Positions 1 to 64,000 of a DNA stretch of 64,000 nt are shown piece after piece. This DNA is from Verrucomicrobiota bacterium (GTDB lineage Bacteria > Verrucomicrobiota > Verrucomicrobiia > Limisphaerales > J093): NCBI GenBank assembly GCA_022710935.1, contig JAKLFY010000013.1:1-64000 (forward strand). The letters run 5' to 3'. A program made the position numbers and the translations under genes. The notes beneath the pieces were generated by a model. That model saw only the letters and a program-made list of their open reading frames with translations. It did not search any database and was not told the origin of the DNA. The first letter of the stretch is position 1. The number at the start of each line of letters is the position of its first letter.

Positions 1-225
1 CTTGGAGGGGCAAGCGTGCAGCCATTCGGAATGACCTATAGAATATCTATAGCTCATTGTCAACAGAAAACCTGCGCCCACACACACTTTTTTCACCTTT
101 CCAGAAAATTAGGCGAGGATCAGGGAAGCACAATTCTAAGGACTATCCTCCCGCGAATTGCGCCAGAAGTTTTGTTACACCGAGGGGAATCACCGGGCCT
201 GTCGTGGCGCGGTTGTTGCGTCTAA
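1..225. other. 5' intergenic sequence, no gene recognised
   Basis: The first 225 bases are less GC-rich than the rest of the window. They contain only short overlapping frames with no recognisable product, and no convincing promoter, RNA or repeat. They may be the downstream flank of a gene lying before the window. Confidence 0.4.
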
Positions 226-420
226 TCTGACCGCGGCGGATACCACCGCGGACAGAACGCCGGTCGCCGCACCGGCCCGCGGCGGTGCCCCGACGAAGAA
301 CGGTTGGCGCAATTCCGCGAACTCTTTCCCGAAGCCTTCACCGAGAGGAAAGCCGACCTCAAGAGGTTGGCGCAACTCCTGGCTGAGCATCTTGAGCAGT
401 GCATTCATGGGCATTGAGGT
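226..420 (+). pseudogene. Possible type III R-M methylase N-terminal remnant
   Basis: The frame is open from just after a TAA at 223-225 to a TGA at 418-420 and has no good start codon. Its last 40 or so residues (from 292) contain LAQFRELFPEAFTE followed by KADLKRLAQLLAEHLE. This resembles the opening helices of type III (Mod-type) adenine methyltransferases, which often read like ELFPEVFTEGKVD then a LxxLLGE-type helix. Nothing resembling the SAM-binding or DPPY motifs follows; the frame stops and no methylase is present. The match is from memory of the family and is short, so a chance resemblance cannot be excluded. Confidence 0.3.
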
Positions 421-652
421 TTCGCGCGGCCTTGCCGCGAGCATCCCTCGGCTTCGCCTCCGGTCCGCAAGCACGCCATACCGCGTATTGTCTTTCGGCT
501 CGAAGCGTGATCCACTGCGAGCCGGCTGATGGTACAGGATTGAAAGGCAAATCAATGATACTGAGATTCTTTGAAGGGCTGCACTGGCGTCGCCGGCTAA
601 GGCAGCACCGCACGCGGCCTCGGATCTTGGCTTCGACTGGCGAGGTGCCCGA

Positions 653-2692
653 ATGACGTGGCGCCTCAAGTCGGGGGAGGGCAGAGCCGCCCTCCGGCAA
701 TTGGCCTGGCCGCTTGCCTTGTGGGGTGCATGGGTGGCCCTGTTTATGGTGTTTCGCGGTGTTTTGGTCGGCGCCACATGGCCATTCCGCGGCGACGCCA
801 CCCCGGCGCTGCTGGCCGGAGCGTTTCTTCACGGATTCCGTTTTGACCTTTCGATGGCGGCCCAACTGGTGGCCCCGTTCGCCCTGTGGTCCCTTTGGCG
901 TTCCCGTCCAAGCCGCTGGGAAAACCACCTGCGGCTGGGGCTGTTCACGGGCCTTGTGTTCCTCGTCTTGTTTACGCTGGCCGCCGAGATTGAATACTAT
1001 AAGGAATTCCAGATGCGCCTGGGGCCGCTCATGTTTCAGTTTTTTGGAATGGGCGCGGAAAACGATCGGACCATCCTGGGCATGATCTGGCACGGTTATC
1101 CCGTGCTGCGGTGGCTGTTGGTGTGCGCCACGGCCACGGCGGGTTTTGTCATTGGGACGCGCCGGTGGTTGGGCCCGCGTGCCACCCTCGACAGTCTGGC
1201 CAGCCGGACGCTTGCGACCCTGGTGCTGGCCGCCGGCACGGTGGTCGCCACGCGAGGCGGCCTGCAATCGACCCCACTGCGATGGGGCGACGCGATGTTT
1301 TCCCAAAACGCCTATGCCAACGCCATGACCCAAAACGGCCTCTATGCGCTGGCCACGACGCTCCGGCATCGTGGCAAGGCTGCCCAAGATTCCAGATGGC
1401 TTCGCGCCATGAACCCCGCCGAGGCCATTGCCATCGCGCGCCAGATGGTGCTCCTGCCCGGCGAGCAGTTGATTGAGCCGGACACATACCCCCTTTTGCG
1501 CCGCTCACCGCCCACCGGCGTCCCGATCGTGCTTCGCCGGCCCAAGAACGTCGTCATCGTCATCATGGAGAGCTTTAGTGGACGCTTCTGTGGCGCGACC
1601 GGCGGGCGTTATGGCGCGACCCCGCGTTTCGACGCCCTGGCCCGGCACGGTCTGCTGTTTGACCACGCCCTATCCGTCAGCACGCACACGGCGCAAGGTG
1701 TGCTGGCGACCCTGTGTTCGTTCCCCAACTTGCCGGAGCGCGATAACCTCATGAAGCAGCCCGAGGGCAATCAACCGATGCTCGCCTTGCCACAACTGCT
1801 GCGCCGGCAGGGGTTCGCCACGCTGTTCCTCTACAACGGCCTGCTTGCCTGGGATAACAAGGAGGGTTTCTTTCGCGGCCACGGCGTCGAACAGTTCATC
1901 GGCCGCCATGACTACGTCGATCCCGTCTTTGTGGACCCCGATTGGGGCGTGTCGGACCAAGACGTCTTCACTCGCGCGCGGCAGGAATTCGACGCTCTGG
2001 CGCGAACGGGCCGGCCGTTCGTCGGTGTGATTCTCACGTTGTCCAATCACGCGCCCTTCAATCTTCCGCGGGTGCCCGGTCTGGTCCCGATCACCGGTGG
2101 CGGCCAACAGAACACCCGGCTCAACGGTATTCACTATGCGGACTGGGCCATCGGCGAGTTCATGGAGCAGGCCGGGCGCGCTCCGTGGTTCGCCGACACG
2201 CTGTTTGTTTTCGCCGGCGATCATGGGTTCGGCCTGCCGCCGGTGCTCACCCCGTTGAACCTCCTCCACGAGCACATCCCTATCCTGTTTTACGGCCCCG
2301 CCATTCTCGGCGACGCCGGGGAACGTCGCAGCGTGATTGCCAGCCAACTCGACATTCTGCCGACCGTCCTGGGCATCTTGGGAACTGACGCGCCACATCA
2401 GGCTTTCGGACGCAACCTCTTGCGCCTGCCTCCCGACGATCCGGGTCATGCCTACTTGAAACAGTCCGGAGATCCCGTGGTCGGCTATCTTGAAGGGGAC
2501 TGGTTGGCGGTGTGCGCCCTGGGACAAGCCTCCCAACTCTATCGCATCAACCTCGGTGACCCGCCCTCTGCCAGCGAGGACCTGACCGCCCGCGAACCCG
2601 TCCGCGCGGCCGCACTCGACAAACGCCTGACGGCCTTCACCGTGACCGGGCTCTACACGCTGACCAAGCACTTGATGGCGCCCCATCCTTAA
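653..2692 (+). CDS. LTA synthase family sulfatase-fold membrane protein
   Basis: This 679-residue protein belongs to the alkaline-phosphatase superfamily branch that includes lipoteichoic acid synthase and periplasmic phosphoglycerol or phosphoethanolamine transferases. About five hydrophobic segments fill residues 14-200, and an extracytoplasmic catalytic domain follows. Visible active-site signatures are NVVIVIMESFSG (residues 299-310, metal-binding Glu306), a nucleophile-like Thr346 in HTAQG, and AGDHGFG with Asp523-His524 near the end of the domain. In a Gram-negative cell the likely role is transfer of a phospho-headgroup to a periplasmic or outer-envelope glycan; the substrate is unknown. 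The ATG at 653 directly precedes the first hydrophobic stretch. The next gene follows on the same strand after about 170 bases. Confidence 0.85.
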   Translation: MTWRLKSGEGRAALRQLAWPLALWGAWVALFMVFRGVLVGATWPFRGDATPALLAGAFLHGFRFDLSMAAQLVAPFALWSLWRSRPSRWENHLRLGLFTGLVFLVLFTLAAEIEYYKEFQMRLGPLMFQFFGMGAENDRTILGMIWHGYPVLRWLLVCATATAGFVIGTRRWLGPRATLDSLASRTLATLVLAAGTVVATRGGLQSTPLRWGDAMFSQNAYANAMTQNGLYALATTLRHRGKAAQDSRWLRAMNPAEAIAIARQMVLLPGEQLIEPDTYPLLRRSPPTGVPIVLRRPKNVVIVIMESFSGRFCGATGGRYGATPRFDALARHGLLFDHALSVSTHTAQGVLATLCSFPNLPERDNLMKQPEGNQPMLALPQLLRRQGFATLFLYNGLLAWDNKEGFFRGHGVEQFIGRHDYVDPVFVDPDWGVSDQDVFTRARQEFDALARTGRPFVGVILTLSNHAPFNLPRVPGLVPITGGGQQNTRLNGIHYADWAIGEFMEQAGRAPWFADTLFVFAGDHGFGLPPVLTPLNLLHEHIPILFYGPAILGDAGERRSVIASQLDILPTVLGILGTDAPHQAFGRNLLRLPPDDPGHAYLKQSGDPVVGYLEGDWLAVCALGQASQLYRINLGDPPSASEDLTAREPVRAAALDKRLTAFTVTGLYTLTKHLMAPHP

Positions 2693-2863
2693 AGGCCACG
2701 CGGGGAAGAGGGCGGCCCAGAAACGCAGGGACTTTTCATTGAACTGAGAACTGGTTTTGGATTGAGGCGCGCCTCGCCAGCCCGCATGCTTCATGGAGTT
2801 GTGACTACTGCGAAGCCGAACACTGTAAAGCGTGGAGCCTCGCGGGCTGGAACGAGGAGGTTC

Positions 2864-5800
2864 GTGTCGAAGTTCGGGCTGCGCGTCGCCCTGGCGCTGG
2901 CCGTCTCGACGCCAACCACGCAAGCCCTCGATCGAGCGGGTGACTGGCACGAGGGCGCGGGGTTCCGCTTTCGCGAGTTGGCGCCCGAGACAGCCGATGC
3001 GCCGGGCGGACGCGACGTCGGCTTCGCATCCATCCCGGCCTCCCGCAGCGGCATTGCGTTCGCCAACCCGCTGCCGGTCCGGTGGGTGATGGACAACAAC
3101 AATCTCATGAACGGCTCGGGCGTGGCCGCGGGCGACTTTGACGCGGACGGCTGGTGCGACCTGTTCTTCGCGGGGATCAACGGCACAAACGCCCTGTACC
3201 GCAACCTGGGCGATTGGCGATTCGAGGACGTGACCTCGAAGGCGGGCGTCGGGAAGACCGGGCCGCATGCGACCGGCGCGGCGTTTGGCGACACGGACGG
3301 CGATGGGGATCTGGATTTGCTGGTGGCGACCCTGGGGCGCGGAGTGCGCTGTTTCGAGAACGACGGGCGCGGGCATTTCCTCGAGACCACGGTTCAGGCC
3401 GGTCTTTTGAGCGAGGCCGGCAGCACGACCCTGGCGTTGGGGGACGTGGACGGCGACGGCGACCTCGATCTCTACGTGGCCAATTATGGCTCAATCTCGA
3501 TCCTCCGCTCCGGCGGGCGCGCCGAGATGCGGTTGGTCAACGGCAAGTGGGAGATCAGCGGGCCGTACGCAAAACGGCTGCGATTCGTCGATGGCCGGCT
3601 CGAAGAGGTCGGCGAAGCCGACGCGCTCTATCTCAATGATGGCAAAGGCCGGTTTCGCGCGGTGCCATGGAACTCGGAGTTCTTCCGCGACGAGCAGGGC
3701 ATGCCCAAACCCGCGCCGCTGGACTTCGGTCTGACGGCGCAGATGCGGGATCTGAACGGGGACGGCTCGCCGGACATCTACGTCTGCAACGATTTCCAGA
3801 CGGTTGACCGGATCTGGATCAACGACGGCACCGGGCGCTTCCGCGCGGTGCCGCGCCTGGCGATGCGCAAGCAGAGCTTTTCCTCGATGGGGGTCGATTT
3901 CGCCGATATCAACCGCGATGGATTCCTGGATTTCATCACGACCGAGATGATGAGCCGCGACCACCGGCTCCGCATGCGGCAGGTGGTCGGCATCGGGCCG
4001 CTGATCCCCGAACCGGGCAGGATCGACAACCGGCCCGAGGTCGCCCGCAACACGCTGTTTCTGAACCGGGGCGACACCACGTTCGCCGAGATCGCCCATT
4101 ATGCCGGTGTCGTCGCATCCGATTGGTCCTGGCTGCCTGTTTTCCTCGATGTCGATCTGGACGGATTCGAGGACATCCTGATTGGAAACGGGATGATGTT
4201 CGATGTCCAGGACCGGGACGTGCTGCAGCAGATCCGGTCGTTCGGACGCCAGACGCCCGAGCAAAGCCGGACCAACCTGGCGCTCTATCCGCACTTCGTC
4301 ACCCCGGATCAGGCGTTGCGCAATCGCCGGGATCTGACCTTCGAAGATGTCAGTGCGCGGTGGGGATTCGGCGCAGATCGGATCACGCAGGGCATCGCTC
4401 AGGCGGATCTCGACAACGACGGCGATCTCGATCTGGCCCTCAATGGCGTCAACAGCGGCGCCGCCCTCCTCCGCAACGAGGCCCGCCTCCCTCGCCTGGC
4501 AATCCGCTTGCGCGGCCGCGCGCCGAATCCGTTCGGAATCGGAGGCCTGATCCGCGTCCTGGGCGGCCCGGTCGGACTTCAGATGCAGGAGATCCTCTGC
4601 GGTGGCCATTACCTGTCGTGCAGCGACACGTTGCGGGTCTTCGCGGCGGGCGCCGCAACGAATGTGTTGGCGATTGAAGTCCGCTGGCGCAGCGGCGCCA
4701 CCGCCACTCTCGAAGGCGTCCAGCCCAATCGGGTGTATGAGATCGATGAACCGACGACAGCCCTCCCTCGAGGAGCCTCCGCTGCTGCCGCCCCTCACCC
4801 CCCGTCGGGCGCGGCTTCTCCCAGCCGGTTGCCTGCGTCGGCCGAATCCTCCAACGCCCGCGAGGATGCGCCCGCATCCGGGACGCTGCCCTCGACCATG
4901 TTCCGCGATGTCAGCGATTGGCTCGGCCATGTCCATCGTGAGCAGATGTTCCCGGACTACCAGCGGCAGCCGTTGCTGATGAAACAGTACAGCCAGCTCG
5001 GACCCGGCGTCGCCTGGTTCGACCTGGATGCCGACGGCCAGGATGAACTGATCGTCGGGGCGGCAAGAGGCGGCGCCATGCAGGCGTTTCGATGGAACGG
5101 GACGAACCGATTCGACTGCCTGAATGCACCGGGGAACGTCCCGGCGCCCGACGATCTCACTGGGCTGGCAGGGTGGGTGTCGTCGGACGGCGCGCGGTCA
5201 GTCTTCGCCGGGCTCTCGCACTATGAGTCCGAAAACTCCTACAGCGCCGGATTGGTCCGGGGTTCCCTGGCAGCCCCCGGCGGCCCATTCGAGGTGATAC
5301 CTCTCCTTGCCATACCTGGCACCCGCGGCGTGACCGGCCCGCTCGCAGTGGCCGACATCGATGCGGACGGCGACCTCGATTTGTTCGGCGGCGGCCGGGT
5401 GATTCCGGGGGCATATCCGCGGCCCGCGGTCGCGCGTGTCTTTCGGCAGGGTCCGGATGGTCTTCGCCTTGACGAAGCGAACAGCGCAGCGTTGGCCGAC
5501 GCCGGTTTGGTGAGCGGCGCTGTCTGGAGCGATCTGGATGGGAACGGCTTCCCCGACCTGGTGTTGGCCTGCGAGTGGGGGCCGATCCGCCTCTTCCGGA
5601 ACGAGCGCGGGACGCTCAGCGAGTGGAACGTACCGATCGGCGTTCAACCTGCAACGCTCGGCGCTCCGCCCTCAGTCGGCGGCCGCGCCGGCACCCTCAA
5701 CCCTCAACCCTCAACCCTCAACGAACTGAGCGGCTGGTGGAACGGGGTGACGACAGGAGACTTTGACGCAGACGGCCAGCTCGACATCGTCGCGGGCAAT

Positions 5801-6766
5801 TGGGGTCTCAATACCCATGTCTCGGCATCGGTCGCGCATCCGGTTCGGCTCTTCTACGGCGATCTGGCCGGTCTCGGCGTAACCGATCTCATCGAAGCGG
5901 CTTACGTCCCGGAGTTGCGCGCCGATGCGCCCGTGCGCGGCCTGAATGCGTTGGGCCAGGCTTTCCCGATGCTTCAAGGCCGTTTCCCAACCCATCGCGC
6001 CTTTGCCAGTGCGACAATCGAAGACGTGCTCGATGCGCTCCCCAACCCCGCACAATCCGTCTCCGCCACCACTCTCGCCTCGATGCTCTTCCTGAACCGC
6101 CGCACCCACTTCGTCGCCCAACCGCTCCCGGCCGAGGCCCAGTTCGCCCCGGCCTTCTCGGTGAATGTGGGCGATTGCGATGCCGACGGTCACGAGGATC
6201 TCTTTCTCAGCCAGAACTTCTTCGCCCTCAGACCCGAGGTGCCGCGTCTGGACGGCGGACGCGGCCTATGGCTTCGGGGCGATGGACACGGACGGTTGAC
6301 CGCCGTCCCCGGCCAAGTCTCCGGCGTGGCGGTCTATGGAGAGCAGCGCGGCGCCGCCCTCGGCGATTTCAACCGGGACGGTCGGGTCGACCTTGCCGTA
6401 ACCCAGAACGGCGGACCAACCCGCCTTTTCCTGAACACGGCGCCCCGGCGCAGTCTGACCGTCCGCCTCGAAGGCCCTCGAGGCAATCCGATGGCCATCG
6501 GCGCGCGCATGCGGCTCTGGCGCGGGCCAACTCCCGGCCCAATCCGCGAAGTCCGCGCTGGCAGCGGCTACTGGTCTCAAGACGCCGCGACGCAGGTGAT
6601 GGGCAGCCCGGAACCGCCGACCGAAATCGAGGTCTTCTGGCCTGGCGGAAAAGCCGTCCGCTTTCCGCTCGATGCCAACGCCTCCGGATGCGTCATCCCG
6701 ATCGAGGGGACAATGCGGGTGACGCAGGGTCTCACAGAGCGTCCCACTCGCGCGCCAGGGCGCTGA
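2864..6766 (+). CDS. Secreted FG-GAP/VCBS repeat protein with two ASPIC/UnbV domains
   Basis: The frame opens at 2762, but GTG at 2864 is preferred: it follows GAGGAGG at 2854-2860 and puts the signal peptide (VSKFGLRVALALAVSTPTTQA) at the N-terminus. The 1300-residue product has many FG-GAP/VCBS beta-propeller motifs of the type GDFDADGWCDLFFAG, GDTDGDGDLDLLVAT and ADLDNDGDLDLALN, with Asp-rich calcium loops. An ASPIC/UnbV domain follows at about residues 550-630. A second propeller then leads to a second ASPIC/UnbV domain at about 1195-1285. It is therefore a duplicated propeller-ASPIC unit, about twice the usual length. The role is probably extracellular or surface binding. The coding frame contains four CCCTCAA units at 5694-5721. 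Its 3' end overlaps the convergent kdsA gene by 35 bases. Confidence 0.85.
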   Translation: MSKFGLRVALALAVSTPTTQALDRAGDWHEGAGFRFRELAPETADAPGGRDVGFASIPASRSGIAFANPLPVRWVMDNNNLMNGSGVAAGDFDADGWCDLFFAGINGTNALYRNLGDWRFEDVTSKAGVGKTGPHATGAAFGDTDGDGDLDLLVATLGRGVRCFENDGRGHFLETTVQAGLLSEAGSTTLALGDVDGDGDLDLYVANYGSISILRSGGRAEMRLVNGKWEISGPYAKRLRFVDGRLEEVGEADALYLNDGKGRFRAVPWNSEFFRDEQGMPKPAPLDFGLTAQMRDLNGDGSPDIYVCNDFQTVDRIWINDGTGRFRAVPRLAMRKQSFSSMGVDFADINRDGFLDFITTEMMSRDHRLRMRQVVGIGPLIPEPGRIDNRPEVARNTLFLNRGDTTFAEIAHYAGVVASDWSWLPVFLDVDLDGFEDILIGNGMMFDVQDRDVLQQIRSFGRQTPEQSRTNLALYPHFVTPDQALRNRRDLTFEDVSARWGFGADRITQGIAQADLDNDGDLDLALNGVNSGAALLRNEARLPRLAIRLRGRAPNPFGIGGLIRVLGGPVGLQMQEILCGGHYLSCSDTLRVFAAGAATNVLAIEVRWRSGATATLEGVQPNRVYEIDEPTTALPRGASAAAAPHPPSGAASPSRLPASAESSNAREDAPASGTLPSTMFRDVSDWLGHVHREQMFPDYQRQPLLMKQYSQLGPGVAWFDLDADGQDELIVGAARGGAMQAFRWNGTNRFDCLNAPGNVPAPDDLTGLAGWVSSDGARSVFAGLSHYESENSYSAGLVRGSLAAPGGPFEVIPLLAIPGTRGVTGPLAVADIDADGDLDLFGGGRVIPGAYPRPAVARVFRQGPDGLRLDEANSAALADAGLVSGAVWSDLDGNGFPDLVLACEWGPIRLFRNERGTLSEWNVPIGVQPATLGAPPSVGGRAGTLNPQPSTLNELSGWWNGVTTGDFDADGQLDIVAGNWGLNTHVSASVAHPVRLFYGDLAGLGVTDLIEAAYVPELRADAPVRGLNALGQAFPMLQGRFPTHRAFASATIEDVLDALPNPAQSVSATTLASMLFLNRRTHFVAQPLPAEAQFAPAFSVNVGDCDADGHEDLFLSQNFFALRPEVPRLDGGRGLWLRGDGHGRLTAVPGQVSGVAVYGEQRGAALGDFNRDGRVDLAVTQNGGPTRLFLNTAPRRSLTVRLEGPRGNPMAIGARMRLWRGPTPGPIREVRAGSGYWSQDAATQVMGSPEPPTEIEVFWPGGKAVRFPLDANASGCVIPIEGTMRVTQGLTERPTRAPGR
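5694..5721 (+). repeat. Heptanucleotide tandem repeat (CCCTCAA)x4 inside a coding frame
   Basis: Four perfect contiguous copies of CCCTCAA lie within the FG-GAP/ASPIC gene, encoding part of a GTLNPQPSTLNE linker between propeller segments. Each unit is 7 bp, so gain or loss of one unit would shift the frame. Confidence 0.95.
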
Positions 6767-7571
6767 GGCGCATCACGCGACCGAGCAACTCAGGCAGCCG
6801 ATCCAGGCGCAGCGCATTCGCGCCGTCGCTCAGGGCGCGCGAGGGATCCTCGTGCACTTCGCAGAAAAGACCGTCGATGCCGGCGGCCGCACCGGCTCGT
6901 GCGAGCGTCTCGATGAACTCCGGCTGCCCTCCGCTGCGGCTTCCGGCGCCTCCGGGCAGTTGGACGGCGTGCGTGACATCGAGCACGACGGGGCAGCCCA
7001 ACCGCCTCAGGATCGGGATCGCGCGCAGGTCCACAACCAGGTTCTGGTAACCGAACGTCGTCCCCCGCTCCGTCAGCAGGATGCGGTCGTTGCCCGTGCT
7101 CCGCACCTTCTCGACGATCAGTCCCATGTCCGACGGGGCCAGGAATTGCCCCTTCTTCACGTTGACGACGCGTCCGGACGCGCCGACGGCGAGCAACAGA
7201 TCGGTCTGTCGGCACAGAAAGGCGGGCACCTGGAGAATATCGCAGACCTCGGCTGCCGGGGCGACTTGCGCCGCCTCATGCACGTCCGTCAGCAGGGGGA
7301 CTCCGAAGCGGGCCTTGATGGCGCCCAGAATCCTCAACCCCTCGCGCAGACCCGGTCCGCGGTACGAACTCAGGGCTGAGCGATTGGCTTTGTCGAACGA
7401 GGCTTTGAACACAAAGGGCAGCCGCAAGGCGGAAGTCAGGGCGGCCAGGTGCTCCGCCAGCCGGGTGGCGTGCTCCTCGCTCTCGATCACGCACGGCCCG
7501 GCGATCAGGAAAAGCGGCCGCGCCGCTCCCAACCGGAGCGGGCCGAGCTCGATCTCGCGCATGGCGGTCAT
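6732..7571 (-). CDS. kdsA: 3-deoxy-8-phosphooctulonate synthase (Kdo-8-P synthase)
   Basis: KdsA condenses phosphoenolpyruvate with arabinose-5-phosphate to give Kdo-8-phosphate, the cytosolic precursor of the Kdo sugar of lipopolysaccharide. Recognisable family motifs include LFLIAGPCVIES near the N-terminus, FKASFDKANRSA, GVPLLTDVHE, QVPAFLCRQTDLL, VNVKKGQFLAP, LTERGTTFGYQNLVVDLR and FCEVHEDPSRALSDGAN. The ATG at 7571 (MTAMREIELG) gives 279 residues, the usual length; the frame extends to 7673 but the extra N-terminus has no counterpart in the family. An alternative ATG lies at 7562. The gene is convergent with the preceding FG-GAP gene and overlaps its end. Its presence indicates an LPS-bearing outer membrane. 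Confidence 0.95.
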   Translation of the reverse strand: MTAMREIELGPLRLGAARPLFLIAGPCVIESEEHATRLAEHLAALTSALRLPFVFKASFDKANRSALSSYRGPGLREGLRILGAIKARFGVPLLTDVHEAAQVAPAAEVCDILQVPAFLCRQTDLLLAVGASGRVVNVKKGQFLAPSDMGLIVEKVRSTGNDRILLTERGTTFGYQNLVVDLRAIPILRRLGCPVVLDVTHAVQLPGGAGSRSGGQPEFIETLARAGAAAGIDGLFCEVHEDPSRALSDGANALRLDRLPELLGRVMRLSALAREWDAL

Positions 7572-7983
7572 CCGACGCGCCCACTTTGGATCCTCGCCGC
7601 CACGGACGCAAGCAGCGGGGGCGGCAATTTCACGAAACATGGAGGCTGGCGAAATCAGCGCAGCCAGCAACACGTTTCGAACCGATTGGACGAAGGCTGC
7701 TCCTTCCTTCGGGTGGAGCTCCGTCGGTCAGGGAATCGCGCGCACACCGACGACAACCAGACGCGCATTTTTCGCTTTTCTTGTGTTGGGCCAGTTTTTT
7801 GTTGCCAGAGCCGGGTGAGTTCTTACACTCCAACTGATTCCAGAATATTCCGTGGCACCAATCCTCAGCGAAAGTGCGTCTGCGGGTGCTACCCGTGCTG
7901 GAGGTGTGTGGCTCGGGCGAGGGCCCGGGTCCCACGGGAATCCCCTGCGGACGCAATCGGAATAATGGAGCAAAAACAACCCT
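7572..7983. other. Divergent intergenic region between kdsA and the lectin/Ig gene
   Basis: About 410 bases separate the two divergent starts and must carry both promoters. I found no convincing sigma-70 pair, no clear operator and no RNA. GGAG lies shortly before the 7984 ATG as a possible ribosome binding site. Confidence 0.4.
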
Positions 7984-10900
7984 ATGCACCTAAAACTCAT
8001 ACAAGGATTCCTGGTGACGGCTTTGGCCGGCGCGACGGCGCTGGCCGGATCGTTCACCTCGGACTTCAGCGACCCCAACCAACTGGGGCTCTGGTTCAGC
8101 GGCAGTGCGGTGATCGAGGATGGGCATCTGGCCCTCACTCCAGCGGCTAACAGCTTGCAGGGAACGATGGTTGTGGACGATCTCGACTCCTACCAGGCTC
8201 TCGAGAGTTTCACCGTCACCTTCAAACTCCAAATCGGACCCGGTTCCGGAAATCCAGCCGACGGCTTCAGTTTCTCCTTCGGACAGGATGTGACTGCCGG
8301 CTCGAACTTCGGCGAGGAGGGCGGCACCACCACAGGCATCAGCGTCTGCTTTGACATCTATGACAACGGCGCAGGCGAAGCGCCGGCGGTGGACGTCAAG
8401 TACAACAACGTCACGATCGCAAGCACCAAGTTCGCCAAAGCCGACATGGTGACCAGCTCGTTCGTGGATGTGTCCATCCAACTCACCCGATCGGGCACCC
8501 TGAACGTGAACTACAAAGGCCAGCCGCTTTACGCCAATCTCCTCCTGCCCGAATTCGTGCCGGTCGAGGGATTGTTCGCATTCGGCGCGCGCACGGGCGG
8601 CGAGAATGCGGCTCAGTGGATGGACGACCTGAACATCCAGACGGTCGTGGCCGCTGCGCCGACACCGCCGTCCGTCACGGCAAACCCGCAGAACCAGACC
8701 GTCGATGAGGGGGCCAACGCCACCTTCACCGTCGGGTTCGACGGCTCGGCGCCACTGGCCTTTCAGTGGTACAAGAACAACACGGCGATCGACGGGGCGA
8801 CCGCCCCGACGCTGACCCTGACGGCGGTCTCGTTCAACGACAACCAGGCCAAGATCAAGTGCGAGGTCACCAACACCGCCGGATCGGCGACTTCGACCGA
8901 AGCGACCTTGACCGTTGTGCGCGATGACACGCCGCCGGTGTTGGTTTCCGCGAAGGGCAGCACCGATTTCCTGGGCGTGGTCCTGACGTTCTCCGAGCCG
9001 ATCGATGAGGCCACCGGCGGCAACAAGGACAATTATGCCATCGCCGGTCTCACGGTGAATTCGGCGACGGTGTTGGGTGCGAACGTGGTCCTGGCGACCA
9101 CAAAACAGAACGAAGGCGCCACCTACACCGTGGTCGTGAACAATGTGAAAGACCGCTCGGTCCTCGGCAACACGATCGCCGCGAACAGCCAGGCGGAGTT
9201 CAAGACCTTTATGTTCATGCTGGGCCGCGTCCTCCACAAGAAATACAACGGCTTCGACGACAACAGCGGCGGCACCCCCGCCAACCTGTTCGCCGATCCC
9301 CGCTATCCGAACCAACCCGACCGGATGGACCTCATGCCGATGTGGGAGTACCCCGCCAATGGCGCGGGCCGCGACGCCGTCGCCGACCCGACCCGGAACT
9401 ACTTCGACACGCTCGAGGGCTTTTTCATCCCGCCCGAGGACGGCAACTACGTCTTCCTCACCGCCGGGGCCGACCGTTGGTGGCTCTATCTGAGCACCGA
9501 CGACGATCCGGCGAACATGGTAATGATCGCCGGGGAGCCGGGCGGGTGGAGCGATCCACGCGGCTGGGTGCAGATCTATTCGGGCAGCCTCGAGAATCGT
9601 CGATCCGACTATTCAACCCTGAACCAGTGGCCGACAGCCCCGACCATCACCCTCGAGAAGGGCAAACGGTATTACATGCTCGAAGTCCATCACGACCCCA
9701 GTTGGTGCGGGGCCGACGACTTCAGCGCGACTTACATCAAGGAAGGCGATCTGGATCCGGCGAATGGCTCAGCGCCGACCCTGACCGGCAATGTCGTCGG
9801 CTGCTATGTGGATCCGACCGGCAGTTCGGTCACGATTACTCAACAACCGGCCGACGCGACGCAGGAAGTGGGGCGCAGCGTGGTGTTTACCGTGGTCGCG
9901 ACCGGGACTTCCGCCTATGGCGCAGCCCTCACCTATCAGTGGCAGAAGATGGCTCCCGGCACGAGCACGTGGACCGACATCGCCGGCGCCACATTTGCCT
10001 CGTACACCACGCCGCTGGTGACGCTCGCCGACAACGGAACCAAGTTCCAGGTCGTCTGCTCCGTGCCGGCCGTCGTTCAGCCGAGCGCGACAGCCACACT
10101 GACGGTGGTTTCGGACATCACGCCGCCCAGGCTGGCGGGGGCCGGGGCGCTTCCCAGCCAGACAGGAGCCACATTCGATGTGGGCGTCACCTTCAACGAG
10201 AAAGTCGATGCCGCCACGGCCGGGACCCAGTCCAACTACACCCTGTCAGCGGGCACCATCACCGGCATCACGTTCTACGAAGGTTCGCCGGGCGCTGTCC
10301 TGACCGTCTCGGGATTGACAGTGGGCAGCACGTACACCGTCACGGTGCAGAACGTGAAGGATCTTGCCGGCAACCCCATGACCAGTGAATCGAAGAACTT
10401 CAAGGTGTCCGCGATGAAGTGGGGCGTCGTGGGCGCCAACGAAGCCGCCCTCGGCAACGGCGTCCTCGCCACCGCCGAGAACGCATTCGACGTCTACAGC
10501 GATGGCGTCGGCGAATGGGGCACGTACGATGAGGCAACCTTCGTCTACGAAGAAGTCACCGGCGACTTCGACAAAGTGCTCCGCGTCGAGTACCAGGATG
10601 CTTCGAGCCAATGGGCCCGCGCGGGTCTCATCGCCCGCGACGTCACCAACTTCGGCGTCGATCGGGCCACCCAAGACGCCGGCGCAGCCGGGCGTTACCA
10701 GAAGGTGCACGTGAACCCGGTGCAGACCGCGATGGGCACAGCGGGCAACAACAGTTGGGAAGGCAACCGGCGCCTGACGACCGGAGCCGCCACAACCAGC
10801 GCCGGCGGCGGCGGCACGCCGCTCTATCCGAACGCGTGGTGCCGTCTCCAACGCACCGGCCAGACGTTCATCATCTTCCGGAGCGATGACGGAATGAACT

Positions 10901-11997
10901 GGACGCAGCTTGGCGCCAGCACGTTCGACCCGGCCATGCCGGCCACGCTCTTCGTCGGGCCGGAGTTCTCGCCCGAACTCGGCAACATCAGCGATGAAGG
11001 CCTGAAACGCCCGTTCGTGGCGAAGTTCCGCGATTATGGCAACTTCACGCCATTCATCCCTCTGAAGATCGCCTGGATCAGCTTCCATGCGGACGCCAAT
11101 ACCCCGGACGCCGATGCCTTGGCCGCGGGCTTCACGCGGGCTCCCGATGCCGGCTACACCGACCTCCTGGCTTCTGCCGGGCACCAGGTGACCCGCTTCC
11201 TCACGTCTGGCACGCCCGATACGGCGCTGCTGAATACGTTCGACGTCGTGATCGTGAGCCGGTCCGTGCCCAGCGGCGACTATCAGGATCCTCCCGAGAC
11301 GCTGGCCTGGAACGGGATCACCGCTCCGATGATCATGATCAACGGCTACATCCTGCGGAACAGCCGCCTTGGCTTCGTGACGGGCGGCAACATTCCGGAC
11401 ACGGCCGGCCCGGTGAAGCTGTTGGCCCAGAGACCGACGCACCCGATCTTCGACGGAGTCGCGCTCGGGGCGGACAACACCATGGTGAACGACTATGCGC
11501 AGCCCGTCACCTTCAACGGCACCGTGCAGCGAGGCATCTCCGCCAACACCGACCCTCTGGCCGGTGGCGGAACCCTGCTCGCCACCATCGCGGCTGCCGG
11601 CGATCCCGCCAACGGCGGCCTGGCGATCGCCGAATGGTACGCTGGCGCTCAGATGGCCACTGCCGCGGGCGACAACCTGGGCGGCCACCGGTTGGTCATG
11701 CTGACCGGCAGCCGTGAGGCATCGGGCCTGACCTCTCATGGCGCCGGCATCTACGACCTGACTGCGGACGGCGGCAAGCTGTTCTTGAACGCCGTGAATT
11801 ACATGGCCCAGCCGGTTGTTCTGTTCACCGCCATCACCAGGAATGCAAACGGAACGATCACCCTCGAGTGGGAGGGTGGCGGCACACTCCAGGCCGCATT
11901 GTCCATCACCGGACCATGGGAGGACGTCGCCGGCGCCACCAGCCCATACACGTTCGCGCCGCAGGCGCCTGTGATGTTCGGACGCATCATCAAGTAA
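7984..11997 (+). CDS. Secreted multidomain lectin-like/Ig/PA14-like protein
   Basis: This 1337-residue protein starts with a signal peptide (MHLKLIQGFLVTALAGATALA). Approximate order: ConA/L-type-lectin-like domain (22-222, with FDIYDNGAGEAPAVDVKYN and FAFGARTGG); Ig-like domain (226-310, QWYKNNTAI); SbsA-like Ig domain (313-405); a PA14-like segment (about 408-610, GFFIPPEDGNYVFL); Ig-like (618-705); a second SbsA-like domain (708-800); a DUF1349/concanavalin-type region (about 805-1010); a flavodoxin/ThuA-like domain (about 1030-1270); and a short C-terminal module with TLEWEGGGTLQAA. The layout suggests an extracellular or cell-surface carbohydrate-binding protein. The lectin domain and the C-terminal module are both shared with the protein at 30011-33721. 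A strong terminator follows. Confidence 0.8.
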   Translation: MHLKLIQGFLVTALAGATALAGSFTSDFSDPNQLGLWFSGSAVIEDGHLALTPAANSLQGTMVVDDLDSYQALESFTVTFKLQIGPGSGNPADGFSFSFGQDVTAGSNFGEEGGTTTGISVCFDIYDNGAGEAPAVDVKYNNVTIASTKFAKADMVTSSFVDVSIQLTRSGTLNVNYKGQPLYANLLLPEFVPVEGLFAFGARTGGENAAQWMDDLNIQTVVAAAPTPPSVTANPQNQTVDEGANATFTVGFDGSAPLAFQWYKNNTAIDGATAPTLTLTAVSFNDNQAKIKCEVTNTAGSATSTEATLTVVRDDTPPVLVSAKGSTDFLGVVLTFSEPIDEATGGNKDNYAIAGLTVNSATVLGANVVLATTKQNEGATYTVVVNNVKDRSVLGNTIAANSQAEFKTFMFMLGRVLHKKYNGFDDNSGGTPANLFADPRYPNQPDRMDLMPMWEYPANGAGRDAVADPTRNYFDTLEGFFIPPEDGNYVFLTAGADRWWLYLSTDDDPANMVMIAGEPGGWSDPRGWVQIYSGSLENRRSDYSTLNQWPTAPTITLEKGKRYYMLEVHHDPSWCGADDFSATYIKEGDLDPANGSAPTLTGNVVGCYVDPTGSSVTITQQPADATQEVGRSVVFTVVATGTSAYGAALTYQWQKMAPGTSTWTDIAGATFASYTTPLVTLADNGTKFQVVCSVPAVVQPSATATLTVVSDITPPRLAGAGALPSQTGATFDVGVTFNEKVDAATAGTQSNYTLSAGTITGITFYEGSPGAVLTVSGLTVGSTYTVTVQNVKDLAGNPMTSESKNFKVSAMKWGVVGANEAALGNGVLATAENAFDVYSDGVGEWGTYDEATFVYEEVTGDFDKVLRVEYQDASSQWARAGLIARDVTNFGVDRATQDAGAAGRYQKVHVNPVQTAMGTAGNNSWEGNRRLTTGAATTSAGGGGTPLYPNAWCRLQRTGQTFIIFRSDDGMNWTQLGASTFDPAMPATLFVGPEFSPELGNISDEGLKRPFVAKFRDYGNFTPFIPLKIAWISFHADANTPDADALAAGFTRAPDAGYTDLLASAGHQVTRFLTSGTPDTALLNTFDVVIVSRSVPSGDYQDPPETLAWNGITAPMIMINGYILRNSRLGFVTGGNIPDTAGPVKLLAQRPTHPIFDGVALGADNTMVNDYAQPVTFNGTVQRGISANTDPLAGGGTLLATIAAAGDPANGGLAIAEWYAGAQMATAAGDNLGGHRLVMLTGSREASGLTSHGAGIYDLTADGGKLFLNAVNYMAQPVVLFTAITRNANGTITLEWEGGGTLQAALSITGPWEDVAGATSPYTFAPQAPVMFGRIIK

Positions 11998-12020
11998 ACA
12001 ATCGACCCTGTTCGCACACA

Positions 12021-12052
12021 GAGGCCGGGGTTCGCCCCGGCCTCTCTTCTTT
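12021..12052 (+). terminator. Rho-independent terminator after the lectin/Ig gene
   Basis: A perfect 10-bp stem (GAGGCCGGGG at 12021-12030 with CCCCGGCCTC at 12035-12044) and a TTCG loop is followed by TCTTCTTT. It lies 24 bases after the stop codon at 11997. Confidence 0.9.
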
Positions 12053-12053
12053 G

Positions 12054-14366
12054 GTGAAACGTTCCAGCCAAACCGCCCGGCCCTCGGTCCCCTCCCGAGG
12101 CGCGCTGGCGGATCGACCGCCCGCCAGTCCGGCGTCGCCGTGCCGGGCTCCGCATCGCCATCGATGGTTTTTTCGGATTGCTGCGGCAATCGTCGTCCCG
12201 CTGCTGTGTGTTGGCCTGATGGAAACCGGTCTTCGCCTCGCCGGGTACGGGCGCCCCACCTCGTTTTTCCTGCAAACGATCGCCGGCGGCACCAACACCC
12301 TGATCGACAACACCTGGTTCGGTCTCCGCTTCTTCCCACCCGCCCTTGCGCGCAGTCCCGCGCCCATCTCATTCCCAGCCGAGAAGCCGGCCAACACGTA
12401 TCGGATCTTTCTCTTCGGCGAATCCGCGGCGCTCGGCGACCCGCGTCCGGCGTACGGGGTTGGGCGCTGGCTCGAAGTCCTCCTGCGCGATCGGTTCCCC
12501 GGACGCGCGATCGAGGTGGTGTGCGTGGCCATGACCGCCATCAACTCCCACGCCCTGCCCCCCATCGCCCGCGCATGCGCGCGGCTCGATGCCGACCTGT
12601 GGATCGTCTACGCCGGCCACAACGAAATGGCCGGGCCGTTCGGCGCCAACACGGTGTTCGGTCTGCAAACGCCGCCCCGCTGGGTGGTGCGCGCGAGCCT
12701 CAGCGCCCAACGCCTTCGCACGGGACAATTCCTGGCCGCTCTTCTCCGCAACCGTGGACGCGCGTCCTCCCCACCCGATGCCTGGGGCGGATTGGGGATG
12801 TTCCGGGACCGGCACCTGCCACTCGATCACCCGGGCCGGGAACGGGTCTACCGGCACTTCCGGCAAAACCTCTCCGACCTGGTCCGAACCGGCATCCGCT
12901 CCCGCGTCCCCATCCTTCTGAGCACTGCCGCCAGCAACCTGAGAGATTGCGCGCCCTTCGCCTCCTCGCCGCTCCCGAACACGGGCGGCACCAGCGCGGC
13001 GCGGTTCGAGGCCCTGTGCCAAGGCGGCGACCGCCTGGCCGCCGCGGGACACTGGGCCGGAGCGGCGACACAGTTCGAGGCGGCGCTCGGACTCCACCCG
13101 CGGTCCGCTGAGCTCCACTATCGACTCGGCCAAAGCCTCGCCGCTCTGGGCAACACAAACGCCGCGGCAACATGCTTCGAGCAGGCGCGCGATCTCGACA
13201 CCCTCCCGTTCCGCGCGGACTCGAGGATCAACACGATCCTCGGAGGAATTGCGCGCCAATACGCGGACCGGGGCGTGCTGGCTGTGGATGCCGCAGATGT
13301 CCTCGGCCGGCAGAACTCCGCGGGCGTCCCCGGCCAGGAGTCGTTTTACGAACATGTCCACCTGAATCCCGAGGGCAATTATCGCCTCGCCCGCGTCTGG
13401 GCGGACGCGATCGTCCCGCTGCTCGCAGGCACGGAGAGAAACCGGACTGCCTCATGGCCGGAGTTCGAGGCCTGCGCCCGCCCCCTCGGGCTCACCGATT
13501 GGAATCGCCACGCCGCACTCGATGAAATGCTGCGGCGCATTCTCGATGCCCCATTCACCAACCAGCTCGACCACGCTGTCCGACTTGACCATTTCCGACG
13601 CCAGCTCGCCGGGACGCGCGCGCGGATGCAGGCCCGGGCGCCGTCCGAACTGCGTTCGAGTTACGAGGACGCGATTCGCAACCGCCCCGCCGACCATTGG
13701 CTGCACCACAACTACGCCGAGTACCTCAACAACTCGGGCGACCTGGCCCAGGCCGCCGCCCAAATGGGGCAGATGCGCGACCTGATCCCGCACCACTTCG
13801 CGGCTCACCTGCATCTCGGACGCCTGCTCGCCCGCCAGAAGCAATTCGAGGAGGCCAGGGCATCGCTCGAAGCCGCCTTGATCCGGCGTCCGGACCTCGC
13901 CGAGGCCCATGTCGAGCTGGGCCAGATCGCGGCCAGCCAAAAGGAGTTCGAGGAGGCGCTGGCCCATTTTGATGCCGCGATCCAAAGGCGCCCCGAAAGC
14001 GCTCGAGTCTATCTGCGGCGAGCCGACGTGTTGATGGCCCTCAGGCGCCGCGGGCCGGCCCTCGATTCTCTCCGTGAAGCCATCCTGGTGGACCCCGCGT
14101 TCTGGGAGGCCCGGTACCACTTGGGGATCGAACTGGCAACCGACGGCAAAGTCGCCGACGCCCAGGCCGAACTGGCTGAAGTCGTGCGTTTGCGACCGCA
14201 GCATGTCCTGGCCCGTTTGAACCTCGGCAACCTCCTGGTGCGACAGGGGCGCGTCGAGGAGGCGCTGACGCAGTTTCGCGAGGTGCTCCAGTTGGATCCG
14301 GGAAACCAGACCGCAAGAGACTCCGCCGCCGCTCTCGAGCGCCGCCCGGATCGAGAGAATCCTTGA
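12054..14366 (+). CDS. Membrane SGNH-hydrolase-like protein with TPR repeats
   Basis: The frame is open from 11868, but that part overlaps the previous gene and its terminator. GTG at 12054 (VKRSSQTARP) is the first reasonable start and gives about 770 residues; no clear Shine-Dalgarno sequence supports it. One transmembrane or signal-anchor helix lies near residues 38-57 (FRIAAAIVVPLLCVGLMETG). An SGNH/GDSL-type domain follows with block I (FGESAALGD), block III (YAGHNEMAGPFG) and a block V-like HLNPEGN before ARVWADAIVPLL. TPR units interrupt it (about 350-400) and fill the C-terminal third (about 540-765, with A-x-L-x-RP-style helical pairs). The probable role is an envelope esterase or acyl-carbohydrate hydrolase with a protein-interaction scaffold. 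Start and substrate are uncertain. Confidence 0.7.
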   Translation: MKRSSQTARPSVPSRGALADRPPASPASPCRAPHRHRWFFRIAAAIVVPLLCVGLMETGLRLAGYGRPTSFFLQTIAGGTNTLIDNTWFGLRFFPPALARSPAPISFPAEKPANTYRIFLFGESAALGDPRPAYGVGRWLEVLLRDRFPGRAIEVVCVAMTAINSHALPPIARACARLDADLWIVYAGHNEMAGPFGANTVFGLQTPPRWVVRASLSAQRLRTGQFLAALLRNRGRASSPPDAWGGLGMFRDRHLPLDHPGRERVYRHFRQNLSDLVRTGIRSRVPILLSTAASNLRDCAPFASSPLPNTGGTSAARFEALCQGGDRLAAAGHWAGAATQFEAALGLHPRSAELHYRLGQSLAALGNTNAAATCFEQARDLDTLPFRADSRINTILGGIARQYADRGVLAVDAADVLGRQNSAGVPGQESFYEHVHLNPEGNYRLARVWADAIVPLLAGTERNRTASWPEFEACARPLGLTDWNRHAALDEMLRRILDAPFTNQLDHAVRLDHFRRQLAGTRARMQARAPSELRSSYEDAIRNRPADHWLHHNYAEYLNNSGDLAQAAAQMGQMRDLIPHHFAAHLHLGRLLARQKQFEEARASLEAALIRRPDLAEAHVELGQIAASQKEFEEALAHFDAAIQRRPESARVYLRRADVLMALRRRGPALDSLREAILVDPAFWEARYHLGIELATDGKVADAQAELAEVVRLRPQHVLARLNLGNLLVRQGRVEEALTQFREVLQLDPGNQTARDSAAALERRPDRENP

Positions 14367-14480
14367 CCACTCCAACGCAGAACACAAACTCGACTTGTTT
14401 GCGGCAGATTTCAGCGGTCAGGAATTCCAACGAAGCTCCGCCTCAAACCGGCGAGTGAGCCTCGGACTTCGAATCGGCTT

Positions 14481-15755
14481 ATGACACTGCAAGACGCCAT
14501 GATCGAAATCGCGCGGCGGGCCAAGGCCGCCTCGCGCGAACTGGCCGGTCTGTCGACATCCGACAAGAACCGCTGCCTCGAGTCGATGGCCACGGCCCTC
14601 GAAACGTACACGTCCCAGATCGAGATGGAGAACCGGCGCGACCTCGAAATCGGGGCGCAAGCCGGCTTGTCCCGAGCGATGCTCGACCGGCTGCGCCTGG
14701 ACGACAAACGGATCGCGGCGATGGCCCGCGGACTCCGCGAGGTTGCGGCCCTGCCCGATCCGGTCGGTCGGTTGCTCGAGGAGCGGGTGCGTCCCAACGG
14801 ACTTCGCCTCCGGAAAGTGTCGACGCCCATTGGCGTGATCGTGATCATTTACGAAAGCCGGCCGAATGTGACCGCCGACGCCGCGGGCCTCTGCTTCAAG
14901 TCCGGCAACGCAACCATTCTGCGCGGGGGCAGGGAAGCCCTGAACTCCAACCGCGCGATCGCGTCCATCCTGGTCGACGCGGGCAGGGAAGCCCTGCCGG
15001 CGTTTCCGGAACACGCGATCCAGTTGGTGCAGACCCCCGAGCGCGAGGCCATCCCGGCACTCTTGTCGCTGAGTCAATACATCGACCTCTGCATGCCGCG
15101 GGGCGGGGAGGGGTTGATCCGGGCGGTGGCGGACTGCTCGAAGGTGCCGGTGATCAAGCATTACAAAGGCGTCTGCCACGTTTTCGTGGACCGCGCCGCC
15201 GACTTCGCAATGGCCGAGCAGATCGTTCTCAACGCCAAGTGCCAGCGCCCGGCTGTCTGCAATGCGACCGAGACGCTGCTCGTCGATGCCCCGATCGCCG
15301 CGTCCTTCCTGCCGGGCGTCGGAAAACACCTCGAGCAGCGGCAGGTGGCGTTGCGTGTGGATGAAGCGGCCCTGGCGATCCTGCAGCCGCATCTGTCCGG
15401 ATTGCGCGGCGCGACCGAGCAGGACTGGTTCACGGAGTACAACGACCTCGTCCTCAACGTCCGCGTGGTCGAGGGTGTGGACGCCGCCGTCGCCCACATC
15501 AATCGCTACGGCTCAGCCCATTCGGACGCCATCGTGACCGCCGACGAAGCGCGCGCCCGGCGGTTCCTGGCGGGTGTGGATTCCGCCGCCGTCTACTGGA
15601 ATGCGTCGACGCGCTTCACCGACGGAGGCGAGTTTGGCATGGGTGCGGAGATCGGGATCAGCACCGACAAAGTGGGGGCGCGCGGCCCGATGGGACTCGA
15701 GGAGTTGACCAGTTACAAGTGGCTGGGGTTTGGCCAGGGCCAGGTGCGCGCGTGA
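14481..15755 (+). CDS. proA: Gamma-glutamyl phosphate reductase
   Basis: ProA catalyses the NADPH-dependent reduction of gamma-glutamyl phosphate to glutamate-5-semialdehyde, the second step of proline synthesis in the cytosol. The 424-residue length is typical. Signatures include PIGVIVIIYESRPNVTADAA, CFKSGNATILRGG and NAKCQRPAVCNATETLLV, where Cys260 is the catalytic nucleophile. The usual Thr and Gly in this loop are replaced by Cys and Ala (NAKCQRPAVC rather than NAKTQRPGVC), but the catalytic Cys is kept. FTDGGEFGMGAEIGIST near the C-terminus is canonical. No proB is adjacent. It lies on the same strand as the TPR gene, about 115 bases downstream. Confidence 0.95.
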   Translation: MTLQDAMIEIARRAKAASRELAGLSTSDKNRCLESMATALETYTSQIEMENRRDLEIGAQAGLSRAMLDRLRLDDKRIAAMARGLREVAALPDPVGRLLEERVRPNGLRLRKVSTPIGVIVIIYESRPNVTADAAGLCFKSGNATILRGGREALNSNRAIASILVDAGREALPAFPEHAIQLVQTPEREAIPALLSLSQYIDLCMPRGGEGLIRAVADCSKVPVIKHYKGVCHVFVDRAADFAMAEQIVLNAKCQRPAVCNATETLLVDAPIAASFLPGVGKHLEQRQVALRVDEAALAILQPHLSGLRGATEQDWFTEYNDLVLNVRVVEGVDAAVAHINRYGSAHSDAIVTADEARARRFLAGVDSAAVYWNASTRFTDGGEFGMGAEIGISTDKVGARGPMGLEELTSYKWLGFGQGQVRA

Positions 15756-15819
15756 TCGGCTGTCCGAGATAGGGGTCAAACCATGACATTGTCGTGACTG
15801 AGGGGTTGCCCGCGCTGCG

Positions 15820-18800
15820 TCACTTGACCACCAGTGTCACGCTCTCCGAATGGCTGTTGAACTCGGGCGCGTACATGCACTGGACTGTCGCGAGGCCGCT
15901 CTCGTACTCGCCGCGCAATTGAATGCGCATCGAGTACTCGAAGACGTAGGTCCCGGCGCGCAGGCGGTCGATGAAGAAGTGGCTTGCGGTATCGCGTGTC
16001 GATTCGTAGTAGCCCAGGCCGTCCTGATACCGGTAGCCGGAGAGGACATTGACCGGCTCGGTGCCGCTGCCGCGCTGATCTTTCAGATGCACGAACTCGA
16101 TGTCCCGATCCGTCCGCAGCTCGATCCGCACCACCAGTTCGTCGCCCACCGACAGCGGGCCACGCGCTTCGTCGAGCACGGGGCCGTTGATCGTATTGCG
16201 TTTGGTATACAGCGTCTTGACGAGCTTCAATGGCGTCCGCTCGTGCGGCCTCACCTTGGCAATGTCTTCCAGGTACTGCCAATGTACGCTGCCCCAGGCC
16301 ACACCCGCATCCTGCTTGCGCACGGTGATCTTGCCAAACGACGGCTTGATCTCGGCGCTCGCAAACCGGCGTTCGTAGAAGCCGGTCCCCGCTTCGGGCG
16401 GGGCGGTGTCTGTCGCCGGCCTGTCCTGCGCGCGCGAAGTCGAGGAGCCGCCCGGAACAAGCGGCGTGATCGACAGGCCGCCCAGATTCACATCGACCAA
16501 CCGATCGCTCGCCAGCAGGTCGCGTCCGCGCCGCAACAGCGCGTAGACGGCGTCCGCCGTCGCCTTCGTGGTGCGCCAGTCCTGGGTCTGTTTCTGTTTG
16601 ATGAGCCAGACCTGGCAACCGTCCACGACGGCGGCGTCTTTGGCCACTTCGTCGAAGGCCTCGATCATCAGCGCCTGGGTTTCGACCGGCGCGTCGTGCC
16701 ACCACCAGCTCGATTCGGCGTCGCGCCAATAGCGCCCCAACTCCGGATCGGTAACCGACCTCTCTTTCAACGATTTCAGGATCGCCTCGGCGGTCGCCGT
16801 GTCGCCGAACCGGTTCAGCGCAAGCGCCAGGTGTCCCTGGGATTGCCGCGCGCGCATTGACAACGCATAGCGCTTGGCCTGGTCGAGGAAGTAGTCCAAC
16901 GCCGTCCGGTGTTGCTCCGCCACGGGCTTGTCTTTGAGGTAGAAGCTGCGGGCGTACAAATAGAGGGCGATCTGTGGGGTGAGCTGGCTGGCCCCCGTCG
17001 TGATCTGCCGCTTGAGAATGTCGCGATAGGTCTCGTCGAGCCACGCATCGAGCCGGTCCAGCGCCCGGATCGCGGGGGCGACATCAACGTCCACGCCGAG
17101 GTGACGGAGGCGGCCGAACCCGGCGACGATGTAGAGCGTGATGTAGTCGCTGCCGCGCCCGCCCGGGAACCACGGCCAGGAGCCATCGTCCAACTGCGCT
17201 TCCCGGACCTTGCTCAGGGCGTTGGCCTGTTCGCTGTCGAGCCGGTTGTCGTCGAACAGGACGCCGATGTTGCGGCGCGCCTCGCTCTCCTGCTGAGCCT
17301 CGCAGACCCAGGGCGATTCTTCGAGCATGACGCCTTTGAGGTCCTGGTTCTTTTCGAGCGGGCTGTCGAGGGCCGGCGTGGCCTTCCATTGATCGAAGAT
17401 GCGGCGGATCTTCGGATCCGAGTTTGCGATGAAGCGGGCGAGCGCGTTGGCGTAGTACCGATTGAAGACCTGCTCGTTGCATTCGTATGGAAACTCCATC
17501 AGGTAGGGCAGGGCGAGCACCGCGTACCAGGCCGGGTTCGACACCATCTGCACGGTGAGACTCTGGTGCCGCAGCGTTCGCGATTTGCCCGCATCCAGCA
17601 GCGCGGTGAACTCGAAACGGTTCGTGCCCGGGCCGACGATCGGCAGCGGGAGCGACTCGGTCACCGGGATCCGCCGCCCCAACACCGGGACCAGGCCCTC
17701 CTCGCCGTCGGAGACCGTGCCGGCCGCCGCAACCGCCTTGTACGTGAGCACCGAAAGCCCCTCGGGCACCGTCAGGCGCCACGCCACAGAGGTCGAGGCC
17801 CCGCCCGCCAGGTCGAACGAACGCTCCGGATTCCTGTTGCCGAGCAAAGCGTCGGCCGGCTGGTTGTTGAAGCCGTTGTTGAAGGTAAGCCGGACCTTGC
17901 CGCGCTGGGGCTTGTCGCCCGAGTTCGTGATCTTGACAGTGAACTCGACCACATCGCCCTCGCGCAGGAACCGCGGCGGGTTCGGCTGCACCATCAGATC
18001 CTTGGCCGTCACCGCTTTGGCCTCGATGAAGCCGGAGCGCAGCGCGCGATCGTGGGCAAACGCCAGGACACGCCACTCGGTCAGCGCCTCCGGCATCGTG
18101 AAGCTCAGGCGCACCACACCCTGCGCGTCGGCCACAAGGTGCGGATAAAAGAACGCAGTTTCGTTGAGGTTCCGCCGCGCCGACACGAGGTTCAGATCCG
18201 GCGCGGCTCGGCCCGGGCCCCCGACGGATCCGCCACCCGCCGCCTCGGCCTCGTCGTCCGGGGACTCCTTGAGACCGTAGCGCATCAGCATGGTCATCTC
18301 GGGCGCCGCGGCGGCTGGCGCCGACATGGGCGCGGACGGGACTGCGGCGGTCAGGGCCAGCGATTCAACCGCGCTATCAGCCACCACGCCCCGACGCGCG
18401 GGGACGCCGCCTGCCCTCATGAGCATCGCCGTCCCGGGGAATCCCCAGCCGGTCTGGATCAGGTCCGGCGGAAACGCGCGGTAGCCCTCGAGCACCGTTT
18501 CGAGTGACACCGGCCAATCCTGGCGAAACACGGCCAGGCCGCGCTCTTGATTGCCGAACACGGCCTGACGCCCCGTCCACTCCTGGCGAAACACCGAAAA
18601 ACGACTCGGCCAGTACAATGGAAGAAACGCGTCGAGCGAACGGTCGTAGAGCGTCGCCACCAGCTCCGGCAGCCGTTTCGAATCCGACGCATTGTTGACA
18701 CCCGCCTCCGCCGACAGCGCTGCGGGCTTGATGACGAGACTCCATGTCTCCTTCTTGCCCGGCTCGAGTTTCGATGTGAAATGCTCCCATTCGAGCTTCA

Positions 18801-21800
18801 GGTTCTTGTTGCTCCACGGCACCTCGATCTGCCGGGTTTCGAGATACGCCCGGTTCTCGCGGACCTGGGTGACGCGCAGCGTGACGCCGCCGCGCATGGC
18901 CTCGTCGATCGGCTGGCGGATCAGGGTCTGTGTCTCGCCCGGCGCGGTCCAGTACTTGCCCAGCGTCCGGCCACGAGACTCGATTTCGACATACGCGCGC
19001 CCCTCGCCATACCCCGTGCCCCAAAGGGCCGTGAACTCGGACCCGGGCTCGACGGTCCAATTGACCGCCTCCAGGAAGCTGGGCACCTTGATCGGGAACG
19101 CCTTGTCCGAGGGGCGGACGACGGTCAAAGGCAGGCGCCCGGTGACCTTCTTGCCATAGCGATCCTGCGTCTCGAGCACGGCGCGGTACGCCCCGGCGGG
19201 CAGTTTGACTTTCGCCGACGCTTCGCCCTTGGCATCAGTCGTGAAACCCTGCTCCCACACTGCGGCGCCCATGACCCAACGGTTGGGATTCGACGCGTCG
19301 GCGCCCGGACCGCCCGCGTCGGCGCCATCGTCCCAGTCTTCGTCACCGCCCCACTGTGTAAACAAGGAGGGCCGGCTGACCCGATCCGGGGCCTTGAGCG
19401 CATGGACTCTGAGGATTCCCTCGGCCTGCTGAGGTTCGCCATCGAGCGTGGTGGCGCGCACTCGCAATTCGACCGGTTGCTCGTCGGTGAGCCAATCGTC
19501 GGCCATCAAGCGCGCTTCGAGCGCGGTGTAACCGAGGCGGATGGCGCGGTCGTCCGAGCGGGTCTCGCCCGCTGAATCCGTCACGTCGGCATGCACGCTG
19601 AAGATGAAGGTCGGATCGTCCTCGACCGGTACGGCCGGGTCGGGCCGCGCGACGAACCCAACTGTGAACGCTCCGTCCGCCCCTGTGCGCAGGGTGCCGT
19701 CAGCGATCTCCTGGCTCACACCGGGCCGGAAGGCCCCGCGCCGCCATCCGTACCAGCCCCACCACCAGGGCATGCGCACCTCGCGCACGACGCGGTACTT
19801 GACTTCGGCGTTGTCCACCGCCGCCCCGGTGTAGTGCATGGCGTGGCCGGCGACTTCGAGTGTGTCGCCCAGTTTGGCGCCTGTCTTCGGCGCGTCGAGC
19901 GTCACCTGGAACTTGGGGCGCTTGTACTCCTCGATATTGACCCATCCAGCCCCCGGCGGCCCCTCGACCGCGCGCAATTCCATCCGGCCCGTCAACCGAT
20001 CGCGCGGCGCGGTGAAACTGCCGCTGAACGATCCGTAGTCGTTGGCGCGATGCTGCTGGCGGGCGATCTCCTTGCGGTTGGCGTCGGAAAACACCACCGT
20101 CAGAGCCCGCGCCGCCAAAGTCTCGTAGGCGTCTTTCTCCTGATCGACCCGCAGGCAAATGCCCTTGTACTGGACCGTCTGACCCGGACGGTAAAGGGCG
20201 CGGTCGGTGAAGAAGAGCGTTTGCTCGAACGGACGTCGCTGCGGGGTGCGCCCCCAGCTCGAGAACTGGTCCGCCGTGGCGATCGCCTGTCCGTTCGCTG
20301 TCGCCTTCAGCACGTAATTCCGCCGCTGCTCGCCCAACGCCAGGGCGAACCGGCCATCCTGATCCGTGGTCAGGGCCGGGACCGCGACGCGTTGGCCCTG
20401 GCGATCGAGATACCAGGCCTGCACCTGGGCGCCGCGGCTCGGCTCGCCGGATCCGGCTTCGAGCACGAATCCATCGAGTTGGCCGGCGTCCTGGCGCAGG
20501 ACGAGCGCGAGTTCGCTGACCCAAATGTCGGTCATCGCAAGCTGGTTGTCTTTTTCGGCGAAATCGGGCCTGTGGCTGGCGATGAGAAAATAGAAACCCG
20601 GCTTGAACTCCTCAGGCACCGTCACCTCGACCCGGTGCTCGAGAAAGTCGGTTGTCGGCGGCAAAGGACGCGACCAGGTGTAGGCCGCCGGGCGCGCCAG
20701 GATTGCGGCGCGCTCGTCATCGCGCAGGCTCTCGGGCCGGCTCCGCCGCCGATCGAGGTGGTCGTCCCAGTTCGAGGATACGAGGCGGAAATGCACCTGG
20801 TCCACATTCCGATACCGCACCTCGATCCCAGGCCAGGGCCGGTTCCAGATCCGCTCGGTTCGGATCGAGGCCGACTTCGACTCGATTTCGGCAACGAGGT
20901 TTGCGGCGAGCTTTCCCCCCGCGCTCTGCGGGTGAATCTGCCGGGCCCGCAGCGCGAGCTGCCGGGCCTGGACGAGGTCGTTCTGCTCGCGCAGGGCCTG
21001 GGCCCAGTGCCACAGGGCCATCGAGGCCAGCTCGTGGTCCCCGTGGCTCTCGGCGAATTGTTTCATCGCGGCTTGGAACCGCGCCGCCTTCCCCTCGCCC
21101 ACAGCGACGTTCTTGGCCCAGACCAATCGCGCCAGATCCAGATCGAGAAAGGCCGTCTGATCCGCGTCGCCGGCGTGGAGCCGCATCAGAGTCTGGTAGA
21201 GCCGGATCGCCTTCACCAGGGGGGACACCGGCGCTTCGGCCGCACCGCTCCCGGCAGTCGGATCCCAATTCAAGAACACATTCACCGGCCCGAGGGCCGG
21301 GCTGTCGGCGGCAACCTGGAAGGCGTCCTGGGGGAGCGCGCCCGCCTGTTCGCCCGACGTGTAGAAGGAGAGCGCTTCGTGGGCAATGAAATCATGCAAG
21401 GTCGGGCGATAGACATCCGGGAGCGCTCCGCGCGGCAGCAAGTCGTTGTAGGCGCTGATGGGGATTGCGCGAAGCTGCGGCTCGGCGCTCAGGGCGATCG
21501 TGAACCGGCGGTCGATCTCGGCAAACAGTCGGGGCAGATCCCACGTCTCGAAATCCTCGCCCGGGACCTCGGACGTGGCGGTGCGCTGCACGAAACGCCA
21601 GCGGTTCTCGCGAAAGTACTGCCAGTACCAATGCGCCAGGATCGTCTGCAGGATCGGCTTGATCTCAGGCGGTGCGGACTCGATCTCGGCATCGAGCCTT
21701 CGGATCTTCTCCGCCGGCTTGTTTCCCTGCACCTCCCCTTCGAGCGCAATGCGCCGGGCGATGGCTTTGACCGCCTCGGCCCAGGCACGATCGGCGAGCG

Positions 21801-21957
21801 CGCCCTGGATGATGGGGGTCAGTTCCTTGACCGCGGTCTGGGGCAAGCCCTTTTCGACCGCTTCGTCCACGCGTTTCCACTGGGCGTCTCGCGACGCGGC
21901 ATGGAGGCTGGGGTTCATAAGCAACACGACGAGCAGGACAACGGCATGGCGTTTCAT
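15820..21957 (-). CDS. Bacterial alpha-2-macroglobulin family protein
   Basis: This 2045-residue exported protein begins with a clear signal peptide (MKRHAVVLLVVLLMNPSLHA). After an alpha-helical N-terminal region (to about 350) come a series of macroglobulin-like beta domains, including an MG2-type region with LYRPGQTVQYKGICLRVD. A long Gly/Ala-rich segment corresponds to the bait region. The A2M family domain reads FFYPHLVADAQGVVRLSFTM, and the thioester region has PYECNEQVFNRYYANAL with Cys1493 and Gln1496 (C-x-E-Q). The toroid around it includes WPWFPGGRGSDYITLYIV. Because C-x-E-Q is conserved, covalent trapping of proteases is plausible. No penicillin-binding-protein (pbpC) partner is adjacent. 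No lipobox is visible, so it is probably periplasmic or secreted. Confidence 0.92.
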   Translation of the reverse strand: MKRHAVVLLVVLLMNPSLHAASRDAQWKRVDEAVEKGLPQTAVKELTPIIQGALADRAWAEAVKAIARRIALEGEVQGNKPAEKIRRLDAEIESAPPEIKPILQTILAHWYWQYFRENRWRFVQRTATSEVPGEDFETWDLPRLFAEIDRRFTIALSAEPQLRAIPISAYNDLLPRGALPDVYRPTLHDFIAHEALSFYTSGEQAGALPQDAFQVAADSPALGPVNVFLNWDPTAGSGAAEAPVSPLVKAIRLYQTLMRLHAGDADQTAFLDLDLARLVWAKNVAVGEGKAARFQAAMKQFAESHGDHELASMALWHWAQALREQNDLVQARQLALRARQIHPQSAGGKLAANLVAEIESKSASIRTERIWNRPWPGIEVRYRNVDQVHFRLVSSNWDDHLDRRRSRPESLRDDERAAILARPAAYTWSRPLPPTTDFLEHRVEVTVPEEFKPGFYFLIASHRPDFAEKDNQLAMTDIWVSELALVLRQDAGQLDGFVLEAGSGEPSRGAQVQAWYLDRQGQRVAVPALTTDQDGRFALALGEQRRNYVLKATANGQAIATADQFSSWGRTPQRRPFEQTLFFTDRALYRPGQTVQYKGICLRVDQEKDAYETLAARALTVVFSDANRKEIARQQHRANDYGSFSGSFTAPRDRLTGRMELRAVEGPPGAGWVNIEEYKRPKFQVTLDAPKTGAKLGDTLEVAGHAMHYTGAAVDNAEVKYRVVREVRMPWWWGWYGWRRGAFRPGVSQEIADGTLRTGADGAFTVGFVARPDPAVPVEDDPTFIFSVHADVTDSAGETRSDDRAIRLGYTALEARLMADDWLTDEQPVELRVRATTLDGEPQQAEGILRVHALKAPDRVSRPSLFTQWGGDEDWDDGADAGGPGADASNPNRWVMGAAVWEQGFTTDAKGEASAKVKLPAGAYRAVLETQDRYGKKVTGRLPLTVVRPSDKAFPIKVPSFLEAVNWTVEPGSEFTALWGTGYGEGRAYVEIESRGRTLGKYWTAPGETQTLIRQPIDEAMRGGVTLRVTQVRENRAYLETRQIEVPWSNKNLKLEWEHFTSKLEPGKKETWSLVIKPAALSAEAGVNNASDSKRLPELVATLYDRSLDAFLPLYWPSRFSVFRQEWTGRQAVFGNQERGLAVFRQDWPVSLETVLEGYRAFPPDLIQTGWGFPGTAMLMRAGGVPARRGVVADSAVESLALTAAVPSAPMSAPAAAAPEMTMLMRYGLKESPDDEAEAAGGGSVGGPGRAAPDLNLVSARRNLNETAFFYPHLVADAQGVVRLSFTMPEALTEWRVLAFAHDRALRSGFIEAKAVTAKDLMVQPNPPRFLREGDVVEFTVKITNSGDKPQRGKVRLTFNNGFNNQPADALLGNRNPERSFDLAGGASTSVAWRLTVPEGLSVLTYKAVAAAGTVSDGEEGLVPVLGRRIPVTESLPLPIVGPGTNRFEFTALLDAGKSRTLRHQSLTVQMVSNPAWYAVLALPYLMEFPYECNEQVFNRYYANALARFIANSDPKIRRIFDQWKATPALDSPLEKNQDLKGVMLEESPWVCEAQQESEARRNIGVLFDDNRLDSEQANALSKVREAQLDDGSWPWFPGGRGSDYITLYIVAGFGRLRHLGVDVDVAPAIRALDRLDAWLDETYRDILKRQITTGASQLTPQIALYLYARSFYLKDKPVAEQHRTALDYFLDQAKRYALSMRARQSQGHLALALNRFGDTATAEAILKSLKERSVTDPELGRYWRDAESSWWWHDAPVETQALMIEAFDEVAKDAAVVDGCQVWLIKQKQTQDWRTTKATADAVYALLRRGRDLLASDRLVDVNLGGLSITPLVPGGSSTSRAQDRPATDTAPPEAGTGFYERRFASAEIKPSFGKITVRKQDAGVAWGSVHWQYLEDIAKVRPHERTPLKLVKTLYTKRNTINGPVLDEARGPLSVGDELVVRIELRTDRDIEFVHLKDQRGSGTEPVNVLSGYRYQDGLGYYESTRDTASHFFIDRLRAGTYVFEYSMRIQLRGEYESGLATVQCMYAPEFNSHSESVTLVVK

Positions 21958-22551
21958 GACTCAGGTTCCTCGATACAGTGCACCCGGCAAGCCCGGACGG
22001 CAACCACCCGATTAGACGGCGAGAGGCGTCGGATGCTCCCAGAGATGCCCCGTTGGCCGCCCAGGCAGCCGTCACCGGCGCTTCCTATGCGGAATCGATG
22101 CGGAATCGATGCGGACATTATTCTATGAATTCAGCAAGTCGATACAGCCACGCCACCTGACGACGAAGACAGCGCCAAAGACTGCCAAGGGGATGTCTGC
22201 TTTCGAGGTAACCATCTGGTTCACGGTTTCGATGCGCAATGACAAAGAACTCGTGGAGGTCTAATCGTAATCGTAATCCTCTGTCGCCGAATACGATCAG
22301 GACCGCCTCCCGGTTCATGCAAAGCCCGGCTTCTTTTCTAAGAACGGATTGGGCTCATGAACCAGTGACTCTCGACCCGGCGGTCCTCCGAACTCCCGAA
22401 TGCACGCGAGCCTTCGGATTGGACAACGCGGACGCGCCGCGCGCAGACTCGCGGCGGCAAGTCATCCGCGGGCCGGACCCGAGCCAGACGCTCCTCGATG
22501 GACGCCGGCGCCGGGCGGTTGTGGGCATGCTTGATGGAACTCGATTGGGCA
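21958..22551. other. Intergenic region with short tandem repeats
   Basis: No protein-coding gene is recognised here. The region holds two short tandem repeats: an 11-bp unit (ATGCGGAATCG) in two copies plus a partial third at 22087-22114, and a TAATCG hexamer repeated about three times at 22262-22278. It should contain promoters for the divergent A2M gene and gluQ, but no clear -10/-35 pair was found. Confidence 0.5.
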
Positions 22552-23460
22552 ATGACAACGCCTCGAGATCGAGGCAGTTACCGGGGGCGCCTGGCGCCGT
22601 CGCCGACCGGCTACCTCCACCTGGGAAACGCCCGGACCTTCTGGATCGCACAGCGGCGGGCGCGGGCGTGCGGGGGCGAGTTGGTGTTGCGCAATGAAGA
22701 TCTGGACCGGAGCCGGTGCCGCGCGGTTTATGTGTCGGCAATGCTCGAGGATCTGCTCTGGCTCGGCTTGCGATGGAACGAGGGTCCGGACTGCGGCGGG
22801 CCGCATGGACCGTATGCGCAGAGCCAGAGGCTGACCCTGTATCGCCACGCCTTGGAACGGTTGCAGCGCCTCGGCCATGTGTATCCCTGCCGCTGTTCCA
22901 GACGCGATGTCCTGTCGGCACTCGCAGCGCCCCATGCGGGGGACGACGAACCGATCTACCCCGGTACATGCCGCCCGCCTCACGGCCAGTTGCGGATGGG
23001 AATGCCGGTGGTGGCCGAGTCGCAACCGCCCGGCGAGGGTCCGCCGCGCAACGCGCCGGGAGTGAACTGGCGCTTCCGGGTGCCCGAGGGCGAGGCGATC
23101 GAGTTTGTGGACGGTTATTGCGGTCGGCAGCGGTTCACGGCGGGCGTTGATTTTGGCGACTTTGTGGTCTGGCGGCAGGATGACGTCCCGGCCTATCAGT
23201 TGGCCTGTGTGGTCGATGACGCCGCGATGGGGATCACCGAGGTCGTGCGCGGCGCCGATCTCCTGCGGTCCACCGCCCGGCAACTGTTGCTCTACCGGGC
23301 CTTGGGCATGGCGCCGCCGACGTTCTTCCATTGTCCCCTCCTCACCGATGCACAAGGCGTCCGGCTCGCCAAGCGCCACGACGCGCTCAGTCTCAGGACC
23401 CTGCGCGGGCAGGGCGCGGCTCCGGACGCCTGGCATCGGCAATGGGAGACGCTGGTGTAG
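22552..23460 (+). CDS. gluQ: tRNA glutamyl-Q(34) synthetase
   Basis: GluQRS is a truncated glutamyl-tRNA synthetase paralogue that attaches glutamate to the queuosine at position 34 of tRNA-Asp. It lacks the anticodon-binding domain, which fits a length of about 300 residues. The class I motif APSPTGYLHLGNAR starts a few residues from the N-terminus, zinc-ligand-type cysteines are seen in YPCRCSRRD and YPGTCR, and the KMSKS-equivalent is VRLAKRHDALSLRTLR. The ATG at 22552 (MTTPRDRGSYRGRL) matches the short N-terminus of the family; ATG codons at 22534 and 22498 lie in the same frame. No Shine-Dalgarno sequence decides between them. Confidence 0.88.
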   Translation: MTTPRDRGSYRGRLAPSPTGYLHLGNARTFWIAQRRARACGGELVLRNEDLDRSRCRAVYVSAMLEDLLWLGLRWNEGPDCGGPHGPYAQSQRLTLYRHALERLQRLGHVYPCRCSRRDVLSALAAPHAGDDEPIYPGTCRPPHGQLRMGMPVVAESQPPGEGPPRNAPGVNWRFRVPEGEAIEFVDGYCGRQRFTAGVDFGDFVVWRQDDVPAYQLACVVDDAAMGITEVVRGADLLRSTARQLLLYRALGMAPPTFFHCPLLTDAQGVRLAKRHDALSLRTLRGQGAAPDAWHRQWETLV

Positions 23461-23605
23461 CGAAGCGCGGGAGAGAGGGGCGGGGAAGCATGGAGACTGT
23501 GTGCGGCGACCATCCATTTGTCAACTATTTAGATGCGACCCCATTGTCTCTTCCGAAATCGGAGGCTTGCCACCGGCAGCGGGAACCGGCTGTAATCGAG
23601 TTGTT

Positions 23606-24121
23606 GTGCGCCTGACGCCCACCCATATCATTGCGCTGGTCGCCGCCGCGGTGTACGTGATCGACCAGGCGACCAAACTGGCCGTCTTGAGGCTGTTGGA
23701 TCTCGCCGAACACCACGTGGTGATCGACGGATTCTTCAAGTTCGTCCACTGGGGCAATACGGGCGCGGCCTGGAGCCTGTTCTACGGCAACAACGGATTG
23801 CTCGCCCTGGTCTCGCTGGGCGCGCTGCTGGTCCTGTTCCTCACCCGCCACCGGTTCGACACCCAGGTGTGGATGGGGCAGCTCGCCTTCGGGCTCATCT
23901 TCGGCGGCATCCTGGGCAACCTGACCGATCGGATCCGCATCGGCCACGTGGTGGATTTCATCCGTTTCTACCTCGTGCAGCGCGGCGGCGACGAGGTCGG
24001 CTTCCCCGCGTTCAACATCGCCGACAGCGCCATCTGCATCGGGGTCGGCCTCCTCTTCCTCATGTCGTGGCGGGCCGAGAACGAGGCGGGCGCGCCGGCA
24101 CGCCCCGTCCCGACTCCGTGA
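23606..24121 (+). CDS. lspA: Lipoprotein signal peptidase (signal peptidase II)
   Basis: LspA is an inner-membrane aspartic protease that removes signal peptides from prolipoproteins after lipidation. The GTG at 23606 gives 171 residues with four hydrophobic helices. The catalytic aspartates lie in GGILGNLTDRIRIGHVVDF and FNIADSAICIGVGLL, and the conserved TGAAWSLF motif is present. The gene ends in a GTGA overlap with miaA (24118-24121), so the two are probably translationally coupled. Lipoproteins with lipoboxes occur in this window (the M48 protease and the protein at 58302-58955). Confidence 0.93.
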   Translation: MRLTPTHIIALVAAAVYVIDQATKLAVLRLLDLAEHHVVIDGFFKFVHWGNTGAAWSLFYGNNGLLALVSLGALLVLFLTRHRFDTQVWMGQLAFGLIFGGILGNLTDRIRIGHVVDFIRFYLVQRGGDEVGFPAFNIADSAICIGVGLLFLMSWRAENEAGAPARPVPTP

Positions 24122-25038
24122 AGCCCGGGTCTTTGCCCGTCTTGTACCTCGCAGGGCCGACCGCCGTCGGGAAATCGGCGATTGCCCTCGCCCTGGCCGA
24201 ACAGATCGGCGGCGAGATCGTCTCGGTCGACTCGATGCAGGTCTATCGCGGCCTGGACATCGGGACGGCCAAACCCGCCGCTGCCGACCGGGCGCGTGTG
24301 CGGCACCACCTGATCGACGTGATCGATTTGACCAGCGGCTTCGACGCCAGCCAGTTTGTCCGCCTGGCGGCGGCGGCGGTGTCGGACATCCAGGCCCGAG
24401 GACGCCCGCCGATCTTTTGCGGCGGCACGGGCCTCTATTTCAAGGCCTGGTGCGAGGGCCTCCACGAGATCCCGTCCGGCGACCCGGTGTTGCGCGCCGA
24501 ACTCGAAGCGACCCCATTGCCGATCCTGCTCGATGAGCTGGCGGGGCGCGACCGCGCCACGTTCGAGACCATCGACCGGCGGAATCCGCGGCGTGTCGTG
24601 CGCGCGCTGGAAGTGATCCGGTTGACCGGACGCCCGCTCTCGGCCCAACGGACGGAACGGCGCGCGGGCGCACTCGGAGATCTGGCGGGCGCCACCCGGA
24701 TCGTGGTGTTCAGGCGCGCGCCGGACGACCTGCGCACGCGCATCAACGCCCGGGTGGACGCGATGTTCGCCGCCGGTTTGATCGAGGAGACGCGCCGGTT
24801 GCTGAGCGCGGGGCTGGGAGAGAATCGAACGGCGATGCAGGCGCTCGGGTACCGGCAGGTCATCGAGCATCTGCGCGGCGAGCGGGATCTGGCCGGGACA
24901 ATCGCCTTGGTCAAGCTGAAGACCTGGCAGTTCGCCCGGCGCCAGATGACCTGGTTTCGCCACCAGACACCCGCGCGCTGGATCGACCTGGAAACGCTGG
25001 ACGAACCCCAGAGTGGCGTGCTTAAGTTGCTGCGCTGA
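24118..25038 (+). CDS. miaA: tRNA dimethylallyltransferase
   Basis: MiaA transfers a dimethylallyl group to N6 of A37 in tRNAs that read UNN codons. The GTG at 24118 overlaps the lspA stop and gives 306 residues, the normal length. Signatures are the P-loop LAGPTAVGKSAIALALAE, VSVDSMQVYRGLDIGTAKP, CGGTGLYFKAW, RNPRRVVRALEVI and ALGYRQVIEHLRGE, followed by LKTWQFARRQMTWFR. The stop codon at 25036-25038 lies immediately before in-frame sequence of a broken restriction-modification gene, suggesting that a recombination event joined the two. Confidence 0.95.
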   Translation: MKPGSLPVLYLAGPTAVGKSAIALALAEQIGGEIVSVDSMQVYRGLDIGTAKPAAADRARVRHHLIDVIDLTSGFDASQFVRLAAAAVSDIQARGRPPIFCGGTGLYFKAWCEGLHEIPSGDPVLRAELEATPLPILLDELAGRDRATFETIDRRNPRRVVRALEVIRLTGRPLSAQRTERRAGALGDLAGATRIVVFRRAPDDLRTRINARVDAMFAAGLIEETRRLLSAGLGENRTAMQALGYRQVIEHLRGERDLAGTIALVKLKTWQFARRQMTWFRHQTPARWIDLETLDEPQSGVLKLLR

Positions 25039-25040
25039 GC

Positions 25041-26099
25041 ATCCTGTCCGATTTCGAGGAGTTCGCCGTCTATGACGGACGCTGCAAGCCCCATAAGGAT
25101 GACCCCGCGGCGACCGCCCGCATCTTCTACTGCACCCTCCGCGACTACGCGGAGAAATGGGATTGGCTCGCCTCGATCTTCAGCCGCGACGCCGTGTTGA
25201 AGGGCGCGTTCGACAAGTTTGCCGAATCCACCAAAGCCAAGCGCGGCACCGCGGAATTCGACGCGGACTTTCTCGCCACCATCGAAGGGTGGCGGCTGGA
25301 CCTGGCCCGCAACCTCGCGCTGCGCAATCCCAAACTGACGCAGCGCGAACTGAACTTCGCCGTCCAGCGCATCATCGACCGGATCATCTTCCTGCGCATC
25401 TGCGAGGCGCGGGGCATCGAAGATCATGGGCGGCTGCAGGCGCTCGTGAACGGGGACCGCATTTACCCGCGCCTGGCAGAGCTGTTCCAGGCCGCCGATG
25501 TGCGGTATAACTCCGGCCTCTTCCATTTCCAGCCGGAGCCGGGCCGCCTCGAACCGCCGGACGAACTCACCCTGGCTGTCGAGATCGACGACAAGCTCCT
25601 GACCCGACAGATTGGACGCTACCCGGAATTCGCGATCGATACGGCCGGCTGGCATTGCCTGAACACGATGTTCATGGTCAACCTCCGGGCCGCGATGCCG
25701 GATCCGCTGTACGTGCTGGGCGTTCTCAATTCAAAGCTGATCCGGGCGCTGTGGCTGCATCGGTTCTATGATCAGCGGCGGACATTTCCGAAGATCAAAG
25801 GCACCTACTTGAAGCAGTTGCCGATCCCATGCCTCGACCATTCCGACCCCGCCGACACATCGCGTCACGAGCGGATGGTGCAGTTGGTCGAGCAGATGCT
25901 GGAATTGAACCGGAGGCTGCCGAGCGTCCGCACCCCGCAGGAGAAGACGGCGCTCGAACGGCAGATTGCCGCCACGGACACCCAGATTGATCGGCTCGTT
26001 TACGACTTGTACGGCCTGACCGAGGAAGAAATCAGAATCGTCGAAGGCGCACAACGGGTGGTTGGGGTGGGACAGTCTTTGACCCAGCCGCCCGCGTAG
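25041..26099 (+). pseudogene. Type IIG (Eco57I-like) R-M gene, 5'-truncated and internally deleted
   Basis: Coding similarity starts directly after the miaA stop (ILSDFEEFAVYDG) without a start codon; a GTG at 25194 would give 301 residues. The N-terminal half (RNLALRNPKLTQRELNFAV, DRIIFLRICEARGIE, RYNSGLFHFQPE) is the helical region that precedes the methyltransferase in Eco57I/BREX-like class I SAM-dependent enzymes. At about 25600-25612 it jumps to the C-terminal TaqI-like specificity region (GRYPEFAIDTAGWHCLNTMF, YVLGVLNSKLIRALWLHRFY, FPKIKGTYLKQLPIP). The whole catalytic core, including SAM-binding and NPPY motifs, is missing between them. The deletion preserves the reading frame, so a stub protein with a DNA-recognition domain could still be made. 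Restriction or modification activity is not expected. Confidence 0.8.
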
Positions 26100-26111
26100 G
26101 CTCAGCGCGTC

Positions 26112-26582
26112 ATGGGAATCACATTCGATCTGCAAGAGGCCGATGCCCGGCGGTTATTTCCGACACCGGCGCCCCGCCGCTCCACTGAGTCCAAGCCCGT
26201 GCGGCAAAGACGATGGGTCCCCCGCCGCTGCCGACGGCTCTGGATCGCACGCGACACCCGCATTGTGCCGGACGATTTGGCGGCGGACCTGTGCCACCAG
26301 GTTGGCCGGTGGCTTGGGGTGGAGTTGCCGCGCTCCTGGCCAGTGCGTCTGGCGGTAAAGGCGGATGTGGTCTACTACCACAACCGCCGCTTCCGCCAAG
26401 GTGTGCGTCGTGAAGGCCGGGCCGGGGTCCGGTTTCTGCGGACGTTCATGCAGCATTGGCTGGCGGCGCTACTCAGCCGCCGCTGGCCGGACTGGGGCGA
26501 GCGGCTGCCTCCCGGCTTTGAGCGAGGCGCGGAGTGGGCATCGCATTCGCCGGCCGAGGAAGGCACCGGGGCGTGTGGTTGA
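26112..26582 (+). CDS. Hypothetical protein
   Basis: This frame encodes 156 residues and starts with ATG 12 bases after the preceding restriction fragment. I do not recognise the family. The protein is rich in Arg and Trp; the middle (VVYYHNRRFRQG, FLRTFMQHWLAALLSRRWP) looks like a folded alpha/beta or helical unit rather than a chance frame. No signal peptide or membrane segment is visible. The position suggests it may once have belonged with the adjacent restriction gene, but this is only contextual. Confidence 0.5.
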   Translation: MGITFDLQEADARRLFPTPAPRRSTESKPVRQRRWVPRRCRRLWIARDTRIVPDDLAADLCHQVGRWLGVELPRSWPVRLAVKADVVYYHNRRFRQGVRREGRAGVRFLRTFMQHWLAALLSRRWPDWGERLPPGFERGAEWASHSPAEEGTGACG

Positions 26583-26724
26583 CACGGCGCACCCGAGCCG
26601 CCCCGAGACCTCGAACCGTGTCCGTGGGAGTGCATCTGGCGGTCAGCGGTGAGGCAGCGCGCCTGAAGCCTGGCGGTTGGCGGTCGCGAAGGGTGATGGC
26701 GCCGATGTCCTCTCCAGCGGGCAG

Positions 26725-26948
26725 TGCATCCGGAGGTTGTCGGTGGGAATCGAGTTTGCGCCGCGTGGGGGCACGCGGCCTACAACACCGATGTCTGTCC
26801 CTCTGGAGGCCGGGTCCCCCGACCCGGCGTCTGCACCCGTGGCTGTCTTCGCGCCGCGTGAGGACACGCGGCCTCCACCGGCAATCTCCATCCGTTGTAG
26901 GCCCGGTGCCCTCACCGGGCGACAGAACACCGACAACAACCAGATGCA
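26725..26948. repeat. Hairpin-rich dispersed element, copy A
   Basis: The element is 224 bp. Its ends are near-perfect inverted repeats: TGCATCCGGAGGTTGTCGG at 26725-26743 and CCGACAACAACCAGATGCA at 26930-26948. Four perfect 8-bp stems with 4-nt loops lie inside: 26760-26779 (GCCGCGTG/CACGCGGC), 26809-26828 (GCCGGGTC/GACCCGGC), 26853-26872 (GCCGCGTG/CACGCGGC) and 26901-26920 (GCCCGGTG/CACCGGGC). No coding capacity is evident. It sits directly upstream of the GH38-like gene. Copy B is at 35757-36067 and a degenerate relative at 58975-59135. Confidence 0.85.
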
Positions 26949-27014
26949 ACGGACTGCAGACCACGCGCGAGCCCGTGTTTGACGCGCCCCGCGGCTGCCT
27001 GTAGACAAGCCGTT

Positions 27015-29798
27015 GTGAATGTCTTCCCCAATGTTGTGGTGTCGGTGGGCCGCCTCGTGTGTTTGATGGCCGTGGCGGCAATGACCGCCCATTCCGCGCG
27101 CGTCGGCGCCGCGGTTCCACCGCAACTCGAAGCGGTGGTCGTGGTGTTTAAGACGCACTTCGACATCGGATACACCGACATGGCGAGCAATGTCGTGCAG
27201 CGCTATCGCACGACCATGATCGACCAGGCGCTCGAGGTCGTGGACCAGAACCGCGCCCTGCCGCCCGATCGCCAGTTCGTCTGGACCCTGCCCGGATGGC
27301 CGCTGACGCAGATTGTCGCGGATTGGCCCGGTCAGAGCGACGCCCGGCGCCAGCGGGTGAACGGGGCTTTCAAAGAGGGTCGGTTCGCCGTCCATGCCCT
27401 GCCCTTCACGACACACACCGAGTTGCTCGAACCGGAGGATCTGGTGCGCGGCCTCGGCTATTCGTCCCGGCTCTGCCGGGATGCCGGACTCGAACTGCCG
27501 CGCGATGCCAAGATGACCGATGTTCCCTGTCACTCGTGGATCCTGCCGACATTGCTGCGGCACGCAGGGGTCGATTTTCTTCACCTGGGCTGTAATGCCG
27601 CCAGCAGCTCGCCGCGCGTCCCGATCTTGTTCTGGTGGGAGGGGCCGGACCGGTCGCGGTTGCTCACGATGTACACGGCCGAGAGCTACGGCACCGGCCT
27701 CGTGCCGCCCGCGGACTGGCCGCACAAGACCTGGCTCGCCCTTATCCACACCGGCGACAACCACGGCCCGCCGCGTCCGGACGAGGTGAAGACGCTGCTT
27801 GAAGAGGCGGCGGTCAAGCTCCCCGGGGTGCGGGTGCGCATCGGCCGGCTCTCGGATTTCTCGGACGCGATCCTTGCGGAGAAGGCCGAGTTGCCGGTAG
27901 TGCGGGGCGATATGCCTGACACCTGGATTCACGGCCCCATGTGCGACCCGGCCGGCGCCCGGCTGGCCCGGACCATCCGCCCGGCCATCGCGATCCGCGA
28001 GACGCTCGACACGCACTTGCGGAGCTGGATTGGGGGAGATCGAAGATCGAAGATCGGAGATGGGAGACCGGAGATGGAAGATGGAAGATGGAAGATCGCA
28101 AATGGCCGATCGGAGATGGGAGATGGGGTGGGGATCGCAGCGGCTTATGAGAAGAGCCTGCTGTATGGCGAGCATACGTGGGGCGGCGCTTACTGGTGGA
28201 TCTACGGCAAGTACATCCAGCACTACGGAGACACATGGCGCCAGGAGCGCGACGCCGGCCGGTTCACGCGCATCGAATCCTCGTGGGCCGAACACGCGGG
28301 GTACATCGAGGAGGCGGCTCGGCTGACGCAGCCTGCGCTCGAAGACCAGATGCGCGCCCTGGCTCGATCGGTGGATCTCGAAGGCCTCCGCTTCGTCGTG
28401 TTCAATCCGCTTCCCTGGCCGCGCGACGGCGTGGTGGAACTTCCCGACGCCATGACTGCCGGTTTCAACACAATCCGGTCCGCCGACGACGGGCCTGCCC
28501 GGATGTTCACCGAGTGGGGCGATGGCCTGCGCCGGTTCGTGGCGCGCTCCGTGCCTCCGACGGGGTACCGAACCTATCGCTTGGCGCGCGCGCCCTTCGC
28601 CAAACCACCGCGGCCCAATCCGATCGAGCAGCCGATCCTCGCTAGTCCGTTCTTTCGGGCAACGCTCGACCCGGAGCGCGGCGTCATCCGCTCGCTCGTC
28701 GACCGGCAGTCCAGGCGCGAGCTGGTCGATCGGACTGCGCCGCACGGTTTCGGCCAGTATTTGTACCAGCGTTTCTCCTCGAACGAAGTCCAGGCCTACG
28801 TGGACGCTTACGTGAAGATCCATGCGGATTGGGCCACAAACGAATTAGGCAAACCGAATCTGCCGCCCGCCTCCGAGGTCCCCTACCGCGCCAGCTCGCC
28901 GCGGAACTGGGAGTTGAGCATCGAACGGACACGTGCGGCCCAGGCCGCCACCCTGGCGGCTCCCGCGACGCCCGATCTGCCGGCCGTCACGACGCGCCTC
29001 ATCCTGTACCAGGAGCAACCCTACGCCGACCTCGAGTTGACAGTGCACGACAAGGCGCCCGATCCATGGCCCGAAGCCGGTTGGCTGTGCTTGCCCTTCA
29101 ACATCGAGCAACCCCGGTTCCGCCTCGGACGCCTCGGGTCAATCATCGATCCGGTGCATGAGATCGTGCCCGGCGCGAACCGCAACCTGTACGGCCTCGA
29201 TACGGGCCTCACAATCGCCGAGCCCGGCGGCTGGGGCGTCGGCCTGTGCGCCCTCGACAATCCGTTGGTGAGCCTGGACAGCCCCGGCTGCTGGAAATAC
29301 TCCCTCGATTTCGTCCCGCGCCGTCCGGCGGTCTACGTGAACCTTTTCAACAACCAATGGACCACGAACTTCCGCCTCTGGAACAGCGGCACCTGGACGG
29401 CCCGAGTGCGGATCTGGTCGGTCAAGGAAGCCGGGAATGCGGCCGACGCGCTGATCGCTCCCTCCCTCGAAGCGCGGTTCCCGTTGCAGGTCGCATGGGC
29501 CGACGGCCCGGCGGGGTCGCTTCCCGCGCGCCAGCCCGGCCTCGGCATTGAACTCGAGGGTGTGCGCGTGACGGCGTTCGGTCCCAACCCGGACGGCCCC
29601 GGCACGGTTCTGCGCCTCTGGGAATACGCCGGGCGGGGCGGCCGTTGCGGTGTGCGCCTGCCACCCGGCATGGACCCTCGATTCGTCCAACCGGTCGACT
29701 TGCGCGGACGTCCGCTTGGCGCGCCCCTGCCCGTGCGCGCGCGCATGTTCCATCTCGATATAAAACCGTTCGCGCCTGCGAGCGTGGTCATCCGGTAG
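27015..29798 (+). CDS. GH38-like / DUF5054 family exported protein
   Basis: The frame runs from a TTG at 26979. GTG at 27015 (VNVFPNVVVSVGRLVCLMAV) gives a signal-peptide-like N-terminus and about 927 residues, but no Shine-Dalgarno sequence confirms it. The catalytic-domain start VVVFKTHFDIGYTDM matches the metal-binding HFD motif of alpha-mannosidase-like GH38 relatives, and FVWTLPGWPLTQIV, HALPFTTHTELLEPEDL and LLYGEHTWGGAYWWIYGK fit the DUF5054 branch. The C-terminal half is beta-rich like the GH38 C-terminal domains (RFRLGRLGSIIDPVHEIVPG). The likely role is periplasmic or secreted hydrolysis of alpha-linked glycans. A 13-unit heptamer array at 28037-28127 is translated within the protein, between DTHLRSW and AAAYEKSLLYGEHTWGG. 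Confidence 0.75.
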   Translation: MNVFPNVVVSVGRLVCLMAVAAMTAHSARVGAAVPPQLEAVVVVFKTHFDIGYTDMASNVVQRYRTTMIDQALEVVDQNRALPPDRQFVWTLPGWPLTQIVADWPGQSDARRQRVNGAFKEGRFAVHALPFTTHTELLEPEDLVRGLGYSSRLCRDAGLELPRDAKMTDVPCHSWILPTLLRHAGVDFLHLGCNAASSSPRVPILFWWEGPDRSRLLTMYTAESYGTGLVPPADWPHKTWLALIHTGDNHGPPRPDEVKTLLEEAAVKLPGVRVRIGRLSDFSDAILAEKAELPVVRGDMPDTWIHGPMCDPAGARLARTIRPAIAIRETLDTHLRSWIGGDRRSKIGDGRPEMEDGRWKIANGRSEMGDGVGIAAAYEKSLLYGEHTWGGAYWWIYGKYIQHYGDTWRQERDAGRFTRIESSWAEHAGYIEEAARLTQPALEDQMRALARSVDLEGLRFVVFNPLPWPRDGVVELPDAMTAGFNTIRSADDGPARMFTEWGDGLRRFVARSVPPTGYRTYRLARAPFAKPPRPNPIEQPILASPFFRATLDPERGVIRSLVDRQSRRELVDRTAPHGFGQYLYQRFSSNEVQAYVDAYVKIHADWATNELGKPNLPPASEVPYRASSPRNWELSIERTRAAQAATLAAPATPDLPAVTTRLILYQEQPYADLELTVHDKAPDPWPEAGWLCLPFNIEQPRFRLGRLGSIIDPVHEIVPGANRNLYGLDTGLTIAEPGGWGVGLCALDNPLVSLDSPGCWKYSLDFVPRRPAVYVNLFNNQWTTNFRLWNSGTWTARVRIWSVKEAGNAADALIAPSLEARFPLQVAWADGPAGSLPARQPGLGIELEGVRVTAFGPNPDGPGTVLRLWEYAGRGGRCGVRLPPGMDPRFVQPVDLRGRPLGAPLPVRARMFHLDIKPFAPASVVIR
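28037..28127 (+). repeat. Degenerate heptanucleotide array (13 units) inside the GH38-like gene
   Basis: Thirteen contiguous 7-bp units of the form AGATSGR (for example AGATCGA, AGATGGG, AGATGGA x3, AGATCGC, CGATCGG) fill exactly 91 bp. The encoded stretch is Asp/Gly/Arg/Glu-rich (DRRSKIGDGR, MEDGRWKIANGR). The total is not a multiple of three, so the surrounding frame depends on the unit count. Confidence 0.93.
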
Positions 29799-30010
29799 CG
29801 CGAGATACCAGAAAGGTGACTATTCCGCTTAACCGCGAATGCACGCGAATCCGAGTGTCGGACGGTGAGACAGACCGGGCCGGTGTTGCTTTGTTCGCGT
29901 CTATTCGCCTCTAGAGCGTCTGTGTCAGCCGCCTAGCCAATATCTGAGATTTGAGATTTCAAATTTGAGATGCGAAAGAGACGTTTTGCACGGATTTGCG
30001 CAAGTGCCGT
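29799..30010. other. Intergenic region with a heptamer array
   Basis: Between the convergent ends of the GH38-like and lectin/Ig genes lie a CGCGAATGCACGCGAAT-type repeat (about 29837-29853) and four 7-bp units TGAGATT, TGAGATT, TCAAATT, TGAGATG at 29945-29972. No gene or canonical terminator is visible. Confidence 0.6.
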
Positions 30011-33000
30011 CTATTGGCGGACCCGGAAGAACCGCATCGCGTCCGATGCCGGTGTCGTGTAGCCGGAAGCGGCGCCCGGAACGTCCGACCACCCTCCAGG
30101 CAGGGCCGTGGTGGTCTGCAGCGTGCCGCCGCCCGTCCACTCGATCACGATGTTGGCGCCTGACTGGCGGATGGTGAGGGTGGAGCCGACATCCGGCTGG
30201 GTGTTCAGGGCGATCTTGACATCGTCCATCCAGTGGTTGTCGTTGAGTCCTCCGGTGCGGGCGCCCCAGCCGAAGCGGCCAGTCTGGAACGGCACGAACC
30301 CGGGCAACGGCAGGCCGCGATAGACGGCCGTGTCGCCGTAGTACAGGTCGAGCGTTCCGTTGCGGTTGACGCGCACGCCGATCTGCTCGAAAGTGTCGCC
30401 TGTCTGCAGCACGCTGATGTCGAAAGGCCGGGTTGCGACCTGGCTGCTGCGGTAGACGATCGAGATCTCGGGCGCCACCTCGCTCGTGCCATTGTCGTAC
30501 GTGTCGAAGCTGACAATCAGGCCCGACCCGGCGCCATCTTCGCCAAACGTTCCGTCCACCACATCCGATCCCAGGACAAAGCTGAAACCGTCGGCGGGAA
30601 CGGCTGTGCCGCCGCCGACGCGCATCATCCAGGTTGCGGTGAAGTCCTTGATGGGGGCGGTGCCCGCGGGTGTGTCGAGGAGGAACGAGCCGCTCTGGTC
30701 GTTCACCGCCTCGGTCAGTTGCAGGAAGGCCGAGTCGCCGACCCCGCCCGGGCCGGTGATGAAGGCGCTTCCGAAGACGGCGCTCCCGACGGGAGTGGAA
30801 TAATCGTTGAAGTCGATGTTGACCGGCGGGTTGGCCCCCGCGTCGAACTTCGCCATCACCGATGCCGTTGCGGTGCGGCTGGTCACCGTGTTGTCGGGAC
30901 CCGTGACGACCACGGAATACCCCGTCCCGTCGTCGGCCAGGGCCAAGGCCGGTGTCGTGTAGGTCGAGCCGGTGGCTCCCGGGATGTCCACACCGTTGCG
31001 CCGCCACTGATACGTGACGCCCTGCGGGTCGCTCACCAGGACCTCGAACGAGGCGGGGTGGCCGACGAGGACAAGCACGTCCGCCGGTTCGCCTGTGATG
31101 CTGACGGTTTCCGGGATCGTGTAACCGAGGCAGACATTGTCGAACCAGTAGCTGGCGTTAAGATCGCCGGTGCGAGCGTAGAGGGCCAATTTGAGACCGC
31201 TCATCGGTGCGTATCCTGGCACCTGCAGGTTGTGGTAAACGATCGTGTCGCCCACGGCCAGATCGAGCAGGCCGTTTTCCTTGACGCGCAGGAGAACGGT
31301 TGCGTAGACGCCCGAATTCACCAGGGCCAAAGGCACCATTTTCACCGCCACAACCTGGCCCTTGTAGCGAACGTCGATCGAAGGGGCCTCGCCGCCTGCG
31401 TTGTCGTACGTGTCGAAGGCGATTGAAATGCCCGTGCCTCCGCCGTTCTCGGCGTCGCCGGCCGCGGTGATGGGAACGTCATTGGCGATGTTGATGCTGA
31501 ATCCGTCGGCCGGAGGCACAGTGCCGTTGCCGGCAAGGACGTCGGCGGCGAGCGTGAACTCGAGAACCTGGGCGCCTTGTTCGATCAGAGGCGAACGGAA
31601 TCCGCCCGCCTGGCTGTTCTCCGAGGTCGTCAGCTTGAGAACGCCGGAGTCGCTGACGCCGCCAACCGTGTCCACGAAAGCGACCGGGGTCGCTCCCTCG
31701 GGGTAGGTCCCGCCGATATCCGCGCCAGCGGGGAGGCCGTAGTCGAAGTTGTAACAGAATTGCGGGGCGCCGGGCGGCGCCAAATCGACCACGGTCAATG
31801 TGGCTTCCTGGCTGACCAGTCTCTCAGCGCCCACCGTGACCTCGACTTTGAACTTGGCGCCGTCGTCCGTGGCGACGGCGGGGGTGGTGCAGGTGTTCGA
31901 GGTGGCGCCGGCGATGGCTGTGCCGTTCTTGAACCACTGGTAGGCGGCGCCTGTGGGATTATTCACCTCGACGTCGAAGGTGGCCGTCCCGGTGACGAGC
32001 ACCATCTGATCCGCCGGTTGCTTGCTGATGCGGAGCGGGGCGGAGAGGTAAGTGTAGATGCGCAGGTTGTCCACCCAATGATTGGCATTGAGTCCGCCTG
32101 TGCGAGCATAGAAGCCGAAGCGCCCGCCGGCGATCGAGCCGAATCCGGGGACCGGCGCCCTGTACATCAGGACTTTGCCGTTCCAGGCCACGTCGAGAAG
32201 GCCATCGGACGTCACCCGCACGAGCACGTCGGCGAACCCGTCACCGGTGGTGATGTCGCTCAAGGCGGTCTTCACCTCGCCCACAACCGTCTCCCCCCAC
32301 TTGAGGGTGATGGCGGGGGCTTCGCCGACGCCATTGTTCGGGTTGCCGTCGGTGTTGTCATAAATGTCGAAACAGACGCGCAGGCCCGAGCCGACCCCTT
32401 CTTCGAGCATGCCCGTCGTGCTCTCGGGAAGGTCAGCGGCGAAGTTGAAGCTCATGCCATCGGCCGGGACCTCAGTACCGCCGCCAATGCGCACGTGGAA
32501 TCGAGCGGCGACGCCGTAGACGGGGGCGCCGGCGTGTTGGTCGGGGATGATGACCGCCCCGCCCTGGTAATTGATGTTCTCGGTGAGTTGGAGGACCCCC
32601 GAATCCGCCACACCCCCTGGACTCACGTAAGGTGCCCAAGGACTGACTCCGTCGGAGCCAGTCCCTGTCCCGACCACCAGCGTTTCGGCGGGCACCATGC
32701 CGTCGTCAAAGTCGTACGACACGACCGGCGCGGGCAACTGAACGACTGTGAGCGTGGCCTCGTCCGAAGTGACGACGCTCGCGCCGATTGTGGCGCGGGC
32801 CGAGAACTTGGCCCCGCTATCGGCCACGGCGGCCGTGCTCAGGGTGTAGGTGGTTCCGGTTGCGCCCGGTATAATGACGCCGTTGCGCAGCCACTGGACC
32901 GTCGCCAGATCGCCGTTGTTCAGGGTAATCGTGAACGTGGCTGAGCTACCCTCAACCACCAGCATGTCATACGGGTCCTGCAGGAAGCCCGGCTTGGGAT

Positions 33001-33721
33001 CGGTGTAGGTCACGATGCTCAGATCGTCGATCCAGTGGTGCGCATTCAGACCCCCGGTGCGCGCGCCGAATCCAATCCGCGCCCCGGACAAAGGCTGGTA
33101 ACCGGGGAAGAAGAACTTCGGAAAATGGACCTTGCCGTTGTAGGTCAGGCTGAAGCTGCCGTCGGCGTCGAAGAGGATCTCGACCGGCACAAACTCGCTG
33201 TTGATCAGATCGCTCAGCGGCAGCAGCGGCGTTGTGGCCACAGTCGCCCCTCCAATCACCAGGCGAATCTGCGGTGCCTCGCCGGTCCCGTTGTTCGGGT
33301 CGGCGTCGGTGTTGTCGTAGGTGTCGAAGCAGACCCGCAGGCCGCTTCCTATCCCGGTTTCACTCCAGGTTCCGTCGGGCAAATCCCCCACGCAGAAGCT
33401 CCAGCCGTCGGCTGGAACCGCGCTGCCTCCGCCCACCCGAGCCATGAAGTTGGCGCGAATCCCGTACACGTTTGCGTAGCCGTCCAGATCCTCGATCACG
33501 ATCGAGCCGGACTGGCTGTTGGCGTTCTTCGTGAGTTTCAGGCAGGCGGTGTCCCCGACTCCGCCTCCGCTTTCGACCATGGCGTTGCCGAAGATCTGGG
33601 ATCCGGCAGGCACCTGGCCGTCGTCGAAGTCTGCGTCGAATGTCCCTGCTCGCAACGGCGCCGCGAGAATCAGGGCCGAAACGGCAAGGGTGGACAGTAC
33701 TCCTATGGATGGGCTTTTCAT
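30011..33721 (-). CDS. Secreted four-module lectin-like/Ig repeat protein
   Basis: The ATG at 33721 starts a signal peptide (MKSPSIGVLSTLAVSALILA) and a protein of 1236 residues; the upstream open frame lacks coding character. Four ConA-like modules alternate with three Ig-like domains. Each module carries variants of ADGFSFVLGSDV, SFDTYDNGTSEVAPEI or VCFDIYDNTDGNPNNGVGEA, and FGARTGGLNAHHWIDDLSI. Ig domains show QWLRNGVIIPGATGTTY, QWFKNGTAIAGATSN and QWRRNGVDIPGATGSTY. The C-terminus has a short module VIEWTGGGTLQTTTALPGGW ending FFRVRQ. This module pairs with that of the 7984-11997 protein and may be an anchoring or sorting element. The probable role is an extracellular adhesin or glycan-binding protein. 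Confidence 0.85.
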   Translation of the reverse strand: MKSPSIGVLSTLAVSALILAAPLRAGTFDADFDDGQVPAGSQIFGNAMVESGGGVGDTACLKLTKNANSQSGSIVIEDLDGYANVYGIRANFMARVGGGSAVPADGWSFCVGDLPDGTWSETGIGSGLRVCFDTYDNTDADPNNGTGEAPQIRLVIGGATVATTPLLPLSDLINSEFVPVEILFDADGSFSLTYNGKVHFPKFFFPGYQPLSGARIGFGARTGGLNAHHWIDDLSIVTYTDPKPGFLQDPYDMLVVEGSSATFTITLNNGDLATVQWLRNGVIIPGATGTTYTLSTAAVADSGAKFSARATIGASVVTSDEATLTVVQLPAPVVSYDFDDGMVPAETLVVGTGTGSDGVSPWAPYVSPGGVADSGVLQLTENINYQGGAVIIPDQHAGAPVYGVAARFHVRIGGGTEVPADGMSFNFAADLPESTTGMLEEGVGSGLRVCFDIYDNTDGNPNNGVGEAPAITLKWGETVVGEVKTALSDITTGDGFADVLVRVTSDGLLDVAWNGKVLMYRAPVPGFGSIAGGRFGFYARTGGLNANHWVDNLRIYTYLSAPLRISKQPADQMVLVTGTATFDVEVNNPTGAAYQWFKNGTAIAGATSNTCTTPAVATDDGAKFKVEVTVGAERLVSQEATLTVVDLAPPGAPQFCYNFDYGLPAGADIGGTYPEGATPVAFVDTVGGVSDSGVLKLTTSENSQAGGFRSPLIEQGAQVLEFTLAADVLAGNGTVPPADGFSINIANDVPITAAGDAENGGGTGISIAFDTYDNAGGEAPSIDVRYKGQVVAVKMVPLALVNSGVYATVLLRVKENGLLDLAVGDTIVYHNLQVPGYAPMSGLKLALYARTGDLNASYWFDNVCLGYTIPETVSITGEPADVLVLVGHPASFEVLVSDPQGVTYQWRRNGVDIPGATGSTYTTPALALADDGTGYSVVVTGPDNTVTSRTATASVMAKFDAGANPPVNIDFNDYSTPVGSAVFGSAFITGPGGVGDSAFLQLTEAVNDQSGSFLLDTPAGTAPIKDFTATWMMRVGGGTAVPADGFSFVLGSDVVDGTFGEDGAGSGLIVSFDTYDNGTSEVAPEISIVYRSSQVATRPFDISVLQTGDTFEQIGVRVNRNGTLDLYYGDTAVYRGLPLPGFVPFQTGRFGWGARTGGLNDNHWMDDVKIALNTQPDVGSTLTIRQSGANIVIEWTGGGTLQTTTALPGGWSDVPGAASGYTTPASDAMRFFRVRQ

Positions 33722-33761
33722 AACGCGACTGTTGGTTTGAGGCTTGTGGGCTGAAGTCTCA

Positions 33762-33790
33762 CATATGCACCTCCCTCTCGACCTTGTCAA
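33762..33790 (-). promoter_or_regulatory. Candidate sigma-70 promoter for the lectin/Ig gene
   Basis: On the minus strand a perfect TTGACA (33785-33790) is followed 17 bases later by CATATG (33762-33767), about 40 bases before the ATG at 33721. The -10 match is weak, so this is a prediction only. Confidence 0.45.
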
Positions 33791-33844
33791 GGGCGGGCCG
33801 AAGCCGACTTGTGTCTCTGGCCAGACTGTGCTTTGGTCGGGCGC

Positions 33845-34642
33845 ATGAAAAGGCTGATGCGATGGATGCGCCTGCGGGCGCTGCTTGTGGGATGTGCCGT
33901 GCTCTGGATGGCCGGGTGCGTGACCGCGCCGGAAACCGGGCGCAGGCAACTGGTGCTGATCGGAAGCGACCAGGAACTGCAGTTGGGTCTGCAGGCGTTT
34001 TCGGACATGAAGAAGGAAATGCCCGTGAGCAAGAACGCGGCGACGAAGGCCCTCGTCGAGAAGGTCGGACGCCGGATCGCGGCGGTGGCGGATCTCCCGG
34101 GAGCGCAGTGGGAGTTCGTGGTGTTCGAGAGTCCGGAGGCCAATGCCTTCTGCCTGCCGGGCGGCAAGGTCGGAGTCTACACGGGCATTCTGCCGGTCAC
34201 GAAGGACGAGGCCGGCCTGGCGACGGTGATCGGGCACGAGGTGGCGCATGCGGCGGCCCATCATGGAGCCGAACGGATGAGCCGGGCGATCATCACACAG
34301 GGCCTGGGGGAGGCCGCGTCCGCGTACGTGGGCGGCAAAGACCCGCGCTACCAGGCGGCGTTCGGTTCGCTCTACGGCATCGGCGTGCAGGTGGGCGAGA
34401 CCCTGCCGCACAGCCGCAAGCAGGAATCCGAGGCGGACCAGATCGGTCTGATCTACATGGCCAAGGCGGGCTATGATCCGGAGGCGGCGGTCGCGTTTTG
34501 GCAGCGGTTTGCCGAGTACAACCGTGGGCAGGGCGGCCAGACGCTGGCGTTTCTGCGCACGCATCCGCTGGACGAGCGGCGCATTGCCGATCTCAAGCAG
34601 TGGATGCCCCGGGCGAAAGCGGCCTATCGTCCGGCTCGATGA
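33845..34642 (+). CDS. M48 family metalloprotease lipoprotein
   Basis: A Ste24/BepA/LoiP-like zinc protease of 265 residues. The ATG at 33845 precedes a lipoprotein signal ending in LWMAGC (lipidated Cys at about residue 24). The zinc motif is GHEVAHAAAHHG with His131, Glu132 and His135, and the third ligand is the Glu in KQESEADQIG. M48 lipoproteins of this type help in quality control of the outer membrane or periplasm. It is divergent from the lectin/Ig gene, and its 3' end overlaps RNase D by 50 bases in a convergent arrangement. Lipobox processing would use the LspA encoded in this window. Confidence 0.92.
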   Translation: MKRLMRWMRLRALLVGCAVLWMAGCVTAPETGRRQLVLIGSDQELQLGLQAFSDMKKEMPVSKNAATKALVEKVGRRIAAVADLPGAQWEFVVFESPEANAFCLPGGKVGVYTGILPVTKDEAGLATVIGHEVAHAAAHHGAERMSRAIITQGLGEAASAYVGGKDPRYQAAFGSLYGIGVQVGETLPHSRKQESEADQIGLIYMAKAGYDPEAAVAFWQRFAEYNRGQGGQTLAFLRTHPLDERRIADLKQWMPRAKAAYRPAR

Positions 34643-35690
34643 GCAGGCGCTTCTGCCACGGGAGAAGCGCGCGTTCCTGGCGCTCGCAACCGCTGGCCAG
34701 GGCCACCAGATCCGAGCGGCTGGCGATCAGGCTCGGATCGAGACCCAAGGCCGCGGCGTGACGGTTGCGACGGGCTTCGAGTCGTTCCAGGCGCAGTCTC
34801 TGGGCATGGGTCAACCGGTGTCCGCGCGGCCGCAACGGAGAGGGCCAGTCGGCCTTTCTCAAACGCGCCCCCCGGTCCAATGCCTCGAAGAGGGCCCTGC
34901 GGCGCCGGACGGAGAAACGCTTGGGAATCAGGGCGTCGACAATCTCACCCCGGGCCGCCTGTTCGGCCAGAGCGAGCAGGTGATCGTGGTTCAGGATGAA
35001 GAAAGGGGGCTGATTGGCGGCTCGAGCCTCCTGGTCCCGCCAGATCCAGACCTCGCGGAGGATTCCCAAGGCTCTCGGCTCCAGCCGGCTTGATCCCCGG
35101 ATGCGCCAGAGTCCGTCAGGGTCTTCCTCTGTCGCCCGCGTGCAATCGTGAACCAGTTGCGCGCACATTTGGCGGTGCCAATCGACCCGATCCAGCGCCC
35201 GCAGGCGATCGGACAGAAGCGTGGCCAACGGGTGCAGGTAACGCGTGTCGCTCCGGGCGTAGACGATCATCCGGTCCGTGAGAGGGCGCCGAGACCAGTT
35301 CGCCTTTTGCGGGCCTTTGTCGAGCTTGGTTCCCAGGAGCGACTCGACGAGCGCGCTGAGCCCGAACTCGCGCATGCCGACCACGCGCGCAGCCAGCATC
35401 GTGTCGAAAATCGCGTGGGGAATGAACTGGTAGCCCCGGTAGAGCATCCGCAAATCGTAATCGGCGCCGTGCAGCAGCAGGGTCCGCTCCTCGAGGGCCT
35501 GCCAGAGAGGGGCCAAGTCCATGCCGCTGAGGGGGTCCACAAGGGCGTCCTCCCCAGGCATGCTGAATTGCATGAGACAGACTTTCTCCGGATACGAGTG
35601 AAGACTGTCAGCCTCCGTGTCCATGGCCACCCAGTCCGCCGCGCGGAGTCGGGCGACAAAATCAGTCAGCATCGCGGGTGTGTCGATCAC
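34593..35690 (-). CDS. rnd: Ribonuclease D
   Basis: RNase D is a 3'-5' exoribonuclease that trims tRNA and other stable RNA precursors. GTG at 35690 (VIDTPAMLTDFVARLRAADW) gives 365 residues and restores the usual VIDTPEAL-like N-terminus; ATG at 35672 is the alternative, and the open frame upstream runs into repeat element B. The DEDDy catalytic set is visible: Asp24 and Glu26 in MDTEADSL, Asp79 in HGADYDL, and Tyr144/Asp148 in VYARSDTRYL. An HRDC domain follows (about 210-290, with LVALASG near the C-terminus in a second helical unit). The gene is convergent with and overlaps the M48 gene. Confidence 0.9.
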   Translation of the reverse strand: MIDTPAMLTDFVARLRAADWVAMDTEADSLHSYPEKVCLMQFSMPGEDALVDPLSGMDLAPLWQALEERTLLLHGADYDLRMLYRGYQFIPHAIFDTMLAARVVGMREFGLSALVESLLGTKLDKGPQKANWSRRPLTDRMIVYARSDTRYLHPLATLLSDRLRALDRVDWHRQMCAQLVHDCTRATEEDPDGLWRIRGSSRLEPRALGILREVWIWRDQEARAANQPPFFILNHDHLLALAEQAARGEIVDALIPKRFSVRRRRALFEALDRGARLRKADWPSPLRPRGHRLTHAQRLRLERLEARRNRHAAALGLDPSLIASRSDLVALASGCERQERALLPWQKRLLIEPDDRPLSPGASTA

Positions 35691-35756
35691 CGCCTCAGTA
35701 AGGAACGAAGAGCGTGAAAAGGGAAGCCGGATGTTCGATGTTCGGCCCCGGCTCAC

Positions 35757-36067
35757 TGCATCTGGAGGTTGTCGGGGGAAGTCGAGTTTGCGCCGTGTGG
35801 GGGCACGCGGCCTACAACATCGGTGTCTGTCCCTTGTAGGCCGGGTCCCCTGACCCGGCGCCCGCACCGATGTCTGTCCTTGCGCCGCGTGGGGGCACGC
35901 GGCCTACACCGGGAGTCTCGATGTGTTGTAGGCCCGGTGCCCTCACCGGGCGACAGAACACCGGCTGTGTTGTAGGCCCGGTGCCCTCACCGGGCGACAG
36001 AACACCGGCTGTGTTGTAGGCCCGGTGCCCTCACCGGGCCACAGAACACCGGCAACAACCAAATGCA
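35757..36067. repeat. Hairpin-rich dispersed element, copy B
   Basis: The element is 311 bp. It starts TGCATCTGGAGGTTGTCGG (35757-35775) and ends CCGGCAACAACCAAATGCA (36049-36067), matching the inverted ends of copy A. It contains the same GCCGCGTG/CACGCGGC and GCCGGGTC/GACCCGGC hairpins as copy A. The right part is amplified as three 44-bp units. It sits between the start of rnd and the truncated hsdM, at the edge of the decayed restriction locus. Confidence 0.85.
35926..36057. repeat. 44-bp tandem repeat, three units, within element B
   Basis: Units start at 35926, 35970 and 36014. Each includes the GCCCGGTG/CACCGGGC hairpin followed by a CGACAGAACACCGG-type tail. The third unit diverges slightly (CCACAG for CGACAG, and the end reads into the terminal inverted repeat). 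There are no spacers, so it is not a CRISPR. Confidence 0.95.
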
Positions 36068-36152
36068 CCGGGCGCATTGGACGAGCTTGCCCTCGACGAG
36101 ATCGGGGGGATTGAGGTTCAATCGCGGGCAGGACGAAGGCAATCGCTCGACT

Positions 36153-36830
36153 ATGGACCAAGCCACCCACAACAAGATCGTCTCCTTCATCTGGGGCATC
36201 GCCGACGATGTGCTGCGCGACCTGTTCAAGCGCGGCAAATACCCCGACGTCATCCTGCCCATGTGCGTCTTGCGCCGGATGGACGCCGTGCTCGAGCCGA
36301 CCAAGCAGGCCGTGCTGGAAACGAAGGAGATGCTCGACAAGGCGGGCATCACCGAGCAGCGCGCCGCGCTCGCCGCTGCTGCCGGCCAGTCCTTTTACAA
36401 CACCTCGAAATTCACCCTGCGCGACTTGAAGTCCCGGGGCAGCCAGCAGCAGCTCCTCGCCGATTTTGAAAATTACCTGGACGGATTCTCCCAAAATGTT
36501 CAGGACATCCTCGAGAACTTCAAATTCCGCAACCAGCTCCCAACCCTCTCGAAGTCCGATTCCCTCGGCACGCTCATCAACAAGTTCCTCGATCCAGAGA
36601 TCAATCTCAGCCCGGATCCCGTCCTCCATTCCGACGGCACGATCCGCCAGCCCGCGATGGACAATCACGCCATGGGCACCGTCTTCGAGGAACTGGTCCG
36701 CAAATTCAACGAGGACAACAACGAAGAGGCCGGCGAACACTGGACGCCCCGCGACGCCGTGCGCCTGATGGCGAATCTGATTTTCCTTCCCGTCGCTGAC
36801 CGCATCAAATCCGGCGCTTACCTGCCGTAG
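36153..36830 (+). pseudogene. hsdM: Truncated type I restriction methylase subunit HsdM
   Basis: The ATG at 36153 gives the standard family start MDQATHNKIVSFIWGIADDV, followed by RGKYPDVILPMCVLRRMDAV, and FNEDNNEEAGEHWTPRDAVR just before the end. It stops with TAG at 36828-36830 after ADRIKSGAYLP, exactly where intact HsdM proteins continue into the SAM-binding YDGACGTGG motif and the NPPF catalytic loop. Only the N-terminal 225 residues of what is normally a protein two to three times longer remain. The methylase is expected to be inactive. The fic gene follows after about 120 bases. Confidence 0.88.
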
Positions 36831-36953
36831 GATTCGGTCCCCAATACCGTTGCGTTAAACAGAACAGCCACGAAGGAATTTGTTTTAACTAAAAACCATT
36901 TTGCTTTACACAACGCTCGTTGCGGCAACCGCGTTTAACACAAGCGAAATACC

Positions 36954-38063
36954 ATGAAGCCATTTGAGCCAGAACCCCTTCCGCCCAGTGATCTCGAACT
37001 GCTTGCGCTCATGCCGTTGATCGGCAAGGCGAATCGGGCCATCGCCACCCTGGAAGGGCTCTTCTACGGCATCCCCAACCCCAATGTTCTGCTCTCGCCC
37101 ATCACGACGCAGGAAGCCGTGCTCTCCTCCAAGATCGAAGGTACTCAGGCTGATTTGGAGGACGTTCTGAAATTCGAAGCGGGCGAACCACCGTCCGAGC
37201 CATCCCGCCGGGACGACATCCACGAAATCATGAACTACCGGAAGGCCCTCCGTCTTTCCGAGAAGCTCCTCCAAGACCGCCCGTTCTGCCTGAACACTCT
37301 GCTCAAGCTTCATGACGTCCTCATGGACAGCGTCCGTGGCCACAACAAGGCGCGCGGACGCTTCCGCACGATTCAGAATTGGATCGGCAAGCCGGGCAGC
37401 CCGATTGAGGAAGCCGCCTTCGTTCCACCATCGCCGTTCCACCTGCAGGAGCACCTGAACCGTTGGGAAGCCTATTGGCATGCAGACGCACCAGACGCCC
37501 TGGTTCAACTCGCCCTCGTTCATGCGCAATTCGAGATTCTCCACCCGTTTATTGATGGCAACGGCCGCCTCGGGCGCATGATTATCCCGCTCTTCCTCTA
37601 CGAGAAGAAGATTCTGAGCCGGCCCTGCTTCTACCTATCGGCCTACTTTGAATCCAGCCGCGACAACTACATCGCCCGACTCAGAGATCTGGGCCAGCCC
37701 GGAAGCTGGACGCGCTGGTGTGCATTCTTTGTCGAGGGCGTGGCCGTGCAGGCCGAGGCGAACACCACCAAGGCCCGCGCCATTCAGGACCTGTACGAGC
37801 GCCTCAAGAAGAAAGTCATCGACCTGACGCACTCGCAGTTTGCCATACCGCTGCTCGACTTCATCTTCGAGCGGCCGATCTTCCGCAGCAGCGATGTCAC
37901 CAAGCTGGCGCACATGCCCAGCGCGCCCATGGTGGCCAATCTGCTTGGCAACCTCAGGCGGAACGGCGTGCTTCACACCGTGCGCGAAGGCGCCGGACGC
38001 CGCCCGCACGTGCTGGCGCTCGCCGAACTCATCAACCTCTGCGAGGGGAAGAAAGTGTTTTGA
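36954..38063 (+). CDS. Fic family protein (predicted AMP transferase)
   Basis: Fic enzymes usually transfer AMP from ATP to Ser, Thr or Tyr hydroxyls of target proteins. The 369-residue protein has an N-terminal Fic_N-type region, with the inhibitory helix motif SSKIEG (Ser58 to Gly63, S-x-x-x-E-G). The catalytic motif is complete: HPFIDGNGRLGR, with His197 as catalytic base and Asp201, Asn203 and Arg205 as other motif residues. A winged-helix-like region follows at the C-terminus (RPIFRSSDVTKLAHMPSA). The inhibitory motif in front of the core makes it a class II (N-terminally self-inhibited) Fic. It lies between truncated hsdM and full-length hsdS. The 36831-36953 spacer has inverted GTTAAAC/GTTTAAC copies at 36854-36860 and 36932-36938, a possible operator. 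Confidence 0.92.
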   Translation: MKPFEPEPLPPSDLELLALMPLIGKANRAIATLEGLFYGIPNPNVLLSPITTQEAVLSSKIEGTQADLEDVLKFEAGEPPSEPSRRDDIHEIMNYRKALRLSEKLLQDRPFCLNTLLKLHDVLMDSVRGHNKARGRFRTIQNWIGKPGSPIEEAAFVPPSPFHLQEHLNRWEAYWHADAPDALVQLALVHAQFEILHPFIDGNGRLGRMIIPLFLYEKKILSRPCFYLSAYFESSRDNYIARLRDLGQPGSWTRWCAFFVEGVAVQAEANTTKARAIQDLYERLKKKVIDLTHSQFAIPLLDFIFERPIFRSSDVTKLAHMPSAPMVANLLGNLRRNGVLHTVREGAGRRPHVLALAELINLCEGKKVF

Positions 38064-38190
38064 GGGCATTCATTTACGCGCAACCCGCCATGCACCCCCA
38101 CGAAGCACCGCAACTCGCTGCAAACAAAGGGGTTCTTTATTTAAGCGTTTGCCTTCGGTGTCAGCGGGAAGCCGGAAACGGAGGCGCGTC

Positions 38191-39546
38191 ATGATCGCCA
38201 ACCCTTCGACTCCGCTCATGGCAGGCCTCCAGCCTTACCCGGAATACAAGGAGTCGGGCCTGCCGTGGTCTGCACAGCTTCCCTCGCACTGGAAACAGGA
38301 GCGTGCGAAATGGCTGTTCACTAAGATGGATCGCCCAGTTGGGGAGAATGATGAGGTCGTAACGTGCTTCCGCGACGGCAAGGTGACATTGCGGAAGAAT
38401 CGCCGCTCACGCGGATTCACCGAAGCCATTTACGAGTTCGGCTACCAAGGCATCCGCAAGGGCGACCTCGTGATTCATGCGATGGACGCATTCGCTGGTG
38501 CGGTGGGCGTGTCCGACAGCAACGGCAAGGGCACTCCGGTTTACGCAGTCTGCCAACCGAAGACGGGCGTTAACGCCCACTACTACGCCTTCATCATACG
38601 TGAGATGGCACGGTCGCAGTGGATTCTCGCTCTTTCTCGTGGCATCCGTGAACGTTCGACCGATTTTCGCTACGACACTTTCGGCGGACAGCGTGTGCCA
38701 TTGCCCCCTCCCTCGGAGCAGGCGGCGATGGTGCGGTTTCTGGACTGGGCGAACGGGCGGCTGGAGCGGGCGATCCGGGCGAAGCGAAAGGTGATCGCGC
38801 TGCTCCACGAGCAGAAGCAGGCCATCATCCACCGGGCCGTCACCCGAGGTTTGAACGCGGAGGCCGCGTTCAAACCTTCCGGCATCCCCTGGCTCGGCAA
38901 CATCCCCGAGCATTGGGAAGTGTGGCCGTTACGCCGGTGCATTTCCATCCGGTCTGGCGATTTCATCGATGGATCGAAGCTCAAGAATGAGAGAAGCGAC
39001 TCAAGCCCGATCCCCGTGATAGGTGGGAATGGCATCATGGGATTTGCCGATCGGTCAAACGTTTCCGGGCTGACCATCGTGATCGGGCGAGTGGGTGCTC
39101 TTTGCGGAAATGTTCATCTGGTTAAAGAGGCTGCGTGGATTACTGACAATGCTTTGAGGATTACCCGGATGGTAGGCTTTGACGCTGGTTACCTGGCCGA
39201 GCAGCTCCGCGTCATGAATCTGAACCTGCTCGCCAATGCCAACGCGCAACCGCTGGTCACCGGGGGTGTAATCAAAACGCAACGCGTCGTAAAGCCCCCA
39301 CAAGATGAGCAGCAAAGAATCACCGATGCATTGCAGACGCTATACGTTCCAGTGACAAGCGCCCTCTCCCGTCTTGATCGCGAAATCGGATTGCTGCGGG
39401 AATACCGGACGCGGCTGGTGGCGGACGTGGTGACGGGCAAGCTGGACGTGCGTCCCGCCGCCCGCGACCTCCCCGCCGAACCCCGCGCCCCCGAACTCGC
39501 GCCGGAGGAATCGTCCGAACCCGAAACCGAGGAAACCGAAGCATGA
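38191..39546 (+). CDS. hsdS: Type I restriction specificity subunit HsdS
   Basis: HsdS gives the DNA sequence specificity of type I restriction-modification complexes. The ATG at 38191 has GGAGG at 38180-38184 and gives 451 residues, a full-length protein. Two target-recognition domains are each opened by a GLPW/GIPWLG-type motif (KESGLPWSAQLPSHWK and SGIPWLGNIPEHWEVW) and closed by a conserved helix: LLHEQKQAIIHRAVTRGL in the middle and LLREYRTRLVADVVTGKL at the end. The C-terminal tail is Pro/Glu-rich (EPETEETEA). Its partners hsdM and hsdR are both truncated here, so it has no local functional complex. It ends in ATGA overlap with the next small frame. Confidence 0.92.
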   Translation: MIANPSTPLMAGLQPYPEYKESGLPWSAQLPSHWKQERAKWLFTKMDRPVGENDEVVTCFRDGKVTLRKNRRSRGFTEAIYEFGYQGIRKGDLVIHAMDAFAGAVGVSDSNGKGTPVYAVCQPKTGVNAHYYAFIIREMARSQWILALSRGIRERSTDFRYDTFGGQRVPLPPPSEQAAMVRFLDWANGRLERAIRAKRKVIALLHEQKQAIIHRAVTRGLNAEAAFKPSGIPWLGNIPEHWEVWPLRRCISIRSGDFIDGSKLKNERSDSSPIPVIGGNGIMGFADRSNVSGLTIVIGRVGALCGNVHLVKEAAWITDNALRITRMVGFDAGYLAEQLRVMNLNLLANANAQPLVTGGVIKTQRVVKPPQDEQQRITDALQTLYVPVTSALSRLDREIGLLREYRTRLVADVVTGKLDVRPAARDLPAEPRAPELAPEESSEPETEETEA

Positions 39547-39824
39547 CGCCCGACAAGACACTTACCGAAAAAGCCCCGCGCTTTCGGAGCGAACACCTCC
39601 ACTTATCTGCAGATGTCCACACACGGCTCATCGCTTTGAAGGCAGCCGGCCACTATTTCCGCGGCCAGCCCGGCGGTGGCTATCGTTCGCCCGAGGACGG
39701 GCGGCCCGTCTTGCAGGATGGCCATCATCAAGGACATAGACCGCTTGGAGAAGGCGCTGAGGCCGAGTGTGAAGCAGTTGAAGGTGAGCACATGAACCCC
39801 GAAGCCCTCAGTCCCAGGACCTGA
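39543..39824 (+). CDS. Small ORF overlapping hsdS, uncertain
   Basis: This 93-residue frame begins MTPDKTLTEKAPRF in an ATGA overlap with hsdS. I do not recognise it. The first residues faintly echo the start of HsdR (MPPTDTSEKGLET at 41453), and intact hsdS-hsdR pairs often join by such an overlap. The frame could therefore be the scar of the original hsdR start, displaced when the toxin-antitoxin genes arrived. From about residue 40 on it is rich in Gly, His and Glu and looks non-native. Whether it is translated is unknown. Confidence 0.25.
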   Translation: MTPDKTLTEKAPRFRSEHLHLSADVHTRLIALKAAGHYFRGQPGGGYRSPEDGRPVLQDGHHQGHRPLGEGAEAECEAVEGEHMNPEALSPRT

Positions 39825-39890
39825 AGCCGATGCTGACACCAAAGCCTAAAGGCCCCTGCCGAGACACGGAACGGACAAGGCCCCCTAATA

Positions 39891-39909
39891 ACTTCCCCAA
39901 ATGGGAAGT
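39891..39909 (+). promoter_or_regulatory. Candidate operator dyad before higB
   Basis: A perfect 7-bp inverted repeat ACTTCCC (39891-39897) and GGGAAGT (39903-39909) with a 5-nt CAAAT centre lies just before a TTGACA hexamer at 39916-39921 and about 35 bases before the higB start. Its position suits autoregulation by the HTH-containing antitoxin. Confidence 0.45.
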
Positions 39910-39944
39910 GTTTGATTGACATACAGACGGGAACTTCTTACCGT

Positions 39945-40238
39945 ATGCGGGTTATTAAAATCAAGACCCTGCTCGAGTTCTGGCAGCGGGAACCGGCGGC
40001 GCAAGCGGAATTGCAGGCATGGTATGCGGAAGCGAAGGAAGCCGATTGGCAAACACCCGCTGAACTCAAGATGCAGTTCGGCAATGCCAGCATTCTCAAA
40101 GGGCAGCGCGTGGTGTTCAATATTTGCGGAAACAAGTACCGGCTGGTCGTACGGATTAACTATCCGTTTCGCGTGATTTACATCCGGTTCATCGGCACGC
40201 ACGCGGAATACGACCGCATTGACGTGGAAACAGTGTGA
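39945..40238 (+). CDS. higB: HigB family toxin (mRNA interferase)
   Basis: The 97-residue product matches the HigB_toxin family: MRVIKIKTLLEFW, AELQAWYAEAKEADWQTPAE, GQRVVFNICGNKYRLVVRIN and YPFRVIYIRFIGTHAEYDRI. These small RelE-fold endoribonucleases cleave mRNA at the ribosome. The ATG at 39945 is preferred over an upstream TTG (39912) because the family starts MRVI. The gene precedes the antitoxin, the reverse of the usual antitoxin-first order but typical of hig loci, and its TGA overlaps the next ATG by one base (TGATG). Confidence 0.92.
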   Translation: MRVIKIKTLLEFWQREPAAQAELQAWYAEAKEADWQTPAELKMQFGNASILKGQRVVFNICGNKYRLVVRINYPFRVIYIRFIGTHAEYDRIDVETV

Positions 40239-41443
40239 TGCAACCGAAACTCATCAAAACCGAGGCCGACCACCAGGCCGCGCTGGCGCGTATCGAAGCC
40301 ATCTTCGATGCGGCTCCGGGCACGCCTGAAGGCGACGAGTTCGAACTGCTGACGACGTTGGTGGAGCTCTACGAGAAGGAGCATTTCCCGGTGGGGTTGC
40401 CCGACCCCATCGCTGCCATCCGGTTCCGTATGGAGCAGGGTGGCTTGAAGCAGAAGGACTTGGTCCGCTACATCGGCAGCGAAAGCAAAGTGTCGGAAGT
40501 GCTGTCGGGCCAGCGCGGCTTGAGTCTGTCCATGATACGCAACTTGGTCGGAGGCTTGGGCATCCCGGCGGAAGTCCTGTTGCAGGAGGCGGGTGCGAAG
40601 CTCGATCCGAACGACCCGGCCCTGCAATGGAACAAGTTCCCCCTGGCGGAGATGGTGGAACGAGGCTGGTTCCCCGGCTTTCACGACCGGTTGCCCGACG
40701 CCAAGTCCCAAGCGGAGGACCTGCTGGCGTCCTTCGCGGGCCCATTGGGCCGGGGCGCTCTGCGTCCAGCTCTGAACCGTCAGCACGTCCGTAGCGGCAG
40801 CCAGATGGACCCCTACGCGCTAGCCGCATGGCGCATCCGTGTCGCCACCCTCGCGCTCCGCCAAGCCTTGCCGCCCTACCAGCCGGGAACCATCACTCCC
40901 CGGTTCATGCGGGAATTGGTTCAGCTCAGCTACATGGATGAAGGCCCGCGGCTGGCCAAGGAGTTTCTCGGCAAAAGCGGCATTCGCTTTGCCGTCGAGC
41001 GCCACTTGCCCCACACGTTTCTGGATGGCGCGGCCATGAAGCTCCCGGACGGCTCGCCCGTCGTCGGCCTGACGCTGCGCTACGACCGTCTCGACAATTT
41101 CTGGTTTACGCTCTGCCACGAGCTTGCGCACATCGCTCTGCACCTGGACAAGGGAGAGGTGGATGTGTTTTTCGATGACGTGGCGCAGCGGGATCCAGAC
41201 ACGCGGGAGAAGGAGGCCGATGGGTTTGCCAGCGAAGCGCTCATCCCCGCCAAGGAATGGAAGGAGTTTCGCCTCAGTCACACACTCGACTCGGCCAGCG
41301 TGCGAGCGTTCGCGGCTCGCCTCCGAATCAGCTCGGCCATACCCGCCGGTCGCATCCGCTACGAGAAAGGCAGTTACAAGTTGCTCCAAGACCTTGTCGG
41401 CCGAGGGAAGGTCCGCAAGTTGCTGGAGCCAGCCACAGTCTGA
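40238..41443 (+). CDS. HigA-like antitoxin fused to ImmA/IrrE metallopeptidase
   Basis: The 401-residue product has two parts. The N-terminal 110 or so residues match HigA antitoxins: RIEAIFDAAPGTPEGDEFEL, LYEKEHFPVGLPDPIAAIRF and the XRE-like helix-turn-helix LKQKDLVRYIGSESKVSEVL. The C-terminal 250 residues match the ImmA/IrrE metallopeptidase family, with the zinc motif LCHELAHIALHL (His294, Glu295, His298) and downstream EKEADGFASEALIP providing the third ligand. ImmA/IrrE proteases typically cleave a repressor after a signal. The fusion therefore couples toxin neutralisation, DNA binding and a protease in one chain. It is translationally coupled to higB, and hsdR' follows after nine bases. 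Confidence 0.88.
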   Translation: MQPKLIKTEADHQAALARIEAIFDAAPGTPEGDEFELLTTLVELYEKEHFPVGLPDPIAAIRFRMEQGGLKQKDLVRYIGSESKVSEVLSGQRGLSLSMIRNLVGGLGIPAEVLLQEAGAKLDPNDPALQWNKFPLAEMVERGWFPGFHDRLPDAKSQAEDLLASFAGPLGRGALRPALNRQHVRSGSQMDPYALAAWRIRVATLALRQALPPYQPGTITPRFMRELVQLSYMDEGPRLAKEFLGKSGIRFAVERHLPHTFLDGAAMKLPDGSPVVGLTLRYDRLDNFWFTLCHELAHIALHLDKGEVDVFFDDVAQRDPDTREKEADGFASEALIPAKEWKEFRLSHTLDSASVRAFAARLRISSAIPAGRIRYEKGSYKLLQDLVGRGKVRKLLEPATV

Positions 41444-41452
41444 GGTCATTTC

Positions 41453-42034
41453 ATGCCCCCAACGGACACCAGCGAGAAGGGCCTCGAGACGCTGATCATG
41501 CGGCACATGACCGGCGTGGATGGGCTGGTGTTCGCCGCCGAGGATGTTGTCGCGGAAACGCCCGATGCCCTCGCCGCCGCCAAGGCCGCCGGCTCGGGCT
41601 GGCTCGCCGGCAACCCCAAAGACTACGACCGCACCCACGCGCTCGACGTGCCGCAGTTGTTCCAGTTCCTGCAGGCCACCCAGCCAGAGACCTTCAAGAA
41701 GCTCGGCATGCCCGATTACCGTGATGCCAAGGACATCAACCGCCAAAAGTTCCTCGCCCGGCTCTCGAATGAAATCGGCAAGCGCGGCGTGATTGACGTG
41801 CTCCGCAAGGGCGTGGACCACGGCCCGCTGCATTTCGACCTGTTCTACGGCACGCCCTCACCGGGCAACACCAAGGCGGCGACGCTCCATGCCCGGAATC
41901 GTTTCAGCGTCACCCGCCAGTTGCGCTATAGCACGGACGAGACCCGCCGGGCGCTGGACTTGTGCCTGTTCATCAACGGCCTGCCGCTATCGACCTTTGA
42001 ACTCAAGTATGGTCTTCACCATCACAGCCGGTGA
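41453..42034 (+). pseudogene. hsdR: Truncated type I restriction endonuclease subunit HsdR
   Basis: The frame encodes 193 residues that correspond to the N-terminus of HsdR (MPPTDTSEKGLETLIMRHMT, FNGLPL-like LCLFINGLPLSTFELKYG). The nuclease-type E-x-K (FELK) is near the end, then the sequence runs into HHHSR and stops. The rest of the nuclease domain and the whole SF2 helicase motor, normally about 800 residues more, are missing. It is a dead restriction subunit. The break lies just upstream of an unrelated exported protein at 42105. Confidence 0.88.
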
Positions 42035-42104
42035 GCAGCCGCGCGGAATCTCATCGACGACGCTCGCGGGCGATGCTATGGGCTGACCCGCCATTCACTG
42101 GAAC

Positions 42105-43532
42105 ATGAACGCCTGCCAAATCGGGATGAGCCTTGCCATCGCCGCGGTCTTGCTCGCTGCGTCGTCTCGAGCCGCCGAGACAGCCCTGCAGCCCGTGGTC
42201 GAGGTCGAGGAGGTGGTTTACGAATACACCTCCGCGGACAACGGTGCAGGGCCGATGTGGTGCCACGGATCCACGTGCCTGGTGCGATTGGGCGACGCCC
42301 TGTTCGCAAGCGGGCTCGAGACCATCCCGCACGAGAAACCGCTCAACAATTGCCGATGGACTTTCTGGAGACGCGGACCGGAGGGTTGGACTCTTCTCCA
42401 AAAGGACCCGGCTGGGCGCACACGCGAGCCATGTCCGCTGGCGGCATTTCCCGAGCCGGGCCGGGTCTTTCTTTCGGCGAATCCAACGCTCAATCCGCCG
42501 GGGCAGGCGGGCGGGGGACCGGCACGCCCTGTGCTTTTCGAGTTCACGGCGGCGGATGCGTCCGCCCCGCCCGGGAGCCATTGGCCGGGCTGGCGGAACC
42601 ATCCGGCGCCTCCGGCGTTCACCGAGCATTCCTATCGCAGCCTGGCCGCGGACGGGCCGGGCCGGGAGCTGATTCTCTTCCAGAACATCGGCTACACGCA
42701 TGCCGAGTGGGCTTTCCGCGATCGCGACGGCAACTGGAACGCGCAAGGCCAACTGAAGTGGCCGTGGGGCGCCGAGTACGACACGCCGCAGCCCATCCGC
42801 GTCTGCTATCCGAACGTGGCGCTCCGAGCGCGCGCCGTTCATTTCGTCGGCGTCAGCGACATCGTCGAGCCGTACGCGAAGTGGCGGCAGGCCAAGCGCG
42901 AACTCACGGGCCAGGAGTGGGATTACGATTTCCGCCGCCTCTTCTATACGTGGTCCCCCGACATCGCCCGCGGCGGCTTTCGCGACTGGGTCGAAATCGC
43001 CAGCCGCGACAAGACATGCGGGTGGGTTTCTCCGGGCGATCTCTGGGTTGCCCCCGACGGCGCCGTCCACATTGTCTGGACGGAGCGCGCGTTGGACGAA
43101 CGCCTGCGCGCGAAGTTCTTCCCGAACGAGAAGCAACGTCACGAGCTCAATTACGCCGTCGTCCGGGAAGGCCGCGTGCGGTTGCGCCGCACGCTCCTGG
43201 CCGCAGACGAAGGAAGACCGGGACTCGTGGCCAGCCTGCCGCGTTTCCAGCCCCTGCCCGACCATCGCCTGTGCGTCTTCTTCCATGTGCAGGGTGCGGA
43301 CGAAACCGGCAAAGCGGTGGCCGAGAATCGTCTCCTCGATCTGGGTTCGGAGGGTTCCCCTGGCCCCATGATCTCCGTTCCACTTCGACATCCGCTGGCC
43401 AGCTATTTCACGGCGACCGTGAGGGCCGGGTCCGCCCCCAGTTGGACCTTGGATTTGTTGGGCACGCGGTCCGACCAGCCAAATGCCATGTGCTACGCGC
43501 GCGTACGGATCGAAGGAGGCGCTCCTCCGTGA
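42105..43532 (+). CDS. Exported protein of unknown function
   Basis: The 475-residue product has a signal peptide (MNACQIGMSLAIAAVLLAAS, cleavage near SRAAE); ATG at 42126 is an equally possible start. I do not recognise a named family. The sequence has repeating beta-strand patterns with WTFWRRGPEGWTLL, HAEWAFRDRDGNWNA and GDLWVAPDGAVHIVWTER, which resemble a sialidase/BNR-like beta-propeller, without clear Asp-box repeats. It lies just past the decayed hsdR, and a GGAGTGCGG hairpin repeat follows before the next gene. Confidence 0.65.
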   Translation: MNACQIGMSLAIAAVLLAASSRAAETALQPVVEVEEVVYEYTSADNGAGPMWCHGSTCLVRLGDALFASGLETIPHEKPLNNCRWTFWRRGPEGWTLLQKDPAGRTREPCPLAAFPEPGRVFLSANPTLNPPGQAGGGPARPVLFEFTAADASAPPGSHWPGWRNHPAPPAFTEHSYRSLAADGPGRELILFQNIGYTHAEWAFRDRDGNWNAQGQLKWPWGAEYDTPQPIRVCYPNVALRARAVHFVGVSDIVEPYAKWRQAKRELTGQEWDYDFRRLFYTWSPDIARGGFRDWVEIASRDKTCGWVSPGDLWVAPDGAVHIVWTERALDERLRAKFFPNEKQRHELNYAVVREGRVRLRRTLLAADEGRPGLVASLPRFQPLPDHRLCVFFHVQGADETGKAVAENRLLDLGSEGSPGPMISVPLRHPLASYFTATVRAGSAPSWTLDLLGTRSDQPNAMCYARVRIEGGAPP

Positions 43533-43635
43533 ACCTCCCCATGAACCTCGACACGGAACGCGGCGCTGAAGCGCACGCACTCTCCCGCAATGCGGGACTT
43601 CGCGACGTCGAGCGCGTCCGGCGTGGCGAAGCCTT

Positions 43636-43662
43636 TGGAGTGCGGCGGTTTACCGCCGCTTT
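43636..43662 (+). repeat. GGAGTGCGG hairpin repeat
   Basis: TGGAGTGCGGCGGTTTACCG followed by CCGCTTT contains a GCGGCGG/CCGCCGC stem with a short loop. The same hairpin, in both orientations, occurs at 58476-58559. It lies in the spacer between the 42105 and 43709 genes. Confidence 0.75.
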
Positions 43663-43708
43663 AGATTCACGTCCGCTGAGCAGTTCGCAACGTAACAGGT
43701 GACTCCTC

Positions 43709-45295
43709 ATGAAAGGACTCTCCCGTCTTTCAATCGCCTTGCATGCACTGGGCCTCGTGATCTCCACGGCGCACCCCGCCGTTCTCGAATTGCACACGCG
43801 CGAGCGGGTAGCGCTGGCCGCCGCGCCCGGCGAATTCCGGCTTGTCGAGAAGACGGTCGCCTGGGATGCGGCGAAGACAGCCATTATCGTGTGCGACATG
43901 TGGGATCGGCACTGGTGCCGCGGCGCCACGGCGCGCGTGGCCGAGATGGCTCCGCGCATGAACACCGTGCTCGAAGCCGCCCGCCGGCGCGGCATCCTGA
44001 TCATCCACGCGCCAAGCGGGACGATGGCGTTTTATGCCGATTCGCCGCAGCGCAAGCGGGCCCGGGAGGCGCCCGAGGCGCCGGCGCCGGACGGGATCGG
44101 CAACTGGCATTCGCTGGATCGCGCCAAGGAGGGCCCGCTGCCGATCGACGATTCGGACGGCGGATGCGACGACACGCCGCAATGCAGCCAGGGCAGCCCC
44201 TGGCGCCGCCAGATCGCCGCGCTCGACATTGGGCCTGACGACTGCATCAGCGACAGCGGCCGGGAGATCTTCAACCTGCTCGAACAGCGCGGCATCGAAA
44301 ACCTCGTCATCCTGGGCGTTCACGCGAACATGTGCGTCCTCGGGCGTCCGTTCTCGATCCGCGCCATGGTCGGCCTGGGCAAGAATGTGGTTCTCATGCG
44401 GGACCTGACCGACACGATGTACAATTCACGACGGCGCCCGTGGGTCAGCCACTTTGTGGGCACCGACCTGGTCGTCGAACATATCGAGAAGCACTGGTGC
44501 CCCTCGATCACAAGCGTCGACTTTCTCGGAGGCGAGCCGTTCCAGTTCCGGGACGACCGCCGGGCGCGGATTGTCTTTATTCTCGCCGAAAACGAGTACC
44601 GCACGTGGGAGACAGTCCCGGCCTTCGCACGCCAGGCGCTGGCCTGGCGCGGTTATCGCCTCGATTTCGTCACAGCCAGCCCGCGCACCGACGACTATGA
44701 CTTCAAAAACTACACCGCGATCGAGGACGCGGACCTGGTGTTCGTCAGCGCGCGCCGACGCGCCGTGCCGGTCGGGATGCTGGCCCTGCTGCGTCGGCAT
44801 CTCGAGTCGGGCAAGCCCTTCGTCGGCCTGCGCACGGCCAGCCACGCCTTCGCGCCCAGCCCCGACAAAGTCCGAAACCGACCCGAACTGGCGGCCTGGG
44901 CCGGATTCGATGCCGAGGTGCTGGGCGGCAACTATCATGGGCATCACCCGGCGGGGCGGGTGGCGAGGATCGAACCGGCGCCCAATGCCGCCTCGAGCCC
45001 TCTGCTGACAGGCGTTTCGCTGACCGGCTTCCAGACCCCCTCCTCCCTCTACCGCAATGCTCCGCTCCCACCCGCCAGTGAGCCCCTGCTTCTGGGCACG
45101 ATCGCCGACGCGCCGACGGAGCCTGTAGCCTGGAGCCGCGTCAGCGGCCCGCGTCAGTCCCGCGTCTTCTACACCTCGCTGGGCGGGCCCGAGGATTTCG
45201 GAAGCGCGGCCTTCCAACGCCTGTTGCTGAACGGAATCCTGTGGGCGCTCGATCAGCCGATCCCGCCCGTGGAGGCACCCGTGTTGGCGCCGTGA
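43709..45295 (+). CDS. Exported isochorismatase-like/ThuA-like fusion protein
   Basis: This 528-residue protein begins with a signal peptide (MKGLSRLSIALHALGLVIST). Residues 45-280 are an isochorismatase-like cysteine hydrolase: AIIVCDMWDRHW with Asp63, ILIIHAPSGTM, and VILGVHANMCVLGRPFS with Cys209. Residues 290-520 are a ThuA-like / class I glutamine-amidotransferase-fold domain (RIVFILAENEYRTWETVPAF, LVFVSARRRAVPVGMLALLR, GGNYHGHHPAGRVARI, VFYTSLGGPEDFGSAAFQRL). Such fusions occur in exported sugar or polyol degradation enzymes of Planctomycetes and Verrucomicrobia, but the substrate is not known. The two halves probably act on the same or linked substrates. Confidence 0.85.
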   Translation: MKGLSRLSIALHALGLVISTAHPAVLELHTRERVALAAAPGEFRLVEKTVAWDAAKTAIIVCDMWDRHWCRGATARVAEMAPRMNTVLEAARRRGILIIHAPSGTMAFYADSPQRKRAREAPEAPAPDGIGNWHSLDRAKEGPLPIDDSDGGCDDTPQCSQGSPWRRQIAALDIGPDDCISDSGREIFNLLEQRGIENLVILGVHANMCVLGRPFSIRAMVGLGKNVVLMRDLTDTMYNSRRRPWVSHFVGTDLVVEHIEKHWCPSITSVDFLGGEPFQFRDDRRARIVFILAENEYRTWETVPAFARQALAWRGYRLDFVTASPRTDDYDFKNYTAIEDADLVFVSARRRAVPVGMLALLRRHLESGKPFVGLRTASHAFAPSPDKVRNRPELAAWAGFDAEVLGGNYHGHHPAGRVARIEPAPNAASSPLLTGVSLTGFQTPSSLYRNAPLPPASEPLLLGTIADAPTEPVAWSRVSGPRQSRVFYTSLGGPEDFGSAAFQRLLLNGILWALDQPIPPVEAPVLAP

Positions 45296-45406
45296 CAACC
45301 GAGGGCCTGGTCGGAGTCATTGGCCGCCTTCAGAACTCTGGCAAGGCCTGCTGACTCCCCGTCGTGGCCAGGTGGTTCTGGGGCCCGGGTTGGGGGATGA
45401 GGCGTT

Positions 45407-46450
45407 TCAGGGGTGGGCGGTCTTGTGCATCACGAGCAGTTCCCGCACGGTGCGGCGTGGAGACGGCGGCGTCTCTTCGCCGTAGCCCAGGCGCAGCAGG
45501 AGTTGGGGATAGCCGGCGAGGCCCAACATGCTCGCCAACTGGGCGCGCAACTCGGGGATTTCGATCGGCTGATTCAGGAACGAGGCCCAGAGGTTCTCGG
45601 AGCGGGCGTGGAGCAGCAGGCTCTGCAAGGCCTGGCCGGTGTTGAGCCAGGTGGGGGCGTTGTCCTCAGGCGTCCAGAGCACGGCCAGCACCGGGGAGTG
45701 GGTGGCGACATCCCGGTCGCGGGCGGCCTGTCCGCCGCCGCGATCGAACGTGCGGATCAGCGCCGGCCCGGCGAAGGACATCCAGTCCTTGATTCCCAGG
45801 TCGTGGACCGCGAGTCCGTCCCGATGGCTTTCGGCCTTGGTTCGGACCCATCGAGCCAGCTCTTCCCGAAAGGCCTTGTCCGCCCACTGCATGCGGTCGG
45901 CCTGGGCGACGAGATCGGCGACGGCATTGCGGACTTCCTCGACAGCGTAGGCGGAGAGCCAGGCGCCTTGGGCCTGTGTGAGCGACTCGAACTCCGCCAG
46001 CAACTCGGTTGGCACCGGATCGGGGCGGAAGGCCTGGCGATTGGTGCGTCGCTGGGTGATGGCGTGAAACACGAGCACGTCGTCCGAGGAGGTCTCGCCG
46101 CTCAATCCCAGCCGCAATTGGGCCAGCAGGTCCGGGAGATCCGGATTCGGGAACAAGGAGACGTCGTACTTGTGACCGAAATACTCCGCCGCGATCCGCA
46201 GGTTGTACAAGGCGGCGCCGCAACTGATGGTGAGTTCGCGATCGCAGGGATCGATCACCCGGAGGGCGCGTCGGCGGTCGGCGAACAGCTCGACGTCCAT
46301 TGCGTTGATCCTGAAGAGCCAGGGCTGGGTGTTGTGGCTCGAGGGGGCAAGAATCGCGTAATTGAGCAGGAATTCGAGCTGGTCGGAGGCATAACCGCTC
46401 GCCGGGAAGTCGTCTGCGTTCACGCTCCAGGGCTGGAGATGGTCTTTCAT
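45407..46450 (-). CDS. Nitroreductase family (Acg-like) FMN protein
   Basis: The 347-residue product resembles the Acg-like branch of the nitroreductase superfamily, which has two pseudo-symmetric halves. Recognisable motifs are LLNYAILAPSSHNTQPWLFR and TINCG-like LTISCGAALYNLRIAAEYFG in the first half, with WTPEDNAPTWLNTGQALQSL and LLLRLGYGEETPPSPRR in the second. These enzymes bind FMN or store flavin. The open frame begins with TTG at 46495, but ATG at 46450 (MKDHLQPW) is the preferred start. No redox partner is adjacent. Confidence 0.85.
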   Translation of the reverse strand: MKDHLQPWSVNADDFPASGYASDQLEFLLNYAILAPSSHNTQPWLFRINAMDVELFADRRRALRVIDPCDRELTISCGAALYNLRIAAEYFGHKYDVSLFPNPDLPDLLAQLRLGLSGETSSDDVLVFHAITQRRTNRQAFRPDPVPTELLAEFESLTQAQGAWLSAYAVEEVRNAVADLVAQADRMQWADKAFREELARWVRTKAESHRDGLAVHDLGIKDWMSFAGPALIRTFDRGGGQAARDRDVATHSPVLAVLWTPEDNAPTWLNTGQALQSLLLHARSENLWASFLNQPIEIPELRAQLASMLGLAGYPQLLLRLGYGEETPPSPRRTVRELLVMHKTAHP

Positions 46451-46519
46451 AGGGGTCTCGAGGGCATTAGACGTCCCTTTCCCGACAACCTTCAAGCCAA
46501 ACCTGTGTCCGCCTCAGGC

Positions 46520-46552
46520 GCGCGGCGCGGCTGAGCTCGCCAAAGTCCTCGC
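46520..46552 (+). repeat. 33-nt dispersed repeat, copy 1
   Basis: The sequence matches 52144-52176 at 29 of 33 positions (GCGCGGC ... GGCTGAG ... AAGTCCTCGC). It lies between the nitroreductase start and the MBL-hydrolase stop and touches that stop codon. No coding role is apparent. Confidence 0.7.
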
Positions 46553-47487
46553 TAAAACACCTCCGGCACGCCCTCTTCAAGAACCCGCAGATGCCGGGCC
46601 AGATCCGCTTTCTCGATCAGCCCCCGAAGTCGCCGCAGCGGTTCGTCCATGTCCTCGAACGAAAGGCGGAAGGTCCCGTAGTGCATCGGCACGATCCATC
46701 GAGCCTGGAGCTCCCGAAAGGCCTTCACGGCGTCCTCAGGTCCCATGTGGACGCTGCGGAACGACTCGGGCTCATAGGCGCCGATGGGCAGCAGTGCGAT
46801 CTCGGGGGTGCAGCGCGTTCCGATCTCCTTGAACCCATCGAAGTAGGCGCTGTCGCCGGCGTGATAGATGCGCCGCCCCTGGTATTCGAGCAGGAAACCG
46901 CCGTATCCGCGATGATGGTCCCTCAGCACGCGCGCCCCCCAGTGCTTGCAGGGAGTCAGCGTCACCCGCAGGTCGCCGCGCGAAAACGTCTCCCACCATT
47001 CCAGTTCGAGCACCCTGTCGAAACCGAGGCCGTCGGCGAGATCGCCCACCCCCCAGGGCACGATGGCCATCCGCGGCGATGACAGCCGCCGCAGGGTCCG
47101 CTTGTGGAAATGATCGAAATGGGCATGGGTGAGAAGGACCAGATCGGCCTGCGGCAGGTCCTTGAGCTTCAGTCCCGCATGCTTCTGCCGCTTCATGAAA
47201 AACAGCCAGTTCGCGAAGTTGGGGTCGATCAGCACGTTCAAATCCGCAAACTGAATCAGAAAGGAGGCGTGCCCGATGAACGTGATCGCCACCTGCTTCT
47301 CGCCCAGGCGCGGAAAAGCCGGCGTCTTGCGCTGGCCGCCGCGCGGCGTCAGGAGCGCCTTCCAAACCATCTGCCGGAAGTATGCCCGCGGACTGAACGC
47401 CTGCGTGGGGGTCAATTCCTTGAACGAGCGGGGCAACTTTCGCCGCTTCCGCCGCGGGGCTTTCGACTGTGCAGAGTTCGAATCCAT
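46552..47487 (-). CDS. MBL-fold metal-dependent hydrolase
   Basis: ATG at 47487 (MDSNSAQSKAPRRKRRK) gives 311 residues; the open frame continues upstream to 47643 but has no coding character. The metallo-beta-lactamase motif is complete: LLTHAHFDHFHKRTL (His121, His123, Asp125, His126), and later HAGDSAYFDGF, PIGAYEP and IVPMHYGTF provide the remaining metal ligands. The ligand pattern and the WWETFSRGDLRVTLTPCKHW stretch resemble the N-acyl phosphatidylethanolamine phospholipase D-like / UlaG-like branch. It may hydrolyse a lipid-linked or phosphoester substrate. It is on the same strand as the nitroreductase, whose start codon is about 100 bases downstream of this stop. Confidence 0.88.
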   Translation of the reverse strand: MDSNSAQSKAPRRKRRKLPRSFKELTPTQAFSPRAYFRQMVWKALLTPRGGQRKTPAFPRLGEKQVAITFIGHASFLIQFADLNVLIDPNFANWLFFMKRQKHAGLKLKDLPQADLVLLTHAHFDHFHKRTLRRLSSPRMAIVPWGVGDLADGLGFDRVLELEWWETFSRGDLRVTLTPCKHWGARVLRDHHRGYGGFLLEYQGRRIYHAGDSAYFDGFKEIGTRCTPEIALLPIGAYEPESFRSVHMGPEDAVKAFRELQARWIVPMHYGTFRLSFEDMDEPLRRLRGLIEKADLARHLRVLEEGVPEVF

Positions 47488-47808
47488 GCAGCCAGGGCCG
47501 CCCCGGCCACCGCGCAACCGATCGCCGTGACTTTGGGCACGCCACCCTTTCCGGCTACCTTTACTCGACCCGCCCAAGAAACACAATCCCCGCCGCCGAT
47601 CCAACAGCAGTGGCCCCTCCCCCCAGCCCCCCTTCCTCTCCACGGTGACCTCTTACTTGAGTCAATTCGCAGGCGCGTTGGAAGACCATAATGATTGAAA
47701 TTCGGTCCGAGTTTTGGTATATAATGCCCACTGGCTCCACGGGAATCGGGCAAGGGGAGCAACTTGGTTCGACAGGCCAGTGCCGAACCGGGCCAGCCAA
47801 GGCTGCGC
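47488..47808 (+). other. Intergenic region upstream of the AraC regulator
   Basis: This 320-bp spacer separates the divergent MBL and AraC-type genes. It holds a good sigma-70 promoter at 47695-47725 toward the AraC gene. No repeat was recognised. Confidence 0.5.
47695..47725 (+). promoter_or_regulatory. Sigma-70-type promoter for the AraC regulator
   Basis: TTGAAA (47695-47700) is followed by a TATATAAT stretch (47718-47725), a 17-nt spacing to TATATA or 19 to TATAAT. The A/T richness contrasts with the surroundings. It is about 85 bases upstream of the ATG at 47809. Confidence 0.7.
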
Positions 47809-48876
47809 ATGGATCGAGGCCTTCGCTATCAGTCGGGCAGAAACCTGGTCGCTGGCGGCGCGACGGCGGGAGGCGACCTGGAGGGGGGAGTTGGTTTGCC
47901 GCTGGGGATAGCCTGCTCGGCGGAAAGCTGGTCCGCGTCCCGGCTGAGCGAGTTCGAGGCGTGTCGGCGCTGGCTCAAATCCGAGATTGAAACGAGACTT
48001 GGGCGTCTCCTCTCTGCTTCGACCGGTCTCTCGTTCTGCACGGTCTGGGCCGGGCCGTTCACTGCGGTCCAAGACGTGGACGGCCGCGGGTTCTGTCCGC
48101 GATGGCAAGACCTCGGGCCGGGCCGCACGGCGCTGGCAAAGCAGTGCGCAGGATGCCGCCTGAAGAACTGGGAAAGGAGCGCGACGGCCGGCAAGGGGAG
48201 TTACCGCTTCCGAGGCCTGTGCGGCGCGCCGACGTTGTGGATTGAACTGAGGGTCCGCGACCTCATGGTGGGGAGAGCCGTGTTCCAAGCACGCCCCCGG
48301 CCCGGCGCGGACGAGGAGGCGCCGGGCTTTGGACAGGCGGTTGAATTGCTGGACGTTCTGCTCGCCCAAGCAGCCGCGCGGATCGAGAACCAGGGTCTCC
48401 GGAAACAACTGGAGACCACCCGCCGCTTGCAGCAGTATCTCGAAACCGAAGTCGCTCGCTTGCGTCACGAACTCCACGCCCGGCTGCCGGAGGTGCCGGA
48501 GAAGACCGCGCCACCTGGAGAGGCTGACCGAACGCGGAACACCGTGGGTCAGATGTTGTCCTACGTGCGCGAGCACTACCAGAGGCCGATGAGCCTTGGC
48601 GAGGTGGCCCAGGCGCTGGGCAGGAACCCTTCCCATCTCTCGACGATGTTCGCGCAGGCCACCGGGGTGCCGTTCCATGCGTACGTGGACGAACTCCGCC
48701 TGGCGAAAGCCAAGCAACTGTTAAGCGACTCCACCCGTTCCATCATCCAGGTTGCCTGTGAAACCGGCTACGCCAGCGACGACTGGTTCCGCCACGCGTT
48801 CAAGGCCCACACGGGTCTGTCGCCGAGTGCGTGGCGGGAGGCACGGCTCATCCGTCTTGGACGGAAAAGCGAGTGA
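47809..48876 (+). CDS. AraC-family regulator with a PocR-like sensor region
   Basis: ATG at 47809 (MDRGLRYQSGR) gives 355 residues; the open frame starts earlier at TTG 47764. The middle carries a cysteine-bearing PocR-like segment (ALAKQCAGCRLKNWERSATA with CRLKN, then FRGLCGAPTLWIEL), which in this family binds a small molecule or metal. A coiled-coil-like helix (ARIENQGLRKQLETTRRLQQ) leads to the C-terminal AraC DNA-binding domain: MSLGEVAQALGRNPSHLSTM (first HTH) and SIIQVACETGYASDDWFRHA (second HTH). Its targets may include the adjacent toroid-protein gene downstream. Confidence 0.82.
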   Translation: MDRGLRYQSGRNLVAGGATAGGDLEGGVGLPLGIACSAESWSASRLSEFEACRRWLKSEIETRLGRLLSASTGLSFCTVWAGPFTAVQDVDGRGFCPRWQDLGPGRTALAKQCAGCRLKNWERSATAGKGSYRFRGLCGAPTLWIELRVRDLMVGRAVFQARPRPGADEEAPGFGQAVELLDVLLAQAAARIENQGLRKQLETTRRLQQYLETEVARLRHELHARLPEVPEKTAPPGEADRTRNTVGQMLSYVREHYQRPMSLGEVAQALGRNPSHLSTMFAQATGVPFHAYVDELRLAKAKQLLSDSTRSIIQVACETGYASDDWFRHAFKAHTGLSPSAWREARLIRLGRKSE

Positions 48877-49048
48877 GGCTTGAAGTCTGTTCTGCGGGCC
48901 GGACCTCTCTTCACGAAGGCCAGAATTCCCTCCGATGGGCCAAACAAAACACCGTTGGCGCCTGCCCAGGAGTGCTGCGTAATGGAGCACCGTGCGGGCC
49001 TAACCCGAACGGCCCGCGGAGTAAAAACCTAAACGATGGAGTGATGCT

Positions 49049-51106
49049 ATGAGAATCAAATTGGGTTGGTTGCTCGCGGTGAGCGCGGCGGGGACGCTCG
49101 CCCTCACCGCTCAGGTGCGTGCCGTCACGCCGGAAGAGATCGCCCACTCGATCGAGAGCGGAATCACATGGCTGGTGGCGCAACAGAATGCTGACGGCTC
49201 ATGGAGCGCGTCTGGGGGATCAGAGCCGGTCGCCGGAACGGCCCTGGCCGTGGTAAAACTCGAGGAACGCGCTTTCGAACTGGGGTATTCTTCACCCTTC
49301 GATGACTCATACCCCTACAAGGACAACATCACCAGAGGTTTGAATTACCTCTTCAGCCAGACGGCCTCATACGGTGCGGGTGCCGGGGTTTGCTTCACCC
49401 TTGGCAACCACGAAACCTACCGCACGGGCCTGGCAATGATGGCCGTGGCTGGCAGCAGAGCGCCTGCGCGGGTCGTCAACGTGCCGGGAAGTCTGGTCCA
49501 TGGCTGGACTTACCAGCAGGTGCTGCAGGCCTGCGTCGACTATTTCGTGTTCGCGCAGAATCCGGACGGTGGCTGGCGGTATTTCTGGTTGAATCAGCCG
49601 AGCGACAACTCCAACTCGGGTTACGCGGTTCTGGGGTTGCGGTACGCTGAAGCGCCGGCCTATGGCTTTGGCTGTGTCATCCCGCCGGCTACCAAGGCCA
49701 GGTTGAGCGCCTGGCTCAACGCCATTCAAGACCCCAGCGGCGGTTCCGAGTACGTTGTCGGCGGAGGATGGGTGAACCTGCTCAAGACGGGGAACCTCTT
49801 ATTCGAGCAGTCTTTTGTGGGCGATACCATCGCCTCACCCAGGGTCCAGAACGCGATCAATTACATCCAGAACACTTGGAACAACGGGTCGGCCGACCCG
49901 GGGTGGCGACCTCATCACTACCAATCCATGTATTGTCTCATGAAGGGTCTTGTGAGCTTTGGGATTGATACGCTCACGGTCGGGGGCAGTCCGGTGGATT
50001 GGTATGGGGAATTCGCGACGGCCATTGTGCTCAGTCAAAAGGCCGATGGGTCCTGGCCCCCGGACAATTGGGGTGACCCCCCTTTGACAACCGCTTGGGC
50101 GCTGCTCGTGCTCGAAAAAGTCGCCCCGCCTCCGCCCATCGAGGTGACGCTGACGGTGCCGGCCTGCGCGTGCGACCTGACGGGGTACGACGTCACGGCC
50201 ACTTACACCGTCGAACGCTTCAGGGTGGACGGCACACTCGCGTTGTATGAAGACGACGCATTGGTCGACACGGTCCTGTTCGAGGATTTCACCGGAACGG
50301 CTGACCACGTGCTTCCCGTCGCCCACGACACCCCCGGCCTGCACATCTGGCGCGCCGTGCTCGATGTGACTCCCGTAGGCGGCGGGACGCCGGCGCACGA
50401 TGAGGACCAGGCAAAGCTGACTGTGTGTGAGACGCCGCAGGTGGGCGACATCCCCGACCAGATCGCGCCCTTCGCCGCCTTCGATCTGGATGATTACCTG
50501 ACCTACGGCGGTTCGCTGCCGGTGACCTGGACCGTCAGTGGCGTGCCGGTCGGTTGGACGGTCGCCATTGACCCGGGCAACACTGCTTCCGTGGCGGCGC
50601 CAGAAGGGGCGACCGAACCGGCCACGGTCACCTTCACCGCGAGTGTCACCTGCTGCGACGAGGTGGTCTGCGCGGGCAGTGATCCGGCTGTGTTCACGCC
50701 GAACCAACCGCCCGATTGCTCGGAGGCCTATCCCAGCATGGAACGGCTCTGGCCGCCGAACCACCAGTTCGAAGCCATCCAGGTCCTCGGCGTCACCGAC
50801 CCGGACGGCGATTCGATCGCGATCACCATCGACGCCATCTGGCAGGATGAGCCGGTGAACACTTACGGCGACGGCAGTTTCGCCCCGGACGGCTTCGGCG
50901 TGGGCACCAGCATCGCCGAAGTCCGGGCCGAGCGGTCCGGAACCAAGAAAGTCCCGGGGAACGGAAGGGTGTACCACATCGTCTTCACGGCCGATGATGG
51001 CCGCGGGATGACCTGCTCGGGCGAGGTGCTCGTGGGGGTGCCGCATGACATCAAGGATCCGGTGATCGATGACGGGCCGAACTACGATTCGACGGTTGGG
51101 CCATAA
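49049..51106 (+). CDS. Exported alpha/alpha-toroid protein with Ig-like domains
   Basis: The 685-residue product has a signal peptide (MRIKLGWLLAVSAAGTLALT). Residues 30-350 form an alpha/alpha-toroid like prenyltransferase/squalene-cyclase folds, with repeated QW-type motifs LVAQQNADGSWSASGG, FAQNPDGGWRYFWL and LSQKADGSWPPDNWG. The DxDD signature of cyclases is not visible, so a binding or unknown catalytic role is likelier. The C-terminal half holds Ig-like and cadherin-like segments (IEVTLTVPACACDL, PSMERLWPPNHQFEAIQVLG). TGGAGTG 8-14 bases before the ATG is a good ribosome binding site. A hairpin terminator follows at 51136-51163. Confidence 0.8.
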   Translation: MRIKLGWLLAVSAAGTLALTAQVRAVTPEEIAHSIESGITWLVAQQNADGSWSASGGSEPVAGTALAVVKLEERAFELGYSSPFDDSYPYKDNITRGLNYLFSQTASYGAGAGVCFTLGNHETYRTGLAMMAVAGSRAPARVVNVPGSLVHGWTYQQVLQACVDYFVFAQNPDGGWRYFWLNQPSDNSNSGYAVLGLRYAEAPAYGFGCVIPPATKARLSAWLNAIQDPSGGSEYVVGGGWVNLLKTGNLLFEQSFVGDTIASPRVQNAINYIQNTWNNGSADPGWRPHHYQSMYCLMKGLVSFGIDTLTVGGSPVDWYGEFATAIVLSQKADGSWPPDNWGDPPLTTAWALLVLEKVAPPPPIEVTLTVPACACDLTGYDVTATYTVERFRVDGTLALYEDDALVDTVLFEDFTGTADHVLPVAHDTPGLHIWRAVLDVTPVGGGTPAHDEDQAKLTVCETPQVGDIPDQIAPFAAFDLDDYLTYGGSLPVTWTVSGVPVGWTVAIDPGNTASVAAPEGATEPATVTFTASVTCCDEVVCAGSDPAVFTPNQPPDCSEAYPSMERLWPPNHQFEAIQVLGVTDPDGDSIAITIDAIWQDEPVNTYGDGSFAPDGFGVGTSIAEVRAERSGTKKVPGNGRVYHIVFTADDGRGMTCSGEVLVGVPHDIKDPVIDDGPNYDSTVGP

Positions 51107-51135
51107 GGGGAGGCGATAACATCGCCGGCGCAGCG

Positions 51136-51163
51136 AGAGGGCAACGTTACGATGTTGCCCTCT
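51136..51163 (+). terminator. Candidate terminator after the toroid-protein gene
   Basis: A perfect 10-bp stem (AGAGGGCAAC at 51136-51145 with GTTGCCCTCT at 51154-51163) and an 8-nt loop is followed by TACTCTCTGC, which is only weakly T-rich. Confidence 0.5.
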
Positions 51164-51330
51164 TACTCTCTGCAGGAGACAATTCTCTCTTGACAAAAAC
51201 CGGGTGTGGGAATGGAGTCCGGTCCCGATGCAAGCAATGGCGGCTGTTCAAGATGGCTCACACCTGCGCTGTCGGCCGCCTTTGAAGAAATCCTTCCATT
51301 CGCTCCAATAACCATCAACCAAAGCAGCCT

Positions 51331-51984
51331 ATGCAGACACAGAATCAAAAACCGCTAAGAATCGCCGCCGCAGTTTGTCTTGCCGCGTGCGCCACCATGC
51401 AGGGTCAGGCCCTCGGGGACCAGGGCCAAGTCTATGGACGCTTCGATGTAGGCGCCAACTTCATGAACGACCTCAAGGTCGACAACACCGGTATCGACCT
51501 CGAGTTCGACACGGGTGTGCGATTCGATTTCGCCGGCGGGTACAAGATCACGGACGCTTTCGCCGTCGAACTCGAAGTCGGGTTTGCTTATAATAGCGTG
51601 GATTCGTTCAATTTCCATTACGGGCAGGATTACGAGGCTGACATCTCGGACTATGGCCTGGACTTCGATCTCTACCAGATCCCGATGCTGGTCAACCTTA
51701 GCTACACCATCCCGTTGAACTCGAAAATCAAACCCTTCGTTGGCGTCGGCGTGGGCGGTTTGGCCGCCATCGCAAGCGCCGAGATGTATGGATTCGAGGA
51801 GGACGAGAGCGCATTCGCTTTCGCCTACCAGGCCTTCGCGGGCGTCAACTACCAGATCTCGAACAACGTCGATATCGGCCTGATCTACAAGTTCATGGGG
51901 TCTTCCGATCTTGACTTCGACAGCTTCGAAACAGACGGCATCGGCGCTCACATGATCGGACTCAACCTCGAGTGGCGGTTCTGA
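51331..51984 (+). CDS. Outer membrane beta-barrel protein
   Basis: A 217-residue protein with a signal peptide (MQTQNQKPLRIAAAVCLAAC then QGQALGDQ). The mature part has alternating hydrophobic/hydrophilic strands typical of an eight-stranded barrel (GRFDVGANFMNDLKV, RFDFAGGYKITDAFAVELEV, PFVGVGVGGLAAIA) and ends in the aromatic Phe of LEWRF, a BAM recognition signal. It is probably an OmpA/OmpW-like small porin or adhesin. A TTGACA at 51190-51195 lies upstream, and a strong terminator follows. Confidence 0.87.
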   Translation: MQTQNQKPLRIAAAVCLAACATMQGQALGDQGQVYGRFDVGANFMNDLKVDNTGIDLEFDTGVRFDFAGGYKITDAFAVELEVGFAYNSVDSFNFHYGQDYEADISDYGLDFDLYQIPMLVNLSYTIPLNSKIKPFVGVGVGGLAAIASAEMYGFEEDESAFAFAYQAFAGVNYQISNNVDIGLIYKFMGSSDLDFDSFETDGIGAHMIGLNLEWRF

Positions 51985-52009
51985 TCGGACTCGCCCCGCA
52001 ACATCGTCG

Positions 52010-52048
52010 CCATACGCCCGGATCGTCGGGCGTATGGCTCTTTTGTTT
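52010..52048 (+). terminator. Rho-independent terminator after the outer-membrane barrel gene
   Basis: A perfect 11-bp stem (CCATACGCCCG at 52010-52020 with CGGGCGTATGG at 52027-52037) and a 6-nt loop is followed by CTCTTTTGTTT. Confidence 0.92.
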
Positions 52049-52143
52049 TGTGCCGCCCCGCAGGGCTGGGGGCTCTGGCCCGCTGGTCCCGCCGCCGCGG
52101 GGTTGCTCCTCAGTCGCAGAGCTCAAGGCCATGCTCCTCCGCC

Positions 52144-52176
52144 GCGCGGCTCGGCTGAGTTCGTCGAAGTCCTCGC
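52144..52176 (+). repeat. 33-nt dispersed repeat, copy 2
   Basis: This sequence matches 46520-46552 at 29 of 33 positions. It lies in the spacer before the glycoside-hydrolase-like gene, after the terminator at 52010-52048. Confidence 0.7.
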
Positions 52177-52247
52177 CGGCAACCCAAATCCCCTCCAGTA
52201 AGACCGGCATCAGTTGTTCCACAGACCCTCAACAACAGGAATCCCCC

Positions 52248-54272
52248 ATGCCCATCCTCCGCAGACTGCTCATCCCGATCGCCCTGTGCCTCCTGGCAGT
52301 CCAATCGCCCAGCGCGGCGTCCCCCGACCTCCCGGGGCGGCTCGAACGCGGGAACAGTTTCCTTGGCATTCACTTCGATTTTCACGCCGGTCCCGATTGC
52401 ACCGAAATCGGCAGGAACACGACACCCGCAATGATCGAGAACATCATCGATCAGGTCCGCCCGGATTACCTCCAGATCGACTGCAAAGGCCATCGCGGCC
52501 TCAGCAGCTATCCGACGCGGGTGGGAAATGGGGCGCCCGGGTTTGTGGGCGACCCGCTCCGCGTCTGGCGCGAAGTCACCGCGCGGCGCGGCGTTTCCCT
52601 CTATATGCACTACTCGGGCGTGTGGGACAGCGAGGCCATCCTGAAAGACCCGACATGGGCTGTCATCAATGCCGATGGCACGACCAACGCCAATGCCACG
52701 TCCTTCTTCGGCCCGTACGCGGACGCGCTGCTCATCCCGCAACTGCGCGAACTGGCCGGTGACTACGGAGTCGATGGCGCCTGGATCGACGGCGAATGCT
52801 GGGCCTCGATGCCCGACTACAGCCCGGCGGCCCTGGCGGCGTTCCGGGAACACACCGGCATCCAGGATGTGCCGCGCAAGCCCGGCGACCCGCATTGGTT
52901 CGAGTTCCTCGAGTTCCATCGCGACGCCTTTCGCCAGTACCTCCGTCGTTATATTGCCGAGGTGAAGCGCACCCATCCCCGCTTCCAGTTGTGCAGCAAT
53001 TGGGCCTACACCGACCACATGGCCGAGGCGGTCAACGCGCCGGTCGACTTTCTGTCCGGCGACTACTCTCCCGAAGACAGCGTGAACTCGGCCCGGCTCT
53101 CGGCCCGCTACCTGGTCCGCCAGGGAAAACCGTGGGACCTCATGGCCTGGAGCTTCTCGCGCAAACCGGGCAAAGACGGCGCGTCGCAGAAATCGGCTCC
53201 GCAGCTTCAGCGCGAGGCGGCCGTGGTCGTTGCCCTGGGCGGCGGTTTCCAGGCCTACTTCAAACAGAGACGCGACGGCTCGATTTTCGACGATCAGATG
53301 CCGGTCATGGCGGAAGTGGCCGAGTTTTGCCGCGCCCGCCAGACGCTCTGCCATCGGGCCGAGCCGGTGCCTCAGATCGCGCTCCTGCTTTCGACCGGGG
53401 GCCATTACCGGAGAATCAACGGACTGTTCAACCGGGATCTGGCCCGCGTCAGCGGCACCTTGCAGGCGCTTCTCGAAGGCCAGCACTCGGTTGAAGTGGT
53501 CGGCGAACACATGCTCGCGGGCCGGATGGCGGAGTACCCCCTCATCGTGGTCCCGGAATGGGAGTACCTGGATCCACCCTTCCGCGCCGACCTCTTGGGC
53601 TATGCCAGAGCTGGCGGCAGCCTGTTGCTCATCGGCCCCCAGACCGCCGCCATGTTCCTGGCCGATCTGGGTGTGTCTCCCGAGGGCAACCCCTCCACCG
53701 AACTGTCTCATCTCAGGCATGCCGACGTTTCGGCGCCGCTCAAGGGCCCGGCTCAACGCGTCAAGCCTGCCGAGGGAAGCCAGGTCTTGGGAGGCCTGCA
53801 ACCAACGGCCAGCGTCCAAACCGACCCCGCGCCCGCCGCAACCGTCGCTCGTCTGGGCAAAGGCAGGATCGCAGCCACGTGGTTCTGCCTGGGCCAGGCC
53901 TACGCTGGCGCGCGCAACGAAGCGGTGCGCCGCTTCATGCGCGACCTGGCGCGTGAGCTCTTCCCGGAACCGATGGTCGAGGTGAGGGGCTCGACCGATG
54001 TCGACGTCTGCGTCGCCCGCAAAGATGGCAGGCTGTTGGTGAACCTTGTCAACTCCTCCGGACCGCATCAAAGCGAGCCGATCGTCGATTCCATCGCGCC
54101 CGTTGGCCCGCTCGAAGTCGTCATCCGCATGGCCACGCAGCCCGCCCGGGTCAGTCTCGAACCGGGCAACCGCCCGCTGCCATTCGAGCACCGCGACGGT
54201 CAGATCCGCCTCACGGTTCCGAAAGTGGACATCCATGACGTGATTCTGGTCGAACCCCCGCCTCAGCGGTAA
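52248..54272 (+). CDS. Exported glycoside-hydrolase-like protein
   Basis: ATG at 52248 gives a signal peptide (MPILRRLLIPIALCLLAVQS) and 674 residues. The N-terminal 330 or so look like a TIM-barrel hydrolase (GIHFDFHAGPDCTEI, RPDYLQIDCKGHRGLSSYP, DYGVDGAWIDGECWASM, where the Asp/Glu near residue 180-186 could be catalytic). The middle (about 390-480, LVVVP-like LIVVPEWEYLDPPFRADLLG) resembles a beta-galactosidase trimerisation or GATase-like domain. A beta-sandwich follows. It could be a GH29- or GH42-like enzyme; the exact family is uncertain. AGGA 10-13 bases before the ATG is a ribosome binding site. Confidence 0.75.
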   Translation: MPILRRLLIPIALCLLAVQSPSAASPDLPGRLERGNSFLGIHFDFHAGPDCTEIGRNTTPAMIENIIDQVRPDYLQIDCKGHRGLSSYPTRVGNGAPGFVGDPLRVWREVTARRGVSLYMHYSGVWDSEAILKDPTWAVINADGTTNANATSFFGPYADALLIPQLRELAGDYGVDGAWIDGECWASMPDYSPAALAAFREHTGIQDVPRKPGDPHWFEFLEFHRDAFRQYLRRYIAEVKRTHPRFQLCSNWAYTDHMAEAVNAPVDFLSGDYSPEDSVNSARLSARYLVRQGKPWDLMAWSFSRKPGKDGASQKSAPQLQREAAVVVALGGGFQAYFKQRRDGSIFDDQMPVMAEVAEFCRARQTLCHRAEPVPQIALLLSTGGHYRRINGLFNRDLARVSGTLQALLEGQHSVEVVGEHMLAGRMAEYPLIVVPEWEYLDPPFRADLLGYARAGGSLLLIGPQTAAMFLADLGVSPEGNPSTELSHLRHADVSAPLKGPAQRVKPAEGSQVLGGLQPTASVQTDPAPAATVARLGKGRIAATWFCLGQAYAGARNEAVRRFMRDLARELFPEPMVEVRGSTDVDVCVARKDGRLLVNLVNSSGPHQSEPIVDSIAPVGPLEVVIRMATQPARVSLEPGNRPLPFEHRDGQIRLTVPKVDIHDVILVEPPPQR

Positions 54273-54376
54273 TGCCTTCTCTTTTGTCATGCGTGTCGAA
54301 CAAGAAATGGGGAGTTGGCGACAATGCGGGATTTGCAGGTGAATGTCGTGGGGTGAGAGCGGTCCACACAACCTGA

Positions 54377-55138
54377 ATGCTCTGGCTTTGCGGATTCGCG
54401 TTCCTGGCCGGGTTCGTCGACTCGGTGGTCGGCGGCGGCGGCCTGATTCAGATACCGGCTCTGCTGCTGTTTCTGCCTCCGGAGCAGGCGGCGGTGGTTC
54501 CCGCTGTCTTGGGCACAAACAAGCTCTCGTCGATCTGCGGCACCGGGATGGCACTCGCCCAGTATGCGAAGCGGATCGCGATTCCGTGGCGATCGATGCT
54601 TCCCGCGGCGGTCGTCGCCTTGGTTCTCTCGTTGGCAGGGGCGCGCACGGTATCGATTCTGAGCGCGACGGTTCTCAAGCCGCTGGTTCTGGTGCTGCTG
54701 ATTGCGGTCGCGGTTTGTACATTCGCTCGAAAAGACCTGGGGCGGCTCCATGCCCCTCGTTTTGCGGCCCGGCATGAAGTCTGGATCGGCCTCCTGATTG
54801 GGGCCGTGATCGGTTTCTATGATGGCTTCTTCGGGCCTGGCACAGGCAGTTTTCTGATCTTCCTCTTCGTCGGCTTGCTTGGATTTGATTTTCTGACGGC
54901 CTCGGCGAGCGCGAAGGTGATCAACCTGGCCACGAATCTTTCTGCCGTGGTTTACTTTGCGGCCACCGATCGCATTCTCTACGGGTACGCCGTGCCGATG
55001 GGGGTCTGTAATCTTCTCGGTTCCATTCTGGGCGCGCGGATGGCGATGTGGAGGGGCAACCGGTTTGTGCGCTGGTTTTTCCTGGTCGTGGTTGGCGCTC
55101 TGATCCTCCGCTACGGGTGGGAGGTGGTCGCGCCCTAG
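54377..55138 (+). CDS. TSUP family transporter (TauE/SafE-like)
   Basis: A 253-residue membrane protein with about eight predicted helices. Its start MLWLCGFAFLAGFVDSVVGG with GGGLIQIPALL and the second half copy GFYDGFFGPGTGSFLIFLFV are the two pseudo-symmetric pore motifs of the TauE/SafE (TSUP) family. Members export or import sulfite, sulfoacetate or other small sulfur-containing anions across the inner membrane. No sulfur gene is adjacent, so the substrate cannot be set here. Confidence 0.92.
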   Translation: MLWLCGFAFLAGFVDSVVGGGGLIQIPALLLFLPPEQAAVVPAVLGTNKLSSICGTGMALAQYAKRIAIPWRSMLPAAVVALVLSLAGARTVSILSATVLKPLVLVLLIAVAVCTFARKDLGRLHAPRFAARHEVWIGLLIGAVIGFYDGFFGPGTGSFLIFLFVGLLGFDFLTASASAKVINLATNLSAVVYFAATDRILYGYAVPMGVCNLLGSILGARMAMWRGNRFVRWFFLVVVGALILRYGWEVVAP

Positions 55139-55202
55139 CACGCATGTTCCTGACCCGACCGGTGGCCTCCCACGCCCCCCGTTTCGGGAGGCTACGTGAC
55201 CG

Positions 55203-55544
55203 TTACCGGTGCCAGCGTCCCGGCCACCCGGGGTGCGGACGATGGTGATGGTGGTGACGCGGCCAGGGCGCGACAAGCATCGGGCGACACACGGGAACCG
55301 GTCGATACACAACCACGGGCGGCGGCGGGCATAGCGGCACCGGCGCGAACACAGGGGCCGGGACGACCATCGGCGCCGGCATAGGAGGCGCCACCACGAC
55401 CGGAGGCACATACACGGGGGCGGGGTATTGCACCGACACACCCACCGGAACGGGAAGGTGCACCGACACACCGAAGGAGACGCCTGCCATGGACGTCACA
55501 CATGCGATCCCAGACATCAGACCAATGATCCAAACCCTTTTCAT
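55203..55544 (-). CDS. Pro/Val-rich exported protein with a His-rich C-terminus
   Basis: ATG at 55544 has AAAGGA about 7 bases upstream and gives 113 residues with a signal peptide (MKRVWIIGLMSGIACVTSMA). The mature part is dominated by Pro and Val (APVYVPPVVVAPPMPAPMVV, PLCPPPPVVVYRPVPVC) and ends in a His-rich tail (PRHHHHHRPHPGWPGRWHR). It is a low-complexity protein, perhaps envelope-associated or metal-binding. I do not recognise a family. It is convergent with the TauE/SafE-like gene. Confidence 0.65.
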   Translation of the reverse strand: MKRVWIIGLMSGIACVTSMAGVSFGVSVHLPVPVGVSVQYPAPVYVPPVVVAPPMPAPMVVPAPVFAPVPLCPPPPVVVYRPVPVCRPMLVAPWPRHHHHHRPHPGWPGRWHR

Positions 55545-55654
55545 GCATTTTCCTTTCTCAGAAGCTCCACCATGGAACTTCGCGAGGTTCGACGCGAACT
55601 CCCTTGGCGCCATCCATTGAAAAAGACAATGGAGCGTTCGATCGGGTGCGGGGC

Positions 55655-55892
55655 TAACCCGCATGTTTCACACCCCGTCGGTGCACATGGCGGTCAGACT
55701 TCGCGAGAGAACTGCTAGGCGGGTTAGAAAGCAAAACCGCGCCCGAGGGCAGGGCGGGAACTACGCAACAGAGCGTCGCCGCACCGGCGAGGTTTCGGAA
55801 ATCCCTCGAACCTCATTTTCCCCTGTGCGGGCGCGGTTTTGCCACCTAGCCCGGTTACGGTTCCTCGCGAAGCCTATGAAATAGCCGGGCTA
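55655..55892. mobile_element. MITE-like palindromic element candidate
   Basis: The element is 238 bp. Its ends TAACCCGCATGTTTCAC (55655-55671) and ATGAAATAGCCGGGCTA (55876-55892) are imperfect inverted repeats (about 12 of 17). A perfect 15-bp inverted pair GCAAAACCGCGCCCG (55731-55745) and CGGGCGCGGTTTTGC (55828-55842) lies inside. No transposase frame is evident. The right end contains the stop codon (55890-55892) of the ceramidase-like gene. Confidence 0.5.
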
Positions 55893-57284
55893 AGGGGTCC
55901 GCAGGTCAGTCACCATGGCGGTGACGCGCGCGACCAGATTGTCTTCGACGCTCGTTTGGAACGGGCCGTAGAAGCCGTAGTAGATCATCGAGGAGTCGCT
56001 CTCGTATCCGCCCTCCTTGATGAGACGGGCGGTGGGGATGTAGCACGGCACCTCGTAGGCATAGCCGACCGGCCACGGATTGTCGTTGGCCAGGAGGCGC
56101 TTGAACCGGCGCGCATAATCCACCACGACTTCGCCACCCATCACGACGAATGTGAGGTCATCGCCGAACCGGAGGATCGACACCGGCAGCGGCACGGCGC
56201 GCGGCAGCGGCTCGCCTGCGTCGAGCCGCTTCAAGTACGCCTGCGCGCGCTGTCGGATATGCACATCCGCGCTCCGGGCGTCCGCCTCGAGTCTGTCCCT
56301 TCCGGGTGGATCAACCAGGGGCAGTTCCACCTCCGCGTAGGCTGTCTTCATCGTCCCCCGCACAGGGCGCATCGGGCCATTGAGCACGGTCAGGATCGCT
56401 CCTGCCAGCTCGACGCCATGGCGCTTGGCATGGACCAAACGACCGCGCGGCGACGGGTCTGAATCGGCCCCCATCCCCGTCAGGTAGATTGCCATTGTTC
56501 CCGGATGCAGCTCTTCGAGATGCTGGCGAGCGTAGCCCATGTATTCCCCCGACACCACGTACCAGTCGTCGTCCCCGCGAACGCTCGTGCCGTGGCAGGC
56601 GTAGCCAAACACAATCGCCCGTGTCGCGCCATCGGCCCCCTTGACGCGGAGCACCGGAACATCCCAGTCCACCGGCCCGTCGGGATTGTCGCCGAACACC
56701 ACGTGATCGCCCTTGTACACCCGCCGATTCATGGCGAACGTGGCGCGGCCCGATCCGTATTCGAGCGCCGCCGGCTGGAGATCGGCGAGGGCGGCGCCGA
56801 CCACCTCGATCAGCGAGTCGCGCAGACGGGCGCTGTACTGCTGGATGCGCTGGCGTTCATCGGCCGAGGGCTGCGCCATATCGATGAGCGTTGCCTCGAT
56901 CACGGGTGCAGAGTGCGTATGGCTCGAAACGACGGCGACCGCGCCGGGCGGGACTTCATGCCGGTGCGCCAACTCCTGCAGCACCGGCTCCATGAAAGCC
57001 CGGCTGACCTCGCAATTGTCGAGCGCGACGAATACAAAGCGGTCGCCCGCCGGATTCCGCAACGCCATCGCCTGGACCACCAGCGGATGATCCACCGTGT
57101 CGGCCGGCCGGTTCCGCCCGGCATAGCCCGCAAGACGAATGGGCACCTCGGGCGTGATCTCGCGCACCGCCAAGCCGACCTCGAGGCCCGGCGGTTCCGC
57201 GCCCAGACCCGACGTCATCGCCAGAACCAACCCGCAGGCGAGCCACCGGCGGACGCGCCCCTTCAAGACATGGTGCATCATCAT
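55890..57284 (-). CDS. Neutral/alkaline non-lysosomal ceramidase-like protein
   Basis: ATG at 57284 (MMMHHVLKGRVRRWLACGLV) gives a signal peptide and 464 residues. Family features are GLAVREITPEVPIRLAGYAG, VFVALDNCEVSRAFMEPVL, AVVSSHTHSAPVIEATLID, AIVFGYACHGTSVRGDDDWY and YVVSGEYMGYARQHLEE, which fit the zinc-dependent ceramidase fold. Members hydrolyse ceramide-like or other amide substrates, and bacterial relatives are often of unknown substrate. Its stop codon lies in the terminal repeat of the palindromic element. Upstream, the spacer to the pseudopilin gene contains a long inverted repeat. Confidence 0.8.
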   Translation of the reverse strand: MMMHHVLKGRVRRWLACGLVLAMTSGLGAEPPGLEVGLAVREITPEVPIRLAGYAGRNRPADTVDHPLVVQAMALRNPAGDRFVFVALDNCEVSRAFMEPVLQELAHRHEVPPGAVAVVSSHTHSAPVIEATLIDMAQPSADERQRIQQYSARLRDSLIEVVGAALADLQPAALEYGSGRATFAMNRRVYKGDHVVFGDNPDGPVDWDVPVLRVKGADGATRAIVFGYACHGTSVRGDDDWYVVSGEYMGYARQHLEELHPGTMAIYLTGMGADSDPSPRGRLVHAKRHGVELAGAILTVLNGPMRPVRGTMKTAYAEVELPLVDPPGRDRLEADARSADVHIRQRAQAYLKRLDAGEPLPRAVPLPVSILRFGDDLTFVVMGGEVVVDYARRFKRLLANDNPWPVGYAYEVPCYIPTARLIKEGGYESDSSMIYYGFYGPFQTSVEDNLVARVTAMVTDLRTP

Positions 57285-57367
57285 AAGCCCTGGACCTTTC
57301 GCTCTTTGTGTGCCACGCAGACAACCATGCCCCTGCGCGCCGGGCAAACTCTTTCCGAGACACCTGA

Positions 57368-57431
57368 CCCGGAAATCTCACCAGTGGGGCGGTCGCGGCA
57401 TTCCTGACGGTCCGTGGGTGAGATTTCCGGG
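57368..57431. repeat. 15-bp inverted repeat in a divergent spacer
   Basis: CCCGGAAATCTCACC (57368-57382) pairs perfectly with GGTGAGATTTCCGGG (57417-57431) over 15 bp with a 34-nt centre. It lies between the ceramidase-like and pseudopilin starts, which are divergent, so it could be an operator, an RNA hairpin or a remnant of an inserted element. Confidence 0.7.
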
Positions 57432-57499
57432 GCGCCGGTGGGCGAAAAACTGCGTGACGGGGGGGCTTTGGCCGTTATATTAGGGGCAATCAGCACCTT

Positions 57500-58249
<750 letters not shown>

Positions 58250-58301
58250 CCGAGGCAGGCATCGCCCCGACCGCACGCCCCACACACAAGAGAGTCGTCC
58301 C

Positions 58302-58955
58302 ATGAACCTTGATTCTCGGAGGGCCAAGGTCTGCGAGGCCTTGATTGATGACGATGATTGTCTCGAAACAGGCGCTGCCCCGCGACCGCGCAAACGCTTC
58401 AACCTGAGGCCCGCTGAGGTGCGCACATCTGACAGAGTTGCTCGGGCGCGAGCGTTCTCGACAACGCGAAGCGTCTGGAGTGCGGTGCTTCAGCACCGCT
58501 TTGCGTGGGACGTGACCGCCCCTCATCGTGGAAAAGCGGCGGCAAACCGCCGCACTCCAAATCGCTCTCCGACTTCTCTTCCTCTCCTCCTCGCGTGTCT
58601 GGCGAGCCTCACAGTCCTTGTCCTGTCCGGCTGCGGGAAGGGAGACAGCGGCGCGATCGAGGTGACACCTCCGAAGGAGGCCGCATCCACCCTCGAACAG
58701 GCTTTCCATCAGGCCCCCGCCCCCGTTCAGGACGAGGTGCGCCAGATTTCAGAGGCCATGCGGCGCGGCGAGTACGACAAGGCTGTAATGTCGCTCCAGG
58801 CCGTCAAGGAACAATCGAATGTCACACTCGAACAGGGAATGGCCGTCCACGGCGCAATGGTGTCGATGGAAAGCCAGCTCATCCAGGCCATCCAGTCGGG
58901 CGACCAGAACGCCCTGCGCGCCTACGAGTTGCTCCGCGCCTTGAAACGGAATTAG
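58302..58955 (+). CDS. Putative lipoprotein with a repeat-derived N-terminal extension
   Basis: The frame runs from ATG at 58302 for 217 residues, but the recognisable lipoprotein signal (SLPLLLACLASLTVLVLSGC, lipidated Cys111) starts only near residue 92. The intervening DNA includes an 84-bp repeat at 58476-58559. There is no other ATG in frame after the repeat. Either an insertion displaced the original start or the true start is an unusual codon after 58560. The mature part is short, helical and Glu/Gln-rich (STLEQAFHQAPAPVQDEVRQ, LQAVKEQSNVTLEQ). I do not recognise its function. Confidence 0.55.
   Translation: MNLDSRRAKVCEALIDDDDCLETGAAPRPRKRFNLRPAEVRTSDRVARARAFSTTRSVWSAVLQHRFAWDVTAPHRGKAAANRRTPNRSPTSLPLLLACLASLTVLVLSGCGKGDSGAIEVTPPKEAASTLEQAFHQAPAPVQDEVRQISEAMRRGEYDKAVMSLQAVKEQSNVTLEQGMAVHGAMVSMESQLIQAIQSGDQNALRAYELLRALKRN
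58476..58559 (+). repeat. GGAGTGCGG double-hairpin element
   Basis: TGGAGTGCGG (58476-58485) and CCGCACTCCA (58550-58559) are perfect 10-bp inverted ends. Two hairpins lie inside, GCGGTGCTTCAGCACCGC at the left and GCGGCGGCAAACCGCCGC at the right. A single-hairpin version is at 43636-43662. The element lies inside the 5' part of the lipoprotein frame. Confidence 0.85.
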
Positions 58956-58974
58956 GGGCCGTCAGCCCGCCCCC

Positions 58975-59135
58975 GGAGTGCGGCACCCGGCCTGCAAAGA
59001 TGCGGACCCATGCTGTAGGCCGCATGCCCCCGCGCGGCGCAAGGGTGGACATCGGTGCAGACGCCGGGTCGGGCGACCCGGCCTGCAAAGATGCGGACGG
59101 AGGTTGGAGGCCGCGTCCTGCGCGCTGCATTTGGT
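58975..59135. repeat. Hairpin-rich dispersed element, degenerate copy C
   Basis: A related hairpin GCCGGGTC/GACCCGGC occurs at 59063-59082 (loop GGGC). A 21-bp direct repeat beginning CCCGGCCTGCAAAGATGCGG occurs at 58986-59006 and 59077-59097, and a GCATTTGGTTG end motif at about 59127-59137 resembles the terminal repeat of copies A and B. The left end is not clearly preserved. It lies between the lipoprotein and the Gfo/Idh gene. Confidence 0.6.
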
Positions 59136-59170
59136 TGCGCGAATCGGCTCGGCCGTTCTAGACTCCGCCC

Positions 59171-60376
59171 ATGAATCAGCCTTCCATCGTGCACGCGATG
59201 CCGCGCCGCACGTTCCTTGCCACTGCCGCTGCCGCAGGCACCTTCACCATGCTCAAACCGTCCGCGGCCCTGGCCGATCCCAACAGCGTCCTCGAGATCG
59301 GTCTCATCGGCTGCGGCGGACGCGGCGGTTGGATTGCCGACCTCTTCGTGCAAACCGGCAAGTATCGACTGGTGGCTTGCGCCGACTATTTCCAGGACCG
59401 CATCGATGCCGTGGGCGATAAGTTCAAAATCGAGACCGCCCGCCGCTATGGCGGCCTGTCGGGTTATAGGCGCCTGCTCGAGAGCAAGCTGGATGCGGTC
59501 GTGATCGAGACGCCCCCCTATTTCCACCCCGAGCAGGCCGCGGCGGCTGTCGACGCCGGCAAGCATGTCTTCTTGGCCAAACCGATCGCCGTGGACGTGC
59601 CCGGGTGCCTGAGCATTGGCGAGTCGGGCAGGCGCGCCACGGCGAAGAAGCTGGTGTTCCTGGTCGATTTTCAAACGCGCGCCAACGAGCTCTATCGCGA
59701 GGCCCTGCGGCGAGTGCGCCAGGGCGACATGGGGCGGGTCGTCATGGGCGAGGCCCATTACCCGTGGTCATCGGGCGGACGCGACCTGCCGCCCGCGTCG
59801 ATGGAGGAACGGCTGCGGCGCTGGTATCACGTCAAGGAACTGTCGGGCGATTTCATTGTCGAACAGGCCATCCACGCGCTGGATGTCGCCACGTGGATCA
59901 TCGACGCCGATCCGGTGCGGGCGCTGGGATTGGGCGGCCAGAAACTGCGTCCGCACGGGAGCATCTGGGACCATTTCTCCGTGAATTACCTCTTTGCCAA
60001 CGATGTGCCGCTCTCGTTCACGTGCGTCCAGACCATCCCGGAAATGAAGGATGAGATCGTCGCGCGGGCTTACGGGTCCGAGGGTTACATCGACACCGAC
60101 TACTTTGGCAGTGTCTGGATTCGGGGGAACGAGCCGTTCACGGGAGGCAGCACGGGCAATCTGTACACAACCGGCGCTCAGACGAATATCCACGAGTTTC
60201 ACCAGTTCATCACCCAGGGCACATGCGACAATCCCACCGTGGCCCCGTCCGTGCGGTCCAACCTCACCGCCGTCCTCGGTCGGGAAGCCGGCTATCAGGG
60301 AGGCGAACTGACCATGGCCGAACTGGTGCGTGAGAACAGGAAACTCGAATTGGATTTCCGCGGACTCAAGAGCTAG
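59171..60376 (+). CDS. Gfo/Idh/MocA family oxidoreductase with Tat signal
   Basis: The 401-residue protein starts with a Tat-like signal (PRRTFLATAAAAGTFTMLKP) preceded by MNQPSIVHAM. The Rossmann domain has LEIGLIGCGGRGG, and the family's lysine motif is HVFLAKPIAVDVPG. Members of the Gfo/Idh/MocA family oxidise or reduce sugars or inositols with NAD(P). The Tat signal implies folding with its cofactor before export to the periplasm. It opens a three-gene same-strand cluster with small spacers (40 and 22 bases), probably an operon for exported carbohydrate processing. Confidence 0.9.
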   Translation: MNQPSIVHAMPRRTFLATAAAAGTFTMLKPSAALADPNSVLEIGLIGCGGRGGWIADLFVQTGKYRLVACADYFQDRIDAVGDKFKIETARRYGGLSGYRRLLESKLDAVVIETPPYFHPEQAAAAVDAGKHVFLAKPIAVDVPGCLSIGESGRRATAKKLVFLVDFQTRANELYREALRRVRQGDMGRVVMGEAHYPWSSGGRDLPPASMEERLRRWYHVKELSGDFIVEQAIHALDVATWIIDADPVRALGLGGQKLRPHGSIWDHFSVNYLFANDVPLSFTCVQTIPEMKDEIVARAYGSEGYIDTDYFGSVWIRGNEPFTGGSTGNLYTTGAQTNIHEFHQFITQGTCDNPTVAPSVRSNLTAVLGREAGYQGGELTMAELVRENRKLELDFRGLKS

Positions 60377-60416
60377 CCAGGCGCGCGATCAGACCAATCC
60401 ACAACACAATCCTGAT

Positions 60417-61385
60417 ATGAAACTCACTCGTCGTTCGTTCGTGAAAGGAGCGGTAATGACCTCGACCGGCGCCGCCTGGGCGTTGACCTCCCCCGGGGCC
60501 GGCCGGGCGCACGCCGCCCCCGCGGCCACCGGCAGCGCAAGCGACATGCCTCGAGGGAAGATCGGCAACCTCGAAATCAGTCGGTTGCTGCTCGGCGGCA
60601 ACCTGCTCACGCATTACACCCACAGCCGCGACTTGCGTTACGTCTACAACCTCGCCGCCCATTACAACACCGACGAGAAGATTATGGAAACGCTCGCCCT
60701 CGCCGAGGCCCACGGCGTCAACACCCTCTCGATGCACGATCCCCCCCACCCGATGTCCGTCCTCAAACGCTACCGCCGCGAGCGCGGCGGCAAGATCCAG
60801 TGGATTCTTTGCACCACCGCCCCCGTCGAGCCCGACATGGTCAAGTACAGGCACGCGGTCGAAGGACTGGTCAAGGACGGCGCCGACGCGATCTATCTCT
60901 GGGGCGTGCATGGCGACGCCCTCACCAACGCCAGCCGCATCGATCTCATCGCCAAAGCTGTCGATGTGGCCAAGTCCCTGGGCGTCCCCTCGGGCGTGGG
61001 CGCCCATGCACTCGATGTCATTCAGGAATGCGAGAAGAACGGCGTGCAGGCCGATTTCTACGTCAAAACGTTTCATCACCACAACTACCCGACCGGCCCG
61101 AAGCCCGAGGAGTTGAAGGCGGCGTACAGCGAGTTCCCAGGCTACTGGTGCAAGGGCCCGACGGAAACCGCGGAGTTCATGAAGACGGTGCAGAAACCCT
61201 GGATCGCCTACAAGGTCATGGCGGCAGGCGCCATCCCCCCGGCCGACGCCTTCAAGTATGTCTTGAACAACGGGGCTGATTTCGTCCTCGCAGGCATGTT
61301 TGATTTCGAGATCGCCGAGGACGTCCGCGTCTTCCGCGATACCCTGGCGGCCATCCCCGAGCGCCCCCGCCCCTGGCGGGCGTGA
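60417..61385 (+). CDS. Tat-exported aldo/keto-reductase-like protein
   Basis: ATG at 60417 begins a Tat signal (MKLTRRSFVKGAVMTSTGAA), giving 322 residues; the open frame upstream (from 60330) overlaps the previous gene's end. The mature protein starts with RGKIGNLEISRLLLGGNLL, as in aldo/keto reductases, and looks like a TIM barrel (ADAIYLWGVHGDALTNASRI, VPSGVGAHALDVIQECEKNG, FYVKTFHHHNYPTGPKPEEL, PWIAYKVMAAGAIPPADAF). The catalytic Tyr/Lys pattern of the aldo/keto reductases is not clear, so it may be a divergent member. It probably works with its neighbours on an exported sugar. Confidence 0.78.
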   Translation: MKLTRRSFVKGAVMTSTGAAWALTSPGAGRAHAAPAATGSASDMPRGKIGNLEISRLLLGGNLLTHYTHSRDLRYVYNLAAHYNTDEKIMETLALAEAHGVNTLSMHDPPHPMSVLKRYRRERGGKIQWILCTTAPVEPDMVKYRHAVEGLVKDGADAIYLWGVHGDALTNASRIDLIAKAVDVAKSLGVPSGVGAHALDVIQECEKNGVQADFYVKTFHHHNYPTGPKPEELKAAYSEFPGYWCKGPTETAEFMKTVQKPWIAYKVMAAGAIPPADAFKYVLNNGADFVLAGMFDFEIAEDVRVFRDTLAAIPERPRPWRA

Positions 61386-61407
61386 CCGGTGACAACCACG
61401 TCTTCCC

Positions 61408-63507
61408 ATGCTCACACGCGTCCATCTCTGGCTCCTCTTCGCTCTCGTGGCGTGTCTGCCGTCCCGCGCCGCCGAGCCGGCGTGGCCGCTCTTCGCGTTG
61501 TGCATGGACACTCATGACGCGCGCAAACGGTCGCTCGCCGAACAGGCCCAGATGCTCAAAGAACTCGGTTACGCCGGCGCCGGGCACCTGTGGCTCGACC
61601 AGGTGCCGGAACGGCTGAGCACACTCGATGCCGCCGGACTCAAGCTCTACCAGATCTACATCCGTCTCAGCATCGCTCCCGACGCCGCGCCGCCCTATGA
61701 GGCACGCCTCAAGGAAACACTTCCCCTGCTCCGCGGGCGCAACACCATGCTCGCCCTGCTCGTGACAGGTGGGAAACCGTCCGACCCCGCCGGCGACGCG
61801 CGCGCGGTCGAACTCGTCCGCGAGATCGCCGCCCTCGCGGCGCCGCATGGCATCGCGATCGCCCTCTATCCCCACGTGAACGACTGGCTCGAACGCGTCG
61901 AGGACGCGCTGCGCGTCGCGACCCAGGCCGACCGTCCGAACGTGGGGGTGATGTTCAACCTCTGTCATTGGCTCAAGGTGGATGAGGAAAAGAACCTCGA
62001 ACCGTTGCTCGAAGCGGTCGGCCCCCGCCTGTTCGCCGTCAGCATCAACGGTTCGGACGGCAGCGCCGAGGTGAAATCGGGCACCGGCCGCTGGATCGAG
62101 CCGCTCGATACCGGGAGTTACGACCTGGCCGGTCTGCTGGGCTCTCTGCGCAAAGTCGGTTACAAGGGGCCCGTGGGCCTGCAATGCTACGGGATCCCCG
62201 GAGACGCCCGCGACCACCTCGCCCGCTCCATGGCCGCCTGGCGCGCCATGGTCCCGACGACACCGGATTCCTCGCCAGGGGTGGACGAGCAGCAGGTCCC
62301 GCGCGCCATGCGCTCGGCCATGAAAGACCGGCCGCACCTGCGCGTCGGTGTGCGGGACGCGGACATCGTGGGCAGCGACAACCGCGCATTGCAGGCGGCG
62401 GTCGATTACGTGGCCGGCCTGGGCGGCGGCGCGGTCGAGATCGGCGCGGGCGAGTACACGATGCGCGATTCTCTCCATCTGCGCCCGTTCGTCACCGTCC
62501 GCGGCGTGAAGGGCAAGACAGTGCTGCGCAAGGCCAAGGCGGCGGTCTCGCCGCTGGCCCTCGATGGCGATTACGGCGAGGAACAGATCACCGTGGCCGA
62601 TCCGGATGGTTTCCGGATCGGGGATGGGGTGGCCATCTGGGACAGTCACTCCGGCGGATTCCACACCACCGTCGCGCGGATCACAGGCCGCAACGGCAAC
62701 ACGTTTTCGATCAGCAAGCCCCTCAACGCCGACTGCATGATCGCCAACCGCGCGCAGGCGGCCACGGTGTTCCCCGTCGTCAGCGGCTATGATCTCGAAG
62801 GGGCGCGCATCGAGGATCTGGTGATCGAGGGCAACAAGGGCGCCAACGTGGCCCTGAACGGATGCCGCGGCGCCGGCATCTTCCTCTATCGCGGCTTTGG
62901 GACGGTGATCGAGCGTTGCGTGGTGCGCGACTATCACGGCGACGGCTTGAGCTTCCAGCAGTCCAACGACGTCGTCGTTCAGGATTGCGTCATCGAAGGA
63001 AACGCGGCCTTGGGGCTGCACCCGGGGAGCGGTTCCCAGCGCCCCGTGGTCCGGCGCTGCATCGCCCGCCACAACGGAGAAGACGGTTTGTTCCTCTGCT
63101 GGCGCGTCCGGCACGGTCTGTTCGAGAACAACCTCATCGAAAACAACGGCCGCTTTGGCATCTCGATTGGCCACAAGGACAGCGACAACCTGCTCCGGGA
63201 AAACGAGGTGCGGGCCAACCGCCAGGACGGCGTCTTCTTCCGCGAGGAAACCCTCGGCATGGCCGCCCACCGGAATCGACTCGAACGAAACGTGATCGAG
63301 AACAACGGCCAGGCCAACGACGTCGCGGGCATCCGCGTGCGCGGCCAGACACGGGACCTCGTCTTCCGCCACAACACGATCCGCGACACGCGTTCCCCTG
63401 AAGCGCGCAAACAGACCGTGGGGATTCGAATCGAGGCGGGCGCCGGCCCTGTGATGCTGGAAGACAACCAGATCGAGGCGGATGTGACGATCGAAGATCG
63501 CCGCTAA
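61408..63507 (+). CDS. Exported TIM-barrel/parallel beta-helix fusion protein
   Basis: This 699-residue protein has a signal peptide (MLTRVHLWLLFALVACLPSR). Residues 27-285 form a xylose-isomerase/AP-endonuclease-2-like TIM barrel (MLKELGYAGAGHLWLDQVPE, LYPHVNDWLERVEDALRV, NVGVMFNLCHWLKVDEEKNL, GYKGPVGLQCYGIPG). Residues 310-690 form a right-handed parallel beta-helix with pectate-lyase/NosD-like turns (VEIGAGEYTMRDSLHLRPFV, VIERCVVRDYHGDGLSFQQS, VVVQDCVIEGNAALGLHPGS, FENNLIENNGRFGISIGHKD). An isomerase/epimerase and a polysaccharide-lyase or binding domain are thus joined. The following gene is convergent with a one-base gap. Confidence 0.85.
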   Translation: MLTRVHLWLLFALVACLPSRAAEPAWPLFALCMDTHDARKRSLAEQAQMLKELGYAGAGHLWLDQVPERLSTLDAAGLKLYQIYIRLSIAPDAAPPYEARLKETLPLLRGRNTMLALLVTGGKPSDPAGDARAVELVREIAALAAPHGIAIALYPHVNDWLERVEDALRVATQADRPNVGVMFNLCHWLKVDEEKNLEPLLEAVGPRLFAVSINGSDGSAEVKSGTGRWIEPLDTGSYDLAGLLGSLRKVGYKGPVGLQCYGIPGDARDHLARSMAAWRAMVPTTPDSSPGVDEQQVPRAMRSAMKDRPHLRVGVRDADIVGSDNRALQAAVDYVAGLGGGAVEIGAGEYTMRDSLHLRPFVTVRGVKGKTVLRKAKAAVSPLALDGDYGEEQITVADPDGFRIGDGVAIWDSHSGGFHTTVARITGRNGNTFSISKPLNADCMIANRAQAATVFPVVSGYDLEGARIEDLVIEGNKGANVALNGCRGAGIFLYRGFGTVIERCVVRDYHGDGLSFQQSNDVVVQDCVIEGNAALGLHPGSGSQRPVVRRCIARHNGEDGLFLCWRVRHGLFENNLIENNGRFGISIGHKDSDNLLRENEVRANRQDGVFFREETLGMAAHRNRLERNVIENNGQANDVAGIRVRGQTRDLVFRHNTIRDTRSPEARKQTVGIRIEAGAGPVMLEDNQIEADVTIEDRR

Positions 63508-63508
63508 C

Positions 63509-64000
63509 CTACCCGCCTTCTTCAGACACGCCCCAGAGCCAACCCAGCAGCCAGAAGGCGGTGCCGCCGAGGGCGGGGATGTAGAGGCCGAACTCGACTC
63601 CGCTCTGCAACACCCAGCCGAATACTCCAAGCCATACCGCAAATCGCATCCGGTTGGCGCCGCACCGCCGGTAGAGCAGGACGGCCAACCCGATCACAAA
63701 CGTGCCGTAGGTCGCCAGCCCGACAAAGCCCGAGTCGGACGCCTGTTCGAGATAATCGTTGTGGGTCAGTCGGGCCATCTCCGCTTCCGGCGGTTTGATC
63801 TGGCGATAGGCCACTGCAAAAGTCCCCGGCCCCGAGCCGAAGACGGGGCGATCGGCAAAGGTCTTCCAGGCTGCCCGCCAATACTCCGCGCGGGCGCTGA
63901 CGCTGGTGGCGCCTCTCTGGAAATAGCCCGAGAACCGGACGAAGAAAGCCAGGAGCCCAAGGCTCACCAGGCCGATGATGATGGCTGCCCGCCATCGCTT
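63509..64000 (-). CDS. O-antigen ligase family protein (C-terminal part)
   Basis: The frame is open from the window edge to a stop at 63509-63511. The 163 visible residues carry RAEYWRAAWKTFADRPVFGS, GPGTFAVAYRQIKPPE and THNDYLEQASDSGFVGLATY, the Wzy_C/O-antigen ligase pattern with the periplasmic loop HND motif, and several hydrophobic helices (LLAFFVRFSGYF, GTFVIGLAVLLYRRC). These enzymes polymerise or attach O-antigen or similar polysaccharides at the inner membrane. The N-terminus is beyond the window. Confidence 0.85.
   Translation of the reverse strand, partial: KRWRAAIIIGLVSLGLLAFFVRFSGYFQRGATSVSARAEYWRAAWKTFADRPVFGSGPGTFAVAYRQIKPPEAEMARLTHNDYLEQASDSGFVGLATYGTFVIGLAVLLYRRCGANRMRFAVWLGVFGWVLQSGVEFGLYIPALGGTAFWLLGWLWGVSEEGG

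Follow-up and report, generated by a model that had tools for sequence, protein, structure and literature searches.

The dispersed element present twice in the window (the whole 64,000-nt stretch of DNA analysed here) appears to be a MITE of ISKra4-like transposons, that is, of the prokaryotic Mutator type p-MULT 4, with an interior made up of GTAG REP hairpins; judging from its sequence and that of its relatives, we give this reading a probability of roughly 0.87. Its mover is most likely a cut-and-paste transposase of the Mutator/ISKra4-like kind rather than a RAYT, the enzyme on which the whole element had been thought to depend in the first-pass annotation of this DNA.

Structure of the copies in the window

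Both copies lie where that annotation had seen them (26725-26948 and 35757-36067, with common inverted ends), and each consists of imperfect inverted repeats around hairpins with an 8-bp stem and a 4-nt loop. The ends give three matches in the 64,000-nt window at up to three mismatches, against 0.02 expected from shuffles, and the hairpins, which are equally real, give 18 matches against 0.9 expected. The left end reads TGCATC(C/T)GGAGGTTGTCGG and the right end TGCAT(C/T)TGGTTGTTG(T/C)CGG; since the two sequences differ, the inverted ends are imperfect. The 19-bp ends originally described are genuine and common to both copies, but the true ends start 3 bp farther outward and measure 24 bp.

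Copy 1 (26722..26951, + strand), a MITE of the 223/224-bp class with 3 bp added per side, has four REP hairpins between its left terminal repeat CAGTGCATCCGGAGGTTGTCGGTG (26722..26745, +) and its right terminal repeat, which reads CGTTGCATCTGGTTGTTGTCGGTG (26928..26951, -). These hairpins are GTAGGCCGCGTG/CACGCGGC at 26760..26783 (-), GGAGGCCGGGTC/GACCCGGC at 26805..26828 (+), GGAGGCCGCGTG/CACGCGGC at 26853..26876 (-) and GTAGGCCCGGTG/CACCGGGC at 26897..26920 (+), the tag being decayed in the second and third. Copy 2 (35754..36070, +), of the 311-bp class and likewise with 3 bp per side, has six REP hairpins, three of which form a 44-bp tandem. Its left terminal repeat CACTGCATCTGGAGGTTGTCGGGG (35754..35777, +) is followed by a hairpin with one stem mismatch (35792..35815, -), by GTAGGCCGGGTC/GACCCGGC (35836..35859, +) and GTAGGCCGCGTG/CACGCGGC (35884..35907, -), and then by the tandem, of which the first unit is GTAGGCCCGGTG/CACCGGGC (35928..35951, +) and the second and third lie at 35972..35995 (+) and 36016..36039 (+); the right terminal repeat, reading CGGTGCATTTGGTTGTTGCCGGTG, occupies 36047..36070 (-). 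A third stretch, 58975-59135, had been taken for a degenerate copy. It holds a decayed REP pair (59015..59086, strand not assigned) with no terminal repeats, and is a REP cluster rather than a copy of the MITE.

The copies do sit at the edges of decayed restriction genes, as had been observed: copy 1 is preceded by the remnant of a TaqI-like C-terminal domain, and copy 2 is followed by a short HsdM frame. Open frames that run across the two copies are those of the neighbours or are unsupported. Neither copy in the window has a clear target duplication, the flanks matching at 4/9 positions for copy 1 and 3/9 for copy 2.

Copy number, size classes and boundaries

The host genome, a draft of 7.52 Mb in 259 contigs, matches the 19-bp end 97 times on one strand and 100 times on the other (at most three mismatches), against two and one for the reversed pattern. 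This amounts to about 100 elements, and the case in which the window would hold the only copies in the genome is thus false. Among the ends listed, 52 pairs form elements, 26 of them exactly 131 bp long and the others near 133, 223 and 311 bp; the 131-bp form has two hairpins, the 223-bp form four and the 311-bp form six. The extracted elements, at 117-318 bp each, are too short to encode a transposase. The original description of a dispersed, non-coding, non-autonomous element holds. The size variants (131, about 223 and about 311 bp, and long arrays, one of which is a copy on contig C182 that has expanded in tandem) are set apart by a 92-bp REPIN-like unit, in which the tags of the REPs point outward, and by tandem units of 44 bp or of other kinds, and may have arisen by REPIN insertion, slippage or recombination.

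When 45 elements were aligned with their flanks, the conserved part was found to reach 3 bp outward, mostly as CAG on the left and CCG on the right. The real terminal repeats are C[A/G]GTGCATCTGG..GTTGTCGGTG, 24 bp in length, with C as the first base in 42 of the 45 left ends and G as the last in 35 of the 45 right ends. The 9-bp flanks match at six or more positions in 30 of these 45 elements, against 0.93 expected, and at eight or nine positions in 15, against 0 expected, the expected values having been computed from mismatched flank pairs. Duplications of 9 bp just outside the 24-bp ends point to a DDE-type transposase that makes a 9-bp staggered cut, and together with the terminal repeats they argue that these are DDE-type MITEs and not RAYT/REPIN insertions. 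Judged from the same duplications, which many genome copies have despite the lack of a clear one at the two window copies, the ends coincide with insertion boundaries. An empty site was sought in a genome of the same genus (G001), which is 85-92% identical to the host where long stretches align; none of the three stretches tried gave both flanks, and the G001 matches end about 20 bp before copy 2 and start about 20 bp after copy 1. G001 is taken to be Verrucomicrobia bacterium ADurb.Bin006, with which it corresponds in contig numbers and in the positions of matches.

A candidate partner insertion sequence

The sequence GGTGCATCNNNNNGTTGTCGGTG is found in 15 of the 320 genomes of the same order, against 0 for the control. 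In one of these (G012) the end adjoins a transposase gene, and a search with the protein that it encodes yielded a set of insertion sequences, two close matches in the host genome among them. The candidate partner is 2.2-2.3 kb long and has the same type of ends in the host genome and in relatives. The host copy on contig C55 (2.27 kb) has both ends and two overlapping open frames, for a DruA-domain protein (PF14236, 110 bits) and, downstream of it, an ISKra4-type transposase. The latter scores 181.9 bits (E=2.2e-53) against the NCBIfam ISKra4 model NF033572, which is the best family by far, though the score is below the equivalog cut-off of 205. A perfect 9/9 target duplication surrounds the G012 copy, and further copies with paired ends occur in G074, G072, G112 and G026; the C55 copy has no such duplication (3/9). 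The ends of the host insertion sequence are identical to each MITE end at 20 of 24 positions and differ at 4, and a cognate insertion sequence with the exact ends of the MITE was not found in the draft host genome. G001 contains MITEs and gave no transposase match. The possibility that the MITE is a simple internal deletion of the insertion sequence was considered and rejected, as the first 80 bases of the insertion-sequence ends have no evident similarity to it past the terminal repeat, although ends of this type do bound a 972-bp element in G013, which has a perfect 9-bp duplication.

Prokaryotic Mutator-type transposons have ends of 18-39 bp, a terminal cytosine and target duplications of 8 or 9 bp (PMC3942029), a published set into which the 24-bp ends, terminal C and 9-bp duplication of the MITE fit. 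The present case resembles the ISKra4/p-MULT 4 insertion sequences in these respects and in the family to which the partner transposase is closest; it differs from them in the score of that transposase, in the DruA-domain gene that lies upstream of the transposase frame and overlaps it, and in that the elements themselves are non-coding derivatives. From the ends, the duplications and the partner we infer that the ISKra4-like transposase of such an insertion sequence would bind the MITE ends in trans and insert the MITE by way of a 9-bp staggered cut, the REPs being multiplied along with the MITE as passengers.

The REP hairpins

The hairpins of the interior bear the tag, GTAG, that marks the GTAG REP superfamily, a group already recorded in Verrucomicrobia (PMC3733652). 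Their exact pattern occurs 409 times in the host genome (control 0) and in 78 of the 320 genomes of the order, many of which do not have the end pattern of the MITE, so that the REP family is independent of this MITE. In a 0.81-Mb sample of the host genome, chosen by contig and with the CRISPR array of contig C1 (83 apparent hairpins) excluded, 37 of the 74 hairpins lie between both MITE ends, nine beside one end and 28 elsewhere.

The two arms of the stem covary, with G-C and C-G exchanged at positions 4, 5 and 8 while pairing stays perfect in 193 of the 229 distinct hairpin contexts. Among 17 copies of the 131-bp form, divergence from the consensus is 2.1% in the REPs and 8.8% in the remaining interior (p=0.0009); the terminal repeats diverge by 2.7%, a value biased low by the picking of copies by their ends. 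Inside the REPs, the GTAG tags vary more than the stems. The combination of low stem divergence and tag decay is better explained by selection on hairpin structure than by a RAYT still making use of the hairpins, and the stems may, somewhat less firmly than the other steps proposed here, have been kept by such selection; gene conversion among REPs could give a similarly low divergence.

REPs in other MITEs with these ends

Eight other genomes, from seven families, yielded MITEs with these ends but differing interiors; 8 or 9 of the 9 bases are duplicated in 32 of these 47 MITEs. Over 13 MITE types, the host's included, GTAG is the commonest of the 256 tetranucleotides in front of hairpins, with 12 occurrences where the mean is 0.8 and where shuffled interiors give 0.14 (maximum 2) for GTAG. 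GTAG hairpins are present in eight of the 13 types, in six genomes, and in the seven types besides the host's they mostly have another hairpin sequence. The MITEs of G016 and G086 have the same ends, target duplications and no GTAG hairpin. Where REP pairs occur outside these MITEs, they are often framed by inverted arms of other kinds, with 9 of 24 exceeding the 99th percentile of shuffles; the arms that frame them include GCGCATCTTGATACTGCCA, CTCAGAGCCTGTTTGAAAAC, TAGCAGCCCGTTAAA and CTATACACAGCGTCAGAA.

Alternative explanations

The likeness to REP and REPIN elements that was first noticed holds for the hairpins and does not extend to the element as a whole. Were the entire element a REPIN-like unit, moved in trans by a RAYT (Y1) acting on the hairpins with the inverted ends as accessories, one would understand the GTAG tag, which RAYTs need (PMC8266576), the inverted pairing of the hairpins, the outward tags of the 92-bp inner unit and the 12 Y1_Tnp matches in the genome. 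However, the unit is bounded by the 24-bp ends, with the 9-bp duplications outside them, and not by REPs; it has its ends in common with a DDE insertion sequence; in G016 and G086, MITEs with such ends move although they have no GTAG hairpin, to judge from their duplications; and of the 12 Y1_Tnp loci found in the draft host genome, some of them cut by contig ends, not one has these hairpins or ends at its flanks. The target duplications and the absence of a cognate RAYT led us to reject a RAYT as the mover of the whole element, and we regard this explanation as very improbable. Hardly credible at all is an immobile structured RNA, regulatory or attenuator, or some other host function, multiplied by recombination: the single strand does have a strong predicted fold (z = -5.5) and the stems are constrained, but the target duplications in the host and other genomes, the insertion sequence with matching ends and the scattered positions all speak for mobility. 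A known RNA family was rejected, as there is no Rfam match within the window.

With an ISKra4-like transposase retained as the probable mover of the MITE, the REPs may still be passive, having spread by a RAYT route of their own, landed in dispensable MITEs and been copied without benefit to them, and to this we give about even odds. Many genomes that lack the end pattern of the MITE do contain REPs of this kind, as does DNA outside MITEs in the host genome, and one Y1 gene (at L062) has its own, different GTAG hairpins. Weighing against passivity are the fourfold lower divergence of the MITE hairpins relative to the surrounding interior, which gene conversion could mimic, the recurrence of GTAG hairpins in eight of the 13 MITE types, and the REP pairs found within several other inverted-repeat frames. 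It is conceivable, though with the odds against it, that in this Verrucomicrobiota order the GTAG REP hairpins have a function within DDE-type MITEs, and that different MITE frames have repeatedly acquired REPs because the hairpins help the element, possibly by pairing of its ends or by limiting transcription through it. If so, REPs would multiply as riders on transposons of the cut-and-paste type and would not depend on a RAYT.

Comparison with known systems

That a GTAG REP can lie inside a MITE is already known from QMITE2 of Coxiella burnetii, a MITE of 150-190 bp with direct repeats of 7-11 nt that contains a GTAG REP and is described as an IS1111 target in its gammaproteobacterial host (PMC5896051). 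The resemblance is in architecture only; here a candidate partner transposase has been identified, and the interior of the MITE is taken up by two or more REPs. Also known, from Pseudomonas putida and P. fluorescens, are degenerate GTAG units that adjoin unrelated inverted repeats or palindromes in hundreds of copies (PMC3733652), much as the present REPs adjoin other palindromes, but the Pseudomonas units flank tyrosine transposase genes, whereas the present elements share their ends with a DDE insertion sequence. GTAG repeats have been reported from Opitutus terrae and other PVC bacteria (PMC3733652, PMC3116915); with the GTAG REPs and REPINs that are accompanied by RAYTs the present hairpins have in common the tag, short perfect stems, inverted pairs and high copy number, and they differ in that most of the sampled copies lie inside MITEs with ends and target duplications of their own and in that no RAYT with this hairpin was found here.

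As far as our searches show, two things are new: a DDE partner that also has a DruA gene, and the repeated occurrence of the pairing across MITE types and families; in the literature on ISKra4 MITEs, or on DUF4338 with transposases, nothing was found on this combination. How REP sequences attain copy numbers in the hundreds where a genome has no evident RAYT is still a question, and carriage inside MITEs that are mobilised by transposases of another class would offer a concrete alternative route, for which the present case supplies target duplications and a candidate gene for the partner. This route would also connect an ISKra4-like, DruA-coding insertion sequence with a MITE family that ranges across an order, within which the same ends, occurring with different GTAG hairpins or with none, provide a natural comparison for the role of the hairpins in transposition. 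An exact-pattern scan of named genomes gave matches in contigs of Verrucomicrobia bacterium ADurb.Bin006 and otherwise single matches in other phyla.

REP pairs and related repeats

The REP pair of the MITE is not confined to that element, since in the same genome it is also enclosed by a different set of inverted arms, CTATACACAGCGTCAGAA / CTATACAGAGCGACATAA, found at loci L258, L260, L265 and L263 (the last on contig C35 outside the window, at about 75690) and on contig C205 at about 129490. These elements constitute a second MITE-like family of the genome. Elsewhere in the order, too, REP pairs are enclosed by further, unrelated inverted arms, as at L374 (genome G072), L376 (G076), L389 (G091) and L391 (G094). 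One MITE of the window's own genome (G000), L268 on contig C182 (approximately 25950-26860), contains a tandem array of about 20 hairpins in units of roughly 80 bp, grown from the element's own hairpin pair.

The REP pattern is imitated on contig C1 of G000 by the palindromic repeat of a CRISPR array (L342-L343, approximately 182517-188402), in which the unit GTCGCCCCGGTGTTCGCACCGGGGCGCGGATTGAAAC recurs in at least 82 copies at a spacing of 70-73 bp. On contig C64 of the same genome (L062, approximately 788-1126), a Y1 transposase gene is accompanied by another long GTAG hairpin, GTAGCCGGTGGTCGG..., which differs from that of the MITE and is present twice; the gene is probably a RAYT having a REP of its own.

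Genes beside the elements

In G012, another genome of the order, the DruA-coding insertion sequence (L186, 11266-13488, contig C212) has inserted at the start of a second DruA-like frame, which itself stands ahead of an IS66-type transposase. The likeness of this second frame to DruA was judged by eye only. DruA-like proteins may thus be associated with insertion sequences of more than one type.

Directly before copy 1, the MITE at 26722-26951, is a 301-aa frame (25194-26099) with a TaqI-like C-terminal specificity domain. It is the remnant of another restriction enzyme than that of the Type I restriction locus at 36063-39546 of the window. In that locus the HsdM frame, of 255 aa, covers the N-terminal part alone; a Fic-domain gene lies at 36954-38063, and the frame of a specificity subunit at 37840-39546.

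What the first reader, a model, noticed from the sequence alone, without database searches (positions are those of the whole stretch)
39891..41443. HigB toxin paired with a HigA-ImmA/IrrE fusion and an operator dyad
HigB is followed, with TGATG overlap, by a 401-residue protein that joins a HigA-like HTH antitoxin to an ImmA/IrrE protease with LCHELAHIALHL. A perfect 7-bp dyad with TTGACA next to it lies upstream. Self-cleavage or cleavage of the antitoxin domain by its own protease after a signal would be a direct switch to toxin release. I know related fusions are annotated but not that this mode has been shown.
Basis: partly seen in the sequence, partly recalled or inferred. Interest (0 to 1): 0.7.

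Follow-up and report, generated by a model that had tools for sequence, protein, structure and literature searches.

The report
HigB toxin with protease-fused antitoxin
This is a two-gene bacterial toxin-antitoxin module whose antitoxin carries its own protease; it is a two-gene relative of the known phage-defence system PD-lambda-2, sits in the wreck of a restriction-modification operon, and has an operator conserved across many phyla, but whether the protease acts as the release switch remains untested.

Summary
higB (39945-40238) overlaps, in TGATG, a 401-residue HigA-peptidase fusion (40238-41443); a perfect 7-bp dyad lies at 39891-39909 beside TTGACA. Both proteins match, nearly full length, components A and B of PD-lambda-2, a known E. 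coli abortive-infection system; the third component, needed for defence there, is missing here and beside its relatives. HigB lies immediately upstream in 48 of 50 related loci. The zinc site (H294, E295, H298, E324) is invariant in 48 of 48 fusions. The operator (GTTCCC-N5-GGGAAC) recurs across phyla (37 of 47 loci, 0.5 expected), usually with a third half-site inside the promoter that unfused higBA loci lack (30/37 against 1/17). In six genomes, this one included, the pair lies between hsdS and hsdR of a type I restriction operon; here hsdM and hsdR are truncated while the pair is intact. Against it, overexpressed PD-lambda-2 B was itself toxic and HigB-like A rescued it, so toxin and antitoxin roles are unsettled. 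New variant of a known kind; moderate interest.

The parts
39891..39909 (.). Operator dyad ACTTCCC-CAAAT-GGGAAGT (consensus over relatives GTTCCC-N5-GGGAAC)
   Evidence: <=2 mismatches in 37 of 47 fused loci vs 0.52 expected; also 17 of 24 unfused loci vs 0.25
39916..39921 (+). TTGACA, -35-like box between dyad and third half-site
   Evidence: not called by the generic promoter scan in the window, the hexamer 17 nt further (TACCGT) being weak; visible with a good -10 in several relatives
39929..39934 (+). Third half-site GGGAAC inside the promoter spacer
   Evidence: present in 30 of 37 fused loci with a dyad, 1 of 17 unfused; at +18..23 in 26 of 37 vs 0.5 expected
39945..40238 (+). higB, 97-aa HigB_toxin (PF09907); PD-Lambda-2_A
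   Evidence: PF09907 E 5.5e-33; PDLC03979 E 4e-43 over 97/97; E. coli HigB (5ifg) E 1.4e-5
40238..41443 (+). HigA-peptidase fusion, 401 aa; PD-Lambda-2_B
   Evidence: PDLC03982 E 2e-141 over 397 of 402 positions; AlphaFold pLDDT 86.8, pTM 0.69
40238..40585 (+). HigA-like antitoxin/HTH part, residues 1-116
   Evidence: E. coli HigA in HigBA complex 6kmq_B, Z 9.2, rmsd 4.5, 108 aligned, 32% id; unfused HigA relatives up to 70% identical
40892..41410 (+). ImmA/IrrE (M78) peptidase part, residues 219-391
   Evidence: PF06114 E 7e-11; CapP 7t5t Z 9.3, rmsd 5.3, 157 aligned, 18% id; IrrE 3dte Z 6.9
41117..41131 (+). HELAH zinc motif, residues 294-298
   Evidence: H294, E295, H298 in 48 of 48 relatives
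41207..41209 (+). Glu324, presumed third zinc ligand (EKEADGFA)
   Evidence: E in 48 of 48; ligand role inferred from knowledge of IrrE
38215..39546 (+). hsdS, type I specificity subunit upstream of the pair (start approximate)
   Evidence: Specificity_I E 1e-72; 34% id to HsdS of L036 over 443 aa
36153..36830 (+). hsdM remnant: first 232 of ~780 residues, then a stop
   Evidence: 83% id to HsdM of L036, residues 1-232
41453..42034 (+). hsdR remnant: first ~187 of ~1002 residues
   Evidence: 68% id to HsdR of L075, residues 2-187

Best explanation
A toxin-antitoxin-protease module, the two-gene core (A+B) of the PD-lambda-2 type without gene C, acting as an abortive-infection or stress switch. 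Step 1 (conserved features shown, function inferred): HigB is a BECR-fold, ribosome-dependent mRNA interferase. Step 2 (inferred from HigBA complexes and unfused relatives): residues 1-116 of the fusion bind and silence HigB. Step 3 (operator shown by footprint, binding inferred): dimers of the fusion, with or without HigB, bind the dyad and the third half-site around the -35 box and repress their own operon. Step 4 (active site shown, activity inferred): the C-terminal M78 peptidase is latent and becomes active on a signal, possibly single-stranded DNA as for CapP and PprI. Step 5 (speculative): it cleaves the HigA part or the linker, in cis or on the partner protomer, so repression is lost and HigB is freed. 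The type I restriction operon is a landing site for the module, not a requirement.
For: Full-length PADLOC A and B matches; HigB adjacent in 48 of 50 loci; zinc site invariant 48/48 and HigB residues W26, K42, R66, H86, Y89 in 44-46 of 46; N-terminal fold HigA and C-terminal fold CapP, then IrrE; operator footprint shared by fused and unfused systems, which argues that the HigA part still works as a HigA; unfused HigA-HigB pairs up to 70% identical in that part suggest it is enough for an antitoxin; in the related Rosmer systems the Xre-ImmA protein is the antitoxin; ssDNA activates PprI and CapP to cut HTH repressors.
Against: PD-lambda-2 B alone was toxic and A rescued it, the reverse of steps 1-2 for that homologue. 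Gene C, needed for defence in PD-lambda-2, is absent next to this pair. No cleavage site can be named from sequence; CapP/CapH and IrrE/DdrO act in trans on a separate repressor. The ssDNA-sensing GAF-like domain of PprI was not identified in the fusion. No in vivo or in vitro data exist for this family member.
Confidence: 0.5

Rival explanations
1. Reversed roles: the fusion (its peptidase, or its HTH acting as a misregulator) is the toxic partner and the HigB-like protein restrains it by binding the HigA part; activation frees the fusion, whose protease attacks a host or phage protein.
For: Overexpressed PD-lambda-2 B was toxic and A rescued it; Makarova 2009 lists COG2856 as a predicted toxin; the active site is invariant.
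Against: HigB keeps the residues conserved with E. coli HigB, which a mere inhibitor would not need; unfused relatives pair the same HigB with HigA alone; in Rosmer systems the Xre-ImmA protein is the antitoxin. The PD-lambda-2 result is overexpression of one E. coli homologue with an additional gene C.
Confidence: 0.25
2. A HigBA addiction module in which the peptidase only tunes turnover of the fusion or cleaves another Xre repressor; no signal-coupled switch and no defence role.
For: Patchy distribution over phyla and plasmids; pair kept intact where hsdM and hsdR are broken; unfused HigBA works without a peptidase.
Against: Complete conservation of the zinc site and of R281, D286, F288-F290; match to an experimentally selected defence system.
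Confidence: 0.15
3. Restriction guardian: like PrrC in EcoprrI, the module is held silent by the type I enzyme and released when a phage anti-restriction protein disables it.
For: Pair lies between hsdS and hsdR in six genomes of three phyla, in at least two lineages; Xre-M78 genes with PIN-like partners occupy the same slot in two other operons (2 seen, 0.029 expected); DarTG2 uses the slot in E. coli; guardian systems exist.
Against: Most relatives (44 of 50) are not in a restriction operon; in this window the pair is intact although hsdM and hsdR are broken, so silence cannot depend on the enzyme; the slot is already described as a defence hotspot and holds unrelated cargo. Fused vs unfused contrast 6/30 vs 0/29 (p 0.024) weakens to 6/50 vs 0/29 with all loci (one-sided p about 0.06, own arithmetic).
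Confidence: 0.1

Closest known systems
PD-lambda-2 (Vassallo et al. 2022, PMC9519451)
   Same: Gene A HigB-like, gene B HigA-like Xre part fused to a C-terminal peptidase; both PADLOC models match nearly full length.
   Different: Gene C (P4 antitoxin/beta-like), required for defence there, is absent here and in 29 of 30 genomes with the pair; in the remaining genome it is 36 kb away beside another Xre-peptidase gene. Role assignment measured there (B toxic, A rescues) not tested here.
Makarova 2009 COG2856-Xre fusions with RelE or PIN toxins (PMC2701414)
   Same: Same architecture and the same proposed mechanism (protease cuts an Xre antitoxin/repressor).
   Different: Prediction for a broad class; no HigB-specific operator or restriction-operon context.
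RosmerTA / RipAB (PMC10440598, PMC12795458)
   Same: Xre plus ImmA antitoxin next to a toxin; phage defence; HTH cleavage suggested.
   Different: Toxins are other families (membrane depolariser, DnaN-targeting); sequence match only in the peptidase.
E. coli HigBA (YgjNM)
   Same: HigB and HigA parts homologous, top fold match of residues 5-116.
   Different: Its HigA carries no peptidase.
CapP/CapH of CBASS and IrrE(PprI)/DdrO
   Same: Closest solved peptidase folds; cut HTH repressors after DNA damage, ssDNA-activated.
   Different: Protease and repressor are separate proteins; no toxin partner of HigB type.
DarTG2 embedded in a type I restriction operon; PrrC in EcoprrI (PMC12255303, PMC3874165)
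   Same: DarTG2 occupies the same hsdS-hsdR slot; PrrC is embedded in the restriction operon.
   Different: Unrelated toxins; here the restriction genes are broken.

Membership tests
PD-lambda-2 | HigB-like A component | tested here: met
   PDLC03979 E 4e-43 over 97/97
PD-lambda-2 | HigA-like/peptidase fusion B | tested here: met
   PDLC03982 E 2e-141, 1-397 of 402
PD-lambda-2 | C component (P4 antitoxin/beta-like) in the same operon | tested here: not met
   PDLC03983 has no match in the genome at E<=0.001; next gene downstream is an hsdR remnant. Hence filed as a two-gene variant, not as PD-lambda-2
PD-lambda-2 | protection against lambda-vir, abortive | not testable with these tools
   needs plaque assays
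HigB toxin (PF09907) | family profile and conserved residues | tested here: met
   E 5.5e-33; W26, R66, G84, H86, Y89 in 45-46 of 46
HigB toxin (PF09907) | ribosome-dependent mRNA cleavage | not testable with these tools
   stated for the family in PMC11980606
HigA antitoxin | HigA fold and partner HigB in one operon | tested here: met
   6kmq_B Z 9.2, 108 aligned, rmsd 4.5; overlap with higB
HigA antitoxin | conserved operator at the operon promoter | tested here: met
   footprint; binding itself not tested
Peptidase M78 (ImmA/IrrE) | HExxH plus downstream Glu, M78 profile over cut-off | tested here: met
   42.4 bits vs cut-off 22; sites 48/48
Peptidase M78 (ImmA/IrrE) | proteolysis of an HTH repressor | not testable with these tools
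   no substrate data
RosmerTA | RmrA-type Xre-ImmA protein beside an RmrT toxin | tested here: inconclusive
   RmrA models hit only the peptidase stretch, E 1e-2 to 7e-7; partner is HigB
Restriction guardian (PrrC-like) | embedded in a type I operon | tested here: met
   between hsdS and hsdR here and in five relatives
Restriction guardian (PrrC-like) | silenced by an intact restriction enzyme | tested here: not met
   hsdM and hsdR truncated here, pair intact; inference from sequence only

The most novel reading that the evidence does not exclude
Protease-fused toxin-antitoxin modules (HigB type and PIN type) have entered the hsdS-hsdR slot of type I restriction operons several times as a second line of defence, firing when restriction fails or leaves ssDNA: the peptidase senses DNA damage or ssDNA, cuts its own HigA part, and HigB stops translation. 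The third half-site in the promoter, found almost only with the fused antitoxin, would couple that cut to a burst of toxin synthesis.
Probability: 0.12. Interest if true: 0.75.

Novelty: new variant of a known kind. Interest (0 to 1): 0.4.

Why it matters
Xre-ImmA fusions next to toxins have been predicted to be proteolytic switches since 2009 and turn up in several phage-defence systems, but in the papers found here nobody has shown what the protease cuts or which partner is the real toxin. This two-gene form, without gene C, with a clear operator and closely related unfused HigBA pairs as natural controls, is a clean place to settle both questions. The repeated landing of such modules in type I restriction operons makes a layered-defence role testable.

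Tried and rejected
Looked for PD-lambda-2 C near the pair in 30 genomes: absent; the one hit belongs to another Xre-peptidase gene. E. coli plasmid hit for C (H48): beta protein in a prophage-like region without higB beside it, so no E. coli A-B-C operon was recovered. Considered that the pair is simply a standard HigBA with C-terminal junk: rejected, zinc site 48/48. Considered that the dyad is a chance terminator-like stem: rejected by the cross-species footprint. The claim that fusion systems as a class prefer restriction operons: weak (6/30 vs 0/29 in the first set, but none of 20 further loci). Generic sigma-70 scan gave no promoter in the window. Literature searches for a proven self-cleaving HigA-ImmA found none; the library lacks most subscription papers and bioRxiv. 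A low-confidence, partly conserved loop at residues 176-191 (R181 45/48, R185 41/48) was noted as a possible cut or ligand loop; no evidence beyond that.

Full report
What is there. A dyad ACTTCCC-CAAAT-GGGAAGT lies at 39891-39909, TTGACA at 39916, then GGGAAC at 39929 and the higB ATG at 39945. higB (39945-40238) encodes 97 residues with a full HigB_toxin match (E 5.5e-33) and sequence similarity to E. coli HigB. Its stop overlaps the start of a 401-residue protein (40238-41443) whose residues 50-111 resemble E. coli HigA and residues 281-366 the M78 (ImmA/IrrE) peptidases. H294 is the first histidine of HELAH.

Known relatives. Against PADLOC, HigB matches PD-Lambda-2_A over its whole length (E 4e-43) and the fusion matches PD-Lambda-2_B over 397 of 402 positions (E 2e-141). 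PD-lambda-2 was selected from the E. coli pangenome as an abortive-infection system of three genes: a HigB-like A, a HigA-peptidase fusion B, and C, related to a P4 phage antitoxin. Overexpressed B was toxic, A rescued it, and C was needed for defence against lambda-vir (PMC9519451). The architecture and the idea that the protease cuts an Xre antitoxin or repressor were published as a prediction in 2009 (PMC2701414), and HTH cleavage is again suggested for Rosmer-like systems in PMC10440598. In RipAB, a Rosmer system, the Xre-ImmA protein is the antitoxin (PMC12795458).

Two genes, not three. The C model (PDLC03983) finds nothing in 29 of 30 genomes that hold the pair, this one included. In the thirtieth it lies 36 kb away, directly behind a different Xre-peptidase gene. 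Rhizobial plasmids show peptidase-beta pairs with a non-HigB gene in front. So the common form in environmental bacteria is A+B alone, and the window is a two-gene variant.

Conservation. HigB is immediately upstream in 48 of 50 loci with the fusion, from Verrucomicrobiota, Nitrospirota, Cyanobacteriota, Desulfobacterota, Myxococcota, Actinomycetota, Ignavibacteriota and proteobacterial plasmids. In 48 aligned fusions H294, E295, H298 and E324 never vary, nor do R281, D286 and F288-F290. In HigB, W26, R66, G84, H86 and Y89 hold in 45-46 of 46. Both proteins look functional. The same HigA part also exists unfused (about 128 aa, up to 70% identical) beside HigB, for example in Treponema MAGs; this suggests that the first 116 residues suffice as antitoxin.

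Structure. AlphaFold gives mean pLDDT 86.8, pTM 0.69. Foldseek and VIA-align put residues 5-116 on HigA of the E. coli HigBA complex (6kmq_B: Z 9.2, rmsd 4.5, 108 aligned) and residues 219-391 on CapP (7t5t: Z 9.3, rmsd 5.3, 157 aligned), with IrrE next (3dte: Z 6.9). CapP and PprI (IrrE) cut HTH repressors and are activated by ssDNA (PMC10904395). That gives a candidate signal, by analogy only.

Operator. Upstream of higB the inverted repeat GTTCCC-N5-GGGAAC occurs with at most two mismatches in 37 of 47 fused loci (0.52 expected from shuffles) and in 17 of 24 unfused loci (0.25 expected). The fused loci usually add a third half-site: 30 of 37 against 1 of 17 unfused (Fisher p 1.6e-7), at +18..23 in 26 of 37 against 0.5 expected. 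The samples are not matched for phylogeny. The dyad and third site flank the -35-like box, so a bound fusion should block the promoter. This is the strongest new result here.

Context. The pair stands between hsdS and an hsdR remnant. hsdM stops after 232 of about 780 residues (83% identical to L036) and hsdR after about 187 of 1002 (68% identical to L075). Intact operons with the pair between hsdS and hsdR occur in L036 (Nitrospirota), L075, L077 and L078 (Verrucomicrobiota); in L037 (Cyanobacteriota) the contig ends inside hsdR. On the fusion tree, window, L036, L037, L075 and L077 form a clade (support 100/98); L078 lies elsewhere and belongs to a different restriction family (38% HsdM identity), so the slot was probably entered at least twice. 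The slot also holds Xre-M78 genes followed by a DUF4411 protein (L193) or a PIN-like protein judged by eye (L185); two such genes in about 88 kb of slot against 0.029 expected from genome density (p 4e-4), without correction for defence-island clustering. Other cargo includes a reverse transcriptase, Schlafen/AlbA_2, a deaminase, an AbiEii-like protein, McrBC and Fic. The hsdS-hsdR slot is already described as a defence hotspot with DarTG2 (PMC12255303), and PrrC is the classic restriction-embedded guardian (PMC3874165, PMC12707154).

Mechanism. Best supported: HigB is the RNase toxin, the HigA part the antitoxin and repressor, and the peptidase a latent switch that removes the HigA function on a signal. 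Shown here: gene pair, conserved catalytic sites, operator. Inferred: HigB activity, neutralisation, operator binding, proteolysis. Speculative: self-cleavage and ssDNA as signal. The PD-lambda-2 overexpression data favour the reverse assignment for one homologue and keep that rival at about one in four. A strict restriction-guardian is unlikely for this copy, because the enzyme is broken while the pair is intact.

Verdict. New variant of a known kind, interest about 0.4.

Noticed in passing
36153-36830 and 41453-42034: hsdM and hsdR of the surrounding type I restriction operon are both truncated at their 3' parts (232/780 and ~187/1002 residues) while hsdS, Fic and the higB pair are open; either decay or an assembly fault in a MAG.
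   Followed up: partly
36954-38063: SoFic-like Fic protein (PADLOC SoFic E 1e-104) between the hsdM remnant and hsdS; L190 has a 50% identical Fic between hsdS and hsdR, L037 a distant Fic match between hsdM and hsdS.
   Followed up: partly
39929-39934 and relatives: Third operator half-site inside the promoter spacer is a mark of fused systems (30/37) against unfused (1/17).
   Followed up: yes
39916-39945; L053, L055, L077; Treponema L056-L065: The -10-like hexamer ends 0-5 nt before the higB ATG in several fused loci and 6 nt before it in most Treponema loci, so higB mRNA may be leaderless or start elsewhere. The script skipped the 0-nt cases; these were read by eye.
   Followed up: partly
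L185:3403-5085, L193:5472-7108: Xre-M78 peptidase genes followed by PIN-like genes (DUF4411 in L193) sit directly upstream of hsdR in other type I operons.
   Followed up: partly
L113 (Pseudoalteromonas plasmid pPsKG3_1): higB-fusion pair directly downstream of another restriction cluster (N-6 methylase, S subunit, AAA ATPase, restriction endonuclease).
   Followed up: no
L075:9409-10527: 373-aa protein with a weak DUF4062 match between hsdM and hsdS of the intact sister operon; function unknown.
   Followed up: no
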